Source of the DNA: Croceivirga radicis | GTDB lineage: Bacteria; Bacteroidota; Bacteroidia; Flavobacteriales; Flavobacteriaceae | Assembly: GCF_002072105.2 (NCBI RefSeq) | Contig: NZ_MTBC01000003.1 | Location: forward strand, 186,001-250,000 | Direction: 5' to 3' | DNA length: 64,000 bases | Part shown: positions 1 to 64,000 of the stretch, piece after piece | Numbering within the stretch: the stretch's first letter is position 1 | How the letters are laid out: each line of letters starts with the position of its first letter | Notes under the pieces: generated by a model | Told to the model about the DNA's origin: nothing | The model's database searches: none | What the model saw: only the letters and a program-made list of their open reading frames with translations | Program-made: the position numbers and the translations under genes

Positions 1-1252
1 TGCTTTGGGTAAAACGTATATTTTTGTAGGTATATGGTGATAAATTTGCTCGTCCTTTCATTTCCGTGTCTGGCCCTTCACCAAAAACTTCCCACGGTCT
101 AGTTTCATAAATACCCTCTCCGTTTATTGCAAACCAATCCCCTATATCGCTTAAAATTGAAATAGTTTCCTCATCAAGGGTACCGTCTGCTTTGGGCGGT
201 ACATTAAGCAAAAGGTTACCATTTTTAGACACAATATCTATTAGCTTATCTATCACCGCATTTGCATCTTTGTAGTCTGCGGTTTTGTTATACCCCCAAG
301 GGCCTATAGAATCATCTGTTTGCCACGGATCCTTTCTAATTGTTTTACTCTTGCCACGTTCAATATCCAAGGTAGCTATTCCTTCAAAATAAGGTGCTCT
401 ATTTACCCCTTTGTCACCTTTGTGCGTTATTATACCCTCAGGGTTTCTATTGTAAAACCAAGCAAAAAATTCGAACCCAGTTTTACCGTTATCCTCACCG
501 GCAAATGGTACCGCAGAATCTAGATAAATGAAATCTGGGCTGTAATTTTCAGTTAGGTCCTTCATTCTAAGCAACCAATAATTTCGCCACATTAAAGGTG
601 GGTTTTCTGTATCTGCTCTGTTATCATCACCGTAGGGTATGTGATATAAATCTTGAAATTCCGGTTTATTTCCATCATAAGGAATGTCTTTGTAAGGCCC
701 TATGGTATCACTCCTATGACTAGTTTGCATCCATGAAATAGACCTGGCCATATGGGTTGTTACACCAAAACGCAAACCATACTTGTTTGCAGCTTTTCGC
801 ATCATCCCCAATAAATCTTTTTTGGGCCCCATATTAACTGCGTTGTAGGGCGTATATTTTGAATTCCATAATTCAAAACCATCATGATGAACCGCACAGG
901 GTGTAAAATATTTGGCGCCAGCCGCTTTAAACAATTCCAACCAAGCATCAGGGTCAAATTTTTCGGCTTTCCACATGGGGATAAAATCTTTATAACCAAA
1001 TTCGCTTGGATGACCATAATTCTCTAGATGGTAATTATAAACCTCATGTCCTTCCATATACATCTCCCTGGCATACCATTCCCCATATTCCGGCACAGAA
1101 TAAACTCCCCAATGAACATATATGCCAAACTTGGCATCGCTAAACCATTCCGGACATTCATACTGTTGTAATGAAGTAAGATTAGGCGTATACTTTTGTG
1201 ATTGAAGTTGCCAAACCGATAACCAGAGTACTAAACACAAAAACCGCTTCAT
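1..1252 (-). CDS. alpha-L-fucosidase, GH29 family (3' end cut by window edge)
   Basis: Glycoside hydrolase that releases terminal L-fucose, probably from algal or host glycans in the periplasm or at the cell surface. The reading frame is open from the ATG at 1252 to the window edge (417 residues seen, C-terminus missing). The first 19 residues look like a signal peptide ending near LQSQ. GH29 landmarks are present: an HHDGFELW block near residue 120 (substrate binding), a FIYLDS block near residue 244 whose Asp is the expected nucleophile, and NLLLNVPPKADG near residue 350. The family assignment is from motif knowledge; substrate linkage cannot be read from sequence. No polysaccharide-utilisation genes (SusC/SusD) are visible, but the upstream context on the other side of the edge is unseen. 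Confidence 0.93.
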   Translation of the reverse strand, partial: MKRFLCLVLWLSVWQLQSQKYTPNLTSLQQYECPEWFSDAKFGIYVHWGVYSVPEYGEWYAREMYMEGHEVYNYHLENYGHPSEFGYKDFIPMWKAEKFDPDAWLELFKAAGAKYFTPCAVHHDGFELWNSKYTPYNAVNMGPKKDLLGMMRKAANKYGLRFGVTTHMARSISWMQTSHRSDTIGPYKDIPYDGNKPEFQDLYHIPYGDDNRADTENPPLMWRNYWLLRMKDLTENYSPDFIYLDSAVPFAGEDNGKTGFEFFAWFYNRNPEGIITHKGDKGVNRAPYFEGIATLDIERGKSKTIRKDPWQTDDSIGPWGYNKTADYKDANAVIDKLIDIVSKNGNLLLNVPPKADGTLDEETISILSDIGDWFAINGEGIYETRPWEVFGEGPDTEMKGRANLSPYTYKNIRFTQS

Positions 1253-1338
1253 TATATACTTACTTTAAAGGTGTTTTCAAGAATAAAGTAGAAATATGAA
1301 GTATCCATCCTTGACTATCCTGCTGAGTATCTGTCTGC

Positions 1339-1797
1339 TTACTCGCAACCTTCTTTACCTCTGGTATCAATTAAATAAACAATTTTCCAATGACCATTAA
1401 AATTTATAAGCTGAAAAGCGTTTACACCACAATGAGAAAGTGAGCCATTTAACCAAAACTCATAACCTACCCATGCATTGGCCATTGTTCGGTCCACATT
1501 AATATCCCAAGAAATCAGTTTTTCGTTAAAATTTACGGTTTTTGGTATCGCAACAATGTTCTTGTACAAAGCACTTATTTCATCCGTTTTAAAAACGGTT
1601 TGGCCGTCTTTATTTTGAGCGGTGGTCTGTAAAACCACTTGGTTATACACAACCTCTTTCATAACTAATGAATCTTGAGCGTGAAATCCCTCAAAAAAGC
1701 GTTCAACGGTTTTCTTTACCGCAGTTTTAGCATCATCTTGGGCAAATGAATTTATAGACGATAAGGAAATTACAAATAGGAATAGGCATTTTCTCAT
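1339..1797 (-). CDS. Exported NTF2-like (SnoaL/DUF4440-type) protein
   Basis: Small secreted protein of 152 residues with an NTF2/cystatin-like fold pattern: an early helix with 'TVERFFEGFHAQD', central strands and a C-terminal 'HWKIVYLIDTR' strand typical of SnoaL-like proteins. I start at 1797 (MRKCLFLFV) because this gives a clean signal peptide ending near SFAQ; an in-frame ATG at 1833 would only add a low-complexity MINLKSLIIIII stretch. It ends 86 bases before the fucosidase start, so the two may be co-transcribed. Function unknown: related domains are enzymes or binding modules and no catalytic residues can be assigned. Confidence 0.75.
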   Translation of the reverse strand: MRKCLFLFVISLSSINSFAQDDAKTAVKKTVERFFEGFHAQDSLVMKEVVYNQVVLQTTAQNKDGQTVFKTDEISALYKNIVAIPKTVNFNEKLISWDINVDRTMANAWVGYEFWLNGSLSHCGVNAFQLINFNGHWKIVYLIDTRGKEGCE

Positions 1798-1865
1798 GAT
1801 AATGATGATGATTAAAGATTTTAAATTAATCAAATCTGCTTACTTTTATCAGCAAAGCAAAATAA

Positions 1866-2687
1866 ATGTCAACAGCAAAAAAGAAACAATATAAAAGAGT
1901 AACCGTAAAATCTCTTGTAGAGATGAAACAAAACGGTGAAAAAATATCTATGCTTACGGCTTACGATTATTCTATGGCAAAAATTGTAGATGCCGCCAAT
2001 GTAGATGTTATTCTTGTTGGGGATTCTGCCAGTAACGTTATGGCTGGCCATGAAACCACGCTTCCTATAACATTGGACCAAATGATTTATCATGCCAGTT
2101 CTGTAGTACGTGCCGCTGCCAGGGCTTTGGTGGTAGTAGACATACCATTTGGTAGTTACCAAGGCGATTCTAAAGAAGCGTTACGTTCTGCCATACGTAT
2201 AATGAAAGAAAGTGGCGGGCATGCCGTTAAAGTAGAAGGCGGTTCTGAAATACAGATATCTATTAGCAGAATACTAGAAGCCGGTATACCGGTTATGGGG
2301 CATTTAGGCCTAACGCCACAGTCTATTTACAAATTTGGAACATATACCGTTAGGGCTAAAGAAGAAGAAGAGGCAGAAAAATTAAAAAGCGATGCCAAAT
2401 TGCTAGAAGAACTAGGTTGTTTTGCTTTAGTGTTGGAAAAAATACCGGCTAAATTGGCACAAGAAGTAGCTGAGAGCGTTTCTATCCCGGTAATTGGAAT
2501 TGGTGCTGGTGGTGGTGTTGATGGCCAAGTCTTGGTTGTGCATGATTTATTGGGTATGACGCACGAGTTTAATCCAAGATTTTTAAGAAGATACATGAAT
2601 CTTTATGATGAAATGGAAAGTGCTATTTCTAGTTACGTAAAGGACGTAAAAAGCAAAGATTTTCCTAACGAAGAAGAATCATACTAA
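1866..2687 (+). CDS. panB: 3-methyl-2-oxobutanoate hydroxymethyltransferase
   Basis: First step of pantothenate (CoA precursor) synthesis: transfers a hydroxymethyl group from 5,10-methylene-THF to 2-oxoisovalerate. The 273-residue length is normal for the family. Visible landmarks are MLTAYD near the N-terminus, the metal-binding VGDSASNV and DIPFGSY segments, HLGLTPQ, and the catalytic Glu in LVLEKIP followed by VIGIGAG. It is the first gene of a short run: lspA starts 7 nt after its stop. The CoA-pathway genes coaBC and coaE lie elsewhere in the window. Confidence 0.97.
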
Positions 2688-2694
2688 ACCAATT

Positions 2695-3192
2695 GTGAAA
2701 ACCAAGCATATTCTTATTCTAACGCTAATTTTAATTAATTTGGGTTGCGACCAATTTTCTAAAGAATTGGTACGGCACAAAGTAGAGAACAATGCTTACA
2801 TACCTTTGGTAAAAGACAATCTTATATTAACCAATGTAGAAAATACTGGGGCAGCCTTAGGGTTTGGAGCCAATTTTTCTCCTTGGATAAAAATTATATT
2901 GCTGAATTTTCTACCGCTTCTTGTGCTATTGGTTTTAATTTACCGCATATTTAAAAAATCTAATTTAGATAAATGGGTCTTGGTTGCATTTGCTTTCCTA
3001 ATTGGTGGAGGATTAGGTAATTTAATAGACCGTTTTTTGTACGGTTCAGTTACTGATTTTTTCCATTTGAGAATTGGGTTTTTAAAAACAGGTATTTTTA
3101 ACATGGCAGATGTATCGGTAACCATAGGTGCCATTTGTTTATTAATAGCTATGTTGAACACTAAAAAAGAGTCCAAATTAAATCCACAGTAG
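2695..3192 (+). CDS. lspA: Lipoprotein signal peptidase (signal peptidase II)
   Basis: Inner-membrane aspartyl protease that removes signal peptides from prolipoproteins, which this window encodes in large numbers. 165 residues with four hydrophobic segments. Family motifs are in order: CDQFSKE, NTGAALG, then the two catalytic Asp motifs NLIDR and FNMADV. The start is GTG at 2695, 7 nt after panB; no ATG gives a better N-terminus, and MKTKHILILT fits an LspA first helix. Its 3' end appears to overlap the start of the next gene. Confidence 0.96.
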   Translation: MKTKHILILTLILINLGCDQFSKELVRHKVENNAYIPLVKDNLILTNVENTGAALGFGANFSPWIKIILLNFLPLLVLLVLIYRIFKKSNLDKWVLVAFAFLIGGGLGNLIDRFLYGSVTDFFHLRIGFLKTGIFNMADVSVTIGAICLLIAMLNTKKESKLNPQ

Positions 3193-3863
3193 AAAATCTA
3201 GATGTCCTTTATGAGGACAACCATGTTATAGTGGTAAATAAACGTCCCGGAGATATTGTGCAGGGTGATAAAACCGGAGACACCCCATTGTCTGATATTG
3301 TAAAATCTTGGATCAAGATAAAATATGATAAACCTGGAAATGTTTATCTTGGGGTAGTACATAGGTTAGATAGACCAACATCTGGAATTGTGCTTTTTGC
3401 CAAAACTTCAAAAGCCTTACCTAGATTAAACAAACTTTTTGCCGAGGGTAAAACACAAAAAACCTATTGGGCCGTGGTAAAACAAATTCCAAGCACTAAA
3501 GAAGCTACTATTACCCATTGGTTAAAACGAAATCCGAAACAAAACAAATCATACGCTTATGATAAAGAGGTTCCAGATAGCAAAAAAGCCATGCTAAGTT
3601 ATAAAACCGTAAAAGTTTTAGATAACTATTTTTTATTGGAAGTAGATTTACATACGGGAAGGCACCATCAAATACGTTCGCAATTATCGGCAATTGGTAG
3701 TACCATAAAAGGTGATTTAAAATATGGTGCGGACCGAAGCAATAGAGATGGCAGCATACATTTGCACGCACGTAAATTAGCCTTTGTGCACCCGGTTAGT
3801 AAAGAAGCAATTACCATTGAAGCTAAGCCTCCAAAAGACCCCATTTGGGATTCTTGTCTTTAA
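3177..3863 (+). CDS. RluA-family 23S/tRNA pseudouridine synthase (probable ATT start)
   Basis: Converts uridine to pseudouridine in rRNA or tRNA. The catalytic motif HRLDRPTSG (Asp nucleophile) and the later LHTGRHHQIR are clear. The first ordinary start codon in frame is GTG 3231, but the conserved family N-terminus (NLDVLYEDNHVIVVNKR) is encoded upstream of it. The frame stays open back to a TAA at 3162-3164, and the only near-start codon is ATT at 3177, giving MKSTVENLDVLYEDN, just where relatives begin. This overlaps lspA by 16 nt, so translation may be coupled. Either a rare ATT start is used, a shortened protein starts at GTG 3231, or an ATG has been mutated or misread. The enzyme identity is firm; the start is not. 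Confidence 0.85.
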   Translation: MKSTVENLDVLYEDNHVIVVNKRPGDIVQGDKTGDTPLSDIVKSWIKIKYDKPGNVYLGVVHRLDRPTSGIVLFAKTSKALPRLNKLFAEGKTQKTYWAVVKQIPSTKEATITHWLKRNPKQNKSYAYDKEVPDSKKAMLSYKTVKVLDNYFLLEVDLHTGRHHQIRSQLSAIGSTIKGDLKYGADRSNRDGSIHLHARKLAFVHPVSKEAITIEAKPPKDPIWDSCL

Positions 3864-3890
3864 AGTCGTTTTTAGTATAAATTTTACATT

Positions 3891-4397
3891 ATGAAAAATA
3901 GCCTTTTATCCCTTATGCTACTTCTTTTTCTCTCTTGTAGTAGCTATAATTCTATAGATAGTTTTTATGAGGCTCATAAAAACGATAACCAGGTTACTGC
4001 CTTTAGAGTTCCTCAATTCATGTTTTCACTTTTACGGAATATTTCGCCAGAAATGAATAGTCTTGTTGGAGACACTAAAGACTTGCGCTACATGCAGTTT
4101 CCTAGCGCAACGGACAAACAAGCCCAATTCTTAAATAGTCAGATGAACAGTTTTACGGGTAGCTCGTTTATAGAGATTTATAGAAAGAACGACAATTTAA
4201 AGCGAAACGTGGTTTCCATAAGGGAAAAAAGAGATGTAGTAAAAGAAATTTTGGTGTACAAAAACGACAATACCAACGGCTCTTTTCTGTATTTTAAAGG
4301 TAATTTTGATCCAGTACAAGTGCGTAAAATGGCTAAAAACAATGATTTTGAAGCATTTGGCCAAAAATTAGTACCACAACTATTAAATAGCAATTAA
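3891..4397 (+). CDS. DUF4252 family lipoprotein
   Basis: 168-residue predicted lipoprotein: hydrophobic signal followed by LFLSCSS, with Cys as the lipidation site. The body matches the DUF4252 pattern of Bacteroidota (SFYEAHK near the mature N-terminus, then alternating strands and helices). Function unknown. It starts 27 nt after the pseudouridine synthase on the same strand and converges with the next gene, with only 4 nt between the stops. Confidence 0.75.
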   Translation: MKNSLLSLMLLLFLSCSSYNSIDSFYEAHKNDNQVTAFRVPQFMFSLLRNISPEMNSLVGDTKDLRYMQFPSATDKQAQFLNSQMNSFTGSSFIEIYRKNDNLKRNVVSIREKRDVVKEILVYKNDNTNGSFLYFKGNFDPVQVRKMAKNNDFEAFGQKLVPQLLNSN

Positions 4398-4401
4398 ACC
4401 A

Positions 4402-5946
4402 CTATCTAATAGCTTGTAATGACTTTTCTTTGATAATTTGGGATACCGGTCTATTTTGCAAATGACTCTCTAGCCAAGATAGAATATCTAAATATAAAAA
4501 GGCACGTTTTTCATACGGATGGTCTTCATATTTCTTTAATTCATCATAGAGCTTTTGAAATTCCGCCTTTAAATCGGTAGGGTAAATTTCGCCTAGATTT
4601 CTCAAGAACTTAATCATTTCCTTCTGCACCGCATGCAAGTCGTTCATTTTAAGTAAAAACTTATAAGTGTTTTTTAATTGTACTTCTAAATGGTAATCCA
4701 TTCCGGCTTCGTAGTGAGCAACAAGACTAAGAACGCGAGAAAAACACATTAAATCTTCTCGCATTTTAAGATTTTTATTGTTGATGATGCGTTTAAGATA
4801 AGCAATACAGTTTTTATTGTCTCCTACTCCAAAATACAAACAGGCTATTTTGTAATAGAGAAGCATTACATGGTGTTCATCTATTTTGTCTTTGTGTTTT
4901 TTAATCCCATATTCAACAACATTGACTAAATAAAGCCCACCTTCAAAGTTACCCTCCATAAAGTGATGGTTCAACTTATTGCTATTTATATAAATAAATG
5001 CAAGTGAGGCAAGATTATCGTTCTTCGGAAATTTACTGTCAGAAACGGTTTCTTCCAATCTATTTAAGGTGTCCTTGAATAGGGAATTATATTTAATCAA
5101 GAATAAGGATTCTAATAAATAATGATTACCTTTTAGATAAAACACCGGATTTAGGTAGATCATTTCTTTGTGTTCATAAAAAAGCTCTACCCATTTGCTA
5201 GAATACTTAAATGCACCCAAGAAATCTTGTGTTAAAAAACTATACCATAAATGGGCTTTGTAAAGCCATAATTTTTCTCTAAAGCCTAGTTCGTCCAATC
5301 GATATTTAGGCAAATGAGAATCAAAATAATCTTTAACTTTTTGTAGATCGGCATCATTACGAACATACCCCACTTTTAGCATCATACTATACAATTGAAG
5401 GGATAGATTTGACAGTTTACTGGTCATGACATTCTGTAAACTTAATTCTTTTGCCTGTAAGGCAAGTTCATCCGCACGGTCTGGTATACTACGGGTAATA
5501 TATTGTGTTTCAATAATTTTCTCTAATTCAACAATTTCATAGGCCACGTTTTTTTCTTCATTTTCAATGGCCATAGATTTTGCTTTTTCCAAAAGCTTTA
5601 AACTCTGTTTATACAAGCCTTTTTGGTATAATATTGTAGCAAAATCCAACTGCTCCCTAATCTGCACCCTTATGGACTGGTTTACTGGATTTAAACGCAA
5701 ACTCACCAATATTTGCTTATACAAATGGGCTTTTAAATTAGATAATTGCGCTTTTTTTACGATTCCACTTTCTAGAATTTGTTTTTCATTGTAGGCTTTC
5801 ATCTTATCCAAAAGATTAAAAAGCGCTAGAAATTTGGCGTCCGTATTTACCCCTAATCTACCAACATACAATTTAAATTGTCTCTTTTCAGATTTGGATA
5901 AAGATTTAATAAGAACGAACAACGTATCCTTAGAGGTGCTTGTCAT
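4402..5946 (-). CDS. Conserved hypothetical protein, helical TPR-like
   Basis: 514 residues without signal peptide or membrane segment. Almost entirely amphipathic helices in repeated pairs, such as 'ILYQKGLYKQSLKLLEKAKSMA', which resembles tetratricopeptide repeats. The N-terminus (LIKSLSKSEKRQFKLYV) looks like a conserved flavobacterial family, but I cannot name it. A cytoplasmic scaffold role is only inference. It is transcribed divergently from leuA across a 146-nt gap. Confidence 0.7.
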   Translation of the reverse strand: MTSTSKDTLFVLIKSLSKSEKRQFKLYVGRLGVNTDAKFLALFNLLDKMKAYNEKQILESGIVKKAQLSNLKAHLYKQILVSLRLNPVNQSIRVQIREQLDFATILYQKGLYKQSLKLLEKAKSMAIENEEKNVAYEIVELEKIIETQYITRSIPDRADELALQAKELSLQNVMTSKLSNLSLQLYSMMLKVGYVRNDADLQKVKDYFDSHLPKYRLDELGFREKLWLYKAHLWYSFLTQDFLGAFKYSSKWVELFYEHKEMIYLNPVFYLKGNHYLLESLFLIKYNSLFKDTLNRLEETVSDSKFPKNDNLASLAFIYINSNKLNHHFMEGNFEGGLYLVNVVEYGIKKHKDKIDEHHVMLLYYKIACLYFGVGDNKNCIAYLKRIINNKNLKMREDLMCFSRVLSLVAHYEAGMDYHLEVQLKNTYKFLLKMNDLHAVQKEMIKFLRNLGEIYPTDLKAEFQKLYDELKKYEDHPYEKRAFLYLDILSWLESHLQNRPVSQIIKEKSLQAIR

Positions 5947-6038
5947 CGTAAAAATATATAACTATTATTTTGATTATCAATTTGTTACATCGCACATTTT
6001 TACACTTAACGTTGTAACTACCCTGTCTTATGAAATAG

Positions 6039-6086
6039 ATTTGATTTTCACCTTTTTACTTTCGTAAAGATTAGATAAAATCAAAT
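6039..6086. promoter_or_regulatory. 10-bp inverted repeat in the leuA upstream region
   Basis: ATTTGATTTT at 6039-6048 is matched exactly by AAAATCAAAT at 6077-6086, with 28 nt between the arms. The right arm ends 6 nt before the leuA ATG. The left arm contains a TTTG, and TACTTTCG at 6057-6064 resembles a -7 box with one mismatch, but the spacing from the TTTG is too short for a normal promoter. A weak candidate for a control element of leuAB. Confidence 0.3.
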
Positions 6087-6092
6087 TATAAG

Positions 6093-7265
6093 ATGGGTAA
6101 AGATAAGGTACATATTTTTGATACAACACTAAGAGACGGCGAGCAGGTCCCTGGTTGTAAGTTAGACACGGAACAAAAATTGGTCATTGCTTCAAGATTA
6201 GATGAGTTAGGTGTAGATGTTATAGAAGCAGGATTTCCCATTTCTAGCCCTGGTGATTTCCAATCTGTAGAAGAAATTGCCAAATTGGTAAAAAATGCAA
6301 CCGTCTGCGGATTAACGCGTTCCGTAGAAAAAGATATAGAAGTAGCTGCTCAAGCCCTTAAATACGCCAAAAGACCAAGAATACATACTGGTATTGGTAC
6401 ATCTGACTCCCACATTACCCACAAGTTTAAATCTAATAGAGAAGATATTCTAGAAAGAGCAGTTGCCGCTGTTAAATATGCAAAGAAATTTGTAGAAGAT
6501 GTTGAATTCTACGCAGAAGATGCTGGTAGAACAGACAATGAATATTTAGCGCGCGTTTGCGAAGCTGTTATAAAAGCTGGGGCAACAGTGCTTAATATAC
6601 CTGACACTACGGGATATTGTTTACCTGAAGAGTATGGAGCAAAAATGAAATACCTAAAAGAAAATGTTACAGGTATAGACAAAGCAATATTATCTTGCCA
6701 CTGCCATAACGATTTAGGTTTAGCCACGGCCAACTCCATAGCAGGTGTAATAAACGGAGCCAGACAAATAGAGTGTACTATTAACGGTATTGGAGAACGC
6801 GCGGGCAATACTTCTTTAGAAGAAGTTGTTATGATTATGAGGCAACACCCAAACTTAAATTTAGATACCAATATAAACAGTAAGCTGCTATATGATACAA
6901 GCTTAATGGTTTCCCAGAAAATGGGAATGCCCGTACAGCCCAATAAAGCCATAGTAGGTACCAACGCGTTTGCACATAGTTCTGGCATACACCAAGATGG
7001 GGTTATTAAAAATCGTGAGACCTATGAAATTATTGACCCTGCAGAAGTGGGTGTTAGTGAATCATCTATTGTTTTGACCGCACGTAGCGGAAGGGCTGCT
7101 TTAGCTTACAGGGCCAAGAATGTGGGCTATGAATTAACAAAACTTCAATTAGATAAAGTATATCAGAATTTCTTAAAATACGCAGACCGTAAAAAAGAAA
7201 TAGAAGATAATGATATACATGAGATTATAGAAACAAGTGAAGTAGGAATAAAGAGTTTGGTTTAA
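6093..7265 (+). CDS. leuA: 2-isopropylmalate synthase (short form)
   Basis: Condenses acetyl-CoA with 2-oxoisovalerate, the committed step of leucine synthesis. The TIM-barrel motifs are clear: [13 protein letters not shown] at the N-terminus, [11 protein letters not shown], the metal-binding HCHNDLG, and [12 protein letters not shown]. At 390 residues it lacks the roughly 120-residue C-terminal regulatory domain that binds leucine in long LeuA proteins; the chain ends soon after the catalytic accessory segment ([12 protein letters not shown]). It might be insensitive to leucine or use another substrate (isopropylmalate, homocitrate and citramalate synthases share this fold), but the adjoining leuB supports leucine synthesis. 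leuB follows after 13 nt. Confidence 0.9.
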
Positions 7266-7278
7266 TAAATTACTTTAT

Positions 7279-8397
7279 ATGAAGTACAAAATTGCCTTGT
7301 TGCCAGGAGACGGTGTTGGTGAGGAAGTGATACAGCAAGCAAAAAAGTGCTTAGAAGCGGTAGAAGAAGTATTTCATCACGAATTTATTTTTCAAATAGG
7401 GGTTATTGGGGCAAAAGCCATAAACACCTATGAAACCGCTCTTCCAAAAGACACCCTTAGAATTTGCAAAAATTCAGATGCCATTTTAGTAGGTACTATT
7501 GGCAATCATAAATTTAACAACAACCCCGTAGCCGAAGTTAGACCAGAACACGGTCTTATTCAATTACGCAAAGAACTGGGCCTATATGCCAACATTAGAC
7601 CTTTGCGTATTTTTCCAAGCTTAGTAGATAAATCTCCCTTAAAAGCAGACATTATCAAAGGAACGGATATGTTAATCTTTAGGGAACTCTCTAGCGGAAT
7701 TTACTATCAAAACAAAGAAGACGCAACTAAAGCACAAAGTGCTTCCGATGTTTGTAAGTACACAGAAGAAGAGATAAGCAGAATAGCCCATCTAGCTTTT
7801 AAAGCTGCTAAAAATAGAAACAACAGGGTAACTTTAATTGATAAAGCCAACGTACTAAACTCCTCTAAACTATGGCGCAAGGTAGTTAGGGATATTGCCC
7901 AAAGCTATCCAGATGTTGCATTAGAATATCAGTTTGTAGACCATGCCGCCATGAAAATGATAGCAGCACCAAACCGGTATGATGTTGTTTTAACAGAAAA
8001 TATGTTTGGCGATATCCTAGCAGACGAGAGCAGTATGATAAGTGGTGCGGTAAACACGTTGCCCTCTGCTTCTGTAGGTGAAAAACAAGCCCTTTTTCAA
8101 CCAGTACATGGGCCATACACCGAGTTAAAGGACAAAGATTTAGTTAACCCCGTAGCAACTATATTGGCTACAGCAATGCTACTAGAACATTTTAGGCTAT
8201 TTGAAGAAGCCATGGCCGTTAGAGAAGCGGTAGATAAATCAATCGCAAAAGGTATTGTAACAAAAGACTTAGACGCTAATAGCCAATATGGCACCAATCA
8301 TGTTGGCGATTTTATTGCCAACCATATTTTGGGGCATGATGACCGTATTAACATGAATAACGAAAATATAGATTTAGGAAAATCTACTATTATTTAG
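7279..8397 (+). CDS. leuB: 3-isopropylmalate dehydrogenase
   Basis: NAD-dependent oxidative decarboxylation of 3-isopropylmalate in leucine synthesis. 372 residues, normal length. Landmarks: LLPGDGVGEEV at the N-terminus, the substrate-binding Arg in NIRPL, FRELSSGIYY, the catalytic Lys in DKANVL, and the metal-binding Asp cluster in NMFGDILADESS. Read together with leuA (13-nt gap). The isomerase genes leuC and leuD are not in this window. The stop lies 1 nt from the stop of the convergent downstream gene, and no terminator hairpin is visible between them. Confidence 0.95.
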   Translation: MKYKIALLPGDGVGEEVIQQAKKCLEAVEEVFHHEFIFQIGVIGAKAINTYETALPKDTLRICKNSDAILVGTIGNHKFNNNPVAEVRPEHGLIQLRKELGLYANIRPLRIFPSLVDKSPLKADIIKGTDMLIFRELSSGIYYQNKEDATKAQSASDVCKYTEEEISRIAHLAFKAAKNRNNRVTLIDKANVLNSSKLWRKVVRDIAQSYPDVALEYQFVDHAAMKMIAAPNRYDVVLTENMFGDILADESSMISGAVNTLPSASVGEKQALFQPVHGPYTELKDKDLVNPVATILATAMLLEHFRLFEEAMAVREAVDKSIAKGIVTKDLDANSQYGTNHVGDFIANHILGHDDRINMNNENIDLGKSTII

Positions 8398-8398
8398 A

Positions 8399-9628
8399 TT
8401 ATTCTGCTAAAAGTGTGGCTAAGGTTTCCTTAAACTCTTCTTTAAACTCTTCGTACTTTTCTCCGGTTGCAGGACCATTGAATCCCGTGTGTATTTTACG
8501 TACCACACCTTTTTTATCAATATAAATTGTTGTAGGATAAGAGAGTAATTGGTTTAACATTGGTAATTTTTCGTTTGCCTTTGTTTTACTAGATGTACCT
8601 ATTTGCGCCAAGAGAATTGGATAGGGTACCCCTACCCTATCTTTTAACCTGTTAATTCCTTGCATTGCCTTTTCTTTAGTTCTTGCATACTCAAATGCCA
8701 ATGCTACGAACTTCAAATCTTTGTTAGGATTTTCCTTAAGGTATTCCACGTAGTAATTGGTCTCGTCTAAACAATTTGGGCACCAAGTTCCCATAATTTG
8801 AACCAATACTACCTTATTTTCAAATTGAGCATCTGATAAGCTTATAAGCTCATCATTGCTATCTGGAAAGCTAAAATCAAATTTATCATAGCCCTCTTTT
8901 AAATAGGTTAAGCTAGAAGCATCTGGTAATTCGTAAGCATCGTCTCTAGTAGCCTCGAATGCGGCTTTATAATGATTTCCAGAGTAAAAATTTCCGCTTA
9001 AAGTGGAATCGTTTGCTTTGGCCAAGAACAGAAATACGTGGGCCCCATCAAATGTAGATAATTTTAAACTGTCTCCATCAACCGTGCCTTCTAAATATCG
9101 GTAATCTCCAGTGGTGGTTCTAAATGTGCCCGTAAGTTTCCCTTTTTCTTGATAAAAAGTTCCTTTTGCCATGTACGTTTCACCGTTTTCCTCGATAAAT
9201 TTAGTTTTCCATATGCCGGATAAGTCTAGTGAAGTAGGATTTGTATTGATAAATCTTTGGTTGTTATCATATTTTGCAACAAATGGAACGCTTCTCTCCA
9301 AACTTTCTTTGATAAACTGCCCGCGTATTTCGCTAGGCGTAAATGTACCGGCAATATATCCTTCAAATACGGGCATTCTAATATAAATTGAATCGTTTTT
9401 CAAAGAAATATCGTCAATTACAAAACGTTCGTCCGAGTTAAATACAGTTATCTTAAAATCTGATTTTGAAGCATTTACCTTTTCCCAAGTAAAATTAAAA
9501 GGAAGCATTTGATTATCCATAACTTCCATTTCTGCCCTCCAAGTACCTGCTATAGGCTCTGTTGGCTTCTTTTCTGAGCAAGATACCAACAAACAAAAAA
9601 GCGATAACAGGCTTAATTTAAAATACAT
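8399..9628 (-). CDS. TlpA-like thioredoxin-fold lipoprotein (WCPNC)
   Basis: 409-residue predicted lipoprotein (CLLVSCSEK). The N-terminal 240 residues are beta-rich, with two related GTWRAEM / SGIWKTKF segments that may be a duplicated barrel. The C-terminal 150 residues form a redoxin domain with the active-site motif GTWCPNC and the cis-Pro region YPTTIYID. It probably acts as a periplasmic thiol-disulfide oxidoreductase anchored to a membrane; the partner is unknown. It converges with leuB. Confidence 0.85.
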   Translation of the reverse strand: MYFKLSLLSLFCLLVSCSEKKPTEPIAGTWRAEMEVMDNQMLPFNFTWEKVNASKSDFKITVFNSDERFVIDDISLKNDSIYIRMPVFEGYIAGTFTPSEIRGQFIKESLERSVPFVAKYDNNQRFINTNPTSLDLSGIWKTKFIEENGETYMAKGTFYQEKGKLTGTFRTTTGDYRYLEGTVDGDSLKLSTFDGAHVFLFLAKANDSTLSGNFYSGNHYKAAFEATRDDAYELPDASSLTYLKEGYDKFDFSFPDSNDELISLSDAQFENKVVLVQIMGTWCPNCLDETNYYVEYLKENPNKDLKFVALAFEYARTKEKAMQGINRLKDRVGVPYPILLAQIGTSSKTKANEKLPMLNQLLSYPTTIYIDKKGVVRKIHTGFNGPATGEKYEEFKEEFKETLATLLAE

Positions 9629-9704
9629 ATGTGATTATTTTTAAACTATAAAGAATTAAAGGTAAAACTAAAGGACCATTCTTTAAAATCTAAGCCACTC
9701 TTAA

Positions 9705-9736
9705 ATTGAATCTACACTTGCAATGTTTTATATTTG
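9705..9736 (+). promoter_or_regulatory. Promoter of pheT (Bacteroidota type)
   Basis: ATTG at 9705-9708, a 20-nt spacer and an exact TAnnTTTG box (TATATTTG, 9729-9736). The box ends 19 nt before the pheT ATG, predicting a short leader. Confidence 0.65.
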
Positions 9737-9755
9737 CGAACTTTAAACATGGTCA

Positions 9756-12182
9756 ATGAAAATATCATATAACTGGCTAAAGCAGTTTATACAGTTAGAT
9801 TGGGAAGCCCCAAAAACAGGAGAGCTACTAACCGATTTAGGACTTGAGGTAGAGGGCATACAAAAATATGAATCTGTAAAAGGCGGATTGTCCGGTGTTG
9901 TAGTAGGGCATGTTCTTACCTGTGTGCAACACCCCAATGCAGACCGTTTAAAATTAACCACTGTAGATATTGGCCTTGAAGAGCCGGTACAAATAGTGTG
10001 TGGCGCACCCAATGTAGACGCGGGCCAGAAAGTACCAGTTGCCACTGTAGGTACTACCCTATACACAGCAGAAGGCGAACCTTGGAAAATTAAAAAAGGT
10101 AAAATAAGAGGCGAAGTGAGTATGGGCATGATTTGCGCTGAAGATGAACTAGGTTTAGGCAAAAGTCATGATGGTATTATGATATTAGAACCTTCTTTAG
10201 AACCAGGTACCCCTTGTGCTACTATTTTTGAAATAGAAAACGATGAAGTTTTTGAAATTGGCCTAACTCCAAATCGTTCAGATGCCATGAGCCATATGGG
10301 GGTAGCAAGAGATTTAAAAGCTGGCTTAGAACAACAAGAGATTTTTAAGGAGTTAATTACGCCATCTGTTAGTAATTTTAATATAGATGCCCGTTCTTTT
10401 AAAATAGACGTAGACGTATTAGAACCAAAACTAGCACCTAGGTATTGTGGTATTACCATTAAGGACGTTCTTGTACAAGATTCGCCAAGCTGGCTTAAAA
10501 ACAAACTAAAAGCTATTGGTTTATCTCCTATCAACAACATAGTGGATATTACCAACTACGTATTGCATGAACTTGGCCAGCCTTTACACGCTTTTGATGC
10601 CTCCAAAATTAAAGGGAATAAAGTAGAGGTAAAAACGTTGGCCGCAGGTACTAAATTTATTACGCTAGACGGCGTAGAACGCTCGCTAGATGCAGATGAC
10701 TTAATGATTTGTGATGTAGAAAAACCTTTGTGTATTGCTGGTGTATTTGGAGGGTTACAATCTGGAGTTACAGAACACACTACAACCGTTTTTCTTGAGA
10801 GCGCCTATTTTGACCCGGTAAGCATTAGAAAAACAGCCAAAAGACACGCCCTTAATACAGATGCTTCTTTTAGATATGAGAGAGGTATAGATATTAACCT
10901 TACCAAGTATGCGCTTAAAAGAGCGGCAATGTTAATTAAAGAAATTGCCGGGGGTGAGTTTTCTTCAGAAATAGCAGATTTATATCCGGTAAAAAAAGAA
11001 GATTACCAAGTTTTCTTAACCTTTGAGAAAATCAATAAATTAATTGGAGAAAATCTACCCAAAGACACCATAAAATCTATTTTAGCCGCGTTGGAGATTA
11101 AAGTAAATAACGTTACCGAAACCGGCTTGGGATTAACCATACCTTCTTATCGTACAGATGTACAAAGGGAAGTAGATGTTATAGAAGAAATACTAAGAGT
11201 TTACGGGTACAATAATATTGGTATTAACCAAAAAATTACTGCTTCCGTTGCTAGTACTTCTAAGTTTGATAATCACCGTTTACAAAATATTGTGGGCAAT
11301 TATTTGGCTGCAAACGGTTACTATGAGATTATGACCAACAGCTTGGTGCCCATAAATCAAAAAGATAATCTAGGCCTAGCGGATAGTGGAGAACAAATTA
11401 GAATTCTAAATCCCTTAAGTGCAGACCTATCAAAATTACGAGAGTCCCTACTATTTAGTGGACTAGAAACAGTTGCTTATAACCACAACAGAAAGCAAGG
11501 AGATTTACGTTTGTTCGAGTTTGGAAAAACCTACAAGAAAAACAATGATACTTTTAAAGAGCAAAATCATTTAGGTTTATTTCTTACGGGCAACCAAACC
11601 GAAAACAATTGGTTGCAACAGAATAGAAAAAGTGATTTCTTCTATTTAAAATCTGTTGCAATTTCTATATTAGAACGCTTAGGGATTTCAAATTTTTCAG
11701 AAACACCAACAACGTCGGCTTTATTTTCTGAGGGGTTAGATTTAATCAACAATGATAAATTGATAGTCTCATTTGGACTAATAAAGAAACCTTACCTTAA
11801 GGAATCTGGAATAAAATCAGAAGTGTTATATGCTGATTTTAATTGGGATATTATCTTAGAATTGGTCAAGACCAATGATATCAAATATAAAGAGGTATCT
11901 AAATTCCCAGAGGTAAAAAGAGATTTTGCATTGTTATTAGATGACAAGGTAACCTTCAAGGATATCTACTCTTTAGCTAATGAAACAGAAAAGAAACTTC
12001 TGAAAGAGGTAAGTTTATTTGATGTTTATACGGGAACCAACTTACCTGAAGGCAAAAAATCATATGCGGTTAGCTTTACACTTCTAGATGAAAACAAAAC
12101 ACTTACAGATAAACAGATTGACAAAATTATGGGTAAGTTAGAAAAGACTTATGCTGATAAATTAGGTGCAAGTTTAAGATAA
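9756..12182 (+). CDS. pheT: Phenylalanine--tRNA ligase beta subunit
   Basis: Beta chain of the alpha2-beta2 PheRS that charges tRNA-Phe. 808 residues, full length. Domains in order: the N-terminal SWLKQF segment, an EMAP-like tRNA-binding domain (about 40-150, with HPNADRLKL), B3/B4 editing domain (about 200-400), B5 (about 410-480), catalytic-like core, and a C-terminal anticodon-binding FDX-ACB domain (from about 715, KFPEVKRDFALL). pheS is not adjacent, common in flavobacteria. It is single-gene, with its own promoter upstream and a strong terminator downstream. Confidence 0.98.
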   Translation: MKISYNWLKQFIQLDWEAPKTGELLTDLGLEVEGIQKYESVKGGLSGVVVGHVLTCVQHPNADRLKLTTVDIGLEEPVQIVCGAPNVDAGQKVPVATVGTTLYTAEGEPWKIKKGKIRGEVSMGMICAEDELGLGKSHDGIMILEPSLEPGTPCATIFEIENDEVFEIGLTPNRSDAMSHMGVARDLKAGLEQQEIFKELITPSVSNFNIDARSFKIDVDVLEPKLAPRYCGITIKDVLVQDSPSWLKNKLKAIGLSPINNIVDITNYVLHELGQPLHAFDASKIKGNKVEVKTLAAGTKFITLDGVERSLDADDLMICDVEKPLCIAGVFGGLQSGVTEHTTTVFLESAYFDPVSIRKTAKRHALNTDASFRYERGIDINLTKYALKRAAMLIKEIAGGEFSSEIADLYPVKKEDYQVFLTFEKINKLIGENLPKDTIKSILAALEIKVNNVTETGLGLTIPSYRTDVQREVDVIEEILRVYGYNNIGINQKITASVASTSKFDNHRLQNIVGNYLAANGYYEIMTNSLVPINQKDNLGLADSGEQIRILNPLSADLSKLRESLLFSGLETVAYNHNRKQGDLRLFEFGKTYKKNNDTFKEQNHLGLFLTGNQTENNWLQQNRKSDFFYLKSVAISILERLGISNFSETPTTSALFSEGLDLINNDKLIVSFGLIKKPYLKESGIKSEVLYADFNWDIILELVKTNDIKYKEVSKFPEVKRDFALLLDDKVTFKDIYSLANETEKKLLKEVSLFDVYTGTNLPEGKKSYAVSFTLLDENKTLTDKQIDKIMGKLEKTYADKLGASLR

Positions 12183-12196
12183 CTTAAATAGAGAAA

Positions 12197-12231
12197 TAAA
12201 AAAGCCCAGACAATTGTCTGGGCTTTTTTAT
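12197..12231. terminator. Bidirectional intrinsic terminator
   Basis: An 11-bp perfect stem AGCCCAGACAATTGTCTGGGCT (12203-12224 with its complement) is flanked by an A-run and a T-run, so it works for pheT on plus and the fasciclin gene on minus. Confidence 0.92.
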
Positions 12232-12247
12232 TGAATTTATTTCGGGT

Positions 12248-12817
12248 TTACATTGTAGATGGCAAAATAACACGATCAATTTGATGTATTACACCATTAC
12301 TCTGATTATTGTCCGCTTCTGTAATTATTGCCTTGTTGCCTAAACTATCTGTTAGTACAATATCCAAACCGCTCATTGTTGCAGTTACTTTTTTACCCTG
12401 TATGGTAGTGAAAGAAGCTCTACCGCCCCCTCTACATAAAGCCTTTAAAATTTTAGATGCCGATATGTGACCTGCAACCAAGTGGTAGCTTAAGAGCGAT
12501 TTTAACTTAGCTTTATTTTCTTCTTTGAATAAACTGTTCAACTCTTCTGGAGAAAACTGACCAAAAGCATTGTCTGTTGGTGCAAAAAAAGTAAAAGGAC
12601 CATCCATATCTAACACCTCTTCTAAGTCTGTTGCCTTTAAAGCTGCATATAAGGTTCGGTATTGGTCTGATTTCATTGTTTTTTCAGCAATTGTTTTTTT
12701 TGCGGAAAAATAAAGTCCTGTTGGTATTGCACTAAGCCCTTGACCTTGTGCCATGCAAACCAAATTAAAGCATAACAAGGCAAGTGTTAAGTAGGTTTTA
12801 GATTGGGGGAAATTCAT
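12248..12817 (-). CDS. Secreted fasciclin (FAS1) domain protein
   Basis: 189 residues: signal peptide ending near CMAQG, then one FAS1 domain. Landmarks are FFAPTDNAF near the H1 box, LLSYHLVAG, and the terminal NGVIHQIDRVILP. FAS1 domains mediate adhesion or matrix binding; the ligand cannot be inferred. I start at 12817 (MNFPQSK) because an in-frame ATG at 12889 would put 24 charged residues before the signal peptide. An insertion RGGGRAS interrupts the domain middle, as in many single-domain bacterial FAS1 proteins. Confidence 0.88.
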   Translation of the reverse strand: MNFPQSKTYLTLALLCFNLVCMAQGQGLSAIPTGLYFSAKKTIAEKTMKSDQYRTLYAALKATDLEEVLDMDGPFTFFAPTDNAFGQFSPEELNSLFKEENKAKLKSLLSYHLVAGHISASKILKALCRGGGRASFTTIQGKKVTATMSGLDIVLTDSLGNKAIITEADNNQSNGVIHQIDRVILPSTM

Positions 12818-12984
12818 TTTAATACGATAGTTACGTTGGTTGTTAGTTGGTTTTGTAATTGCAATTAATCGATAAACTGCAAATAACATCGTTAAGATAT
12901 ATCTTTAACACGTATTACAACCTATTTATTAGTGCATTTCATAGAATTTAACTTTTTTTTAACTTTTCATAAAGGATAAACAAT

Positions 12985-13016
12985 TTTGCCATCTTTATTA
13001 GTATGCTATAAATTTG
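12985..13016 (+). promoter_or_regulatory. Consensus Bacteroidota promoter of the gene at 13023
   Basis: TTTG at 12985-12988, a 20-nt spacer and TAAATTTG at 13009-13016: both boxes match consensus. The -7 box ends only 6 nt before the first possible ATG (13023). Confidence 0.75.
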
Positions 13017-13022
13017 AGATAA

Positions 13023-13709
13023 ATGCACATGGAAATGGAACTATTAAAACGCACGAACATAACCAATTATCTAAAAAAAACAGAGCAACATATTGACGGT
13101 AGAGATGTGTTTCTTAAGAATTTAAAAGACCTTCTTGAAAAACCTAGGGCAATCAATAATTTCCAGTTTAATAAATTAGATAGTAACAATGTTTATCATA
13201 TAGATACTATTAAAACTACATGTGTAAATTATAGATTACGATTTTTAGATGTAAAATATTTTAAGCCACAACTGCCCAAGGAAGCCTTTGACAAAATAAA
13301 ACAACTAGAAACTGAGCATAATACCGTTCTGGGAAACCTTAAAATAATGGCTCCATCTAAACTTTTTAAGTTAGAAGACAAGGATGACCCTTTATTATTT
13401 GTTCCTATTGGTAACCAGCACTATTATTTAATACATAAGTGGGGCAGCGATTTACACCCTTTAAGGAGAATCATGGTATGGCCATTTAAGAATGTACTTA
13501 ACTTCCTTTTAGTTCTGGTGGCAGCAAGCTACTTAGCAACCTTATTGGTGCCAGATGGCTTGTTTTCTAAATCGAGTTCTAGCGCCCAATTTTTGATTAT
13601 ATTTTTCTTTACGTTTAAATCTTTGGTAGCGGTTGCGCTTTTTTATGGTTTTGCGCTAGGCAAAAATTTTAACCCGTTTATCTGGAACAGTAAGTATTTT
13701 AATGCTTAA
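13023..13709 (+). CDS. Hypothetical protein with two C-terminal membrane helices
   Basis: 228 residues, not recognised. Soluble N-terminal 150 residues, then two hydrophobic segments (about 160-178, LNFLLVLVAASYLATLL, and about 188-212), ending in a short polar tail. Three in-frame ATGs lie within 13 bases (13023, 13029, 13035); given the promoter 6 nt upstream, the first would be almost leaderless and the last would have a leader of about 15 nt. It converges with the ABC-F gene, with 12 nt between stops and no terminator hairpin. Confidence 0.7.
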   Translation: MHMEMELLKRTNITNYLKKTEQHIDGRDVFLKNLKDLLEKPRAINNFQFNKLDSNNVYHIDTIKTTCVNYRLRFLDVKYFKPQLPKEAFDKIKQLETEHNTVLGNLKIMAPSKLFKLEDKDDPLLFVPIGNQHYYLIHKWGSDLHPLRRIMVWPFKNVLNFLLVLVAASYLATLLVPDGLFSKSSSSAQFLIIFFFTFKSLVAVALFYGFALGKNFNPFIWNSKYFNA

Positions 13710-13721
13710 CACGGAATCTTT

Positions 13722-15350
13722 TTAAGTAGTTGCCAGGTACATTTTATCTCGCTGCTCCTTAATGGATTTATCAGACATATAATCTTCAAAACTTAAGTGC
13801 CTATCTATTGTACCATTTGGTGTTAACTCAATAATCCTGGTTGCTACAGATTGTACAAAGGCGTGGTCATGAGTTGTCATTAACAAAGTACCCTTAAAGT
13901 TTTTAAGAGAATTGTTGAATGCGGTAATACTCTCCAAATCTAAATGGTTGGTAGGCTCATCTAAACAAAGAACATTTGCCCTTAGCAACATCATTCTGCT
14001 TAACATACATCTTACTTTTTCACCACCAGATAAAACATTGCTCATTTTTAGAGCTTCTTCACCACTAAATAGCATTTTACCCAAAAAGCCCCTAATATGT
14101 ACTTCTTCCCTTTCTTCTTCGGTTTTAGCATATTGTCTTAGCCAATCTACCAGATTTAACTTTCCATCAAAATAAGAATCGTTATCTGCTGGCAAATACG
14201 ATTGGATTGTGGTTACGCCCCATTGAAAACTGCCACTATCTGGTTTTTTATTGCCCATTACAATCTCGTAAAAAGCTGTAGTGGCACGGGAATCTTTTGA
14301 GATTAAAGCAACTTTATCACCTTTAGCGAGATTTATATTAATATTTTGAAACAATAGGTCTCCATCTTCTGAGGTAGCAGCTAAATTCTCTACGTTCAAA
14401 ATTTGGTCTCCCGCTTCTCTTTCTCGTTCAAAAATAATAGCAGGGTAACGTCTACTAGAAGGTTTAATATCATCTACTTTAAGCTTGTCTAGCATTTTCT
14501 TTCTAGACGTTGCTTGTTTACTTTTTGCAACGTTAGCACTAAAACGTTGTATAAACTCCTGTAATTCTTTAGCCTTTTCTTCTGCCTTTTTGTTTTGCTG
14601 TGCACGTTGCCTAGCGGCTAACTGGCTGCTTTCGTACCAAAAGGTGTAGTTACCACTAAACAAGTTAATCTTGCCAAAATCTATATCCGCAATGTGCGTA
14701 CAAACCGCATCTAGAAAGTGCCTATCGTGAGAAACCACAATAACCGTATTATCATAATTGGCCAAAAAGTTTTCTAACCAATTAATGGTCTCATAGTCCA
14801 AGTCGTTTGTAGGCTCATCCATTATTAGAACATCTGGATTACCAAACAAGGCTTGGGCTAGAAGTACACGAACTTTTAGTTTAGAGTCCATATCCTTCAT
14901 AGTGGTATAATGCAAATCTTCTGCTATACCCAGATTAGAAAGTAGCGCAGCTGCATCGCTATCCGCATTCCAACCATTCATCTCTTCAAACATCACCTGC
15001 AATTCGCCAATCTTTTCAGCATTTTCATCTGTATAATCGGCATACAAGGCATCAATTTGCTTCTTTAGATCGTACAATGGTTTGTTACCCATAACAACAG
15101 CCTCCAAAACAGTGTACTCATCATAAGCGTTATGGTTCTGTTCCAAAATAGACATCCTTTTACCAGGTTCTAGATGAACATGGCCAGATGTTGGATCTAA
15201 TTTCTTAGAAATTACCTTTAAAAATGTAGATTTACCAGCTCCATTGGCCCCAATGATGCCGTAGCAATTACCTTGTAAGAAAGCTACATTAACTTCATCA
15301 AAAAGAACTCTTTTACCAAATTGAACTGATAAGTTGGATACAGATAACAT
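13722..15350 (-). CDS. ABC-F family ATPase (YbiT-like)
   Basis: Soluble protein with two ABC domains and no membrane segment, of the ribosome-associated ABC-F class; 542 residues. ABC1 (1-245) has a good Walker A (GANGAGKST) and Walker B (IMDEPTNDLD), but its signature is replaced by MDSKLKVRVLL. The linker (about 245-310) is charged. ABC2 (315-530) has a good signature (LSGGEKVR) and Walker B (CLDEPTNHLD), but its Walker A reads SKDSRATTA, without the GxxxxGK core. YbiT proteins are thought to tune translation; the exact role here is unknown. Promoter at 15372-15404. Confidence 0.93.
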   Translation of the reverse strand: MLSVSNLSVQFGKRVLFDEVNVAFLQGNCYGIIGANGAGKSTFLKVISKKLDPTSGHVHLEPGKRMSILEQNHNAYDEYTVLEAVVMGNKPLYDLKKQIDALYADYTDENAEKIGELQVMFEEMNGWNADSDAAALLSNLGIAEDLHYTTMKDMDSKLKVRVLLAQALFGNPDVLIMDEPTNDLDYETINWLENFLANYDNTVIVVSHDRHFLDAVCTHIADIDFGKINLFSGNYTFWYESSQLAARQRAQQNKKAEEKAKELQEFIQRFSANVAKSKQATSRKKMLDKLKVDDIKPSSRRYPAIIFEREREAGDQILNVENLAATSEDGDLLFQNININLAKGDKVALISKDSRATTAFYEIVMGNKKPDSGSFQWGVTTIQSYLPADNDSYFDGKLNLVDWLRQYAKTEEEREEVHIRGFLGKMLFSGEEALKMSNVLSGGEKVRCMLSRMMLLRANVLCLDEPTNHLDLESITAFNNSLKNFKGTLLMTTHDHAFVQSVATRIIELTPNGTIDRHLSFEDYMSDKSIKEQRDKMYLATT

Positions 15351-15371
15351 GTACTAATTTTTAAATTTTGG

Positions 15372-15404
15372 CAAAAATAGCTAAAAATACTGGCCACGAC
15401 CAAC
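15372..15404 (-). promoter_or_regulatory. Promoter of the ABC-F gene
   Basis: On the minus strand: GTTG (complement of 15401-15404), a 21-nt spacer and TATTTTTG (complement of 15372-15379). The box ends 21 nt before the ATG. Confidence 0.65.
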
Positions 15405-15490
15405 TTTAAGGTTTGTATTTTAATCGGAGAAAAGCTTTGGTTTAACAAGATTTAACTAGCCGTTAACAATGGGATATATGGCCTAAATGT

Positions 15491-15498
15491 TAGATTTG
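15491..15498 (+). promoter_or_regulatory. -7 promoter box of the gene at 15516
   Basis: An exact TAnnTTTG match (TAGATTTG) lies 17 nt before the ATG. No convincing TTTG is seen about 20 nt upstream of it. Confidence 0.5.
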
Positions 15499-15515
15499 TT
15501 TTCCACCACTAGCGT

Positions 15516-16916
15516 ATGAATAAAATATTACCCTTAATCTTATTTTGTATTTCAATATCCTGTACGGATAACAAAGAAAACAAAGACATAGTTTATTTTG
15601 CAGGGGAAATTGTAAACCCCACTAGTGACTTTGTAGTTTTATACAAAGACAATAAACCTATAGATTCTGCTGCATTAGATGCCGAAAATAGATTTCAGTT
15701 TAAACTGGAGAATATAGATGAGGGCTTGCACCATTTTGATCATGCACCTCAGTACCAATACGTATATCTAGAAAAAGGAGACAGTGTATTAATTAGATTG
15801 AATGCTGCCCCGGCTTACTTTGACGAATCATTAGTGTTTTCTGGTGATAATGAGGAGGTGAACAATTTTTTGATAGAAATGTTCTTGACCAATGAAGACG
15901 AGGCCGCTTTAATACGTGAATATTACAAATTGAAACCTGAGGCTTTTTCCAAAAAAATTGATTCGTTAAAAAAACAAAAAACCGATGAGTTAAAAGATTT
16001 GTTCAACAACGTTGAAATTAGCGAGGAAGCCAAGAAAATTGCATCTGCCTCTATCATCTACAATAGTTACCTCCACAAAGAAAGATACCCTTTTTACCAC
16101 AAAAAATACACCGGAGAATCTAGTATACATGAGCTAGGCAAAGACTTTTATGCCTACAGAAAGGATTTGGATTTAAACAATGAGGAATTATCCTATTTTA
16201 GGCCTTATTATGATTTTCTAAAACACCACTTTGGCAACCTATCTTTTATGGATTGTTATAAAAACTGCGCAGATAACGCCATACCAGAAAATGTTAGTAT
16301 GCTGCATATTAATAGACACAAGCTTAAAATGATAGATAGTGTAGTTTCTGAAAAGAAGTTGCGTAATAATCTATTTAGAAATATTGCGGTAGATTATTTG
16401 ATTAAAGAACACGAAATTAGTAAGGAAAGTGAAGCATTTATTGCAGATTTTAAAGCACTTTCTACTAACAAGGAGCACATAGAGGAAATTAACGATTTGT
16501 ATGGTAATATAAAATCTTTACAGATAAATCAGGATTTACCAGATTTGGTCTTGGAATGTGCCACGGGAAAAGAAAAGACCTTAAAGAGCATCGCAAAAAA
16601 TCAAAAAACCGTGTTCTATTTCTGGACCTCTGATCGTAAAAGACATTTTAGAAATACCATAAACTTGATTAATCAACTACAAAAGGAAAACCCATCCTAT
16701 ACATTTGTTGGTATTAATCTTAAAACTGGAAATGAAGAATGGCTAAATATGATTGCCGAGAGAAATCTTAATAAAGAGAATCAATATTGGGCAAAAGATT
16801 TTAAAACAGTTCAAAAGACGTTGATTTTAGACAACCTAAATAAATGTATCATAGCTAATGACACAATTATTGTAAACGGTTTTGGTACTATCCAAAATGC
16901 CTTTGCTACTAATTAA
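15516..16916 (+). CDS. Redoxin-like lipoprotein without CxxC
   Basis: 466-residue predicted lipoprotein (ISISCTDNK). The N-terminal 100 residues resemble the DUF4369-type beta domain that precedes TlpA-like redoxins in Bacteroidota (AGEIVNPTSDFVVLYKD). A helical middle follows, then a C-terminal thioredoxin-like domain from about residue 345. Where TlpA proteins have WCxxC this one reads FWTSDRKRH, so both redox cysteines are missing. It is probably not an oxidoreductase and might be a binding protein. Single gene, followed by a terminator. Confidence 0.8.
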   Translation: MNKILPLILFCISISCTDNKENKDIVYFAGEIVNPTSDFVVLYKDNKPIDSAALDAENRFQFKLENIDEGLHHFDHAPQYQYVYLEKGDSVLIRLNAAPAYFDESLVFSGDNEEVNNFLIEMFLTNEDEAALIREYYKLKPEAFSKKIDSLKKQKTDELKDLFNNVEISEEAKKIASASIIYNSYLHKERYPFYHKKYTGESSIHELGKDFYAYRKDLDLNNEELSYFRPYYDFLKHHFGNLSFMDCYKNCADNAIPENVSMLHINRHKLKMIDSVVSEKKLRNNLFRNIAVDYLIKEHEISKESEAFIADFKALSTNKEHIEEINDLYGNIKSLQINQDLPDLVLECATGKEKTLKSIAKNQKTVFYFWTSDRKRHFRNTINLINQLQKENPSYTFVGINLKTGNEEWLNMIAERNLNKENQYWAKDFKTVQKTLILDNLNKCIIANDTIIVNGFGTIQNAFATN

Positions 16917-16934
16917 AGTATATTGGTTTTATGA

Positions 16935-16972
16935 GCAAAAAAAAGCCTTGGAAAGAATCCAAGGCTTTTTTA
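16935..16972. terminator. Bidirectional intrinsic terminator
   Basis: A 10-bp stem, AAGCCTTGGA (16943-16952) pairing with TCCAAGGCTT (16958-16967), 5-nt loop, A-run on the left and T-run on the right; it serves both convergent genes. Confidence 0.92.
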
Positions 16973-16992
16973 ATTGTATCGATAGGATGTTA

Positions 16993-17649
16993 TTAGCTAT
17001 TTCCCTTCTTGTAATCAGCTAAAAACTTTTCCAAGCCAATATCTGTTAATGGATGTTTTAATAAACCTTTTATAGCAGAAAGTGGTCCCGTCATTACATC
17101 AGCACCAATTTTAGCACAATCTATTACATGCATCGTATGCCTAACAGATGCCGCAAGAATTTCAGTAGTAAAACCGTAATTGTCATATATTAACCTAATT
17201 TCATTGATTAGGTTTAAACCATCCGTAGAAATATCATCTAAACGACCGATAAAAGGAGAAACATAAGTGGCACCAGCTTTTGCCGCCAACAAGGCTTGGC
17301 CTGCTGAAAAAACCAAGGTTACGTTTGTTTTTATGCCTTTATCAGAAAAATATTTACAAGCCTTAACCCCATCTGCAATCATGGGAAGTTTAACTACAAT
17401 TTGTGGGTTTAATGCCGCTAAAGCTTCGCCCTCTTTAACCATTCCATCAAAATCCGTGGCTATAACCTCTGCGGACACGTGACCATCTGTTATGGCGCAA
17501 ATGTCTTTATAATGTTGTAAAATATTTTCTTCCCCAGTTATACCCTCTTTGGCCATTAAAGAAGGATTGGTTGTTACACCATCTAAAACCCCTAATTGTT
17601 GGGCTTCTTTAATCTGGTCTAAGTTTGCCGTATCTATAAAAAACTTCAT
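16993..17649 (-). CDS. tal: Transaldolase (small TalC/Fsa-type)
   Basis: Short transaldolase of the pentose phosphate pathway; 218 residues, as is usual for the TalC/FSA subfamily. Landmarks: [19 protein letters not shown], the Schiff-base Lys region VVKLPM, and [27 protein letters not shown] split over the barrel. The Phe in this last segment, in place of the Tyr of fructose-6-phosphate aldolases, favours transaldolase activity. It lies 30 nt downstream of the SDR gene on the same strand and may be co-transcribed with it. Confidence 0.92.
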
Positions 17650-17679
17650 TTTAAGTGTGTTTTTAAGGTTTATGTAAAA

Positions 17680-18489
17680 CTACAATTTATAATGGTTTAA
17701 AAGTAGTTTTTCAAATGCTTTATCGGGAAGGATTCGTTTTAAAAACTGCGAAATCCTTTGCGTAAAAGCCCCTACCCTGTAATGTACTTTAGGCGATTTT
17801 GTATTTATAATTTTTAATACGGCTTTCGCAACTTCAAGAGGGTCTCCCCCAGCATCTACATGTTCATTCATTAACCCTAACGCATCACCATATGTTTTTT
17901 GGTAGGCAGAACCTTTTATAACCGGAGCATGAAACCTACCTGCAGCTATATTAGTAGCAAAATCTCCTGGTGCTAAATTGGTAATGTTTACCCCAAAGGC
18001 CTTCGTTTCCATCCTAATAGCCTCTGTAACCAATTCTAAAGCTCCTTTGCTCGCAGAGTATATACCTCTAAAAGGAAGCCCCATATAACCTGCAATAGAA
18101 GTTACGTTTATAATTAAACCGCTTTTTTGTTTTCGCATAAAAGGCAAAACTGCCTGCATTAAACGAATTGGTCCATTAAAATTAGTATTGAAGGCGTTGT
18201 TTATTTCTTCAATAGGAGTTTCTTCTATAGGTCCGGTAATGCCAACACCCGCATTGTTTACCAAAACATCTATTCTACCTTCTTTGGCAATAACTAAGTC
18301 TACTGCCTCCTTAATGGTGTTTTCCTTGGTAACGTCCAAGGATACCAACTCAAAATCCTTAAAATCCGGATACTTAGAAACGTTTCTTGTTGTGCCGTAA
18401 ACCTTGAAACCTTTTTGGACAAGATACTGCCCCGTTGCTTTACCTAGGCCAGAAGAACCTCCGGTAATTAAAACAACTTTTGCTTGCAT
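17680..18489 (-). CDS. Short-chain dehydrogenase/reductase
   Basis: 269-residue NAD(P)-dependent oxidoreductase with a Rossmann fold. Landmarks: TGGSSGLGKATG (nucleotide binding), NNAGVG, the catalytic Ser in NVTSIAG and YSASK (Tyr and Lys). The basic residues after strand 2 (GTTRN) suggest NADP. Substrate unknown. Upstream on the same strand is the SRP RNA gene with its own T-run, so this gene probably has its own start. Confidence 0.88.
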   Translation of the reverse strand: MQAKVVLITGGSSGLGKATGQYLVQKGFKVYGTTRNVSKYPDFKDFELVSLDVTKENTIKEAVDLVIAKEGRIDVLVNNAGVGITGPIEETPIEEINNAFNTNFNGPIRLMQAVLPFMRKQKSGLIINVTSIAGYMGLPFRGIYSASKGALELVTEAIRMETKAFGVNITNLAPGDFATNIAAGRFHAPVIKGSAYQKTYGDALGLMNEHVDAGGDPLEVAKAVLKIINTKSPKVHYRVGAFTQRISQFLKRILPDKAFEKLLLNHYKL

Positions 18490-18540
18490 GCTGCGTAATA
18501 TTGGTTAAATGTTAAGCAAAAGGTACTTAACTTTTGGGTA

Positions 18541-18548
18541 CAAAAAAA
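18541..18548 (-). terminator. Terminator T-run of ffs
   Basis: On the minus strand the closing stem of the SRP RNA (GGCAAG with CTTGCC) is followed by seven T residues, so the RNA's own terminal helix acts as the terminator hairpin. Confidence 0.75.
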
Positions 18549-18644
18549 GGCAAGCTACCTACATCGCACCGCTACGACCGCATACCCTTGCTGCGTTCCC
18601 ACCCTGGGGGATTCTGCAGGAGCTGGTCGTGTAGGACTTGCCGG
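18549..18644 (-). ncRNA. ffs: Signal recognition particle RNA (small bacterial 4.5S type)
   Basis: RNA partner of Ffh for co-translational targeting of membrane and exported proteins. On the minus strand the sequence shows the domain IV hairpin: CCAGGGTGGGAACGCAGCAA, with a GGAA tetraloop and the conserved AGCA on the 3' side of the symmetric loop. The ends pair (GGCAAG at the 5' end with CTTGCC at the 3' end; further complementarity such as CTACACGACC with GGTCGTAGCG continues the rod). About 96 nt. A near-consensus promoter lies 4 nt upstream and a T-run lies downstream. Exact ends are estimated from the pairing. Confidence 0.9.
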
Positions 18645-18647
18645 GTG

Positions 18648-18678
18648 CAAATATACAATCTTTTAAATTTGCCACAAT
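18648..18678 (-). promoter_or_regulatory. Promoter of ffs
   Basis: On the minus strand: ATTG (complement of 18675-18678), a 19-nt spacer, TATATTTG (complement of 18648-18655), ending 3-4 nt before the predicted RNA 5' end. This supports a transcription start about 4 nt after the box for promoters of this type in the window. Confidence 0.75.
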
Positions 18679-18723
18679 CGTTTGTTAACAGTAATTTGCT
18701 TAAGATTTTATAAACTATAGATT

Positions 18724-19761
18724 GTGAGATTTTTATCTGTATTATTTAGTTCTCTATTTTTAATCATAACTAGCTGTGGCAGTACCGCTAAGCCTTCAGA
18801 TTTATTTGGAATACACCTAGAAGGCAACAAAAAAGACTTTTCTAAAGGTTCTACTGTTGGTATTGCCCTAAATAATAAAAAAGGCGTCAAGGTAAGTAAG
18901 GTCTCCTATTTTTTAGAAGACGAAGCACTACAGGTCTCTAACGGCAAGATAACCTTGAACCCAGAAAGATTGGGGTCTAAAATGCTTAAAGCCAGAATTA
19001 TTTACGATGATAAGGAAGTAGAAATAACCAAAAGCATTAAAGTTTTAGCAGAAAAACCGCCATCCATTTACACGTACGAGGTTATAAATACCTACCCGCA
19101 TGATATAAATGCATTTACCCAGGGTTTAGAATTCTACAATGGTGTGTTATATGAAAGTACTGGTATAAAAGGAGAATCATCTTTACGAAAAGTTGATTTT
19201 GAAACAGGTAAAATTTTACAGCAAATAGATTTAGACGCTACATTATTTGGAGAGGGGCTAACTGTTTTAGACAATAAAGTTTATTTGCTAACCTGGCAAA
19301 GTGGGTTGGGCTTCGTGTATAATGCGGATTCTCTAGAGAAAACAGGTTCTTTTACCTATGGCAAAAGTAAAGAAGGGTGGGGATTATGTAATAACGGAAA
19401 AGAACTTTTTAAAAGCGATGGTTCTGAGAAAATATGGTTGCTAAATCCAGAAAACCTAAGTGAAACAGGATATTTTACTACGGTAACAAACAAATCCGTG
19501 TTCAATAAAACCAATGAACTAGAATACGTTGATGGTAAAATTTATGCGAACGTTTGGCAAAAACCTAGTATGATGATTATAGATGCCAAGTCTGGTGCAA
19601 TAGAAGGGGTTATTAATTTTAGCGGACTTAAAAATCGTGTAAAACAACACAGTAAATTAGATGTTTTAAACGGTGTAGCCTACCATCCAGAAAGAGGTAC
19701 ATTTTTTGTTACCGGTAAACGCTGGAACAAACTCTTTGAAGTTAAGATTAAAAAGAAATAG
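18724..19761 (+). CDS. Glutaminyl-peptide cyclotransferase (beta-propeller type)
   Basis: Converts N-terminal Gln of peptides to pyroglutamate; this is the plant/bacterial beta-propeller type, not the zinc type. 345 residues starting at GTG 18724, because MRFLSVLFSSLFLIITSCGS is a proper lipoprotein signal. A 100-residue beta domain precedes the propeller, which begins at YPHDINAFTQGLEF (family hallmark) and runs with repeated 'LTVLDNKVYLLTW' and 'DGKIYANVW' blades to the C-terminus. The thioesterase follows after 1 nt, so the two are translationally close. A 7-nt TAATTTG, 20 nt after a TTTG, lies upstream but misses consensus. Confidence 0.9.
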   Translation: MRFLSVLFSSLFLIITSCGSTAKPSDLFGIHLEGNKKDFSKGSTVGIALNNKKGVKVSKVSYFLEDEALQVSNGKITLNPERLGSKMLKARIIYDDKEVEITKSIKVLAEKPPSIYTYEVINTYPHDINAFTQGLEFYNGVLYESTGIKGESSLRKVDFETGKILQQIDLDATLFGEGLTVLDNKVYLLTWQSGLGFVYNADSLEKTGSFTYGKSKEGWGLCNNGKELFKSDGSEKIWLLNPENLSETGYFTTVTNKSVFNKTNELEYVDGKIYANVWQKPSMMIIDAKSGAIEGVINFSGLKNRVKQHSKLDVLNGVAYHPERGTFFVTGKRWNKLFEVKIKKK

Positions 19762-19762
19762 C

Positions 19763-20155
19763 ATGAAAAGCTATTCCAAAAAAATTACGGTTCAAGAGTC
19801 GGATTTAGATGATTTGAACCATGTTAATAACATTAGATATATAGAATGGATTCAGGATATATCAAAAGAACATTGGCAAGCAACCGTTCCTGAACCAGAA
19901 TTAGAAAATTATATTTGGGTAGTTCGCCACCATGACATTACCTATTATGGTGCCGCACTCTTGGGCCAGAAATTAGAAATAAAGACCAATATTGAAAAGT
20001 GGCATGGTGCTTTATCGCAAAGAAAAGTTACCATTACCAATATAAAGAACAACAAAGTCTTGGTTTCTGCCGTTACAGAATGGTGCCTGCTAAACCCGGT
20101 AAATAATAGACCAACAAGGGTACCAACAGATATAGCTGCCTTATTTATTGACTAG
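19763..20155 (+). CDS. Acyl-CoA thioesterase, hotdog fold (4HBT)
   Basis: 130 residues. The pattern DLDDLNHVNNIRYIEW, with Asp and Asn at the usual active-site position, marks the 4-hydroxybenzoyl-CoA thioesterase/FatA-like family; WVVRHHDITYYGAA is the central helix-strand region. Probably hydrolyses an acyl-CoA in the cytoplasm. I start at 19763 (MKSYSKKITV), 1 nt after the cyclotransferase stop; longer in-frame starts read into that gene. The next gene follows after 2 nt. Confidence 0.88.
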   Translation: MKSYSKKITVQESDLDDLNHVNNIRYIEWIQDISKEHWQATVPEPELENYIWVVRHHDITYYGAALLGQKLEIKTNIEKWHGALSQRKVTITNIKNNKVLVSAVTEWCLLNPVNNRPTRVPTDIAALFID

Positions 20156-20157
20156 TT

Positions 20158-21678
20158 TTGAAATCTTTTAGATACGTTTACATCTTTGCATTTGTTCTGC
20201 TTCTTAGCTGGAGCTGTAGAGAAGATTTTGAATATACCCCAAAATCTGGAACTCTTAGTTTTTCAAGGGATACGGTTTTTCTAGATACTATTTTTACCAA
20301 TCTTGGGAGTGCAACCTTTGGTCTAAAAGTTTACAATACTAGTACAGAAGATATTTTAATCCCCAATATTAGCCTTGAGAATGGTGAAAGCAGTAATTAT
20401 AGATTAAATGTAGATGGGCAAGATGGAAAATCGTTTACAGACGTACCCTTAAGAGGTAAAGACAGTCTATTTGTCTACATAGAAACCACGGTTGCTAATT
20501 TAGAACCAAGCCAAAAACAGCTTTTGTACACAGACGAAATAATGTTTGGCTCAAATGGCAACTTTCAAAAGGTAGCCTTAGTAACACTAATTAAAAATGC
20601 TATTTTTCTGTATCCGCCAAGTGACAATCCAACGCAAGAAATAAGTATTTCCACAATAACAGGAACAGTTACACTCCCTGGATTTTATTTAAACGACGAG
20701 GAATTAAACTTTACCAATAACCTACCTTACGTTATTTACGGATATGCGGCTGTGCCCGCTAACAAAACACTTACCATAAACGCCGGTGCAAGAGTTTTTT
20801 TTCATGAAAATTCCGGAATTATCTTAGATGATGGCGCCAGCCTAATAATCAACGGTGAATTAAGTGAAGATTCAACTGCCTTGGAAAAGGAGATAATCTT
20901 TCAGGGCGATAAATTAGGAGAATCCAATGAAGCTATACCTGGGCAATGGGATGCACTTTGGATACCAGAAAATGCTGGGTCCGTAACCATTAACTATTTA
21001 ACACTTAAGAATGCTACAACGGGCATACGGATAGAAGGCAGGGGCAATAACAATACCTCAAAAGCTATTTTAAATAATAGCCAAATAGTGAATAGTGCCA
21101 ACACCAATCTTTTGGCCATTGACACCGGTATTACTTGTACAAACACCATTTTTGGGGCTGCTGGCAATAACAGCATTGGTATTTACGGAGGAAATTACTT
21201 GTTTAATCATTGTACCATTGCCAACTACTATAATGGGGGATTTAGGACCAATCCAGCTTTGTTTATAAGTAATTTTATTAAAACAGATTTGGGCGCCAAC
21301 AGACTTTACGGTCTAGATAATCTTATACTAACTAATTCAATAATAGACGGCAGCTTAGATGTAGAAATTGCCTTTGACCAGGATACTTCTGCCAATTTCA
21401 ATTATAAATTAGACCATTGTTCTTTAAAGTACAATGAATCCATAGACAATCCGCTTTATAATGTTAACAATACGGATAGTTATGAAGCTATTACCCTTAA
21501 TCCCGCGATAGATTATCTAGATGCATTTTTGTTTAAATATTATCCTACTACTGCCTCAGAAGATTTATTAAACGTATCTACAACCAACAGTAATACTGTT
21601 CCAACAGATTTATTTGGCAAAGACAGAACAATGAATACAAATCTAGGCGCAACCCAATTTGTACCCACAACCAATTAA
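20158..21678 (+). CDS. Lipoprotein with right-handed parallel beta-helix
   Basis: 506 residues with a hydrophobic N-terminus followed by SWSCRED, an atypical but plausible lipobox. The first 150 residues look like an Ig-like domain common in Bacteroidota surface proteins (FLDTIFTNLGSATF, then LKVYNTS). From about residue 190 there are short repeated strands with Asn and Gly turns (TITGTVTLPG, LIINGELSED, GIRIEGRGNN), typical of beta-helix repeats. Starts with TTG at 20158, 2 nt after the thioesterase stop; no ATG gives a signal peptide. Probably surface-exposed; ligand unknown. Confidence 0.8.
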   Translation: MKSFRYVYIFAFVLLLSWSCREDFEYTPKSGTLSFSRDTVFLDTIFTNLGSATFGLKVYNTSTEDILIPNISLENGESSNYRLNVDGQDGKSFTDVPLRGKDSLFVYIETTVANLEPSQKQLLYTDEIMFGSNGNFQKVALVTLIKNAIFLYPPSDNPTQEISISTITGTVTLPGFYLNDEELNFTNNLPYVIYGYAAVPANKTLTINAGARVFFHENSGIILDDGASLIINGELSEDSTALEKEIIFQGDKLGESNEAIPGQWDALWIPENAGSVTINYLTLKNATTGIRIEGRGNNNTSKAILNNSQIVNSANTNLLAIDTGITCTNTIFGAAGNNSIGIYGGNYLFNHCTIANYYNGGFRTNPALFISNFIKTDLGANRLYGLDNLILTNSIIDGSLDVEIAFDQDTSANFNYKLDHCSLKYNESIDNPLYNVNNTDSYEAITLNPAIDYLDAFLFKYYPTTASEDLLNVSTTNSNTVPTDLFGKDRTMNTNLGATQFVPTTN

Positions 21679-21750
21679 TTTGTAGGAAAAACCCACTTTT
21701 TTTAAGGTAAATCTTTAGTCTACAACAGCTTACAGCCACTATCTTGCGGT

Positions 21751-22497
21751 ATGGAATTATTAGATATGACATACCGGTATATGATTGTAGACTCTGATAG
21801 TTCTTCTGCTTATGAAGTTCAGCAAAGAATGCTTGAGTATGAAGAGTTTCAACATATAGCATCTTGTAGTGAGCAAGCAGAAAGTTTAAATACCATATTA
21901 AAAGAACAACCCACCTTGGTTATTCTAAATCTGGATAAAAATCCGGCAGCAATGTTTGGTATTTGTTTAGAAGCCCAAATTCATCTAAAAGAGATTCCAA
22001 TTTTTATTGGAATATCCTCTAAAAAAGATGCGGCATTTGATGCGATCAAAAACGGTTTTTTTGATTACTGGCTTCTACCTACTACAGAATTAGATATCAG
22101 AAAAACAATTTTAAAACTAAGGCTTAAACTAGAAAAAGAAAAAGAAGCCCCTACCCTTTGTCTTAAATCCTACAAGGACTTTCATTACCTAAACACAGAC
22201 GACATTCTCTATCTTAAAGCAGATAATAATACAACAGACTTTTATTTAAAAGATGGCAAAAAAGTAAGTGCCTACAAAACCTTAAAATCTTTTGAACAAA
22301 GTTTACCAAAAAACTTTATTCGAATACATCAGAGCTATATTTTAAACACCAAACATGTATCTAGAATAAATTTTGGTAAAAACACCTGCGCCATTAAAAA
22401 CTCTGAAGAAAAGTTGCCTTTTTCAAAATCATACCGGGAAAAGATAGATACTTTAAAAAATATTTTGTCCAAAAATGCAATTAGGACACTTGGGTAG
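21751..22497 (+). CDS. LytTR-family regulator with degenerate receiver domain
   Basis: 248 residues. The C-terminal 100 residues are a LytTR DNA-binding domain (DDILYLKADNNTTDFYLKDG, then FIRIHQSYILNTKHV). The N-terminal 125 residues follow the receiver fold (YRYMIVDSDSS, strand VILNLDK, DYWLLPTTEL), but the phospho-acceptor Asp is replaced by Asn (LVILNLD) and the Lys of the usual LLKPF motif is missing. It probably does not take part in normal phosphotransfer. A second in-frame ATG at 21766 (MTYRYM) would also suit a receiver domain. It opens the signalling cluster. Confidence 0.85.
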   Translation: MELLDMTYRYMIVDSDSSSAYEVQQRMLEYEEFQHIASCSEQAESLNTILKEQPTLVILNLDKNPAAMFGICLEAQIHLKEIPIFIGISSKKDAAFDAIKNGFFDYWLLPTTELDIRKTILKLRLKLEKEKEAPTLCLKSYKDFHYLNTDDILYLKADNNTTDFYLKDGKKVSAYKTLKSFEQSLPKNFIRIHQSYILNTKHVSRINFGKNTCAIKNSEEKLPFSKSYREKIDTLKNILSKNAIRTLG

Positions 22498-22567
22498 CTA
22501 AATTCTCACAAAAACATAACAAACACCCCGAAAACCTAGCTGAATACTAGACTGGTGATTATTCTAA

Positions 22568-22595
22568 AAATTACAGCCTTAACAGGCTGTAATTT
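22568..22595. promoter_or_regulatory. 11-bp perfect inverted repeat upstream of the repeat lipoprotein
   Basis: AAATTACAGCC (22568-22578), loop TTAACA, GGCTGTAATTT (22585-22595). No T-run follows, so it is not a standard terminator of the LytTR gene. It lies 46 nt before the lipoprotein ATG and may be an operator or an mRNA hairpin. Confidence 0.5.
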
Positions 22596-22641
22596 AGCAG
22601 CATAGAAATAATAATCATAATCCAATCTTAAATTTTTACTC

Positions 22642-22866
22642 ATGAAAAATGTATTCAGCTTCCTTTTAATCTTAACCTTAACTTTTGGATTTATAGCTTG
22701 TGAAAATGACAGCGTTGCAAACCAAGAAGAATTATATGTAGATTCCCCTGACGGTGATGATATCCCAGATATTGAAACTGATTCTCCTGATGGTGATGAC
22801 ATTCCAGATATTGAAACTGATTCTCCAGATGGTGACGACATTCCAGATATTGAAACGCAAGGATAA
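22642..22866 (+). CDS. Small acidic lipoprotein with 13-residue tandem repeats
   Basis: 74 residues: lipoprotein signal ending FGFIACEND, so the mature chain starts at Cys near residue 20. It continues with three copies of DSPDGDDIPDIET and ends TQG. The mature part is almost wholly acidic, with no Lys or Arg. The Asp-rich repeats could bind Ca2+ or other cations, but they do not match the dockerin or RTX patterns exactly. The gene lies between the LytTR regulator and the histidine kinase and ends in its own terminator. Function unknown. Confidence 0.8.
   Translation: MKNVFSFLLILTLTFGFIACENDSVANQEELYVDSPDGDDIPDIETDSPDGDDIPDIETDSPDGDDIPDIETQG
22741..22857 (+). repeat. Three tandem 39-bp repeats within the lipoprotein gene
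   Basis: Units at 22741-22779, 22780-22818 and 22819-22857. The encoded 13 residues are identical in all three, while the DNA differs only at third codon positions. Confidence 0.95.
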
Positions 22867-22890
22867 TTGTTTTAAAATATAATTATAAAA

Positions 22891-22923
22891 CACCCTAAAT
22901 TAAATCAATTTAGGGTTTTTTTG
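22891..22923 (+). terminator. Intrinsic terminator after the repeat lipoprotein
   Basis: ACCCTAAATT (22892-22901), 5-nt loop, AATTTAGGGT (22907-22916), followed by a run of T up to 22922. Confidence 0.9.
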
Positions 22924-22945
22924 TACCTTGTATTTAGGTAAAAAA

Positions 22946-25012
22946 ATGTTTAGCCCCCTATTAAATATAAAACCGACCACCCTAACTTTGCTATCAATTA
23001 TAGTACTAGTTGTAGCTTGTAATAAGCAAAAAGCTAACAATGAACTAATACAAGAAAGTAGTAAGGATTCTCTTTACAATATAGTAATTTGGGCCAAAGA
23101 CAGTACCGCTTTACCAATTGGCGAAAGAAAGGACCTATTACATGATGCTTATACCAAACTTAAAAATGAAAAGAGTACTGTTATTAAATTAAAAAATTTG
23201 CGAGCCATCAGCGCCGCTTACAAATCTATAGACGACACCTCCAAGTTCAAAATACTTCAAAAAGAATACATAGGTCTAGCTGATCGGACAAAGGATTATT
23301 TAGGAAAGGGAGATGCCCATTTAGATTTGGGCAGATTCTATTATAAAACACAAGCAGATAGTTCTTACTATCATTTTAGAGAGGCTTACAATGCTTATCT
23401 TCAAATTGCCAGTGCCAACCAAAACACAAAGAACAAACCAGCCGTTGCCATGTATTACATGGCGGCCATTAAGCAAAACAATAAGGATTATGTTGGTGCA
23501 GAAAATGAAATAACCAAAGCCATAGCCTATGCCGAAGAAAATAAAATAAACGAATTACTATTTCCCTTTTACACCTTACTTGGGGTAATACAAAACGGAT
23601 TGTTAAATTTTGATGAAGCCATAGCCTATCACAATCAAGCCAAACAATATATAGAAGACACACCAACTACAAAACATTTAGAAAACTCGTTTATCAACCA
23701 AAATAATATTGCCAGCACTTATTTAAGGGAAGAAAATTTTGAAAAAGCCTTAGAAGCATATACGCCATTACTAAACTCAAAAGAACTAAAAAATATAAGA
23801 CCGCAACTTTATGCAAAAGTGTTAACGAGTTACAACTATTCGGCATTCAAAACAAAAAATATTACCTCATATGAAGCCTCAGATAACATATTTAATTCTA
23901 ACAGGATATTAGACAGTATAAAATATGGCTATGATTTAGCAAGAAACTATCATTTTTTGTCAGAAATAAATAAGGAAACCAGTACTCCAAAAGCAATAGA
24001 GTATGCATATCTAGCAAAGGCAAAGGCAATTGAAACGGAGAACAGGGACAGGCTTTTAAATACCTTGGAACTCTTGACCTTGGTAGATTCTAAAAATAGT
24101 AGTAAACATGCTAAAGATTATTTTGAATTAAACGAAACCCTACAACAAGAAGAACGGAACGTAATAGACAAATTTGCCCGTATACAATTAGAGACAGACC
24201 AAATAATTGATAGAAATAAAGATTTAACCGCAAAAAACGATCTGTACACCAAAATTGGAATAGGAATTGTAATTTTTGCTTTGGGTTTAACTATTATCAT
24301 TAGCCAGCGTATAAACAACCAACGACTAAGGTTTAAGCAGAAACAGCAAGAAACCAATCAAGAAATTTACAACCTAATGCTTTCCCAGCAAGGGAAGCTA
24401 GAAGAAGGCAAACGAGAAGAACAAAAAAGAGTTTCACAAGAATTACACGATGGTATTCTTGGCGAAATGCTTGGTATTAGACTGTTGTTATCTGGCCTAA
24501 ACGAAAAAACGGACGAAGCATCTATTAATCAAAGAAACCAATTGATAACCAAGCTTCAAGAATTAGAGGAGGAAATTAGAACAATAAGCCATGAATTAAA
24601 TGACGCCTCTAACAAAAAAGTGGGAAATTTTGTTTCTACCATTAGCTCTTATTTAAATCAAATGCAGCAATCCACCAATATTCCTATCTATTTTAATTAT
24701 GATATTAATTCTGATTGGGATGAATTGGATGGGGAAATTAAAATCAATAGCTATAGAATAATACAAGAATGTATCCAAAATAGTATAAAACATGCCAACT
24801 GCACCAAAATAGATTTAGATTTTTACCTGTATAAAAATAGTTTTGACTTTCATGTTAAGGACAATGGGATTGGATTTGATACCAAAAAAGAAAAGTCTGG
24901 CATAGGATTAAAAAATATAAAATCTAGAATGGAAAAATTAAACGGAACCTTTTCTATGAACAACGCTTCTCCCAATGGTACAATATTTGTTTTTAATGTG
25001 CCTTTGATTTAA
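22946..25012 (+). CDS. Membrane sensor histidine kinase (TPR, HisKA_3)
   Basis: 688 residues. N-terminal signal ends IVLVVACNK, a possible lipobox; residues 50-400 are helical TPR-like repeats, probably periplasmic; one membrane helix at about 435-455 (IGIGIVIFALGLTIII); then coiled coil, a dimerisation domain with the phospho-acceptor His in RVSQELHDGI (about residue 500), and an HATPase_c domain with DNGIGFD and SGIGLKNIKSRM. This is the NarX/DesK class, which pairs with LuxR-type regulators such as the one 64 nt downstream. Start chosen at ATG 22946, since the upstream TTG at 22928 lies in the terminator T-run. Confidence 0.93.
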   Translation: MFSPLLNIKPTTLTLLSIIVLVVACNKQKANNELIQESSKDSLYNIVIWAKDSTALPIGERKDLLHDAYTKLKNEKSTVIKLKNLRAISAAYKSIDDTSKFKILQKEYIGLADRTKDYLGKGDAHLDLGRFYYKTQADSSYYHFREAYNAYLQIASANQNTKNKPAVAMYYMAAIKQNNKDYVGAENEITKAIAYAEENKINELLFPFYTLLGVIQNGLLNFDEAIAYHNQAKQYIEDTPTTKHLENSFINQNNIASTYLREENFEKALEAYTPLLNSKELKNIRPQLYAKVLTSYNYSAFKTKNITSYEASDNIFNSNRILDSIKYGYDLARNYHFLSEINKETSTPKAIEYAYLAKAKAIETENRDRLLNTLELLTLVDSKNSSKHAKDYFELNETLQQEERNVIDKFARIQLETDQIIDRNKDLTAKNDLYTKIGIGIVIFALGLTIIISQRINNQRLRFKQKQQETNQEIYNLMLSQQGKLEEGKREEQKRVSQELHDGILGEMLGIRLLLSGLNEKTDEASINQRNQLITKLQELEEEIRTISHELNDASNKKVGNFVSTISSYLNQMQQSTNIPIYFNYDINSDWDELDGEIKINSYRIIQECIQNSIKHANCTKIDLDFYLYKNSFDFHVKDNGIGFDTKKEKSGIGLKNIKSRMEKLNGTFSMNNASPNGTIFVFNVPLI

Positions 25013-25076
25013 AAAAAAACAAGAAAAGTATTACTTTTAAGACATATTTATTTACTACCCAAAGCGCCCATAAATA

Positions 25077-25745
25077 ATGAAAACCTTAAGAATTCTTGCT
25101 ATTGATGACCATGAAATGACCATGCTTGGTTATAAGTTTATCTTAGAACGTATCGTTTTTGATGATTACAATATTTTAGTTGATACGGCCAATAGCTTTG
25201 AGCAAGGTAAAGCCAAGATTGAGGATAGCGTCAGTTCTTTTAATTATGATATTATATTTTTAGATATTCAATTATTTCCACCAAATGAGGATCAACCTCA
25301 CAATGGAGAAGATTTGGGTATTTTGGCAAGAAATCTAGTGCCTTCAAGTAAAATTGTATTCATGTCTTCCTTTAGCGATAATTACAGGATCAACAGCATT
25401 CTAAAGTCGGTAGATCCAGACGGTTATTTAGTAAAGACTGATATTGATCCAAAAACATTGGAACAAGCGGTTAGAACAGTATTAAAGGAACCTCCCTACT
25501 ATTCGCCAAAAGCATTGGGTGCCATAAGAAAAAAAATGGCAAATGATTTGAGTTTGGATGAAAACGATAAAAAAATTCTTTACCATTTATCTATAGGTAC
25601 AAAAACAAAAGATTTAGAAAATCACATTAAACTTTCTTCTTCTTCCATAGAAAACAGAAAACGACATTTAAAAACATTATTTGGCACAGAAAAAGAAAAT
25701 GACCTAGCACTTATAGTTGCTGCCAAAAATAGAGGCTTTATTTAA
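25077..25745 (+). CDS. Response regulator, NarL/FixJ type
   Basis: 222 residues. Receiver domain with the acidic pair in AIDDHEM, phospho-acceptor Asp in IIFLDIQL (about residue 62), Ser/Thr in FMSSFS and Lys in YLVKTD. C-terminal LuxR-type helix-turn-helix (about 155-215; KTKDLENHIKLSSSSIENRKRHL). Probable partner of the kinase immediately upstream. The receiver has a longer acidic loop after the Asp (PPNEDQPHNGEDLG) than most, a form I have seen in flavobacterial proteins. Confidence 0.92.
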   Translation: MKTLRILAIDDHEMTMLGYKFILERIVFDDYNILVDTANSFEQGKAKIEDSVSSFNYDIIFLDIQLFPPNEDQPHNGEDLGILARNLVPSSKIVFMSSFSDNYRINSILKSVDPDGYLVKTDIDPKTLEQAVRTVLKEPPYYSPKALGAIRKKMANDLSLDENDKKILYHLSIGTKTKDLENHIKLSSSSIENRKRHLKTLFGTEKENDLALIVAAKNRGFI

Positions 25746-25930
25746 GCAAACCGTTCATTTGTTATTTATAACCATTCAACATAGACCTGTAACAATTCGC
25801 TTAAAACAAAGTATTAACTATATTTTAACATAAAAAAAGCGAAAAACTAGCGGTTTCAATAGTGCAATTGTGTTAATATTCCTTAATTTACAATAAAAAT
25901 CAGTTTATTTAAGGGTACATTGATAGCGCT

Positions 25931-26572
25931 ATGAAAAATTTTTTCCATAAAAACCTAACGAGGCAACATCTAGATGGTCTTAAGATAAAAGGCATTCCTT
26001 CTTTAAAGAAAAGTCTAGAAAAAGAGTTTTTCGCAAATGTTGATATCAAACTTTTAAAAAGTTTTAATCACTTTAACTGTATAACCATTGCCATGGATTG
26101 CAATTTTAAATTGCACGAAGCCCTTTTCCAATTAAATAGTTTTAACTGGGGAAATTTAAATAATCACCCCTTACAAACCAGCAATTTTTTAAAAGAACAA
26201 ATTCAAACTATTTCTTTTATTAATAATTCAACCTTTCACCTAACTGAACTTGCTATTAATTTTACGGATACTACGTTAGTAATAAATAAAATTCAGGGAC
26301 TATTAATAGAAGATAATCTATCTAACATCTTAGACTCGTTAAGTCAGAACTATGTAAACCTAACCAAAGGGTTAAAGAAAATGCCTTTTGAAATGTATAC
26401 AACGGTTTTTGAGCTAGATGAATTAGCCAATAATGTCTCGCAAAACACCCCCTTTATGGATTACCTTTACGTTTGGGGCGTTTACTTTTCAGACGAAGAA
26501 GAGATGCAAATTTATGATGTGCAGAACAAAAAATTCATGCAAGATTCTGCCGTAGATATTATAGATGAATAA
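25931..26572 (+). CDS. Hypothetical protein, unrecognised
   Basis: 213 residues, no signal peptide or membrane helix. Starts KNFFHKNLTRQHLDGLKIKG; mixed alpha/beta with an acidic C-terminus (SDEEEMQIYDVQ). It contains LNHHPLQ- and FNHFN-like His/Asn-rich stretches but no catalytic motif I can name. It lies 185 nt after the response regulator; that gap shows no hairpin and no exact promoter box, so it may belong to the same transcript or have an unusual promoter. Confidence 0.65.
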   Translation: MKNFFHKNLTRQHLDGLKIKGIPSLKKSLEKEFFANVDIKLLKSFNHFNCITIAMDCNFKLHEALFQLNSFNWGNLNNHPLQTSNFLKEQIQTISFINNSTFHLTELAINFTDTTLVINKIQGLLIEDNLSNILDSLSQNYVNLTKGLKKMPFEMYTTVFELDELANNVSQNTPFMDYLYVWGVYFSDEEEMQIYDVQNKKFMQDSAVDIIDE

Positions 26573-26598
26573 TACCTACGGACCAACCTTACAATTAT

Positions 26599-27873
26599 TT
26601 ATCCCTTAAAAAGCGGACGACCGCCCATAAAGTCGTTTACTTTGGTTTTAATGGCACCAATCTTAGCTTCATCACTAGAATTGGTTATAATTTCATTAAT
26701 ATGACCTACAATAACCTCCATGTCTTTTTCTACCAAACCTCTTGTGGTAATGGCCGGTGTTCCAAAACGTATTCCTGAAGTTATAAAAGGCGACTGATCA
26801 TCAAAAGGAACCATATTCTTATTAGCGGTAATATCCGCTTTCCCAAGTACAGCCTCGGCATCTTTACCTGTAATATTCTTGTTCCTTAAGTCTATTAACA
26901 TCATATGATTATCCGTACCCCCGGAAATCACTTTATAATCCAAGTCCATGAACGCCTTTGCCATTGCAGCCGCATTTTTCTTTACTTGTATCATGTAATG
27001 TAAAAAGTCGTCCGTTAATGCTTGGCCAAATGCAATTGCCTTACCTGCAATTACATGTTCTAACGGCCCACCTTGATTACCTGGAAAAACAGCCAAATCT
27101 AGCAAACCGGACATTTTTCTTAGGTTTCCATTTTTTAATTTTATGCCGAATGGATTTTCAAAATTTTCACCCATCAATATAAGACCTCCTCTAGGCCCTC
27201 TCAAGGTTTTATGGGTAGTAGTGGTAACTATATGGCAATGCGGAATTGGATCGTTCAATATTCCTTTTGCGATTAATCCCGCAGGGTGGGAAATATCTGC
27301 CAATAATATAGCGCCTACACTATCCGCAATCTCCCTAAAGCGCTTAAAATCAATATCCCTAGAATAGGCAGAAGCACCAGCTATTATTAGTTTTGGCTTT
27401 TCTTTATCCGCAATTTCTTGAATGGCATCATAATCCAACACTCCGGTTTCTTTGTCTACGCCATAAAAAACAGGATTATACAATTTACCACTAAAATTTA
27501 CTGGTGAACCATGGGTAAGGTGCCCCCCATGAGATAAATCAAAACCTAAAATCGTATCACCAGGTTGCAAGCATGCATGGTATACAGAAGCATTGGCTTG
27601 CGATCCAGAGTGTGGTTGTACATTGGCATAAGATGCGCCAAACAATTCTTTAGCTCTGTCTATGGCCAATTGTTCTATTTGGTCTACAACTTCACAACCT
27701 CCATAATAACGTTTTCCAGGATAGCCTTCCGCGTATTTATTGGTAAGTACAGAACCTGCAGCTTCCATAACCTGCGGACTCGTAAAGTTTTCAGAGGCAA
27801 TTAGCTCTATACCCCTTAATTGTCTTTCTTTCTCTTCAGAAATTAGGTCGAAAATTGTTTCGTCTCTTTGCAT
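26599..27873 (-). CDS. glyA: Serine hydroxymethyltransferase
   Basis: PLP enzyme that interconverts serine and glycine and supplies one-carbon units to tetrahydrofolate. 424 residues, full length. Landmarks: [43 protein letters not shown], the PLP Lys in [14 protein letters not shown], and the C-terminal SGIRFGTPA. Single gene with a promoter box 23 nt upstream. Confidence 0.98.
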
Positions 27874-27896
27874 AAAACCATAGTTGGATTAGGCTG

Positions 27897-27904
27897 CAAA
27901 AATA
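27897..27904 (-). promoter_or_regulatory. -7 promoter box of glyA
   Basis: The minus strand reads TATTTTTG, an exact TAnnTTTG match ending 23 nt before the glyA ATG. No TTTG at the expected spacing. Confidence 0.55.
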
Positions 27905-28088
27905 CGAATAGCTGACTTAAAATTAATGACTTGAATTGTTATTTTACTTCACTTTTCAACACAATCATTAACAAAATTTAAATTTTACAACCCTTGTATA
28001 TACTAGGCTCAGAGCTTGTACGTTTCTTAAAAACAACTTTTGGCATACAAATTGGAACTTGCTTATTGAAACCATAAAACCAGAACCC

Positions 28089-29273
28089 ATGAAAAAATTT
28101 TTACTTTTTATAACAACTGGAGTATTGATTTCCTGCGGTGGGGTTAAAAAAACCCAAGAAGCTTTAAATAGTGGCAACTACCAACTAGCCATGAATAAGG
28201 CAATAAAAAACCTTAGGGATAATAAAACCAAAAAGGGGAATCAAGAATATGTATTGCTTTTAGAAGAAGCCTTTGCCAAAAACCAACAAAGAGAATTAGA
28301 ACAGATAAATTTTTTAAAAAAAGATGGCAACCCCGCTAATTTGGAAAAAATATACAATAGCTATGTTTCTTTAAGAAACTTGCAAAACCAGATTAAACCC
28401 TTATTGCCATTACCAATTTATGATGAAAATAGAAATGCCTCTTTTCAATTTAAAGATTATGCCAATGCCATAGTCAATACTAAAGAAGAGCTGGCTAATT
28501 ATTTATATGATAACGCCGTACAACTGAGCAAAAATGCAGTTAACAAACAAGATTATAGGGCCGCCTACGAAGATTTTGCGTATTTATTAAAAATAAACCC
28601 TGGGTTTAAAGATGCAACCAAAAGAATGGAAGAAGCCCGTTTACAAGGGCAGGACTATGTAAAGGTAGCCCTTTACAATGCCACGGAACAAATTATACCA
28701 CAACGCTTAGAAGACGCACTTTTGGATTTCAATACTTACGGAATAAACGATTTTTGGACACAATACCACGCAAATCCATTAGACAATATCAACTATGATT
28801 ATGAAATGGCATTAGATTTTCAAAACATCTTTATTTCTCCAGAACAGGTAACTGAAAAACAGTTAGTGAAAGAAAAAATAGTAAAAGATGGTTTTGAATA
28901 CGTTCTAGATAAAAATGGTAACGTTGCTAAAGATAGTCTTGGTAATGATATTAAAGTTGATAAACTTAAAACCGTAAGATGCGATTTCTACAGGTTTACC
29001 CAATCTAAAACTGCAGAAATTGGAGCAAAGATTAGTTTTACAGATTTAAAAACAAATCAAGTTATAAACTCATATCCGTTAAGCAGTGGTTTTGCCTTTG
29101 AGCATGTCTATGCTAGCCATAGTGGGGACAAACGCGCTTTAGAGCAAGACTTAATTAATCTGTTAGCAGTTAAATCGGTACCATTTCCAAGCAATGAACA
29201 AATGGTCTTTGATGCCGGCGAAGATTTAAAATTAAGGTTGAAAGAAATTGTAAAAAAACATCAATTCAATTAA
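28089..29273 (+). CDS. Lipoprotein with TPR-like helices, unknown function
   Basis: 394 residues. Signal MKKFLLFITTGVLISCGG gives a clear lipobox. Residues 20-210 are helical (LNSGNYQLAMNKAIKNL and YRAAYEDFAYLLKINPGF resemble TPR units); the C-terminal part is beta-rich with VRCDFYRFTQSKTAEI. I cannot name the family; similar lipoproteins occur widely in flavobacteria. The start at 28089 is fixed by the signal peptide. It ends at a bidirectional terminator. Confidence 0.75.
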   Translation: MKKFLLFITTGVLISCGGVKKTQEALNSGNYQLAMNKAIKNLRDNKTKKGNQEYVLLLEEAFAKNQQRELEQINFLKKDGNPANLEKIYNSYVSLRNLQNQIKPLLPLPIYDENRNASFQFKDYANAIVNTKEELANYLYDNAVQLSKNAVNKQDYRAAYEDFAYLLKINPGFKDATKRMEEARLQGQDYVKVALYNATEQIIPQRLEDALLDFNTYGINDFWTQYHANPLDNINYDYEMALDFQNIFISPEQVTEKQLVKEKIVKDGFEYVLDKNGNVAKDSLGNDIKVDKLKTVRCDFYRFTQSKTAEIGAKISFTDLKTNQVINSYPLSSGFAFEHVYASHSGDKRALEQDLINLLAVKSVPFPSNEQMVFDAGEDLKLRLKEIVKKHQFN

Positions 29274-29275
29274 TA

Positions 29276-29306
29276 AAAAAGCCCTGTTTATTCAGGGCTT
29301 TTTTTA
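29276..29306. terminator. Bidirectional intrinsic terminator
   Basis: AGCCCTG (29280-29286), 6-nt loop, CAGGGCT (29293-29299), with A-run and T-run flanks; it lies between two convergent genes. Confidence 0.9.
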
Positions 29307-29307
29307 T

Positions 29308-29694
29308 TTAAACATATTCTTTTAAGTCTACTTCTGAAATTGCACCGTGAGAATTATGATAAACTACCCTACCATCTTTTAAAATCAATAATTGGGGTGA
29401 TTGGTGCTGCACATTAAACGTACTGGCTACAGCATTGCTTACAGAACGGTTGGCCAATAAGTCCAAGAAATAGAAGTCCATCTGATCGGGTCCCAAATCA
29501 TAGTTAGAAGTAAACATATTCAAAACCATTCTGCTAATACCACAAGAGGTCGAATGTTTAAAAATAACCTGTGTACGCTGCTTAGATGCCAATACAATTG
29601 TTTCTAACTGCTCTATATTATCAAGAGGTATCCATGGAATTTTCGATTCCGAATTCTCATTTTCATTACCAAATAACCTTCCAAATATTCCCAT
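29308..29694 (-). CDS. ytxJ: Bacillithiol-system redox protein YtxJ
   Basis: 128-residue thioredoxin-fold protein of the YtxJ family, linked by name to bacillithiol, the thiol cofactor of many Firmicutes and Bacteroidota; the motif FKHSTSCGISRM carries a single Cys followed by cis-Pro in SPQLLIL. Start at 29694 (MGIFGRLFGN); an in-frame ATG at 29826 would add a spurious 44-residue stretch. The promoter box ends 4 nt before this ATG. clpB is divergent. Confidence 0.88.
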   Translation of the reverse strand: MGIFGRLFGNENENSESKIPWIPLDNIEQLETIVLASKQRTQVIFKHSTSCGISRMVLNMFTSNYDLGPDQMDFYFLDLLANRSVSNAVASTFNVQHQSPQLLILKDGRVVYHNSHGAISEVDLKEYV

Positions 29695-29698
29695 ATGG

Positions 29699-29706
29699 CA
29701 AAGGTA
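29699..29706 (-). promoter_or_regulatory. -7 box 4 nt before ytxJ
   Basis: Minus strand TACCTTTG, exact match to TAnnTTTG, with only CCAT between it and the ATG. TTTT lies 20 nt upstream as a weak -33 element. Confidence 0.55.
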
Positions 29707-29771
29707 TAACTTATCCAAATCATTTAAAAACTGACGATTTGACCGGTGATTAGTACTAAATTTCAGACAGA

Positions 29772-29801
29772 TTGACAGTGGCAACAGAACGGCAAGATAA
29801 T
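29772..29801 (+). promoter_or_regulatory. Candidate sigma-70-like promoter of clpB
   Basis: TTGACA (29772-29777), 18-nt spacer, GATAAT (29796-29801), 30 nt before the clpB ATG. It resembles an E. coli-type promoter; no Bacteroidota TAnnTTTG box is present in this gap on the plus strand. Confidence 0.35.
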
Positions 29802-29831
29802 TGACCTTTCTCCAGAAAAACAGCAAAAAAG

Positions 29832-32432
29832 ATGAACTTTAATAATTTCACAATAAAATCACAAGAGGCTATACAGCAAGCACAACAGATTGCGCAAGGC
29901 TATGGGCATCAACAGATAGAAAACGAACATATTTTTAAGGCAATAACAGAGGTAGATGAGAATGTTCTACCCTTTTTATTAAAAAAGTTAAATGCTAATT
30001 CCAGTCTTATCAACCAAGTTGTAGACAAAGAAATAGAGCGTTTTTCAAAAGTTTCAGGGGCAGATATCATGCTTTCTAGAGAAGCAGGTAAAACACTTAA
30101 TGAGGCTGCTATTGTTGCCAAAAAAATGGGAGATGAATACGTCTCCATAGAACACTTGCTTCTAGCCATCTTTAAATCTAAGAGCAAAATAGCACAGATA
30201 TTAAAAGATAACGGAATAACGGAAAAGGATCTAACAGCAGCTATTACAGAATTAAGAAAAGGCGGAAACGTAACTTCTCAAAGCGCAGAAGACACCTATA
30301 ATTCATTGGATAAGTTTGCAAAGAACCTAAATAAATTAGCAGATTCTGGCAAACTAGATCCTGTTATTGGTAGGGATGAAGAAATTAGACGTGTGCTGCA
30401 GATTTTGTCTAGACGCACCAAAAACAATCCTATGCTGGTTGGGGAGCCTGGTGTGGGTAAAACTGCCATTGCAGAAGGTTTAGCACATAGAATTGTTCAA
30501 GGAGACGTCCCTGAGAATTTAAAAGACAAAATAATCTATTCCCTAGATATGGGTGCCTTAATTGCGGGTGCCAAGTATAAGGGTGAATTTGAAGAAAGGT
30601 TAAAGTCTGTAATTAAAGAAGTTACCAGTTCTGAAGGAGACATTGTTTTGTTTATAGATGAAATACACACACTGGTTGGTGCAGGTGGCGGACAAGGAGC
30701 TATGGATGCGGCTAATATTTTAAAACCGGCATTGGCAAGGGGTGAGTTAAGGGCAATTGGCGCAACAACCTTGGATGAATATCAAAAATACTTTGAGAAA
30801 GATAAAGCGTTGGAAAGACGTTTTCAAAAAGTAGTGGTAGACGAGCCAGATACAGAAAGTGCTATTTCTATTTTAAGGGGTATTAAAGAGAAATATGAGG
30901 CGCACCATAAGGTTAGAATTATGGACGAGGCCGTAATTGCTGCGGTAGAATTATCACAACGCTATATCACAGACCGATTTTTACCAGACAAAGCTATAGA
31001 TTTAATGGACGAGGCCGCATCTAAACTACGTATGGAAATTAATTCTAAACCAGAGGAATTAGATGTTTTGGACAGAAAGATTATGCAGCTTGAAATTGAA
31101 ATTGAAGCGATTAAACGAGAAAATGATGAAAGCAAATTAAAAACCTTAAATCTAGACCTAGCAAACTTAAAAGAAGAACGTAAAGATATTTTTGCCCAAT
31201 GGGAAAGCGAAAAAACTGTGGTTGATAATATTCAAAAGACCAAACAGGATATTGAAAACTACAAAATAGAAGCAGAACGGGCAGAGCGCAATGGAGATTA
31301 CGGAAAAGTTGCTGAGCTTAGGTATGGTAAAATTAAAGAGTCTCAAGCACTTTTAGATCAGTTACAAGAAGAATTACAAGAACAACAGGCTTCGGCAACC
31401 TTAATAAAAGAAGAGGTAACCAATGAAGATATTGCAGAAGTGGTAGCTAAATGGACTGGAATACCGGTTACTAAAATGTTGCAAAGCGAAAGGGAAAAAT
31501 TGTTGCAACTAGAAAACGTTTTACATAAACGCGTAGTTGGTCAAGAAGAAGCCATTGAGGCAGTTTCCGATGCCATAAGAAGAAGCAGGGCCGGTCTGCA
31601 GGACACTAAAAAACCAATAGGTTCTTTTCTGTTCTTAGGTACTACAGGGGTGGGTAAAACAGAGTTGGCCAAAACCCTAGCTGCGTATTTGTTTGATGAT
31701 GAAAACGCAATCACAAGAATTGATATGAGTGAGTATCAAGAAAGACACTCGGTTAGTAGATTGGTAGGGGCGCCTCCAGGATATGTAGGTTATGATGAAG
31801 GCGGACAATTAACGGAAGCCGTTAGAAGAAGACCGTATTCTGTTGTGTTGTTAGATGAGATAGAGAAGGCCCACCCAGACACATTTAATATCTTATTACA
31901 GGTTCTGGACGAAGGTAGGCTAACAGATAACAAAGGACGTGTTGCAGACTTTAAAAATGCCATTATTATCATGACAAGTAATATGGGCAGCCATATTATC
32001 CAAGAAAAGTTTGAAACCGCTAATGATATATATAGTGCAACCGAAGCTGCACGTGTAGAAGTCTTAGGGTTACTTAAAAAATCCATTAGACCAGAATTTC
32101 TAAACAGGATAGATGATATAGTAATGTTTACACCTTTGAGCAGGGAAAATATTAAGGCCATTGTTGGCTTACAAATAGAAAGCCTTAAAAAGATGTTGGC
32201 AAAACAGAACATTACTTTAGATGCTACAGCAGAAGCAATTGCTTACTTAAGCGCTAAAGGATATGATCCACAGTACGGAGCAAGACCAATTAAACGATTG
32301 GTACAAAAAGAAGTCTTGAATAAACTTTCTAAAGAACTTTTAAGCGGCTCCATAAAAAGTGAAAGTATTATTCTTTTAGATTCTTTTGACGATGCTTTAG
32401 TGTTTAGAAATCAAAACGAATTGGTGAACTAA
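29832..32432 (+). CDS. clpB: ATP-dependent chaperone ClpB
   Basis: Hexameric AAA+ disaggregase that works with DnaK. 866 residues, full length. N-domain (1-150), NBD1 with Walker A GEPGVGKT (about 204) and Walker B FIDEIHTL, the ClpB-specific coiled-coil middle domain (about 400-530), NBD2 with Walker A GTTGVGKT (about 603) and Walker B LLDEIEKA, and the C-terminal domain. Divergent from ytxJ, followed by a terminator. A stress-responsive promoter is expected but cannot be proven here. Confidence 0.98.
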
Positions 32433-32449
32433 ATACATGATTTTTAACT

Positions 32450-32481
32450 AAAAAGCCCTTTAAATTTGAAGGGCTTTTTTT
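32450..32481 (+). terminator. Intrinsic terminator of clpB
   Basis: AAAGCCCTT (32452-32460), 8-nt loop, AAGGGCTTT (32469-32477), then a T-run. Confidence 0.9.
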
Positions 32482-32528
32482 ATACCTTTTAGTATTTTAT
32501 AGCTATCTTAGCTACAAAATTTTCCGCT

Positions 32529-33122
32529 ATGGCCAGTAAAGCAGAAAGGACTACTAAATACATAATTGAAACCGTTGCCCCAATTTTTAATAAGCATGGT
32601 TATGTTGGCACCAGCATGAGCCATCTAACAGAGGCAACTGGCCTTACAAAAGGTGCTATTTATGGCAATTTTGAGAATAAAGAGGCTTTAGCTTTAGCTG
32701 CTTTTGATTATAACCGGCAAATACTTTTGGAGAAAATAGACCATGTTCTTAATAGCGAAGAAAAAGCTATTAGCAAGATACAAGCTCTTATCGCGTTTCA
32801 TAAACAATATGATGTTTTTACCATTGAATTGGGCGGCTGCCCTATTTTAAATACGGGTGTAGACGCACAGCACAACAATAATTTACTTGCTGCTGCAAAT
32901 AAAGAGACCATTAGGGAAATAGAAGGTAAAATTGCCTTGGTATTAGAAAATGGTGCCAATAACGGAGAATTAAGGTTATCCGTGCCACCACTACAGTTTG
33001 CCAAACAATTGTATACCATGATACAAGGTGCCATAGCCCTATTTACTATGACACAAGACCGAAAGTATTTGGCCAATACAATGGCATACCTATCGCATCT
33101 AGTTAACAGAGAATTTAACTAA
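32529..33122 (+). CDS. TetR/AcrR-family transcriptional regulator
   Basis: 197 residues. N-terminal helix-turn-helix typical of TetR (VAPIFNKHGYVGTSMSHLTE, then TGLTKGAIYGNFENKEAL); the C-terminal ligand-binding part contains the AefR-like GGCPILNTGVDA. Its effector and targets are unknown. The next gene lies 67 nt downstream on the same strand, without a terminator, but it is not an obvious target. Confidence 0.9.
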   Translation: MASKAERTTKYIIETVAPIFNKHGYVGTSMSHLTEATGLTKGAIYGNFENKEALALAAFDYNRQILLEKIDHVLNSEEKAISKIQALIAFHKQYDVFTIELGGCPILNTGVDAQHNNNLLAAANKETIREIEGKIALVLENGANNGELRLSVPPLQFAKQLYTMIQGAIALFTMTQDRKYLANTMAYLSHLVNREFN

Positions 33123-33189
33123 TTTAAAAAAATATAATTCCCACAGACTCGTTTAATAAACACCTAAATTCAGACTAAATAATAAATAC

Positions 33190-33756
33190 ATGAAAAATAT
33201 AGAGGGTAAAACTTCAAATTATAACCTTTTTCATGCAATGGTAATGTTACTTTGCTTTCTTACTTTTTTAAGCTGTAAGGAAGATAAAAAGCAAGAGCCC
33301 CCAAAAGATCCGGTAATCACCACTTTTTATTTAATTAGGCATGCAGAAAAGGATAGAAGCAACCCAGAGGACAAAGACCCAGAGTTAAATCAAGACGGTT
33401 TAGGCAGGGCAATGCTTTGGGCCAATATGTTCGACACCTTAGATTTAGACGCTGTTTATTCTACAGATTATACCCGTACAAAAATGACGGCTGCCCCAAC
33501 ATCTGTAAAACACAATATTGATATTAAAATATTTGACCCAAAAGAAATTGATGTGAAACAGTTGTTGTTAGACAACTATGGTGCAAGTGTTCTAATGGTA
33601 GGCCACAGCAACACTACCCCGGCCTTGGCCAATAAGTTAATTGGAGAAGAAAAATATCAGTCAATGGACGATAATGATAATAGTAGTGTGTACATCATTA
33701 AACTTGCAGATAGCATAGGTAACGTTGTATCCGCTAAAATTCAAAAAGTAGATTAA
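33190..33756 (+). CDS. Histidine phosphatase superfamily lipoprotein
   Basis: 188-residue predicted lipoprotein: a 24-residue N-terminal extension then FLTFLSCKED. It carries the phosphoglycerate-mutase-like active site: LIRHAEKDRS (RHG-type, catalytic His), then the second His in MVGHSNT. Probably a periplasmic phosphatase (SixA-like) of unknown substrate. The stop lies 2 nt from that of the convergent gene. Confidence 0.88.
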   Translation: MKNIEGKTSNYNLFHAMVMLLCFLTFLSCKEDKKQEPPKDPVITTFYLIRHAEKDRSNPEDKDPELNQDGLGRAMLWANMFDTLDLDAVYSTDYTRTKMTAAPTSVKHNIDIKIFDPKEIDVKQLLLDNYGASVLMVGHSNTTPALANKLIGEEKYQSMDDNDNSSVYIIKLADSIGNVVSAKIQKVD

Positions 33757-33758
33757 TA

Positions 33759-34487
33759 CTACTCCACCTTAACATTTTCTAGCTCTATTTTGGATAGCAG
33801 CTTTAATTTGCCCGCTTCAAAGAGCCTTCCAATCTCATCTAAATGTATATTGGAATTTATTGGTGCATAATTCTCGTAATCTACAAAACGTATTGCTTTT
33901 ACAAAACGCTCGTTATATGCTCTTCTAAAGCGATAACCGCCACCGTTAACAGTAAAGGAATAGGCCAAAAAGTCAATTTTGAAATCATTCTTTCCTATCC
34001 AATACAAGTATACATCTTCAAAATCTTCTCCCCCATTTTGTTGGTTAAAGGTTACTTTTACTTTATAGTATTCTTTTTCAAATAATGTTTCATCTGCTAA
34101 CAATTCTTTGTTTACCGCCTCATCATTTAAACCATAGGGTAATTTAGCAAAGTAGTGAACCGAATTAATTGAATTAGCAAAATTTTGTGCAGTACTATCG
34201 GCCAACGAAACCAAGGAATTATTTATACTCCGGGTAAAATCCTGTCCATTTTTTATATCTAATAAGGTATCGTTACCTTTAGTTCTGGAACGTGTTAACT
34301 TAAATCCTTGTCTAGATTTAGAAGAAGTATACAGGTAATCTCTAAATTTAAACGTTACTTTTTTCGCTTCAAAAAGTTCTCCTCCAGATACCTTAATAGC
34401 ATTATCCACAACCTGTTGCGCAGTAACGTTGGTTTTAGAATGGCAACCATAAACAGTTATAACTAGTATTATTAAGATAAATCGCAT
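33759..34487 (-). CDS. Lipoprotein, DUF6503-like
   Basis: 242 residues. Lipoprotein signal ending ITVYGCHSK. The mature part begins VVDNAIKVSGGELFEAKKVTFKF-type helix-then-strand and is beta-rich (RFRRAYNERFVKAIRFVDYENY), which fits the DUF6503 group of LolA-like folds in flavobacteria. Function unknown. Divergent from smpB over 77 nt. Confidence 0.7.
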   Translation of the reverse strand: MRFILIILVITVYGCHSKTNVTAQQVVDNAIKVSGGELFEAKKVTFKFRDYLYTSSKSRQGFKLTRSRTKGNDTLLDIKNGQDFTRSINNSLVSLADSTAQNFANSINSVHYFAKLPYGLNDEAVNKELLADETLFEKEYYKVKVTFNQQNGGEDFEDVYLYWIGKNDFKIDFLAYSFTVNGGGYRFRRAYNERFVKAIRFVDYENYAPINSNIHLDEIGRLFEAGKLKLLSKIELENVKVE

Positions 34488-34550
34488 AAATCACTATTTT
34501 CTACTTAATCGTAAATATCAATATTTCATTACAAATTAAAACAGAACTTC

Positions 34551-34558
34551 TATTTTTG
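34551..34558 (+). promoter_or_regulatory. -7 box 6 nt before smpB
   Basis: TATTTTTG, exact TAnnTTTG match, ending 6 nt before the smpB ATG. No TTTG at the usual -33 spacing. Confidence 0.55.
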
Positions 34559-34564
34559 TAGCCT

Positions 34565-35026
34565 ATGAACAACAACATAAACATAAAGAACAAGAGGGCT
34601 AAATTCGATTATGAGATTTTGGACAAATACATGGCAGGCATTGTTTTGTCTGGTACAGAAATTAAATCCATTCGATTAGGAAAAGCTTCTATTTCTCAAA
34701 GTTTTTGTGAGTTCAATCCTAAAGGAGAATTATTCATCATAAACATGCAGGTAGATGAGTATAGCCACGGCGGCCATTACAACCATGCACCTAAAGCAGA
34801 ACGTAAACTCCTTTTAAATAAAAGAGAGTTAAAAAAGTTGAATAAAGAAGTTACCGCTAGCGGACTTACCATTATACCGCTTAATCTTTTTATCAACGAA
34901 CGCGGATTGGCGAAAATAAACGTTGCTTTGGCCCGTGGGAAAAAACAGTACGACAAAAGAGAAACTATAAAAGACCGAGATAACAAACGGAATTTGGCCC
35001 GGGTCAAAAAAAGCTTTAATAACTAA
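34565..35026 (+). CDS. smpB: SsrA-binding protein
   Basis: Binds tmRNA for trans-translation rescue of stalled ribosomes. 153 residues, normal. Landmarks: [29 protein letters not shown], and a basic C-terminal tail ([19 protein letters not shown]). The tmRNA gene is not in this window. Converges with pcm with 2 nt between stops. Confidence 0.97.
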
Positions 35027-35028
35027 GG

Positions 35029-35670
35029 CTAATTCTTATCTTCTAAAAGTGGAACAAACCTAAAGTTTCCGTAGGTTGTTTTTTCAAATTCTTTTTCAGA
35101 TTTCCGAACAAACAAAGTCATAATTTGGTCTTCAATACCTACAGGAATTACTAACCTACCACCAATTGCTAGCTGTGAAAGTAATGCTTTGGGAACCTCT
35201 GGAGCGCCTGCGGTTACAATTATTCCTTTAAATGGCGCTTCTTCTGGCATCCCTTTGTAACCATCACCAAAAATTTGCTTCTTGGGCCTAAACCCCATTC
35301 GGTCAAAGAAACGCTTTGTGGTTTTAAATAGCTCCAATTGGCGTTCTATGGTGTAGACCCTAGCTTTTAATGTTAACAACACAGAAGTCTGGTAACCACT
35401 ACCCGTACCTATTTCCAATATTTTATCGTTAGGAGAAACCTTCAACAATTCGGTTTGAAAAGCTACCGTGTAAGGTTGTGATATGGTTTGGTCTGCTCCA
35501 ATAGGGAAAGCCTTGTCTTGGTAGGCATGTGCTTCAAAGCTACTGTCTAAAAACAAATGCCTTGGCACCTGTCTTATTGCTCCTAATACGTTCTGGTCCT
35601 GTATTCCTTTCGCTTCCAATAAGTTTGCCAACTTATTGCGCATTCCTTTATGTTTTAAGGTATCTCGCAT
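35029..35670 (-). CDS. pcm: Protein-L-isoaspartate O-methyltransferase
   Basis: Repairs damaged Asp/Asn residues by methylating isoaspartate with S-adenosylmethionine. 213 residues. Landmarks: QVPRHLFLD, the active-site GADQTISQPY, and the SAM motif ILEIGTGSGYQT, followed by IVTAGAPEVP. Its promoter overlaps the one of the divergent oxidoreductase operon. Confidence 0.95.
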   Translation of the reverse strand: MRDTLKHKGMRNKLANLLEAKGIQDQNVLGAIRQVPRHLFLDSSFEAHAYQDKAFPIGADQTISQPYTVAFQTELLKVSPNDKILEIGTGSGYQTSVLLTLKARVYTIERQLELFKTTKRFFDRMGFRPKKQIFGDGYKGMPEEAPFKGIIVTAGAPEVPKALLSQLAIGGRLVIPVGIEDQIMTLFVRKSEKEFEKTTYGNFRFVPLLEDKN

Positions 35671-35686
35671 GTTTTGGTTTGGTTCT

Positions 35687-35717
35687 CAAAATTACAGAAA
35701 CCTTTAAAAATAGCAAT
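35687..35717 (-). promoter_or_regulatory. Promoter of pcm
   Basis: Minus strand: ATTG (complement of 35714-35717), 19-nt spacer, TAATTTTG (complement of 35687-35694), ending 16 nt before the pcm ATG. Confidence 0.65.
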
Positions 35718-35738
35718 CCTCAATTTAATGGATATGCG

Positions 35739-35746
35739 TATTTTTG
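35739..35746 (+). promoter_or_regulatory. -7 box of the 35762-44416 operon
   Basis: TATTTTTG, exact match, 15 nt before the Gfo/Idh ATG. It is the only promoter box seen ahead of the long plus-strand run. Confidence 0.5.
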
Positions 35747-35761
35747 AAAAAACTATTCCAC

Positions 35762-36727
35762 ATGTTAAAAGTTGGCGTTCTTGGAGCCGGTCATTTGGGT
35801 AAAATCCATTTAAGACTTTTAAATCAATCTGAAAAATATGAACTAGTAGGGTTTTATGACCCAGACGAAATTAATGCGCAAAAAGTAGCAAAAGAATTTG
35901 GCTATACCTACTTTGAAAATGTGAATATCCTATTAAATCAAGTAGACGTTATAGACATTGTTACCCCTACTCTTTCTCATTTTGAAACGGCCAAAAAGGC
36001 CATAGAAAAAGGTAAACATATATTCATAGAAAAACCCATCACCAATACATTAACAGAAGCCGAAACAGTAATTGAATTGGCCAAAAAACATAAGGTTAAA
36101 GGTCAAGTTGGGCATGTAGAACGTTTTAATCCTGCTTTTCTTGCCGTTAAAGAAAAAGTAGAAAACCCAATGTTTATAGAAACGCATCGTTTAGCAGAAT
36201 TTAACCCTAGGGGAACAGATGTACCCGTGGTATTGGACCTTATGATACATGATATAGATGTTATTTTAAGTGTGGTACCAAGTAGGGTTAAACAAATTAA
36301 TGCGAGTGGTGTTTCTGTTATTAGTAATTCTCCGGACATTGCCAATGCCAGGATTGCCTTTGAAAATGGCTGTGTGGCCAACTTAACGGCCAGTAGAATT
36401 TCTTTAAAAAACATGCGTAAATCGAGGTTTTTTCAAAAAGATGCCTATATCTCCGTAGATTTTTTAGAAAAAGCGGTTGAAGTGGTAAAAATGAAGGATG
36501 CGCCTGAGGTACCCGGAAGTTTTGACATGATTTTACAAAACGCGGAAGGTGAAAAAAAACAAATTTACTTTGAAAATCCAGAGATAAACCCAAATAATGC
36601 CATCTTGGACGAGTTAGAAACTTTTGCAGATGCCATTACAAATAATACAGAACCCGTTGTAACTCTTGAGGCGGGTACAGAAGCGCTTAGGGTAGCCCTA
36701 GCCATAATAAATGCATTCAACGACTAA
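35762..36727 (+). CDS. Gfo/Idh/MocA-family oxidoreductase
   Basis: NAD(P)-dependent sugar-type dehydrogenase; 321 residues from ATG 35762 (MLKVGVLGAGHLG, Rossmann GxGxxG at the N-terminus). The family motif IEKPITNT carries the catalytic Lys, followed by GQVGHVERFNP and DLMIHDIDVI. Substrate unknown. First gene of a closely spaced eight-gene run; an upstream in-frame TTG at 35744 would only read through the promoter box. Confidence 0.92.
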   Translation: MLKVGVLGAGHLGKIHLRLLNQSEKYELVGFYDPDEINAQKVAKEFGYTYFENVNILLNQVDVIDIVTPTLSHFETAKKAIEKGKHIFIEKPITNTLTEAETVIELAKKHKVKGQVGHVERFNPAFLAVKEKVENPMFIETHRLAEFNPRGTDVPVVLDLMIHDIDVILSVVPSRVKQINASGVSVISNSPDIANARIAFENGCVANLTASRISLKNMRKSRFFQKDAYISVDFLEKAVEVVKMKDAPEVPGSFDMILQNAEGEKKQIYFENPEINPNNAILDELETFADAITNNTEPVVTLEAGTEALRVALAIINAFND

Positions 36728-36742
36728 AGACTAAAGACTAAA
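36722..36742 (+). repeat. Three tandem GACTAAA heptamers
   Basis: Perfect copies at 36722-36728, 36729-36735 and 36736-36742. The first copy contains the Gfo/Idh stop codon; the last ends 4 nt before the next ATG. Confidence 0.9.
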
Positions 36743-36746
36743 CATA

Positions 36747-37634
36747 ATGAATAAAATTGCAGTTATAGGTGCAGGTACCATGGGCAATGGTATTGCACAC
36801 GTTTTTGCCCAGAATGGATACCGTGTTAACCTAATAGATATATCACAAGAATCCCTAAACAAAGGAATAGCTACCATAAGCAAAAACCTAGATCGTTTAT
36901 TGGCAAAAGAAAAAATTACGGAAACCGTAAAAGAGAACACTTTAGGTAATATTACCACATTTACCCAACTAGAAATTGGTGTAAAAGAAGCTGACTTGGT
37001 TGTAGAAGCGGCCACTGAAGACTTAGAAGTTAAATTGAATATCTTTAGAGAACTAGATACCATTTGTGATGCCAATACTATTTTGGCCACCAACACTTCT
37101 TCTATATCCATTACACAAATTGCAGCCGTAACAAAAAGACCGGAAAAGGTGATAGGAATGCACTTTATGAATCCTGTACCTATTATGAAATTGGTAGAGA
37201 TTATACGAGGTTACAACACCAGTGATAGTGTAACAGAGCAAATAATGGCGTTGTCCAAAGCACTTGGTAAAACGCCTACGGAAGTAAATGATTACCCTGG
37301 CTTTGTGGCCAATAGAATTTTAATGCCCATGCTAAACGAAGCTATTGAGACTTTGTATAATGGTGTTGCAGGAGTAGAAGAAATAGATACGGTAATGAAA
37401 TTGGGAATGGCACATCCAATGGGGCCCTTGCAATTGGCAGATTTTATAGGGTTAGATGTTTGCCTTTCTATTTTAAATGTAATGTATGATGGGTTTAAGA
37501 ATCCAAAATATGCTCCATGTCCGCTATTGGTTAACATGGTTACCGCTGGCAAACTTGGTGTTAAAACTGGTGAAGGGTTTTATGACTATAGCGAAAGTAA
37601 AAAAGCAGAAAAGGTTTCCAAACAATTTGTTTAA
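36747..37634 (+). CDS. 3-hydroxybutyryl-CoA dehydrogenase
   Basis: Oxidises or forms 3-hydroxyacyl-CoA with NAD(H), in fatty-acid or butyrate-type metabolism. 295 residues. Landmarks: IGAGTMGNGIAHVFAQ, the catalytic His region MHFMNPVP, and the C-terminal HPMGPLQLADFIGLD. Starts 19 nt after the previous stop, in a heptamer repeat. No other acyl-CoA genes are nearby. Confidence 0.95.
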   Translation: MNKIAVIGAGTMGNGIAHVFAQNGYRVNLIDISQESLNKGIATISKNLDRLLAKEKITETVKENTLGNITTFTQLEIGVKEADLVVEAATEDLEVKLNIFRELDTICDANTILATNTSSISITQIAAVTKRPEKVIGMHFMNPVPIMKLVEIIRGYNTSDSVTEQIMALSKALGKTPTEVNDYPGFVANRILMPMLNEAIETLYNGVAGVEEIDTVMKLGMAHPMGPLQLADFIGLDVCLSILNVMYDGFKNPKYAPCPLLVNMVTAGKLGVKTGEGFYDYSESKKAEKVSKQFV

Positions 37635-37640
37635 TAGCTT

Positions 37641-38867
37641 ATGGCAACCATAAAGCCGTTTAGAGCGGTAAGGCCCGTAAAGGACAAAGTAGCTCTAGTC
37701 GCGTCTCGTTCTTACGAAGAATATTCTGAAGACGAGTTGCAATGTACCTTGGCACATAATCCTTTTTCGTTTCTCCATATAATTAATCCGGGTTTTAAAT
37801 ACCATAAAATCCTTGCCGGAGAAGAGCGTTTTAGTTTAGTAAAAAATAGGTATTGGGAGTTTTTAGAAGAAAAAACGTTTATTAAAGACCAAAAGCCAGC
37901 TTTTTACTTATATCAGATTAAGAAAGACCAATTTAAAACCTTGGGTATTTTTGCTGCCACCAGTGTAACCGATTATGATTGTGGTAAAATAAAAAAGCAC
38001 GAAGAAACCCTGGAGAGTCGAGAAAGCTTATTTGCCCATTATTTGGAAACTGTGGGGTTTAACGCAGAGCCGGTGCTTATTACCTACGAATCTACTAAAG
38101 AATTAGAGGTTTTATTAAATGAGCAAACTACTGCCCTGCCCGAGTATGATTTTACTACTACGGACAAAGTAAATCACAAACTGTGGCCCGTGTACCAAGC
38201 AGATGCCATCAGCAAAATCACATCCATTTTTTCACAAATGGATGCACTCTACATTGCAGATGGGCATCATAGGTGCGCATCTTCTTCCTTACTGGCCAAA
38301 GCTGCTAAACTAGCCGGTAATGATACAATGCATCATGATTTTTTTATGAGCTACTTAATTCCAGAAAAAGAGGTTAAAATTTACGAGTTCAATAGAATGG
38401 TCAAAGATTTAAACGGATTGAGCAAAGAGGAGTTCTTAATTCGCTTAGATACCAATTTTAGAATAGAGCAAAAACCCAATAATGGAAACAAACCAAAAGA
38501 AAAACATCATTTTAGCATGTATTTAGATGGTGAGTTTTATTTGCTTTACTTACGCAAGCAAGCCTATACCTTTACAGATGCCTTAAGCCGATTAGATACC
38601 CAAATACTGTATAAAACTATTTTGGAACCCGTATTGGGAATAAAGGATTTAAGAAATGATAAACGCATCTCTTACGGTTATGGCAAGCACAATATCATAA
38701 AAATGAAAGATTGCATTGATAAAGGCGATTTTAAAGTAGGTTTTAGCTTGGTTCCTATTACCATGGAAGAAATTAAGCAGATAGCAGACGCCGGACTTGT
38801 AATGCCACCAAAAAGCACTTATATTGAACCAAAACTCAGAAGTGGCCTTACCATTTATGAATTGTAA
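37641..38867 (+). CDS. DUF1015 family protein
   Basis: 408 residues, cytoplasmic. N-terminus IKPFRAVRP, then HNPFSFLHI and a conserved His cluster in YIADGHHRCAS, which is the hallmark of DUF1015 proteins. Function unknown; the family often sits beside dehydrogenases, as here (6 nt after the 3-hydroxybutyryl-CoA dehydrogenase). Confidence 0.9.
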   Translation: MATIKPFRAVRPVKDKVALVASRSYEEYSEDELQCTLAHNPFSFLHIINPGFKYHKILAGEERFSLVKNRYWEFLEEKTFIKDQKPAFYLYQIKKDQFKTLGIFAATSVTDYDCGKIKKHEETLESRESLFAHYLETVGFNAEPVLITYESTKELEVLLNEQTTALPEYDFTTTDKVNHKLWPVYQADAISKITSIFSQMDALYIADGHHRCASSSLLAKAAKLAGNDTMHHDFFMSYLIPEKEVKIYEFNRMVKDLNGLSKEEFLIRLDTNFRIEQKPNNGNKPKEKHHFSMYLDGEFYLLYLRKQAYTFTDALSRLDTQILYKTILEPVLGIKDLRNDKRISYGYGKHNIIKMKDCIDKGDFKVGFSLVPITMEEIKQIADAGLVMPPKSTYIEPKLRSGLTIYEL

Positions 38868-38870
38868 CTT

Positions 38871-39530
38871 ATGCCCATAAAAGAAAACTTAGTTCAAATA
38901 AAAAACAGCTTGCCCAACCACGTTACCTTGGTGGCTGTTTCCAAGACCAAGCCTAAAGAAGATTTGATGGAAGCATATGACGCAGGACAACGAATTTTTG
39001 GCGAAAACAAAATTCAAGAAATGACGGAAAAATGGGAAGCCCTACCCAAAGACATTTCTTGGCACATGATTGGGCATGTACAACGTAACAAGGTTAAATA
39101 CATGGCGCCATACGTTTCTTTGATTCATGGCGTGGATAGTTTTAAGTTGTTAAAAGAAATAGATAAACAAGCCAAAAAAAACAATCGGAATATAGCGTGT
39201 TTGCTGCAAATGCATATTGCAGAAGAAAGCACAAAATTTGGATTGGATAGCGAAGAATTGTTTGCTATGTTAAACAATGCCAATTTCAAGGCTTTGGATA
39301 ATATTACCATAAAAGGACTTATGGGGATGGCTACTTTTACCGATGATGAAGCACAGATAAGAAAAGAATTTCAAAACCTTAGACAGCTTTACAATAAAGC
39401 CAAAGAATTAGTACCAAGCCTAGAGGTTTTATCTATGGGCATGAGCGGAGATTACAAAATTGCCATTGAAGAAGGTAGTACAATGGTACGTATTGGCAGT
39501 AGTATTTTTGGAGCAAGAAATTACAGCTAA
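38871..39530 (+). CDS. yggS: PLP homeostasis protein (YggS/PLPBP family)
   Basis: 219-residue single-domain TIM-barrel PLP-binding protein that affects vitamin B6 and amino-acid homeostasis without known enzyme activity. Landmarks: LVAVSKTKP (PLP Lys), FGENKIQEM, WHMIGHVQRNK and LSMGMSGDYKIAIEEGSTMVR split over the phosphate-binding loop. Starts 3 nt after DUF1015. Confidence 0.95.
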   Translation: MPIKENLVQIKNSLPNHVTLVAVSKTKPKEDLMEAYDAGQRIFGENKIQEMTEKWEALPKDISWHMIGHVQRNKVKYMAPYVSLIHGVDSFKLLKEIDKQAKKNNRNIACLLQMHIAEESTKFGLDSEELFAMLNNANFKALDNITIKGLMGMATFTDDEAQIRKEFQNLRQLYNKAKELVPSLEVLSMGMSGDYKIAIEEGSTMVRIGSSIFGARNYS

Positions 39531-39539
39531 ACCATTTCT

Positions 39540-40832
39540 ATGTACGCTATTTTAGACATTGAGAGTACAGGAGGCAAGTACAATGAAGAGGGAATAATGG
39601 AAATAGCCATACATCAATTTGATGGTGAAAAAGTAACAGACACTTTTATAAGTCTTTTAAACCCAGAAAGAGAAATACAACCTTTTGTTGCCAAACTTAC
39701 CGGAATTAACAATAAAATGGTTAAGAACGCGCCTAAGTTTTATGAGGTTGCCAAACGTATCTTAGAAATTACAGAAGATTGTGTCATTGTAGCACACAAC
39801 GCTCAATTTGATTACCGAATATTACGGACGGAATTTAGGCGACTAGGTTATGATTACCAGCGAAAAACCTTGTGCACGGTAGACCTTTCTAAAGAATTGA
39901 TTCCAGATGCAGAATCCCATAGTTTGGGTAAATTGGTACGATCTCTAGGTATTGCGGTTAGTGATAGACATAGGGCCAATGGAGATGCCTTGGCAACCTT
40001 AAAACTCTTTAAATTATTACTAGCCAAAGACACAGAAAAGAAGATAGTAAAATCCATTATCAAAGCAGAAACATTGGGCGAACTTTCCCCAACCCAATTA
40101 GATATTGTAGAAGCTCTTCCCTCAGAGAGCGGATTGTATTATATGCATGATAAAGATGGAGATATCCTTTTTATTGGTAATAGCAAGAATATTAAAAAAA
40201 GGGTAAACCAACACTTTACCAATGTGGGCGATATAGCCCGTAAACTACAAAAAGAAACCAAAAAAGTAACATTTGAACGTACCGGTGGCGAATTGGATAG
40301 TTTGATCAAAGAGGCAGAAGAAATTCGTAGAAACAAACCCAAATACAATAGAAAGCAAAAGCCTATAGGGTTTAGCCACGGAATTTATTTAATTGAAAAT
40401 GAAGAAGGAGATATTCTTTTAAAACCGCAAAAAGCAAACCATAAAAATGCACGGTTAAGTAGTTTTGGCTCATTAAAAACCGCAAAGACGTTTTTAACGC
40501 GTCTAAAGGAAAAATATGGCGTAAACCTAGAGCAGAACAGAGATGAACAAAACAATATAGTTCAAGAATTATTTATGGATTATAGCACTTTTAACAGAGA
40601 CTTGATCATTATTGACCGTGGAAGAAGTCTTGGTGAAAAAGCGGTGTTCTTAATTAAAAAAGGCACATTGGTTGGTATGGCTTATACTGATTTAAATCAT
40701 CAAATTAATAATATTGCTATCTTAGAGACTCTCTTAACCCCTATTAAAGGTACGCCTTATATTACCTTTATCATAGAGACTTTACTAAGAAAAAAGAATA
40801 GGTTAAACATAATAGATTTAAACCAAAATTAG
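39540..40832 (+). CDS. DnaQ-type exonuclease fused to GIY-YIG nuclease domain
   Basis: 430 residues. Residues 1-165 form a DEDD exonuclease domain (ILDIESTGG, VAHNAQFDYRILR, HRANGDALATL carrying the acidic residues and His). Residues about 196-275 form a UvrC/Cho-like GIY-YIG domain (SGLYYMHDKDGDILFIGNSK), followed by a C-terminal region of about 150 residues. This architecture occurs in some DnaQ/Cho proteins and suggests a DNA repair role. The usual GIY triad is here GLY, and YIG is FIG. Located 9 nt after yggS. Confidence 0.9.
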   Translation: MYAILDIESTGGKYNEEGIMEIAIHQFDGEKVTDTFISLLNPEREIQPFVAKLTGINNKMVKNAPKFYEVAKRILEITEDCVIVAHNAQFDYRILRTEFRRLGYDYQRKTLCTVDLSKELIPDAESHSLGKLVRSLGIAVSDRHRANGDALATLKLFKLLLAKDTEKKIVKSIIKAETLGELSPTQLDIVEALPSESGLYYMHDKDGDILFIGNSKNIKKRVNQHFTNVGDIARKLQKETKKVTFERTGGELDSLIKEAEEIRRNKPKYNRKQKPIGFSHGIYLIENEEGDILLKPQKANHKNARLSSFGSLKTAKTFLTRLKEKYGVNLEQNRDEQNNIVQELFMDYSTFNRDLIIIDRGRSLGEKAVFLIKKGTLVGMAYTDLNHQINNIAILETLLTPIKGTPYITFIIETLLRKKNRLNIIDLNQN

Positions 40833-40833
40833 T

Positions 40834-41685
40834 TTGAAAAACCACAAGGTGCATTCTGGCTGGAGGCATAAACTTCACGAAATTATTTATGAAGCAGATA
40901 CGCCTAATGGCAAAATATTTGACCTTACCCTAATTTTTTTGATTGTTGCTAGTGTAATCTTGGTTATGCTAGAATCCGTAGACGAGTTCGATGCAAAATA
41001 CCATCAAACACTTTATGTATTAGAATGGATTATTACCATATTCTTTACCATAGAATATATTGCCAGAATCATCAGCATAAAAAAACCTTTAAAATATATT
41101 TTTAGTTTCTATGGCATAATAGATTTACTATCTACCATACCGCTTTATCTATCCTATATTTTTGCGGGCTCTCAAGTTTTATTGGCGGTAAGGGCTTTTA
41201 GGCTTTTAAGAATTTTTAGAATTCTAAAACTTGTTAAGTTTATTGGAGAAGCGTCTCAATTAAGTAGGGCCCTAAAAGCCAGTAGAACCAAAATTGCCGT
41301 GTTTATTTATGTGGTTTTGATTCTTTCGGTAATTATGGGCACAATAATGTATATAATTGAAGGAGATGAAGCTGGGTTTACAAGTATACCTAGAAGCATT
41401 TATTGGACCATAGTTACGCTTACTACCGTAGGATATGGTGATATTGCGCCACAGACCAATTTGGGTCAATTTATGGCAACCGTTATCATGATATTAGGTT
41501 ATGGTATAATTGCGGTGCCAACGGGTATAGTTACCTCAGAGATCAACAAAGAATATAGAAGCGGCAAACCAAAAATTGGGGACGACAATTATGTGCACGT
41601 TAATACCCAAGCGTGTCCTAGTTGTGCTGCAGAAGGCCATAGAGACAATGCCAAATATTGCTATAATTGCGGACATCTATTATGA
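40834..41685 (+). CDS. Six-TM voltage-gated-like K+ channel with zinc ribbon
   Basis: 283 residues, inner membrane. Six hydrophobic segments; an S4-like helix rich in Arg (VRAFRLLRIFRILKLVKF), and the pore signature TLTTVGYGDIAP at about residue 198. The soluble C-terminus ends with a CxxC-x11-CxxC zinc ribbon (CPSCAAEGH then KYCYNCG). Starts with TTG at 40834, 1 nt after the exonuclease. Its TGA stop overlaps the next ATG by 4 nt (ATGA). Confidence 0.92.
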   Translation: MKNHKVHSGWRHKLHEIIYEADTPNGKIFDLTLIFLIVASVILVMLESVDEFDAKYHQTLYVLEWIITIFFTIEYIARIISIKKPLKYIFSFYGIIDLLSTIPLYLSYIFAGSQVLLAVRAFRLLRIFRILKLVKFIGEASQLSRALKASRTKIAVFIYVVLILSVIMGTIMYIIEGDEAGFTSIPRSIYWTIVTLTTVGYGDIAPQTNLGQFMATVIMILGYGIIAVPTGIVTSEINKEYRSGKPKIGDDNYVHVNTQACPSCAAEGHRDNAKYCYNCGHLL

Positions 41686-43097
41686 GCAATAAAACTGTTA
41701 TAGCGGTAGTTGGACCTACCGCAATTGGTAAAACGAAAATGGCTATAACTTTGGCCAGACATTTCAATACAGAAATACTATCGGCAGATTCTAGACAATT
41801 CTTTAAAGAAATGGAAATTGGTACAGCTGTACCGTCTAAGGAAGAATTAAAGCAGGCCCCACATCATTTTATTCAGCATAAAAGCATTCATGAGCCTTAT
41901 TCTGTAGGCGATTTTGAAAGAGATGCCCTTGAACTTCTTGGCAAACTGTTTCAACAAAAAGATATAGTTATTCTTGTAGGTGGTTCTGGGTTATATGTAG
42001 ATGCGGTCTTGTATGGATTAGATTCGTTTCCAGATGTGCAACCAGAAATTCGTGCTAAACTGAATAGAGAATTAGAACAAGATGGTATTGGAGGTTTACA
42101 ACAACAGTTAAAAAAATTAGACCCAACGTATTATGATAAAGTGGATTTAGAAAATCCACATAGGATAATTAGAGCGTTAGAGGTTTGTATCTCCTCTGGA
42201 AAGCCTTACTCTTCTTTTCTTAACCAACCCAAAAACAAAAGACCGTTTAATCATTTAATAGTAGGTATAGATGCGGATAGGCAATTAATTTATGATCGTA
42301 TAAACCAAAGAGTAGATTTAATGATGAAGGCCGGCCTATTAGATGAAGCAAAAAATATCTATTCTTACCAAAATTTAAATGCGCTACAAACTGTAGGTTA
42401 CCGTGAATTATTCGAGTATTTTTCAGGAAAACGAGATTTAGCAAGTGCCATAGAGGAAATCAAAAAAAATACCAGACGATTTGCAAAGCGACAACTAACC
42501 TGGTATCGTAAAAACAAAGGCATTCATTGGGTTCCTTTTTCCATAGAAAAAACAACATTGATTAAACAAGTAGAAAATAAATTAATACAAATGGAAATAC
42601 CAAAAATAATCTATGTAATGGGTGTTTCCGGAACGGGTAAGAGCACTATTGGTAAATTGCTATCAGAGCAATTGGGTTATCCTTATTTTGATGGGGACGA
42701 TTACCATCCTGAGGTCAACGTAACAAAAATGGCTAGTGGTACTGCATTAAATGATGATGACCGCCAAGGTTGGTTAGAAAAATTAAATACATTAGCTCTA
42801 AAAAATTTGGATACTGGTGCTATCATAGCTTGTTCTGCTCTTAAAGAAAAATACAGGGAAACGCTGCGTAAAGAAATAGCGGAACAGACCGTATTTATTC
42901 ATTTAACTGGTAGTTTTGAATTGATTAAACAACGATTAGATGCGCGCAAAGGCCATTTTATGAGTGCAGCACTCTTACAATCGCAGTTTGATACACTAGA
43001 ACCACCTTCCTACGAAATTGAAGTTTCTATTGCCAATGAACCACAAGCCATTTGCCAAGAAATATTAGCCAAACTAAAAACATGGAAACTACCTTAA
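41682..43097 (+). CDS. miaA-gntK: Fusion: tRNA dimethylallyltransferase + gluconokinase
   Basis: One open frame of 471 codons encodes two complete enzymes. Residues 1-303 are MiaA, which adds a dimethylallyl group to A37 of tRNAs reading UNN codons: Walker A GPTAIGKT, SADSRQFF, LVGGSGLY, ENPHRIIRALEV, TVGYREL. Residues 304-471 are gluconokinase (gluconate to 6-phosphogluconate): GVSGTGKST, DGDDYHPEVNVTKMASG, LNDDDRQGWL, CSALKEKYR, ARKGHFM. The join LIQMEIPK has no linker and no stop; the Met (ATG 42591) is where free GntK proteins begin, so internal initiation could also yield free GntK. Both halves are of normal length. Start ATG 41682 overlaps the channel stop by 4 nt; the 3' end overlaps gntP by 16 nt. 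Confidence 0.95.
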   Translation: MSNKTVIAVVGPTAIGKTKMAITLARHFNTEILSADSRQFFKEMEIGTAVPSKEELKQAPHHFIQHKSIHEPYSVGDFERDALELLGKLFQQKDIVILVGGSGLYVDAVLYGLDSFPDVQPEIRAKLNRELEQDGIGGLQQQLKKLDPTYYDKVDLENPHRIIRALEVCISSGKPYSSFLNQPKNKRPFNHLIVGIDADRQLIYDRINQRVDLMMKAGLLDEAKNIYSYQNLNALQTVGYRELFEYFSGKRDLASAIEEIKKNTRRFAKRQLTWYRKNKGIHWVPFSIEKTTLIKQVENKLIQMEIPKIIYVMGVSGTGKSTIGKLLSEQLGYPYFDGDDYHPEVNVTKMASGTALNDDDRQGWLEKLNTLALKNLDTGAIIACSALKEKYRETLRKEIAEQTVFIHLTGSFELIKQRLDARKGHFMSAALLQSQFDTLEPPSYEIEVSIANEPQAICQEILAKLKTWKLP

Positions 43098-44416
43098 TCC
43101 TTGCCATTGTTGCCGGAATAGCAATTCTATTAGTTCTAATTCTTAAATTTAAAATCAATGCGTATTTAGCGCTTTTAATTGCAAGTATTGCAACAGGAAT
43201 TTTTGCAGGATTAAATCCTAATGCCATTATAGATACCGTTAAAGAAGGCATGGGAAGTACATTATCTTCTGTGGCCACCATTGTTGGGTTGGGTGCCATG
43301 TTCGGCGCCATTTTAGAAACATCTGGCGGAGCAAAGGCTATAGCTAACTTTTTAATTGGAAAATTTGGGTTAAAAAATGCACCACTTGCAATGGTTATTG
43401 CCGGTTTTTTAATAGCTATTCCTGTTTTCTTTGATGTTGCCTTTATTATTTTGGTTCCTATGATATATGCCTTACAAAGGCAATCTGGTAAATCTTTATT
43501 GCTATACGCTATTCCATTGTTGGCGGGATTAGCCATAACCCATGCTTTTATACCACCTACTCCTGGACCTATTGCTGTTGCAGATATTATAGGGGCCGAA
43601 TTGGGCTGGGTAATTTTGATTGGTTTTTTAGTGGGCATACCTACCGCCATCTGTAGTGGACTTTTATTTGGAAAATATATTGCCAAACGCATATTTGTGG
43701 CTGCTCCAGACCAAATGCAAGAACAAACAAATGAAAAATTACCTAACATTTATCTAATTCTTACTATTATAGGAATACCCATTGTACTAATATTGCTTAG
43801 AACCACTTTAACAAGTGGAATTTTAGGAACATTAGATGAACGCATAAATCAGGTTATATTACTAATTGGCCACCCATTCTCAGCATTGATTATTGCCAAT
43901 CTTTTGGCTTGGTATTTTTTAGGCATCCGTTTAGGATATACTAAAAAAGAATTGTTTACCATAACCCAAAAATCTTTAATGCCCGCAGGCACAATAATTC
44001 TACTTACAGGTGCAGGGGGTGTATTTAAACAAACATTAATCAACACAGGCGCAGGTGAAATGCTTGCCAGTTCTTTACATAATCTTGGATTTCCTATTCT
44101 ACTATTTGCGTTTATAGCTGCAGCAATTGTACGTATAATTCAAGGCTCCTCTACCGTTTCAATGATTACGGCAGCAGGTTTGGTAAGTCCATTATTAGCC
44201 AGCGTGGCCTATTCTCCAGTACAAATGGCCTGTTTGGTTATTGCCATTGCATCTGGTGCCAGTATATTCTCTCATGTTAATGATAGTGGGTTTTGGTTGG
44301 TTGGGCAATATTTGGGCATTACCGAAAAGGAGTCCTTTAAATCTTGGACCATGATGACTACCATCTTGGCCATCACAGGAATGATTACGGTAAGCATCCT
44401 TTTTATAATTCTATAA
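43082..44416 (+). CDS. gntP: Gluconate:H+ symporter, GntP family
   Basis: 444 residues, about 12 hydrophobic segments. Family landmarks: METTLILAIVAG, TIVGLGAMFGAILETSGGA, IPVFFDVAFI, THAFIPPTPGP and VNDSGFWLV. Imports gluconate or a related aldonate, which the preceding gluconokinase would phosphorylate, so the pairing makes functional sense. The ATG at 43082 lies inside the last 16 nt of the kinase frame (AAACATGGAAAC), so translation is probably coupled. No Entner-Doudoroff genes nearby. A terminator follows. Confidence 0.95.
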   Translation: METTLILAIVAGIAILLVLILKFKINAYLALLIASIATGIFAGLNPNAIIDTVKEGMGSTLSSVATIVGLGAMFGAILETSGGAKAIANFLIGKFGLKNAPLAMVIAGFLIAIPVFFDVAFIILVPMIYALQRQSGKSLLLYAIPLLAGLAITHAFIPPTPGPIAVADIIGAELGWVILIGFLVGIPTAICSGLLFGKYIAKRIFVAAPDQMQEQTNEKLPNIYLILTIIGIPIVLILLRTTLTSGILGTLDERINQVILLIGHPFSALIIANLLAWYFLGIRLGYTKKELFTITQKSLMPAGTIILLTGAGGVFKQTLINTGAGEMLASSLHNLGFPILLFAFIAAAIVRIIQGSSTVSMITAAGLVSPLLASVAYSPVQMACLVIAIASGASIFSHVNDSGFWLVGQYLGITEKESFKSWTMMTTILAITGMITVSILFIIL

Positions 44417-44455
44417 AAAAAGCCGCAAAACAATTTCGCGGCTTCTTTTATTTTA
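44416..44455. terminator. Bidirectional intrinsic terminator
   Basis: AAGCCGC (44420-44426), 11-nt loop, GCGGCTT (44438-44444), with A- and T-rich flanks; it ends the long plus-strand operon and faces the two-component genes. Confidence 0.85.
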
Positions 44456-44468
44456 GACTTGGTGCTTT

Positions 44469-45188
44469 TTAACTGGCTTCATCTTCGGTTTTTACAACCA
44501 AACGGAAGCCTTCACCATGAATATTTAAGATTTCTACTACATCGTCTTTCTTTAGATATTTACGCAGCTTTGCAATGTAAACATCCATACTTCTAGAAGT
44601 AAAGTAATTATCATCTCGCCAGATTTTAGTTAAGGCTAATTCTCTTGGCATCAAATCGTTTTCATGCAAAGCAAGTAGTCTTAATAGCTCGTTTTCCTTT
44701 GGCGATAGTTTAATAGGCTCTTCTTCTTTGTATTTTAAGAAACGAAGTTTAGAATTTAAATGGAAATTACCTATTTCAAATTCAAACTGTTTGCTATCTG
44801 CAACTGAATTAGAAGCTTTACGTTGTAGAATAGCTTTTAATTTCATCAATAACACTTCAGAATCAAACGGTTTGTTCAGGTAATCATCCGCACCTGCTTT
44901 ATATCCCTTTAAAACATCTTCTTTCATGGTCTTGGCAGTTAAGAAAACAATAGGAACATTCTCATTCTTTTCCCTAATTTCTTTGGCCAAGGTAAAACCG
45001 TCTTTGTACGGCATCATTACGTCCAAAATACAAATGTCAAAGTTGTCTTTTTTGAACTTTTCAAAACCTTCCATACCGTTTTTAGCAAGAACAACATCAA
45101 AATCGTTCATTTGCAAGTAATCTTTTAGAACAATCCCAAAATTTGGGTCGTCCTCTACTAAAAGTATTTTCTTATTTTCTGTTTCCAT
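44469..45188 (-). CDS. Response regulator, OmpR/PhoB type
   Basis: 239 residues. Receiver: LLVEDDPNFG, Asp in CILDVMMPY (about 53), Thr in FLTAKT, Lys in NKPFD. C-terminal winged helix (about 135-232; LSPKENELLRLL, then RSMDVYIAKLRKYL). Follows the histidine kinase by 5 nt on the minus strand, so they form a pair similar to RprXY of Bacteroides. Confidence 0.95.
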   Translation of the reverse strand: METENKKILLVEDDPNFGIVLKDYLQMNDFDVVLAKNGMEGFEKFKKDNFDICILDVMMPYKDGFTLAKEIREKNENVPIVFLTAKTMKEDVLKGYKAGADDYLNKPFDSEVLLMKLKAILQRKASNSVADSKQFEFEIGNFHLNSKLRFLKYKEEEPIKLSPKENELLRLLALHENDLMPRELALTKIWRDDNYFTSRSMDVYIAKLRKYLKKDDVVEILNIHGEGFRLVVKTEDEAS

Positions 45189-45193
45189 AACTT

Positions 45194-46771
45194 TTAAATT
45201 AAAGGTAACTTAATGTAGAAAGTACTTCCTTTACCTTTTTCACTTTCAACATAAACTTCACCTTGGTGATCATCTATTATATTTTTTACATAGGCCAAAC
45301 CTAAACCATGACCTTTTACATTATGTATGTTACCGGTATGTTCCCGGTAGAATTTTTCAAAAATTTTCTTCTGAACGGTTTTGCTCATCCCCGCTCCTTG
45401 ATCCTTGACCTTAATAACAATATGATTTTTGACCGTTTCTGTATATACGTCTATTTTGGGTGTTTCCGGAGAATACTTTACCGCATTGTCCAACATATTA
45501 ACAATTACGTTTGTAAAGTGCATATCATTGGCCAACACCTCTGTGCGTTTGGCATCTAAATGTGTATTTACATAACCGCCTCTATCTTCTACGATTAATT
45601 CTATGTGCGTAATGGCATCTTCTATAATATCGTGCACATCTACCCTATCCTTACTAATATCTAATTGGTTCTTTTCTAGTTTGGATATTCTTAGAACATT
45701 CTCTACCTGTGCATGCATACGTTTGTTCTCATCGCGTATCATTCCTAAGTAACGTAAAACCTTTTCTTGGTCTGTAATAGATTTTGGGTTTCTAATAGCC
45801 TCTACCGCTAGATTTATAGTAGCAATTGGTGTTTTAAACTCATGCGTCATATTATTTATGAAATCTGACTTTATTTCTGAGATTTGCTTTTGCTGTATTA
45901 GCTGATAAATGGCACTACTATAGGCAACAACAATGATTAAGGTAAACAATAGTGAAAGTATGGCCATACTCATGATACTGTTTATCAAAAATTGTTTTTT
46001 CTCTGGAAAGGTTACCAATAATGAAAAGTTGGTTTGCCCTTCACTATCTCTGAATATAGGCGTCTCATAAATGGTTCCACGATCAAACTTGAACTTTTTG
46101 GAACGTACTTTTGTTGGAAAACCTTTACTATAAATTCCATATTCAAAATCGATATCTACACCCCTATTTTCCAATTCTCGCTCAAGGGACAGCTCTAATT
46201 CTTGATTAGAAACCCTTTCATGAATTGGCACAGAGCTAGCCATTTCTCTAAAAACATCTTCAAAAACCGCTTTGTCTACAGAAGATAAACCACCTAATTT
46301 TTCTACCTTTTGTAAAGGTGTTAAGGCATAACGTTTACCATCCAAACCAAATTCTTCTTTTACGATTGTGGTTGTACGCTTGCTAGTAAAATTTTTCACC
46401 GTAGTAGAATCGGTCAAATTATTGTCAAAGAACATTGATGAGATATCATAGCCTTCTTCTAAGATACCGTGGGAATAGAATTTCATTTCGTCTGAATTGA
46501 TATCCCTGTCCACAAAAAAGATGCTTCTGTAGTGAGAGGTCTGTGGTTTTCCTACACTATCTACCAACTGTGCCAAACGGTCATTGTAATCTCTACGTTC
46601 TCTAGATTCTACCCGTTCTGCTACCTTATCCAAAACATCCTCCACAGTATTTGAAAACTGCTCTTGCTTATCAGAAACCGATTTCTTAATCCAAAAAACC
46701 TGAACTGAAATAATTCCTATCAGCGAGAGACTCATCAAAATGACCAGTAGAATAAACCTTCTCTTGTTCAT
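45194..46771 (-). CDS. Sensor histidine kinase (HisKA type)
   Basis: 525 residues. TM1 at about 6-25, a periplasmic sensor region of about 250 residues without a named domain, TM2 at about 275-297, then the HisKA domain with phospho-acceptor His in MTHEFKTPI, N-box VNMLDNAVKYS, and G-boxes DQGAGMS and GHGLGLAYV. Upstream of the regulator in the same operon. The -7 box at 46777-46784 ends 5 nt before the ATG. Confidence 0.95.
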   Translation of the reverse strand: MNKRRFILLVILMSLSLIGIISVQVFWIKKSVSDKQEQFSNTVEDVLDKVAERVESRERRDYNDRLAQLVDSVGKPQTSHYRSIFFVDRDINSDEMKFYSHGILEEGYDISSMFFDNNLTDSTTVKNFTSKRTTTIVKEEFGLDGKRYALTPLQKVEKLGGLSSVDKAVFEDVFREMASSVPIHERVSNQELELSLERELENRGVDIDFEYGIYSKGFPTKVRSKKFKFDRGTIYETPIFRDSEGQTNFSLLVTFPEKKQFLINSIMSMAILSLLFTLIIVVAYSSAIYQLIQQKQISEIKSDFINNMTHEFKTPIATINLAVEAIRNPKSITDQEKVLRYLGMIRDENKRMHAQVENVLRISKLEKNQLDISKDRVDVHDIIEDAITHIELIVEDRGGYVNTHLDAKRTEVLANDMHFTNVIVNMLDNAVKYSPETPKIDVYTETVKNHIVIKVKDQGAGMSKTVQKKIFEKFYREHTGNIHNVKGHGLGLAYVKNIIDDHQGEVYVESEKGKGSTFYIKLPLI

Positions 46772-46776
46772 TTGGT

Positions 46777-46784
46777 CAAAATTA
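46777..46784 (-). promoter_or_regulatory. -7 box 5 nt before the histidine kinase
   Basis: Minus strand TAATTTTG, exact match to TAnnTTTG; only ACCAA separates it from the ATG at 46771. Confidence 0.55.
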
Positions 46785-46843
46785 GAAATTTAACATTTCG
46801 GGACTTATGCGTTTAACCTAACCTTAACAAAAATGTTAAAGTA

Positions 46844-47434
46844 CTATTGCTTTACACTCTTGTTTAACAGAATTTCATGGATTTTGGCAACGGTTTCGGC
46901 AGTTTTTCCCAAATTCGTATTTATTATTGTAAAATTCGCTTTTTTTTCCTTTTCGGTATCTGGTAGTTGGTTATTGATACGGGCCTCTACCTTTCCCCTA
47001 TCTACCTTATCCCTTTTCATAACCCTTTTTATCCTTTCTTCCAAAGGCGCGGTTACCAGAATTATTTGGTCATACTTTTCCTCACTTTGGTTTTCAAAAA
47101 TCAACGCACTTTCTTGAATTATATATGCAGTACTTTGCTTTTGTACCCATTTGCTAAAATGCTTTGCTACAGCTGGATGCACAATTTGATTCAATTTTTG
47201 AAGTAATTTTTTGTCCTTAAAAACCAAATTGGAAATATAGGCTCTGTTTAACCCACTGGCCGTATAGGCTGCTTCTCCAAAATTAAGCATTATTGCCTGC
47301 CTGATCTCTGGTGCTGCATTCATTAATAATTTTGCTTCTCTATCTGAATCATAAACAGGGATACCCAAATCCCTAAACATTTGTGCAACGGTACTTTTAC
47401 CACTACCAATACCACCTGTTAAACCAACAATCAT
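46844..47434 (-). CDS. coaE: Dephospho-CoA kinase
   Basis: Last step of CoA synthesis: phosphorylates the 3'-OH of dephospho-CoA. 196 residues. N-terminal P-loop GLTGGIGSGKST, substrate site VYDSDREAK and VHPAV. Its ATG overlaps the YbbR stop by 4 nt (ATGA), so the genes are translationally coupled. Confidence 0.96.
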   Translation of the reverse strand: MIVGLTGGIGSGKSTVAQMFRDLGIPVYDSDREAKLLMNAAPEIRQAIMLNFGEAAYTASGLNRAYISNLVFKDKKLLQKLNQIVHPAVAKHFSKWVQKQSTAYIIQESALIFENQSEEKYDQIILVTAPLEERIKRVMKRDKVDRGKVEARINNQLPDTEKEKKANFTIINTNLGKTAETVAKIHEILLNKSVKQ

Positions 47435-48396
47435 TGCTTTTCCAATATAAACTCTACCTTATTATCTAAAAGCCTTACAGAATAAACACCCTCTGGGTCT
47501 TTACCCATTTCTACATATAGGGTTTGTCCTTCGGTATCTTCTTTAGTAGCATAATCTACAAACACATCAAAGTCATTGGCATCCAATTCCTTTAGTTGTT
47601 TTACATTGGCCTTACAAACCAATTTAACACGGTTAGGGAACATTTTTAATTCATAACCTTCAGGTACGTGAAGCGGTTTTATGTTTACCATAAATTCTTT
47701 CTCAGAAAACTTCTCTACCAAACCACTTACAGTAATTACTTGTTTGGTAATTTCTACATTATTAAACGATTCGTCAAAAGGTAAAATAGCAACCTCACGC
47801 TTAAAATTCTGATTTACACTTTGCAATCTCAAAGGCTCCGTCTTGGCCTTATCTATTTTTATAAGTTGCTGTTTTGGGCCCTTAATTACTAAACTATCAG
47901 GCGTAATTTTTAGACCATCTTGAATAAAATAATTTGGTGCTAAGTTTAAATCCAAATCCAATTCTACCGGAATTTTTTTAGAATCTACTTGATAAGCTGC
48001 TACTAAATGTTCATTTTCCAAGACGTCTATCAAGGTTATACCTCCAGATAATGCGTTGTTCAATTGCCTTCTCACCTCGGTATCATTTAAATAATAATCG
48101 CCTTGATTTACTTTCAAAGATTGCAAATTCAACGCAATTGGTTTTGCACTAATGGCATACCCCAAATATGTAAAACCGCTAGCCTTTACCTTTGCCGGTA
48201 ATTGCGGACTCACCTCCGGATCAAGAAGTAAAGAATCTGGTAAATTGGTATAAACAACCTTAAACTTAACATTAGACTCATAGCTATCTGATAATTTGCT
48301 AATGGTCCATGAAAGAAAAGAACACAGAAGGAAAAAAAGAAACATCTTTAATTTTCTTTTATTAATTCCGGTAAGTGCGTCTTTATTTAATTTCAC
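47431..48396 (-). CDS. YbbR-domain-like membrane-anchored protein
   Basis: 321 residues. One N-terminal membrane helix (about 18-36, MFLFFLLCSFLSWTI) then extracytoplasmic beta-rich repeats with YbbR-like traits (VKFKVVYTNLPD and PDSLVIKGPKQQL). In many genomes YbbR proteins sit next to cell-wall or CoA genes; their role is unclear. Begins 14 nt inside the 3' end of the glycosyltransferase frame. Confidence 0.75.
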   Translation of the reverse strand: MKLNKDALTGINKRKLKMFLFFLLCSFLSWTISKLSDSYESNVKFKVVYTNLPDSLLLDPEVSPQLPAKVKASGFTYLGYAISAKPIALNLQSLKVNQGDYYLNDTEVRRQLNNALSGGITLIDVLENEHLVAAYQVDSKKIPVELDLDLNLAPNYFIQDGLKITPDSLVIKGPKQQLIKIDKAKTEPLRLQSVNQNFKREVAILPFDESFNNVEITKQVITVSGLVEKFSEKEFMVNIKPLHVPEGYELKMFPNRVKLVCKANVKQLKELDANDFDVFVDYATKEDTEGQTLYVEMGKDPEGVYSVRLLDNKVEFILEKQ

Positions 48397-49402
48397 GTTT
48401 GCTAAAAAATAGTTTTGGAAATAGTATTTCTGGTTCCTTTTTGCTAAAGTTAATTAAGAATGTAGACTTTAAAAAACCCCAACCATACCCAAAAAATTGA
48501 ATCAATACGGCGTATACAGATAATCCGGCAATTTCAAAATTTTTATTGCTTATTAAAGATGCAATAAAAAGAATCCATAAATACATAAACACGAGATAAA
48601 TACCTATAAACTGACCAAACAACGCCATTATAAGTGACAATACTATGAACCCCACGAACAAGGTAGGAAACCAATAGGTTAATTTAGCGGTTCCCGGATG
48701 CCAACTGTTTAAAATTGGTCTTACCATGCCAAATTTATTTACCTGGGTTTTAAATTTACCCCAATCAATTCTACGTTTATGGTAAACAAATGCTTTAGGG
48801 AATAAACGGGTTTTAAAACCAGCTTTCCATATTCTAAAGGTTAAATCTGGATCTTCTCCCGGATGTATGTTTCCAAAACCTTGTGTAGCTTTAAAGGCTT
48901 CTCTAGAAATACCCATATTAAAACTTCTTGGCTGAAATTTGCCAACAGACTTTTTGTTACCTCTAATACCGCCAGTGGTTAAAAAAGAGGTCATAGCAAA
49001 ATTAATGGCCTTTTGTACTTTAGAAAAAGATTCGTGGGCAGCATCCGGACCACCAAAACAGTGTACAAAATCCGCATTTAGTTCTTTCTCTACTTCTTCT
49101 AAGTAGTTTTTTGGCATTATGCAGTCCGAGTCCAATACAATAAAATAATCTGCCTTTGCCCTTCGCATTCCAAAATTACGAGAATCTCCAGGTCCAGAAT
49201 TGTCTTTTTTATAGTAACTAATAAATAGTTTGTCTTTAAAATTGGCAACTACATGTTCTGAATCTAGTGTTGAACCATCTTCTATCAAAACAACCTCAAA
49301 AGGCTTATTGTAGGTTTGCCTAGCTAAACTAGCCAGTAACTCTTGTACCTCTTCTGGTCTATTAAAAACAGGTATTATAAAAGAATATTTAGGGTGTGCC
49401 AT
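48383..49402 (-). CDS. Family 2 glycosyltransferase, membrane-associated
   Basis: 339 residues. N-terminal GT-A fold: YSFIIPVFNRPEEV, LIEDGST, the DxD-like VLDSDC and HPGEDPDLTFRIWKAGF. Two or three hydrophobic segments at the C-terminus (about 245-310). Transfers a sugar from a nucleotide donor, acceptor unknown. Its ATG lies 13 nt downstream of a terminator-like hairpin after fabI. Confidence 0.9.
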   Translation of the reverse strand: MAHPKYSFIIPVFNRPEEVQELLASLARQTYNKPFEVVLIEDGSTLDSEHVVANFKDKLFISYYKKDNSGPGDSRNFGMRRAKADYFIVLDSDCIMPKNYLEEVEKELNADFVHCFGGPDAAHESFSKVQKAINFAMTSFLTTGGIRGNKKSVGKFQPRSFNMGISREAFKATQGFGNIHPGEDPDLTFRIWKAGFKTRLFPKAFVYHKRRIDWGKFKTQVNKFGMVRPILNSWHPGTAKLTYWFPTLFVGFIVLSLIMALFGQFIGIYLVFMYLWILFIASLISNKNFEIAGLSVYAVLIQFFGYGWGFLKSTFLINFSKKEPEILFPKLFFSKREIK

Positions 49403-49407
49403 AGCCT

Positions 49408-49441
49408 ATAAAAATAAAGCCATCCAAAATAGGATGGCTTT
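49408..49441 (-). terminator. Hairpin between fabI and the glycosyltransferase
   Basis: AAAGCCATCC (49416-49425), 6-nt loop, GGATGGCTTT (49432-49441): a perfect 10-bp stem. On the minus strand it is followed by TATTTTTATAGG, a T-rich tail, so it can end fabI transcripts 5 nt before the glycosyltransferase ATG leader starts. Confidence 0.8.
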
Positions 49442-49460
49442 AACTATTGGAATACAAATT

Positions 49461-50273
49461 TTATTTGCTGAATTCTTCTATTACTTCTTGACTTACACCC
49501 GTGTTAGAAAATCCACCATCATGGAATAAATTCTGCATGGTTACTTTCTTGGTCAAATCTGAAAATAAACTAACCGTATAGTCCGCGCAATCATCTGCCG
49601 TTGCATTACCTAAGGGCGACATTTTCTCTGCATAGCTAATAAAACCATCAAAGCCTTTAACCCCTTGGCCAGCCGTAGTTGGTGTTGGTGATTGGGAAAT
49701 AGTATTTACCCTTACCTTTTTTTCTTTACCAAAGAAATACCCAAAACTTCTAGCTACAGATTCCAAATAAGCCTTGTTATCTGCCATATCATTATAATCT
49801 GGAAAAGTCCTTTGGGCGGCCATATATGTTAAGGCTACAATACTACCCCACTCATTCATGGCATCACTCTTGTATAAAGATTGTAATACTTTATGAAAAG
49901 AAAGTGCAGAAACATCCCATCCTTTAGCAGTCCAATCATATTTCTCATCTGTATAATGCCTTCCTTTTCTAACATTTACAGACATTCCTATGGAATGTAA
50001 AACGAAATCTAATTTTCCTCCTAAAATAGCTACAGACTGTTCTACTAAATTCTTTAAGTCCTCCTCACTAGTAGCATCTGCTGGTATAATCTCTGAACCT
50101 GTTTTTTCTGCCAAGCTCTTAATTTGCCCCATTCTCATTGCTATTGGGGCATTGGTCAAAACAAAGGAACCACCTTCCTCATGAACTCTTTCTGCTGTTT
50201 TCCACGCAATAGAATTTTCATCTAACGCACCAAAAATAATTCCTCTTTTGCCTTTTAATAAATTATGACCCAT
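49461..50273 (-). CDS. fabI: Enoyl-[acyl-carrier-protein] reductase
   Basis: Last step of the fatty-acid elongation cycle, using NADH. 270 residues. The SDR-type nucleotide site is FGALDENSIAW, then LDFVLHSIGMS; the active site is Y-x6-K in PDYNDMADNKAYLE, and the substrate loop contains TISQSPTPTTAG. Target of triclosan in other bacteria. Upstream of the hairpin at 49408-49441; recN stop lies 66 nt away. Confidence 0.96.
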   Translation of the reverse strand: MGHNLLKGKRGIIFGALDENSIAWKTAERVHEEGGSFVLTNAPIAMRMGQIKSLAEKTGSEIIPADATSEEDLKNLVEQSVAILGGKLDFVLHSIGMSVNVRKGRHYTDEKYDWTAKGWDVSALSFHKVLQSLYKSDAMNEWGSIVALTYMAAQRTFPDYNDMADNKAYLESVARSFGYFFGKEKKVRVNTISQSPTPTTAGQGVKGFDGFISYAEKMSPLGNATADDCADYTVSLFSDLTKKVTMQNLFHDGGFSNTGVSQEVIEEFSK

Positions 50274-50339
50274 GTTGTTTTTGTTGGTTTAAAGTGTAAA
50301 TATAGTAATTTGGTATTGCTTTCTTTTGCTATTTGTAGC

Positions 50340-51998
50340 CTAAGAATTAACCAATAATTCTTTTGCATGTTCTAGCGCGGAAGCCGTAAAATTTTTACCT
50401 CCTAACATTTCTGCAAGCTCATGTAAACGCTCTTCATTTTCTAAGCGTTTCATTTGAGTTACCGTAGTCTGGCCTTCCTCTTGCTTAAAAACTTTGTATT
50501 GCTGTTTTCCTTTAGCCGCCACTTGCGGCAAATGCGTAATAGAAAAAACCTGCATATGTGCGCCCATTTCTTCCATAATTTCTCCCATCCGATTGGAAAT
50601 TTCACCAGAGACCCCAGTGTCAATTTCATCAAACATTAAGGTTGGTAGCTTCTCATAACTAGCCAAAATAGATTTTATGGCCAACATTATTCTAGACAAT
50701 TCTCCTCCAGAAGCTACTTTTTTCAACTCGCCATAATTAGACCCTTTATTGGCACTAAATTGAAACACCAAAGCATCTTTACCGTTAGATTTAAATTCTT
50801 CTATAGGATTAACCTCAATTTTAAAAGTAGCAGAAGGCATACCCAAAGAAGCCACCTGCTGGGTTAACACCTTAGCTAATTTTGGAATACTTTTTACGCG
50901 TTTATCATGAATATTCTTAGCCAGGTTGTTCAATTGACTTTCAACTTGGTTAACTTCTTTTTGTTTTTGGGCAATAGTGCCATCCATATCTAGAGAAATG
51001 GCCACTTTTTCTGATAGTTCCTCTCTAATGGCAATTAGCTCCAGAACAGATTGTACTTGATGTTTTTTATATAAGTCTTGTAATAATTGAAGTTGACCGT
51101 TAACCACCTCTAATTGTTCTGGGTCTGCATCTACGCTATCTGATAGTTTTTCTATTTCTGAAGCAATATCTTCCAATTCTATGGAAATGGATTGAACCCT
51201 ATTGTTTAATTCTGAATAACTTTTTCCGTAACCCGCTAACTTTTGGAGCGCATTTTGTAAACTTGAAGATGCTGTAAGCAATCCTACCTGCTCTTCGTTC
51301 AACAATTGATGCGATTGGGACAAAAGCTCCCTTACAGTCTCAACATTATTCAACTGTTCAAAAGTTTCCTCTAATTCTTCCTGCAGCCCTTCTTTAAGAT
51401 TGGCGGTTTCTAATTCTTCTAACAGAAAAGTATTGTAATCTAGTTCTTTTGTGGCGGCGGCACGGTTTGCCAAAAGCGTTTTTAGTTCAGATTCTAGCTT
51501 TTTAAATTGTTTTAGTTCCTTTCTATATTCTACCAATAGAACAGATGTATCTGCAAGTGCATCTATTACCTTAAATTGAAAGGCATTTTCTGTTAATTGC
51601 ATGGTCTGATGCTGAGAATGTATATCTACCAAACGCTCCCCTAAACCAGCCAAAACACCAAGTGTTACCGGTGTATCGTTAATAAACGCCCTAGATTTAC
51701 CACTAGGCAATATTTCTCTCCTTAAGATACTTTCTACCTCATAATCTAAGTCATTATCAACAAAAAAACTTGTTAAGTTATAATTCTCGATGGCAAATGT
51801 AGCCTCTATGGTACATTTGCTATCACTATTTTTTAAAGCCGATAAATCTGCCCTTTTACCCAATACCAAGGAAAGTGCCCCAAGTAAGATAGACTTACCG
51901 GCACCTGTTTCTCCGGTTATGGTTGTGAAGCCATTATGAAATTGCACATTTAGATCATCTATTAGTGCATAATTTTTTACAGATAGGTTTACTAACAA
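50340..51998 (-). CDS. recN: DNA repair protein RecN
   Basis: SMC-like ATPase for double-strand break repair. 552 residues. Walker A GETGAGKSILL, central coiled coil (about 160-370), signature VASGGELSRIMLA and Walker B LMFDEIDTGVSG. The start is TTG at 51998: MLVNLSVKNYALIDDL matches the conserved RecN N-terminus and no ATG lies in frame upstream before stops. The promoter box and two dyads lie just upstream. Confidence 0.96.
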   Translation of the reverse strand: MLVNLSVKNYALIDDLNVQFHNGFTTITGETGAGKSILLGALSLVLGKRADLSALKNSDSKCTIEATFAIENYNLTSFFVDNDLDYEVESILRREILPSGKSRAFINDTPVTLGVLAGLGERLVDIHSQHQTMQLTENAFQFKVIDALADTSVLLVEYRKELKQFKKLESELKTLLANRAAATKELDYNTFLLEELETANLKEGLQEELEETFEQLNNVETVRELLSQSHQLLNEEQVGLLTASSSLQNALQKLAGYGKSYSELNNRVQSISIELEDIASEIEKLSDSVDADPEQLEVVNGQLQLLQDLYKKHQVQSVLELIAIREELSEKVAISLDMDGTIAQKQKEVNQVESQLNNLAKNIHDKRVKSIPKLAKVLTQQVASLGMPSATFKIEVNPIEEFKSNGKDALVFQFSANKGSNYGELKKVASGGELSRIMLAIKSILASYEKLPTLMFDEIDTGVSGEISNRMGEIMEEMGAHMQVFSITHLPQVAAKGKQQYKVFKQEEGQTTVTQMKRLENEERLHELAEMLGGKNFTASALEHAKELLVNS

Positions 51999-52017
51999 TT
52001 CTAAACGGATTTTAGAA
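51999..52017. promoter_or_regulatory. Dyad abutting the recN start codon
   Basis: TTCTAAA (51999-52005), 5 nt, TTTAGAA (52011-52017): perfect 7-bp inverted repeat adjoining the TTG start. It could be an operator or an mRNA hairpin over the initiation site. Confidence 0.45.
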
Positions 52018-52020
52018 TCG

Positions 52021-52028
52021 CAAAGATA
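52021..52028 (-). promoter_or_regulatory. -7 promoter box of recN
   Basis: Minus strand TATCTTTG, exact TAnnTTTG match, 22 nt before the TTG start. Confidence 0.6.
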
Positions 52029-52034
52029 AAAATC

Positions 52035-52049
52035 AATCCGTTACGGATT
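52035..52049. promoter_or_regulatory. Dyad overlapping the recN promoter region
   Basis: AATCCG-TTA-CGGATT (52035-52049) lies 6 nt upstream of the recN -7 box, in the spacer where a repressor would block RNA polymerase. It touches the stop codon of the preceding gene. Confidence 0.45.
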
Positions 52050-52942
52050 TAATAATTAATATCGTTCCAAGTACTGGAGTAAAACGGAGCTACTTTATTA
52101 AGATTTTCTTTTAGCTTGACAATGTCCACCTTTGGACCATCAGAAAAAATATTCTTTATTTCCTCTGATTTTGCATCAAAAAATGTTTGTATAAGAAAGG
52201 CATTAGGCCTACGCTTAATCAAAGTTTCAAACAAGCGTAAACTACCGGCAACTATTTGTTTGCCCGTACTATTGTTGTCCGCTAATATATCCATGCCTTT
52301 TCTATGGTAGTTGTACATGGCAATTCTATACTCCCTAAAAGCATTGGACAGTAAGTTATCTACTAGCTCAAAGCGGGTTCTTTGCCCACTATCTTGGGCC
52401 CATCCGGCGTAATTAGTGCCTTGTGCTTGGGTTACAATGTTTTGGGCACGCCTATAAAAGTCATCTCCTCCTTGTAAAGAATAGGTATCTGCGTCCAAAC
52501 CTAAAATAATATAAACGTAATAAGAAATTACACCCACGAGATTAGAATCAAAATTATTAGGATTAAAAGCTAAAGGTTCAAATTCTTGGTATTGAAAATT
52601 GAACGCATTGTCTTTGTAATTAAATACGGGAGTTTCGTAACTAGTATTAAAAACCGGCCTGGAAGATTGTAGCTGTATATTGGCTTCAAAACGATCAGAT
52701 TCATAACTGGTTACTGTTATAAACATCCTTGCATTTACCCTTTCATTCTCGCCGTACACTCTATTGGTCCACTTATTTTTATTGACAAAATCGTTAAGTG
52801 AACGCTCTAAGGTCTTAAATATTTGTTGATTGGTTTGGCCAACCTGATCAGAGTTAATGGTAATTTCACAATTTAGCTCTTGTGCCTTGGTAATGGTAAG
52901 GCAAAAAAACAACACAACTAATAAACCTAAGATTTTACGCAT
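52049..52942 (-). CDS. DUF4835 family exported protein (PorD-like)
   Basis: 297 residues. Signal peptide ending ITKAQE; the mature chain begins with NCEITINSDQV and includes LERSLNDFVNK and YASYV-type beta-strand patterns (YYVYIILGLDADTYS). This matches DUF4835, which some annotations call PorD and link to the type IX secretion system; that link is knowledge, not visible here. The ATG overlaps coaBC by 8 nt. Confidence 0.85.
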   Translation of the reverse strand: MRKILGLLVVLFFCLTITKAQELNCEITINSDQVGQTNQQIFKTLERSLNDFVNKNKWTNRVYGENERVNARMFITVTSYESDRFEANIQLQSSRPVFNTSYETPVFNYKDNAFNFQYQEFEPLAFNPNNFDSNLVGVISYYVYIILGLDADTYSLQGGDDFYRRAQNIVTQAQGTNYAGWAQDSGQRTRFELVDNLLSNAFREYRIAMYNYHRKGMDILADNNSTGKQIVAGSLRLFETLIKRRPNAFLIQTFFDAKSEEIKNIFSDGPKVDIVKLKENLNKVAPFYSSTWNDINY

Positions 52943-54143
52943 TTATTCTTTCTAGAATTTCTTTCCAAATATCCCTAGCAACTTCTGCTTTGGTTTTAAT
53001 AGCAAACGTTTTTTGGTTCAAATTCTTGTCTAAAAAAGTAATTTTATTTGTACCCGTACCAAAGCCGGCACCGGTATCGTTCAAAGAATTGAGTACTATG
53101 GCGTCTAAATTTTTTCTTTTCAATTTAGATTTGGCATTGTCCAATTCGTTTTGGGTCTCTAGGGCAAAACCTACCAAAAATTGATTCTGCTTTTTATCTC
53201 CCATAGATTTTAGTATATCTTGGGTGCGCTCCAACTCTAATATCATTGGTTGCCCTTCTTTCTTTTTAATTTTTTGGTCGGCAACTTGCTTTGGCCTATA
53301 ATCTGCCACCGCTGCCGCACTTATTACAATTGCAGCTTGCTTAAAATTCTGGTGTACTGCCTGGTACATTTCTTCTGCAGTAGAGACTCGTATTATGTTA
53401 ATGTTAGATTGGTTTACTGTAAGTGTTGTGGGACCAGAAACCAAGGTTACCGTTGCACCCAAATTTGCAGCATGCCTTGCCAACTCAAAACCCATTGTGC
53501 CTGTAGAACGATTGCCTAAAAAACGTACTGGATCCAGCGGCTCATGTGTAGGGCCAGCTGTAATTAAAACTTGTTTTTGATACAGCGGCAAACAGCTTGC
53601 CAAGTGATTGTTTAAGAAATTGATGATATTCTCGGGTTCCGCCATTCTTCCCTCTCCACTAAGTCCACTGGCAAGCTCTCCAGATTCTGCCGGTATCATA
53701 ACATTACCAAAAGTGGCCAACTTTTTAAACGCAGCTTTGGCCGTAGGGTGTTTGTACATGTCCAAATCCATGGCTGGTGCAAAATAAACAGGACACTTGG
53801 CAGAAAGATAAGTGGCCATAAGCAAATTATCACAGGTACCTTGGGCCATTTTTGCCAAGGTATTGGCCGTAGCAGGTGCTACCAACATAAAATCTGCCCA
53901 AAGCGCTAACGCTACATGGTTGTTCCAAGAAAGCGATCCATCTTCCTCATTTATAAAATCCGTCATAACCGGATTTTTTGATAAAGTAGATAAGGTTAAA
54001 GGGGTAACAAAAGAGCTGGCGCTGTGGGTCATAATAATTTTAACCTCAGCGCCAGCTTTTATTAATAAACGCGTTAAAAATGTTGTCTTGTAGGCAGCTA
54101 TCCCTCCGGTAATGCCCAAAAGGATTTTCTTACCAGCTAACAT
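52935..54143 (-). CDS. coaBC: Phosphopantothenoylcysteine decarboxylase / phosphopantothenate-cysteine ligase
   Basis: Bifunctional CoA pathway enzyme of 402 residues. CoaC flavoprotein half (1-190): LLGITGGIAAYK, MTHSASSFVTP, active-site His in WNNHVALALWAD, and PAMDLDMY. CoaB half (about 195-402): LITAGPTHEPLDPVRF, GNRSTGTMG, VISAAAVADY and VGFALET. Begins one base after the rpoZ stop, so the two genes are tightly linked. Confidence 0.97.
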   Translation of the reverse strand: MLAGKKILLGITGGIAAYKTTFLTRLLIKAGAEVKIIMTHSASSFVTPLTLSTLSKNPVMTDFINEEDGSLSWNNHVALALWADFMLVAPATANTLAKMAQGTCDNLLMATYLSAKCPVYFAPAMDLDMYKHPTAKAAFKKLATFGNVMIPAESGELASGLSGEGRMAEPENIINFLNNHLASCLPLYQKQVLITAGPTHEPLDPVRFLGNRSTGTMGFELARHAANLGATVTLVSGPTTLTVNQSNINIIRVSTAEEMYQAVHQNFKQAAIVISAAAVADYRPKQVADQKIKKKEGQPMILELERTQDILKSMGDKKQNQFLVGFALETQNELDNAKSKLKRKNLDAIVLNSLNDTGAGFGTGTNKITFLDKNLNQKTFAIKTKAEVARDIWKEILERINA

Positions 54144-54470
54144 CTAGGCGTCTTTCTCTGTGTTTCTATGGTAGATTTTGTCTTCTAACCACTCTTGAAT
54201 AGCCAAGGCATGTGGTTTAGGAAGCTTTTCGTAAAACTTAGAAACTTCTATTTGTTCCTTGTTTTCAAATACTTCCTCCAAACTATCACTGTAAGTAGCA
54301 AACTCTTCTAACTTTTCTAATAATTCTTTTTTAATTTCAGAATTAATTTGAATGGCTCTTTTAGAAGCTATGGAAATTGCCTCATAGATGTTGTCCGTAC
54401 TGGCGTCTACCTCGTTACGATTGTGTGTTATCGTAGAAACTGGAGCATTTGTGTTTTTTAAATCCTTCAT
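54144..54470 (-). CDS. rpoZ: DNA-directed RNA polymerase omega subunit
   Basis: Small subunit that helps assemble beta' in RNA polymerase. 108 residues with the Bacteroidota-type sequence: STDNIYEAISIASKRAIQI, then an acidic helix and KPHALAIQEWLEDKIYHR. Longer than the E. coli form. It has its own -7 box 4 nt upstream, just after the bamD stop. Confidence 0.9.
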   Translation of the reverse strand: MKDLKNTNAPVSTITHNRNEVDASTDNIYEAISIASKRAIQINSEIKKELLEKLEEFATYSDSLEEVFENKEQIEVSKFYEKLPKPHALAIQEWLEDKIYHRNTEKDA

Positions 54471-54474
54471 GTTA

Positions 54475-54482
54475 CAAAACTA
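54475..54482 (-). promoter_or_regulatory. -7 box 4 nt before rpoZ
   Basis: Minus strand TAGTTTTG, exact match; only TAAC separates it from the rpoZ ATG. It lies 5-12 nt after the bamD stop codon. Confidence 0.5.
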
Positions 54483-54486
54483 AATA

Positions 54487-55326
54487 TTATTTGGAAACTT
54501 CCTCTTCTTCAAGATTAAGTCCGTCTTTTATATATTGGTATAATTTTTCTGCTTCTTTCTTAAATTCCGTCTCTGGATACGCCTTCATCAAAGCATTGTA
54601 ATACTCTAAAGCTTCGGTATAACGCTCTTCCAATTTATTTACCGTACTATTTCTTGCTAGGGTAACAGCAGATTTTAATCTATAAAAATAAGCCTCCTCC
54701 CTGTAAATAGAACCTGGATTCTCAGAGATGAAGTTATTAAATGCGGTTATAGAAGAAATGAGTATCGGGTAGTTGAACTCCCCTAATTTATCAAACTGTT
54801 TTGCAATCTCTAACTGCTTCTTTTGTTTTTTGGTAGTTAGTTCTTGAGCCATATCATTGGCCTCTTCAAAATATTCTGATTCTGGAAAGGTATTTATAAA
54901 ATTCTGCAGTTTTGCAAGTGCTTTATCCGTATCGGTTTGGTCCAATGAATATTTAGGCGACATCATATAATAACTCTTACCCTCTAAAAAGGTAGCTTGT
55001 TGTATCTTATCGCTGTTGGGATAAGACTTTACAAAACGCTCAAATTGATAACCCGCTAAATAATATTGCTTGGTCTGGAAGTATGAATCGGCAAAAAAGA
55101 ACATAACCCTTTCGCCTTGTGGCTTGCCTACATATTTTGGAGCAATCTGCTCTAACAAACGGTTGGCTCTTTTAAAGTCCCCTTCATTATAATAACGCTC
55201 TGCCAAATCATACTTGGCTTTTACATCTGTGTTCTTAAGTACCTTTTGGTATTCATTACAAGACGAAAGCAATAGAAAAGCGCCAAAAAGCGCTATAAAA
55301 AAAGTAGACCTCTTATTTAAAAACAT
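54487..55326 (-). CDS. bamD: Outer membrane assembly lipoprotein BamD
   Basis: Lipoprotein of the BAM complex that inserts beta-barrel proteins. 279 residues: signal LLLSSCNEYQ, then five TPR-like repeats (YYNEGDFKRANRLLEQIAPKY, YYLAGYQFERFVKSYPNS, and others) and an acidic tail. Its -7 box lies 4 nt before the ATG. Confidence 0.95.
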   Translation of the reverse strand: MFLNKRSTFFIALFGAFLLLSSCNEYQKVLKNTDVKAKYDLAERYYNEGDFKRANRLLEQIAPKYVGKPQGERVMFFFADSYFQTKQYYLAGYQFERFVKSYPNSDKIQQATFLEGKSYYMMSPKYSLDQTDTDKALAKLQNFINTFPESEYFEEANDMAQELTTKKQKKQLEIAKQFDKLGEFNYPILISSITAFNNFISENPGSIYREEAYFYRLKSAVTLARNSTVNKLEERYTEALEYYNALMKAYPETEFKKEAEKLYQYIKDGLNLEEEEVSK

Positions 55327-55330
55327 TTTG

Positions 55331-55338
55331 CAAAATTA
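55331..55338 (-). promoter_or_regulatory. -7 box 4 nt before bamD
   Basis: Minus strand TAATTTTG, exact match, followed by CAAA and the ATG. TTTT lies 20 nt upstream as a weak -33 element. Confidence 0.55.
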
Positions 55339-55429
55339 GTGATATTCAACGAATATTTAAAACACAAATTGAACTTAAAAAAAAGAGGTTACCTAGAAGA
55401 AAATCTATTTTTAGTCAAATTTTAACGAA

Positions 55430-56320
55430 TTAAGCAGAAACCTTTTCTAAAGCTTCTAAAAAGTTAACCAGTTTTTTTTGTAGCTGAACCGTAGCTGCAA
55501 CTAAGGGGAGTCTAACATTAGGGCTTCCTATTCCTTGTTCTGAACAAATAACCTTTATGCCTGCAGGGTTACCCTCTTCAAATATAAGTTGCATTCCAGG
55601 TAGCAACTTGTCTTGTAATTGCATGCCAGCTTCCTTTTCCCCTTCTAATCCAAGCTTAATTAACATAGAAAATTGGGCCGGTAAGCCTTGTCCAAGAACT
55701 GAAATTACACCTGCACCACCATCTAAAGTAGTTCTTAAGGCCGTAAAATCATCACCAGATATAATTAAAAAGCCTTCTGGTTTGTTCTGCAGTAAAGCAT
55801 TTACCTGCTCTAAAGAATCATTTGCCTCCTTAATACCAATTATATTCTTAAAATCTGAAGCTAAGCGCAAAGTAGTTGCCGGTAGCATATTACTCCCGGT
55901 TCTAGATGGCACGTTATATAAAATTATGGGTAGTGGGGCCGCTTGGGCCAAAGCCTTAAAATGCTGATATATCCCCTCTTGAGTTGGCTTGTTATAAGCT
56001 GGTGAAACAGAAAGAATAGCACTGTAATCCATGATGTCTAATTCTTGTAGCTCTTGAACAAGAGCCATAGTATTGTTGCCTCCTACACCAACAACCAAGG
56101 GTAACCTACCTGCATTTACCCTAGAAACCGTTTGCATAACTAACTTTTTCTCTTCTTTTGTAAGCGTAGCAGATTCTGCAGTTGTACCCAGAACTACCAA
56201 ATAATTTATACCATTGGTAATGTTAAATTCAACTAACTGCTCTAGAGCACTTACATCTACGGTCAAATCTTCATTAAAAGGTGTAATTAATGCAACCCCC
56301 GTTCCTACAAATTGCTTCAT
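55430..56320 (-). CDS. dapA: 4-hydroxy-tetrahydrodipicolinate synthase
   Basis: Condenses pyruvate and aspartate semialdehyde on the way to diaminopimelate and lysine. 296 residues. Landmarks: ALITPF, LGTTAESATL, ILYNVPSRTG (catalytic Tyr) and IGIKEAND (Schiff-base Lys). Its ATG overlaps the DUF6913 stop by 4 nt. Confidence 0.96.
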   Translation of the reverse strand: MKQFVGTGVALITPFNEDLTVDVSALEQLVEFNITNGINYLVVLGTTAESATLTKEEKKLVMQTVSRVNAGRLPLVVGVGGNNTMALVQELQELDIMDYSAILSVSPAYNKPTQEGIYQHFKALAQAAPLPIILYNVPSRTGSNMLPATTLRLASDFKNIIGIKEANDSLEQVNALLQNKPEGFLIISGDDFTALRTTLDGGAGVISVLGQGLPAQFSMLIKLGLEGEKEAGMQLQDKLLPGMQLIFEEGNPAGIKVICSEQGIGSPNVRLPLVAATVQLQKKLVNFLEALEKVSA

Positions 56321-56853
56321 GGCTTTAATTCTTCTAAAATTTTCAAATACTTTTTCAATTCTTTTTTAAAGGTTTCAAAGTCGTTCAAATTGGTTTCAAT
56401 CGTTAAATCGCTGAGGTTCTTGTTTCCGTCTTTAACACCTATACGTATTCTAGCATCTACTTGAACGGACATTAACTTTAACAGCAATCTATCATCTGTA
56501 AAATAGTTAATCAAAACGTCATAAGGCCTACCTATAAACTCAGAAAAATCCCCATTTTCAATAGACCCGTTCCACCCTAAATTTTTATCGGTACAATAAG
56601 GAATACCAAACATCCCGTTCTGATCTTTTCCTCTCTTATAACCAATAATCTGTACCGCATTTGGTCTTAAACCTAAATTATCTTTTAAAGACTTAAATGT
56701 TTCCGCTTGGCCGTAATTGTCCATATCTACAATACAAGCAACAGTTGCCACTCCCTTTTTATCGTGTGCAGACTTCTGCTTTAAAAGTGCGTCTTCTAAA
56801 AACTTTTTGGCTGATTTAACCTTGAACTTATCTTGAATCGCTTTAAACACCAT
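56317..56853 (-). CDS. DUF6913 family protein
   Basis: 178 residues, no signal peptide. Starts with FKAIQDKFKVKSAKKFLED, then VATVACIVDMDNYGQA; ends in Lys-rich helices. Flavobacterial family with no known function. Promoter box 16 nt upstream and overlap with dapA downstream suggest it leads that operon. Confidence 0.8.
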   Translation of the reverse strand: MVFKAIQDKFKVKSAKKFLEDALLKQKSAHDKKGVATVACIVDMDNYGQAETFKSLKDNLGLRPNAVQIIGYKRGKDQNGMFGIPYCTDKNLGWNGSIENGDFSEFIGRPYDVLINYFTDDRLLLKLMSVQVDARIRIGVKDGNKNLSDLTIETNLNDFETFKKELKKYLKILEELKP

Positions 56854-56869
56854 TCTTATGCCATTTCTG

Positions 56870-56877
56870 CAAATGTA
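56870..56877 (-). promoter_or_regulatory. -7 box of the DUF6913-dapA operon
   Basis: Minus strand TACATTTG, exact match, 16 nt before the ATG at 56853. Confidence 0.55.
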
Positions 56878-57048
56878 AATATTCTGCCCATAGCACTTAG
56901 CGAAGTTAAACGGTTCTTGCGATTAAATAATAACACAATTTGTTATATTTACAACAAACAATATGCGAGAAATACACAATACATTGTAAGCCACACAACT
57001 AAACCCTTTTAAAAGTTTATATTTAGTAGCTTATCTCAAAAATTTTTC

Positions 57049-58098
57049 ATGTCTACCTTAAAATTTGCCCTTTGGAACGCCGAATGGATGAACGAGTTAT
57101 TTGCCAATAACCCCATACGTTACCACGATTCTGACAAAAAAGGTTATATGACCAAACAAAATATAGCAGACCGAATACATGATATAGCTGGCGTTGTTAA
57201 TGAAGTAAGTGCAGATATATGGGTATTTGTAGAAGGACCCAACCAAACTGAAGAACTTCAATATTTTTTTGATACCAGTGTTAACGGTGCTTGGTACTGT
57301 GCAGTACAGTCTTCTGGCGCACAATCTATAGGAATAGCCGTACGTGCAGACTCCAATTTATTGGCAGAAAATCCATTAACATGGCACAATTTAAAGACAG
57401 CGGAATATGCATCAAAATTAGATATTGCAACCAACGAATTTAGAATGGACACCGACAATGATGCTGTAATGGAAGTGCACAAATTTGAAAGAAAACCACT
57501 TTACGCATCTGTAAAAACGAAAAATGACAAAACGCTCAATATCATTGGCGTTCATTTAAAGAGCAAAGGCATTTTTAATGCTATGGAATGGTCTAAATGG
57601 TGGTCCAAAGCAGATGGTAATCGAAAAAAAATAGTTGCTCAATGTCATCAATTACGTATTGCTTTCTTAGATGATTACCTAACCAATGACGAAACCAAAA
57701 ACATACCTTTAATTGTATGTGGCGATATTAATGATGGTCCAGGTTTTGATACCAGCGAAATGAAAATTAGCGCTAGCGGCGTAGAACGGTTAATGGGATC
57801 AATTTGGAAACCAAACTTGACTTTGGGCAATGTTATGTATGATGTCTTAAACGAGAAAAAAAAGGCGAAATTAGATTTTGAAGAACTTTACACCGCAAGT
57901 TTTGCAGATCCAATTTTTAACAACAAATACCAAAAAGCGTGGATAGATCATATTCTTTATAGTAGAGCCAAAGACGGGTGGATTGGTCAGGGTGAAATAA
58001 TTGAAACAATGGCCAACGGTGAAAAAATCTACAAAAAATATCCAAAATCTTCTGATCACTTTCCTGTAACCTGCTTAATTGATATTGATAAATTATAA
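57049..58098 (+). CDS. Endonuclease/exonuclease/phosphatase family protein
   Basis: 349 residues, no signal peptide. EEP-fold landmarks: LWNAEWMNELF, EVSADIWVFVEG, the metal site GDINDGPGFD, and the C-terminal SSDHFPV with catalytic His/Asp. Substrate unknown. The 195-nt gap upstream shows no exact promoter box, only a 6-bp repeat TTTGTT/AACAAA at 56939-56958. Confidence 0.88.
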   Translation: MSTLKFALWNAEWMNELFANNPIRYHDSDKKGYMTKQNIADRIHDIAGVVNEVSADIWVFVEGPNQTEELQYFFDTSVNGAWYCAVQSSGAQSIGIAVRADSNLLAENPLTWHNLKTAEYASKLDIATNEFRMDTDNDAVMEVHKFERKPLYASVKTKNDKTLNIIGVHLKSKGIFNAMEWSKWWSKADGNRKKIVAQCHQLRIAFLDDYLTNDETKNIPLIVCGDINDGPGFDTSEMKISASGVERLMGSIWKPNLTLGNVMYDVLNEKKKAKLDFEELYTASFADPIFNNKYQKAWIDHILYSRAKDGWIGQGEIIETMANGEKIYKKYPKSSDHFPVTCLIDIDKL

Positions 58099-58151
58099 TA
58101 CCTTTAAAACACACCTGGCCAAATAACCCTAAAACGAATATAAAAAATGGA

Positions 58152-58159
58152 TATATTTG
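58152..58159 (+). promoter_or_regulatory. Possible -7 box upstream of the SRPBCC gene
   Basis: TATATTTG, exact match, 68 nt before the ATG at 58228. Leader length is unlike the other genes here. Confidence 0.3.
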
Positions 58160-58227
58160 AAAAACAAACGTTAAACAGCCAAAATACATACGCTCCCCCA
58201 ATTTGTATTTAAGCATAATTGACTAGC

Positions 58228-58662
58228 ATGCTTAATAAAGACTCCTTTCACTTGACCAGAACAGCAAACGCGCAACACACCCTGTTGTGGGAGACCTACA
58301 CCAACCCAGATCATATTAAACATTGGAATTACCCAAGTTATGATTGGAAATGTATAGACATAGAAGTAAATTTAAAAGAAGGTGGTTTTTTCAAATGCAA
58401 GTTACAGAGTGTAAAAGATGATTTTCTTCTTGAATTTAACGCTGTTTTTAATAAGGTTATAACTAACCGTCTTTTAGACTTTACTGAATCTTATGGTAGA
58501 AATTTTATTATGGAGTTTACACCCAATGAAAACGGCTGTATTATAATGCATAAAGCGGATTATGAATCTCAAAATTCTGTCAAAGTTCAACAAGAATACA
58601 TTTCCCTTATTATTGACAACTATATAACTTACTCTGAAAAACTACAACAAAGTTTGCTCTAG
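58228..58662 (+). CDS. SRPBCC (AHSA1-like) domain protein
   Basis: 144 residues from ATG 58228. Landmarks: LLWETYTNPDHIKHWNYP at the N-terminus and strand-turn-strand units (VNLKEGGFFKCKLQS), a START-like ligand-binding or Hsp90-activator fold. Ligand unknown. Its 3' end overlaps the convergent gene by 21 nt. Confidence 0.85.
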   Translation: MLNKDSFHLTRTANAQHTLLWETYTNPDHIKHWNYPSYDWKCIDIEVNLKEGGFFKCKLQSVKDDFLLEFNAVFNKVITNRLLDFTESYGRNFIMEFTPNENGCIIMHKADYESQNSVKVQQEYISLIIDNYITYSEKLQQSLL

Positions 58663-58959
58663 AACTATATTAATCAGTTGATTGCGCTCTTCTTGTAAAC
58701 TAATTTTAGGAACCGGCCTTTGTGCCAACCTATACCAATAAGCCGCATTCCATTCGTCCCCTTCTTCTCTGTGTAGATGTGCATGAATCCAACTACTCAT
58801 TTCCTCTTTTGCACCGTCTATTAAATCATGTGCACTTTGCCAATCTCCTTTAGCTGCAAACCATAACCCTTTTAAAGCTACCGGCCAACTTTCATCGGGC
58901 TCTTCCCTAATTAAAGTGCTATTAAATTCTTGGAGGTTTTTGGGTATAGCCATTTGCAT
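58642..58959 (-). CDS. Conserved small hypothetical protein
   Basis: 105 residues, helical, Trp-rich: ESWPVALKGLWFAAKGDW, AHLHREEGDEWNAAYWYRLA. No signal or TM. Reminiscent of small TPR-like proteins found in many bacteria; function unknown. Second in-frame ATG at 58953 (MAIPKNLQEF) may be the true start. Last gene of the GNAT-prmC-ligA run (13-nt gap). Confidence 0.75.
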   Translation of the reverse strand: MQMAIPKNLQEFNSTLIREEPDESWPVALKGLWFAAKGDWQSAHDLIDGAKEEMSSWIHAHLHREEGDEWNAAYWYRLAQRPVPKISLQEERNQLINIVLEQTLL

Positions 58960-58972
58960 TACTTTTTATAGG

Positions 58973-59410
58973 TTACTCACTGGACTTTAATTCTAGTATA
59001 TCTTCTTCTTCAAAAATATATTGCGGCCATACGCGGTGACCAAGATAAGCCCCACAAATCATAATTAAAACCTGATGCCAAGCTTCCACCTTAAACCCAT
59101 CTATTTGACCAATTGCAAAAAGTAGGATAATAATAGCCAAAAATCCGAAAAAACCAGAAATCTCTTTCTTTTTGGTTGTTACTTTCCTATTAAAGAAAAT
59201 TTTTGCAATTAGACCTGAGAGTAGAAAATTTAGCCAAATAAGTTCACTGCGGTTGTGTTCTACCACCTCACTAAAGGTGGGGTATTCGTCTCCTAAAATT
59301 ACCAATATAATATCTATTATAACCATGGTGCCAAGTAAAATAGCTAGTACCAAACGTATAGTATTTACTGTTTTTAAATGTTTTAAAAAGTAACTTCTTA
59401 ATCCCATCAA
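58973..59410 (-). CDS. Small four-TM membrane protein A
   Basis: 145 residues, about four hydrophobic segments (TIRLVLAILLGTMVIIDIILV; ELIWLNFLLSGLIAKIFF; GFFGFLAIIILLFAIG; VLIMICGAYLGHRVW), acidic tail. Unrecognised. Its ATG overlaps the preceding gene's stop by 4 nt. It has the same plan as protein B, with Gly-His near the end of the last helix in both. Confidence 0.75.
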   Translation of the reverse strand: MMGLRSYFLKHLKTVNTIRLVLAILLGTMVIIDIILVILGDEYPTFSEVVEHNRSELIWLNFLLSGLIAKIFFNRKVTTKKKEISGFFGFLAIIILLFAIGQIDGFKVEAWHQVLIMICGAYLGHRVWPQYIFEEEDILELKSSE

Positions 59411-59799
59411 TCAAAATTTAAAGACCAAAGAAAATGACCATAAAACACTCCTAAAACCAAGAGCAGACTCATAAACCACAATGGCTTCTTAAAAGGCACT
59501 TTATAACCTATAAGCACAGAAACTGCAGCCATGCCAAATAATAGATATACGGGCCACCCGTCTCCTATATAAAATCTTTTATCCGTGGTTCCTATGAACA
59601 AATGTCCCAATATGGCGCCCAAAACAAAAGGAATAAAAAAGAACTGATTCTTGGAAGCCTCAAAGAGAAGGATGTTTGATGTATCATCTTCCAATTCATT
59701 AAGGTTTAAGGCAATTTCAAAAACCAAATAGAAAATGGCAAAACCAATCATAATATTTCTTACCCACCTGTAGGCTTCTGGGTCAAAAAGCTGTTCCAT
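59407..59799 (-). CDS. Small four-TM membrane protein B
   Basis: 130 residues, about four hydrophobic segments (IMIGFAIFYLVFEIALNL; NQFFFIPFVLGAILGHLFIG; WPVYLLFGMAAVSVLIGY; LWFMSLLLVLGVFYGHFLW). Unrecognised. Starts 3 nt after ligA, and its stop overlaps the start of protein A by 4 nt. Confidence 0.75.
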   Translation of the reverse strand: MEQLFDPEAYRWVRNIMIGFAIFYLVFEIALNLNELEDDTSNILLFEASKNQFFFIPFVLGAILGHLFIGTTDKRFYIGDGWPVYLLFGMAAVSVLIGYKVPFKKPLWFMSLLLVLGVFYGHFLWSLNFD

Positions 59800-59802
59800 A
59801 AG

Positions 59803-61815
<2,013 letters not shown>

Positions 61816-62673
61816 TTATGCTTTTATACCTTTTAATATTCGGAAATTACCGAAAATATCTTGTTTTAATTCTACCTGTTCAAAAGAGTTTGCTATCAAC
61901 AACGCCTTGGTTTCTTCTGGCAGGTATTGGTTAATCTCAAAATAGAGCTTTCCCTTAGGTTTTAAATAGGTTTTTGCCTTGAGAGCGATTTCCCTATAAA
62001 ATATAAGTGGGTCGTTATCTGAAACAAAAAGTGCCGTAGCCGGCTCATAATCCTTTACATTTTTTCTTATTTCTTCCTTCTCCAATTCGCGCACGTAAGG
62101 CGGGTTAGACACTATTACATCCCACGGACCTTGCAGTTCTCTTGTAAAGTTGCCAGATAAAACATCAAACTCCTTAAAGGTAACCTCTACGTTATTATTA
62201 ACGGCATTTTCCATGGCAACCCTTAAGGCTTTTTTACTAATATCAACCGCGGTTACCTTTGCCCTAGGCAACTCTTGCGCCAATGACAAAGCAATACATC
62301 CACTACCTGTACCAATATCCAATATGCGTTGTGGTTCTGCAATATTGGAATCTGCTATAATCCAAGACACCAATTCTTCCGTTTCTGGTCTTGGGATAAG
62401 TGTTTCTTTGGTAATCTTTAACTCTAAATTCCTAAAATAAGCCTTACCGGTTATATGTTGCAACGGCTCTTCTTGCTTTAAGCGTTCTAAAGCTGTAAAT
62501 AATGGTAATTCTTCTGCTTTACCTACCACATAATTTGGTTGTAAAACCAAGATAAATTTTTGTAGGTTTAAGTAATGGTCTATTAGTTCATAAAAAAAAC
62601 TATCAATTTCTTCTTTAGGATAAAGTTCACCTAATTCTTTATGATATATAGTTTTAATTTCTGACAGTTGCAT
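61816..62673 (-). CDS. prmC: Release factor glutamine methyltransferase
   Basis: Methylates the GGQ Gln of release factors RF1 and RF2. 285 residues. SAM site ILDIGTGSGCIAL and active site VSNPPYVRE, plus an N-terminal helical domain with LIPRPETEELV. Starts 1 nt after the GNAT stop. Confidence 0.96.
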   Translation of the reverse strand: MQLSEIKTIYHKELGELYPKEEIDSFFYELIDHYLNLQKFILVLQPNYVVGKAEELPLFTALERLKQEEPLQHITGKAYFRNLELKITKETLIPRPETEELVSWIIADSNIAEPQRILDIGTGSGCIALSLAQELPRAKVTAVDISKKALRVAMENAVNNNVEVTFKEFDVLSGNFTRELQGPWDVIVSNPPYVRELEKEEIRKNVKDYEPATALFVSDNDPLIFYREIALKAKTYLKPKGKLYFEINQYLPEETKALLIANSFEQVELKQDIFGNFRILKGIKA

Positions 62674-62674
62674 G

Positions 62675-63160
62675 CTATAATTTTCTCAACATATATACCG
62701 GACATGCGGAATGCCCCGTGCACCCCATAGGGGCATCTATATAATCAAAACCGTTTTTCTTGTATAATTTTTGAGCAGCTTTCATGTAAGGCATAGTTTC
62801 TAGATACATAGCCTCAAAACCATATGCCTTCGCTTGTGCTATACATGCTGCAATCATTTTTGCGCCCAAACCCAAACCCCTTGCTTCTTCTAAAAAATAC
62901 ATTTTCTGTAGTTCGCAGACATTGCCCTTATAATTGTCTAAAGGAGCAACACCCGCGCAACCAATAACGCTTCCATTGGCGTCTACAACAAAATAGTCGC
63001 TACGTTCTTTTGCGTATGCACCATACATGTCTTTTAAAGCTTCATCTTCATAAGCCGTACCTACCTTTGGCACGCCAAGTTCTACTAAAACCTTTCTTAT
63101 AATGGCCTCAACCTGCTCGTTATCTTTAGCTTGTATTTTACGAATAATTGGCGAATTCAT
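62675..63160 (-). CDS. GNAT-family N-acetyltransferase
   Basis: 161 residues. GNAT fold: KMYFLEEARGLGLGAKMI carries the R/Q-x-x-G-x-G/A acetyl-CoA loop, followed by YLETMPYMKAAQKLYKKNGF. Substrate unknown. First gene of the prmC-ligA run, divergent from ribD over 30 nt. Confidence 0.92.
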   Translation of the reverse strand: MNSPIIRKIQAKDNEQVEAIIRKVLVELGVPKVGTAYEDEALKDMYGAYAKERSDYFVVDANGSVIGCAGVAPLDNYKGNVCELQKMYFLEEARGLGLGAKMIAACIAQAKAYGFEAMYLETMPYMKAAQKLYKKNGFDYIDAPMGCTGHSACPVYMLRKL

Positions 63161-63190
63161 TTCTATGAAATTAAATACTACTTTTAAGCC

Positions 63191-64000
63191 ATGAATATAG
63201 ACGAAAAATACTTGTTTCGCTGTATAGAACTAGGTAAAATTGGATTGGGAACTACCGCACCCAACCCTATGGTAGGGTCTGTAATAGTTTATAACGATAA
63301 AATAATTGGCGAAGGTTATACTAGCCCATTTGGAGGCCCCCACGCCGAAGTTAACGCTATCAATAGTGTTAAACATAAAGAGCTTTTGGCCAAAGCTACG
63401 CTATATGTTACCTTAGAACCCTGTTCGCACTACGGAAAAACACCACCATGTGCGGATTTAATTATTAAAAGCGGTATACCCAGTGTAGTCATAGGTATTT
63501 TAGACCCCCACGAAAAGGTTGCTGGCAAAGGCATACAAAAACTAAAAGATGCCGGGATTAACGTAATTAGCAATGTTTTGGCAGAAGAGTGTGCCGCACA
63601 CCACAAACGCTTTTTAACTTTTATTGAAAAAAAACGTCCGTATGTAATTTTAAAATGGGCAGAAACGATAGATGGGTTTATAGCTCCTTCTGACCGTATA
63701 CGAAGCACGAAACCTGAACCATATTGGATTACCAATACCTACTCTAGACAATTAGTACATAAATGGCGTAGTGAAGAACAAGCCATTCTAGTTGGTGCCA
63801 ACACCGTGCTGGCAGACAATCCCTCTTTAACAGTTAGAGATTGGGAAGGCCAAAATCCAATTAGAGTAGTCTTAGATAAAGATTTAAGTTTGCCTAAAAC
63901 AAGTGCCGTTTTTAACACGGATGCCAAGGTTATAGTTTTAACAAGCAAAACAGAGGCTAGCACTTTGGAGCACTTGGTCTATGAAAAGATAGATTTTAAT
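63191..64000 (+). CDS. ribD: Riboflavin biosynthesis protein RibD (3' end cut)
   Basis: Bifunctional deaminase/reductase of riboflavin synthesis. 270 residues seen before the window edge. N-terminal deaminase domain: PNPMVGSVI, HAEVNAI (zinc His and catalytic Glu) and LEPCSHYGKTPPC (zinc Cys). The reductase domain begins near residue 155 (ILKWAETIDGFIA, then LVGANTVLADNPSLTVR). Frame open to the edge. Confidence 0.96.
   Translation, partial: MNIDEKYLFRCIELGKIGLGTTAPNPMVGSVIVYNDKIIGEGYTSPFGGPHAEVNAINSVKHKELLAKATLYVTLEPCSHYGKTPPCADLIIKSGIPSVVIGILDPHEKVAGKGIQKLKDAGINVISNVLAEECAAHHKRFLTFIEKKRPYVILKWAETIDGFIAPSDRIRSTKPEPYWITNTYSRQLVHKWRSEEQAILVGANTVLADNPSLTVRDWEGQNPIRVVLDKDLSLPKTSAVFNTDAKVIVLTSKTEASTLEHLVYEKIDFN

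Follow-up and report, generated by a model that had tools for sequence, protein, structure and literature searches.

Fusion of the separate cistrons of an operon into one gene is an established phenomenon, and a passage of PMC8305728 gives hisIE and hisNB as examples. Here we describe an open reading frame of Croceivirga radicis (Flavobacteriaceae) in which the tRNA modification enzyme MiaA runs directly into a gluconokinase, GntK. We found no report of a miaA–gluconokinase fusion, or of a link between gntK and miaA in Flavobacteriaceae, in the literature searched; a part of PMC2629846, on the response of Staphylococcus aureus to fatty acids, mentions both miaA and gluconokinase. The fusion in C. 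radicis is likely to be a secondary and recurrent joining of two tightly packed neighbours, miaA and gntK, rather than a designed connection of gluconate metabolism to tRNA modification.

The fused frame and its surroundings

The window analysed is a stretch of 64,000 nt of C. radicis contig NZ_MTBC01000003.1 (assembly GCF_002072105.2, contig positions 186,001 to 250,000), and the fused gene lies on its forward strand at 41682–43097, with an ATG at 41682, a TAA stop at 43095–43097, 471 codons and no internal stop. The upstream half (41682–42590, residues 1–303) is a tRNA (adenosine(37)-N6)-dimethylallyltransferase, which scores 284 bits against the NCBIfam model TIGR00174 (cut-off 148.65; model positions 1–283 of 288) and thus belongs to the MiaA family. 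The downstream half (42591–43094, residues 304–471), formerly a separate gene, likewise belongs to the GntK/IdnK-type gluconokinases, with 179.8 bits against NCBIfam TIGR01313 (cut-off 113.75; model positions 2–153 of 164) and a Walker A motif, GVSGTGKST. Pfam places IPPT at residues 39–277 (E 1e-83), with matches to P-loop kinases beginning near residue 310, and the halves meet without a linker in the sequence NKLIQ-MEIPKIIYVMG. An open frame of this kind is beyond chance because both halves are conserved domains. The reading of the frame and the two family cut-offs thus bear out the preliminary description, which had placed full-length MiaA and GntK in one frame without a linker at these positions. 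A promoter-like match was also seen within miaA at 41725, in a scan run without a control.

In an AlphaFold2 model of the fused protein, built from 11 sequences (mean pLDDT 87.5, pTM 0.71), both domains are whole, and a MiaA helix (residues 290–304) leads through a short turn into the first GntK strand (residues 309–314). Foldseek matched the MiaA half to the Escherichia coli MiaA–tRNA complex 3foz (TM 0.88 by target) and the GntK half to the gluconate kinases 1knq (TM 0.87) and 3t61 (0.83–0.84), also by target.

The fused gene is part of a compact co-directional run, comprising a yggS-like gene (38871–39530), an exonuclease gene (39540–40832), an ion channel gene (40834–41685; PF00520), which overlaps miaA by 4 nt (ATGA), miaA-gntK and gntP. 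The ion channel gene is a conserved neighbour of miaA, with a match near miaA in 47 of the 80 named loci examined (the best 80 of 587). The protein it encodes carries a C-terminal CPSC...CYNC tail that appears zinc-ribbon-like by eye. At the downstream end, gntP (43082–44416, forward strand) encodes a gluconate:H+ symporter (TIGR00791, 419.7 bits, cut-off 292.75; PF02447), and its ATG at 43082 overlaps the 3' end of the fused frame by 16 nt, exactly as described earlier. The link to a gluconate permease that had been drawn from this overlap holds for C. radicis but is not general, with gntP detected near only two of the five fused genes known to us. In genome G096, gntP lies about 260 nt past the fused gene (L222:4866-5127), without overlap, and the examined stretches of G349, G160 and L051 showed no gntP downstream of the fused gene.

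A search of the whole C. radicis genome (E 0.001) for a second MiaA or P-loop GntK found neither, the fused gene being the one match. MiaB, the next enzyme in the synthesis of ms2i6A37, passes its cut-off in this genome, and gnd, encoding 6-phosphogluconate dehydrogenase, is present. An additional, FGGY-type gluconokinase was also considered and rejected: the genome contains four FGGY genes, and the three that were scanned all fall below the FGGY gluconokinase cut-off. One of the four is a glycerol kinase, above the cut-off, one is nearest to xylulokinase, below the cut-off, one has no NCBIfam match at 1e-30, and one is ribulokinase-like by eye.

The pair and its junction in relatives

Within the genus, all 11 genomes examined carry miaA and gntK side by side, fused in C. 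radicis and separate in the other ten. A search for the same fusion across flavobacterial genomes, proposed in the preliminary description, yielded four further fused genomes (G096, G349, G160 and L051, the last being a Flavobacteriaceae MAG, MED603), and all five fused proteins exceed both NCBIfam cut-offs. C. radicis, G096, G349 and G160 are the four unbroken fusions among the matches listed for a family sample of 397 genomes; among the same matches, both halves stand in one frame with an intervening stop in G106, G112, G240, G066 and G316. L051 comes from the named loci: among the best 80 of 587, gntK directly follows miaA in seven, one of them fused (L051), the unfused carriers being Allomuricauda, Arenibacter, Maribacter, Zobellia, uncultured Flavobacteriaceae and a Bacteroidetes MAG. 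An eighth named locus with gntK, that of Robertkochia, has it 2.7 kb from miaA, and adjacency is absent from 73 of these 80 loci in the stretch examined. No fusion outside the family was present among the matches listed for an order sample (166 genomes) or a phylum sample (107 genomes, two of them shared with the order sample), and another sample of the family (296 genomes, largely shared with the first) added no new fusion among the matches listed. Each of the five fusions is known from a single genome; G096 and G160 are the sole genomes of their genera examined, the G160 assembly is 86% complete, and L051 derives from a MAG. G349 is fused and its three congeners examined are not.

To describe the junction, we collected 48 miaA/gntK pairs, selected for their similarity to the query and for the presence of gntK, so that the proportions given here are not frequencies: 35 pairs are out of frame, six share a frame that a stop interrupts, five are fused and two are far apart. 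Among the 35 out-of-frame pairs, 32 overlap by 1–14 nt and the other three show gaps of 4, 4 and 10 nt, with starts chosen mechanically. Altogether 46 of the 48 pairs are adjacent, and 41 of the 43 separate pairs are adjacent, such that the relatives collected mostly carry the two genes adjacent but separate. Not included in the collection are the family loci L035, L047 and L050, whose stretches contain no gntK, loci of the order sample that have no gntK in the flanking 1.5 kb, further copies of genomes already represented, and G377 (L200), an adjacent pair with an 8-nt overlap.

Two of the fused junctions can be compared with those of unfused relatives. G002, the sister row of C. radicis (support 98/80), has an in-frame TAA between miaA and gntK. 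In a gapless alignment of the junction, which rests on diverged DNA and is uncertain, this TAA stands opposite the TTA codon at 42582–42584 of C. radicis, the likely place of the lost stop. The junction of G349 is a net 1 nt shorter than in G406 and G170, which turns an 11-nt overlap into a single frame. G406, with a genome 68% complete, is the unfused nearest relative of G349, and dN/dS between the two (NG86) is 0.104 for MiaA and 0.065 for GntK, values that mostly reflect the time before the fusion. Three origins had been offered for the C. radicis frame, namely a recent loss of the stop codon, a bifunctional protein with internal initiation and a regulatory coupling; of these, stop-codon loss has the strongest support, given the ten congeners with separate genes and the in-frame TAA of G002.

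A sequencing or assembly error would give the same picture, the stop being in reality present and the two genes separate: one wrong base at the stop would be enough in C. radicis, whose ten congeners all keep the genes separate and whose join has runs of up to five A within about 15 nt, and a one-base indel would be enough in G349. However, the same fusion is found in four other lineages, among them G160, which lacks the usual gntK ATG, and the C. radicis assembly reaches 99.97% completeness with 20 contigs. We therefore consider an error improbable.

Probable number of independent fusions

On a tree of the joined MiaA and GntK halves, the five fused rows require five changes, and the strongly supported branches alone require four; these counts carry no direction, and in some of the changes a fusion may have been lost. 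With most rows unfused, gains offer the simpler interpretation. Long branches lead to G160 and L051, and the placement of G096 and G160 is weak (bootstrap 8 and 11). A single ancient fusion inherited by all five was also considered, and a topology with one fused clade was rejected (p-AU 0.00018). In a tree of GntK only, C. radicis GntK stands beside that of G096 (FastTree support 0.964), while the MiaA halves are not together, and the joined-halves trees do not group C. radicis with G096. For a possible exchange of the fused gene with G096, the identities are 65 versus 64 and 62 percent. Taken as a whole, the fusion seems to have arisen several times independently within the family.

Probable free GntK and the proposed course of the fusion

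The former gntK start codon is retained as Met304 (ATG 42591–42593) and is a possible site of internal initiation. According to a passage of PMC6847099, initiation in this phylum proceeds without a Shine-Dalgarno sequence and is favoured by A at upstream positions -3, -6, -12 and -13 and by weak structure. We built a start-context matrix from 138 unambiguous starts and 1003 internal ATGs of the contig (AUC 0.89, starts cross-validated). By this matrix, ATG 42591 falls at the 82nd percentile of starts (70th without cross-validation), and at the 99th of the 1003 internal ATGs. Against 301 gene tails it reaches the 98th percentile, and it has the top score among the eight internal ATGs of the fused frame. 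Its local MFE of -1.1 compares with a median of -3.8 among starts and -9.3 among internal ATGs; in a sample of 400 internal ATGs, the fraction with an equal or lower MFE was 1.00 when rounded to two decimals. Part of the start-context signal is a property of the region, with several other in-frame positions close to the join scoring equally high, and position -3 of ATG 42591 is C, not the favoured A. The start context and the paucity of RNA structure make internal initiation at ATG 42591 plausible, and some free GntK is likely to be made in C. radicis.

Two of the other fused genes are informative on whether GntK can work as part of the fusion. The usual gntK start region of G160 has no ATG save one inside the P-loop strand, a TTG also being present there, and in L051 the nearest upstream in-frame ATG is 54 nt ahead of the GntK match. 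The GntK halves of both are above the GntK cut-off, which argues, at the level of sequence, that fused GntK can be functional.

These observations also bear on the idea that the fusion is mostly silent, an efficient start at ATG 42591 providing free GntK as the main product and the fused form being a tolerated by-product, a scenario that partly coincides with the fusion of packed neighbours proposed here. The rank of this ATG among the eight internal ones and its low local structure speak for such a scenario, but loss of the stop would abolish reinitiation, and G160 has no normal gntK ATG, so that the fused form presumably must serve there. We regard a mostly silent fusion as possible, though rather unlikely.

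Under the secondary and recurrent fusion of miaA and gntK that we prefer, the ancestral state would be two adjacent genes, with the miaA stop usually 1–14 nt inside the gntK start, an arrangement that would suit coupling by termination and reinitiation. A single small change should then suffice, either a substitution in the stop for an in-frame pair or a one-base indel for an out-of-frame overlap, after which a ribosome on miaA would read straight into gntK; in C. radicis, the change was most likely the loss of an in-frame stop. Translation is predicted to yield mainly one protein of about 54 kDa with two independently folded domains, each keeping its old job: the MiaA domain would form i6A37 in tRNA, and the GntK domain would convert gluconate imported by GntP into 6-phosphogluconate, for use by Gnd. 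Some free GntK probably still arises from the old gntK ATG. We infer the single polypeptide, its two activities, the free GntK and the absence of functional cross-talk between the halves. Independent folding of the two domains would make the fusion tolerable, and the simplest reading is that such fusions are accidental and repeated in a packed pair.

Comparison with other fusions

Both partners also occur in other combinations. We inspected MiaA at eight places picked for their long open frames, which are not a survey and have no baseline for other genes, and found MiaA fusions at three of them; at the other five, the MiaA frame does not continue into another protein. In G155 (L225:1535-3181) and G274 (L226:1818-3404), the MiaA frame is open into a GNAT acetyltransferase. 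That of the more distantly related G652 (L231:2308-4839), from the same phylum, continues into an S13 D-Ala-D-Ala carboxypeptidase. The C terminus of MiaA thus appears to accept unrelated partners elsewhere. GntK, for its part, is fused to Gnd in G106 (L217:4453-6336), G135 (L218:1019-2908), G329 (L219:808-2679) and G668 (L220:2191-4089), and the GntK-Gnd gene of G106 is flanked by miaA and gntP, at the locus that holds the fusion in C. radicis.

Such combinations weigh on the possibility of a selected coupling, in which MiaA and GntK would be kept together, or fused, to match sugar-acid or pentose-phosphate status with tRNA A37 modification. Adjacency in 46 of the 48 collected pairs and overlap in 32 would be in keeping with it, in a set that was picked by similarity and by the presence of gntK. 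Against it, adjacency occurs in only seven of the best 80 (of 587) named loci, the fusions are scattered on the tree, and GntK is elsewhere fused to Gnd, once in this very locus, as is MiaA to an acetyltransferase or a carboxypeptidase. To our knowledge, MiaA and GntK share no substrate or product. We judge a selected coupling less likely because the MiaA-GNAT and MiaA-S13 frames exist, and consider it highly improbable. The same holds for its more specific form, in which overlap and repeated fusion would reflect selection for a fixed ratio or contact, gluconate supply setting the prenylation of tRNA A37, or the reverse, in part of the family; this we regard as very remote. The regulatory coupling suggested earlier thus found no positive evidence, the fusions being scattered, their junctions differing and MiaA being joined to other proteins as well.

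The locus offers a natural series of one gene pair, from out-of-frame overlap through an in-frame arrangement with a stop to fusion in five lineages. The series allows a test of how easily packed and probably coupled genes become multidomain proteins without functional logic, and it warns that a gene fusion is no proof of two enzymes cooperating. In practical terms, a bifunctional protein is predicted, whose annotation may carry the name of one half only.

When compared with known systems, residues 1–303 of the fusion correspond to a full-length member of the MiaA family (TIGR00174) with the MiaA fold; the separate MiaA of relatives ends near the join, whereas in C. radicis the kinase comes directly after. 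Residues 304–471 are in turn a full-length member of the GntK/IdnK type (TIGR01313), which is a free protein of about 165 residues in the aligned unfused relatives, whereas the C. radicis form has MiaA at its N terminus. The MiaA-GNAT and MiaA-S13 frames resemble the fusion in that an N-terminal MiaA runs into an unrelated protein, but the partners differ. The GntK-Gnd fusions similarly join GntK to another enzyme; there, however, GntK is N-terminal and is joined to the enzyme that acts next in the pathway, so that these fusions make metabolic sense. Finally, hisIE and hisNB, as presented in the passage of PMC8305728 cited above, share with miaA-gntK the fusion of separate cistrons into one gene, but they join steps of one pathway, whereas MiaA and GntK belong to different processes.
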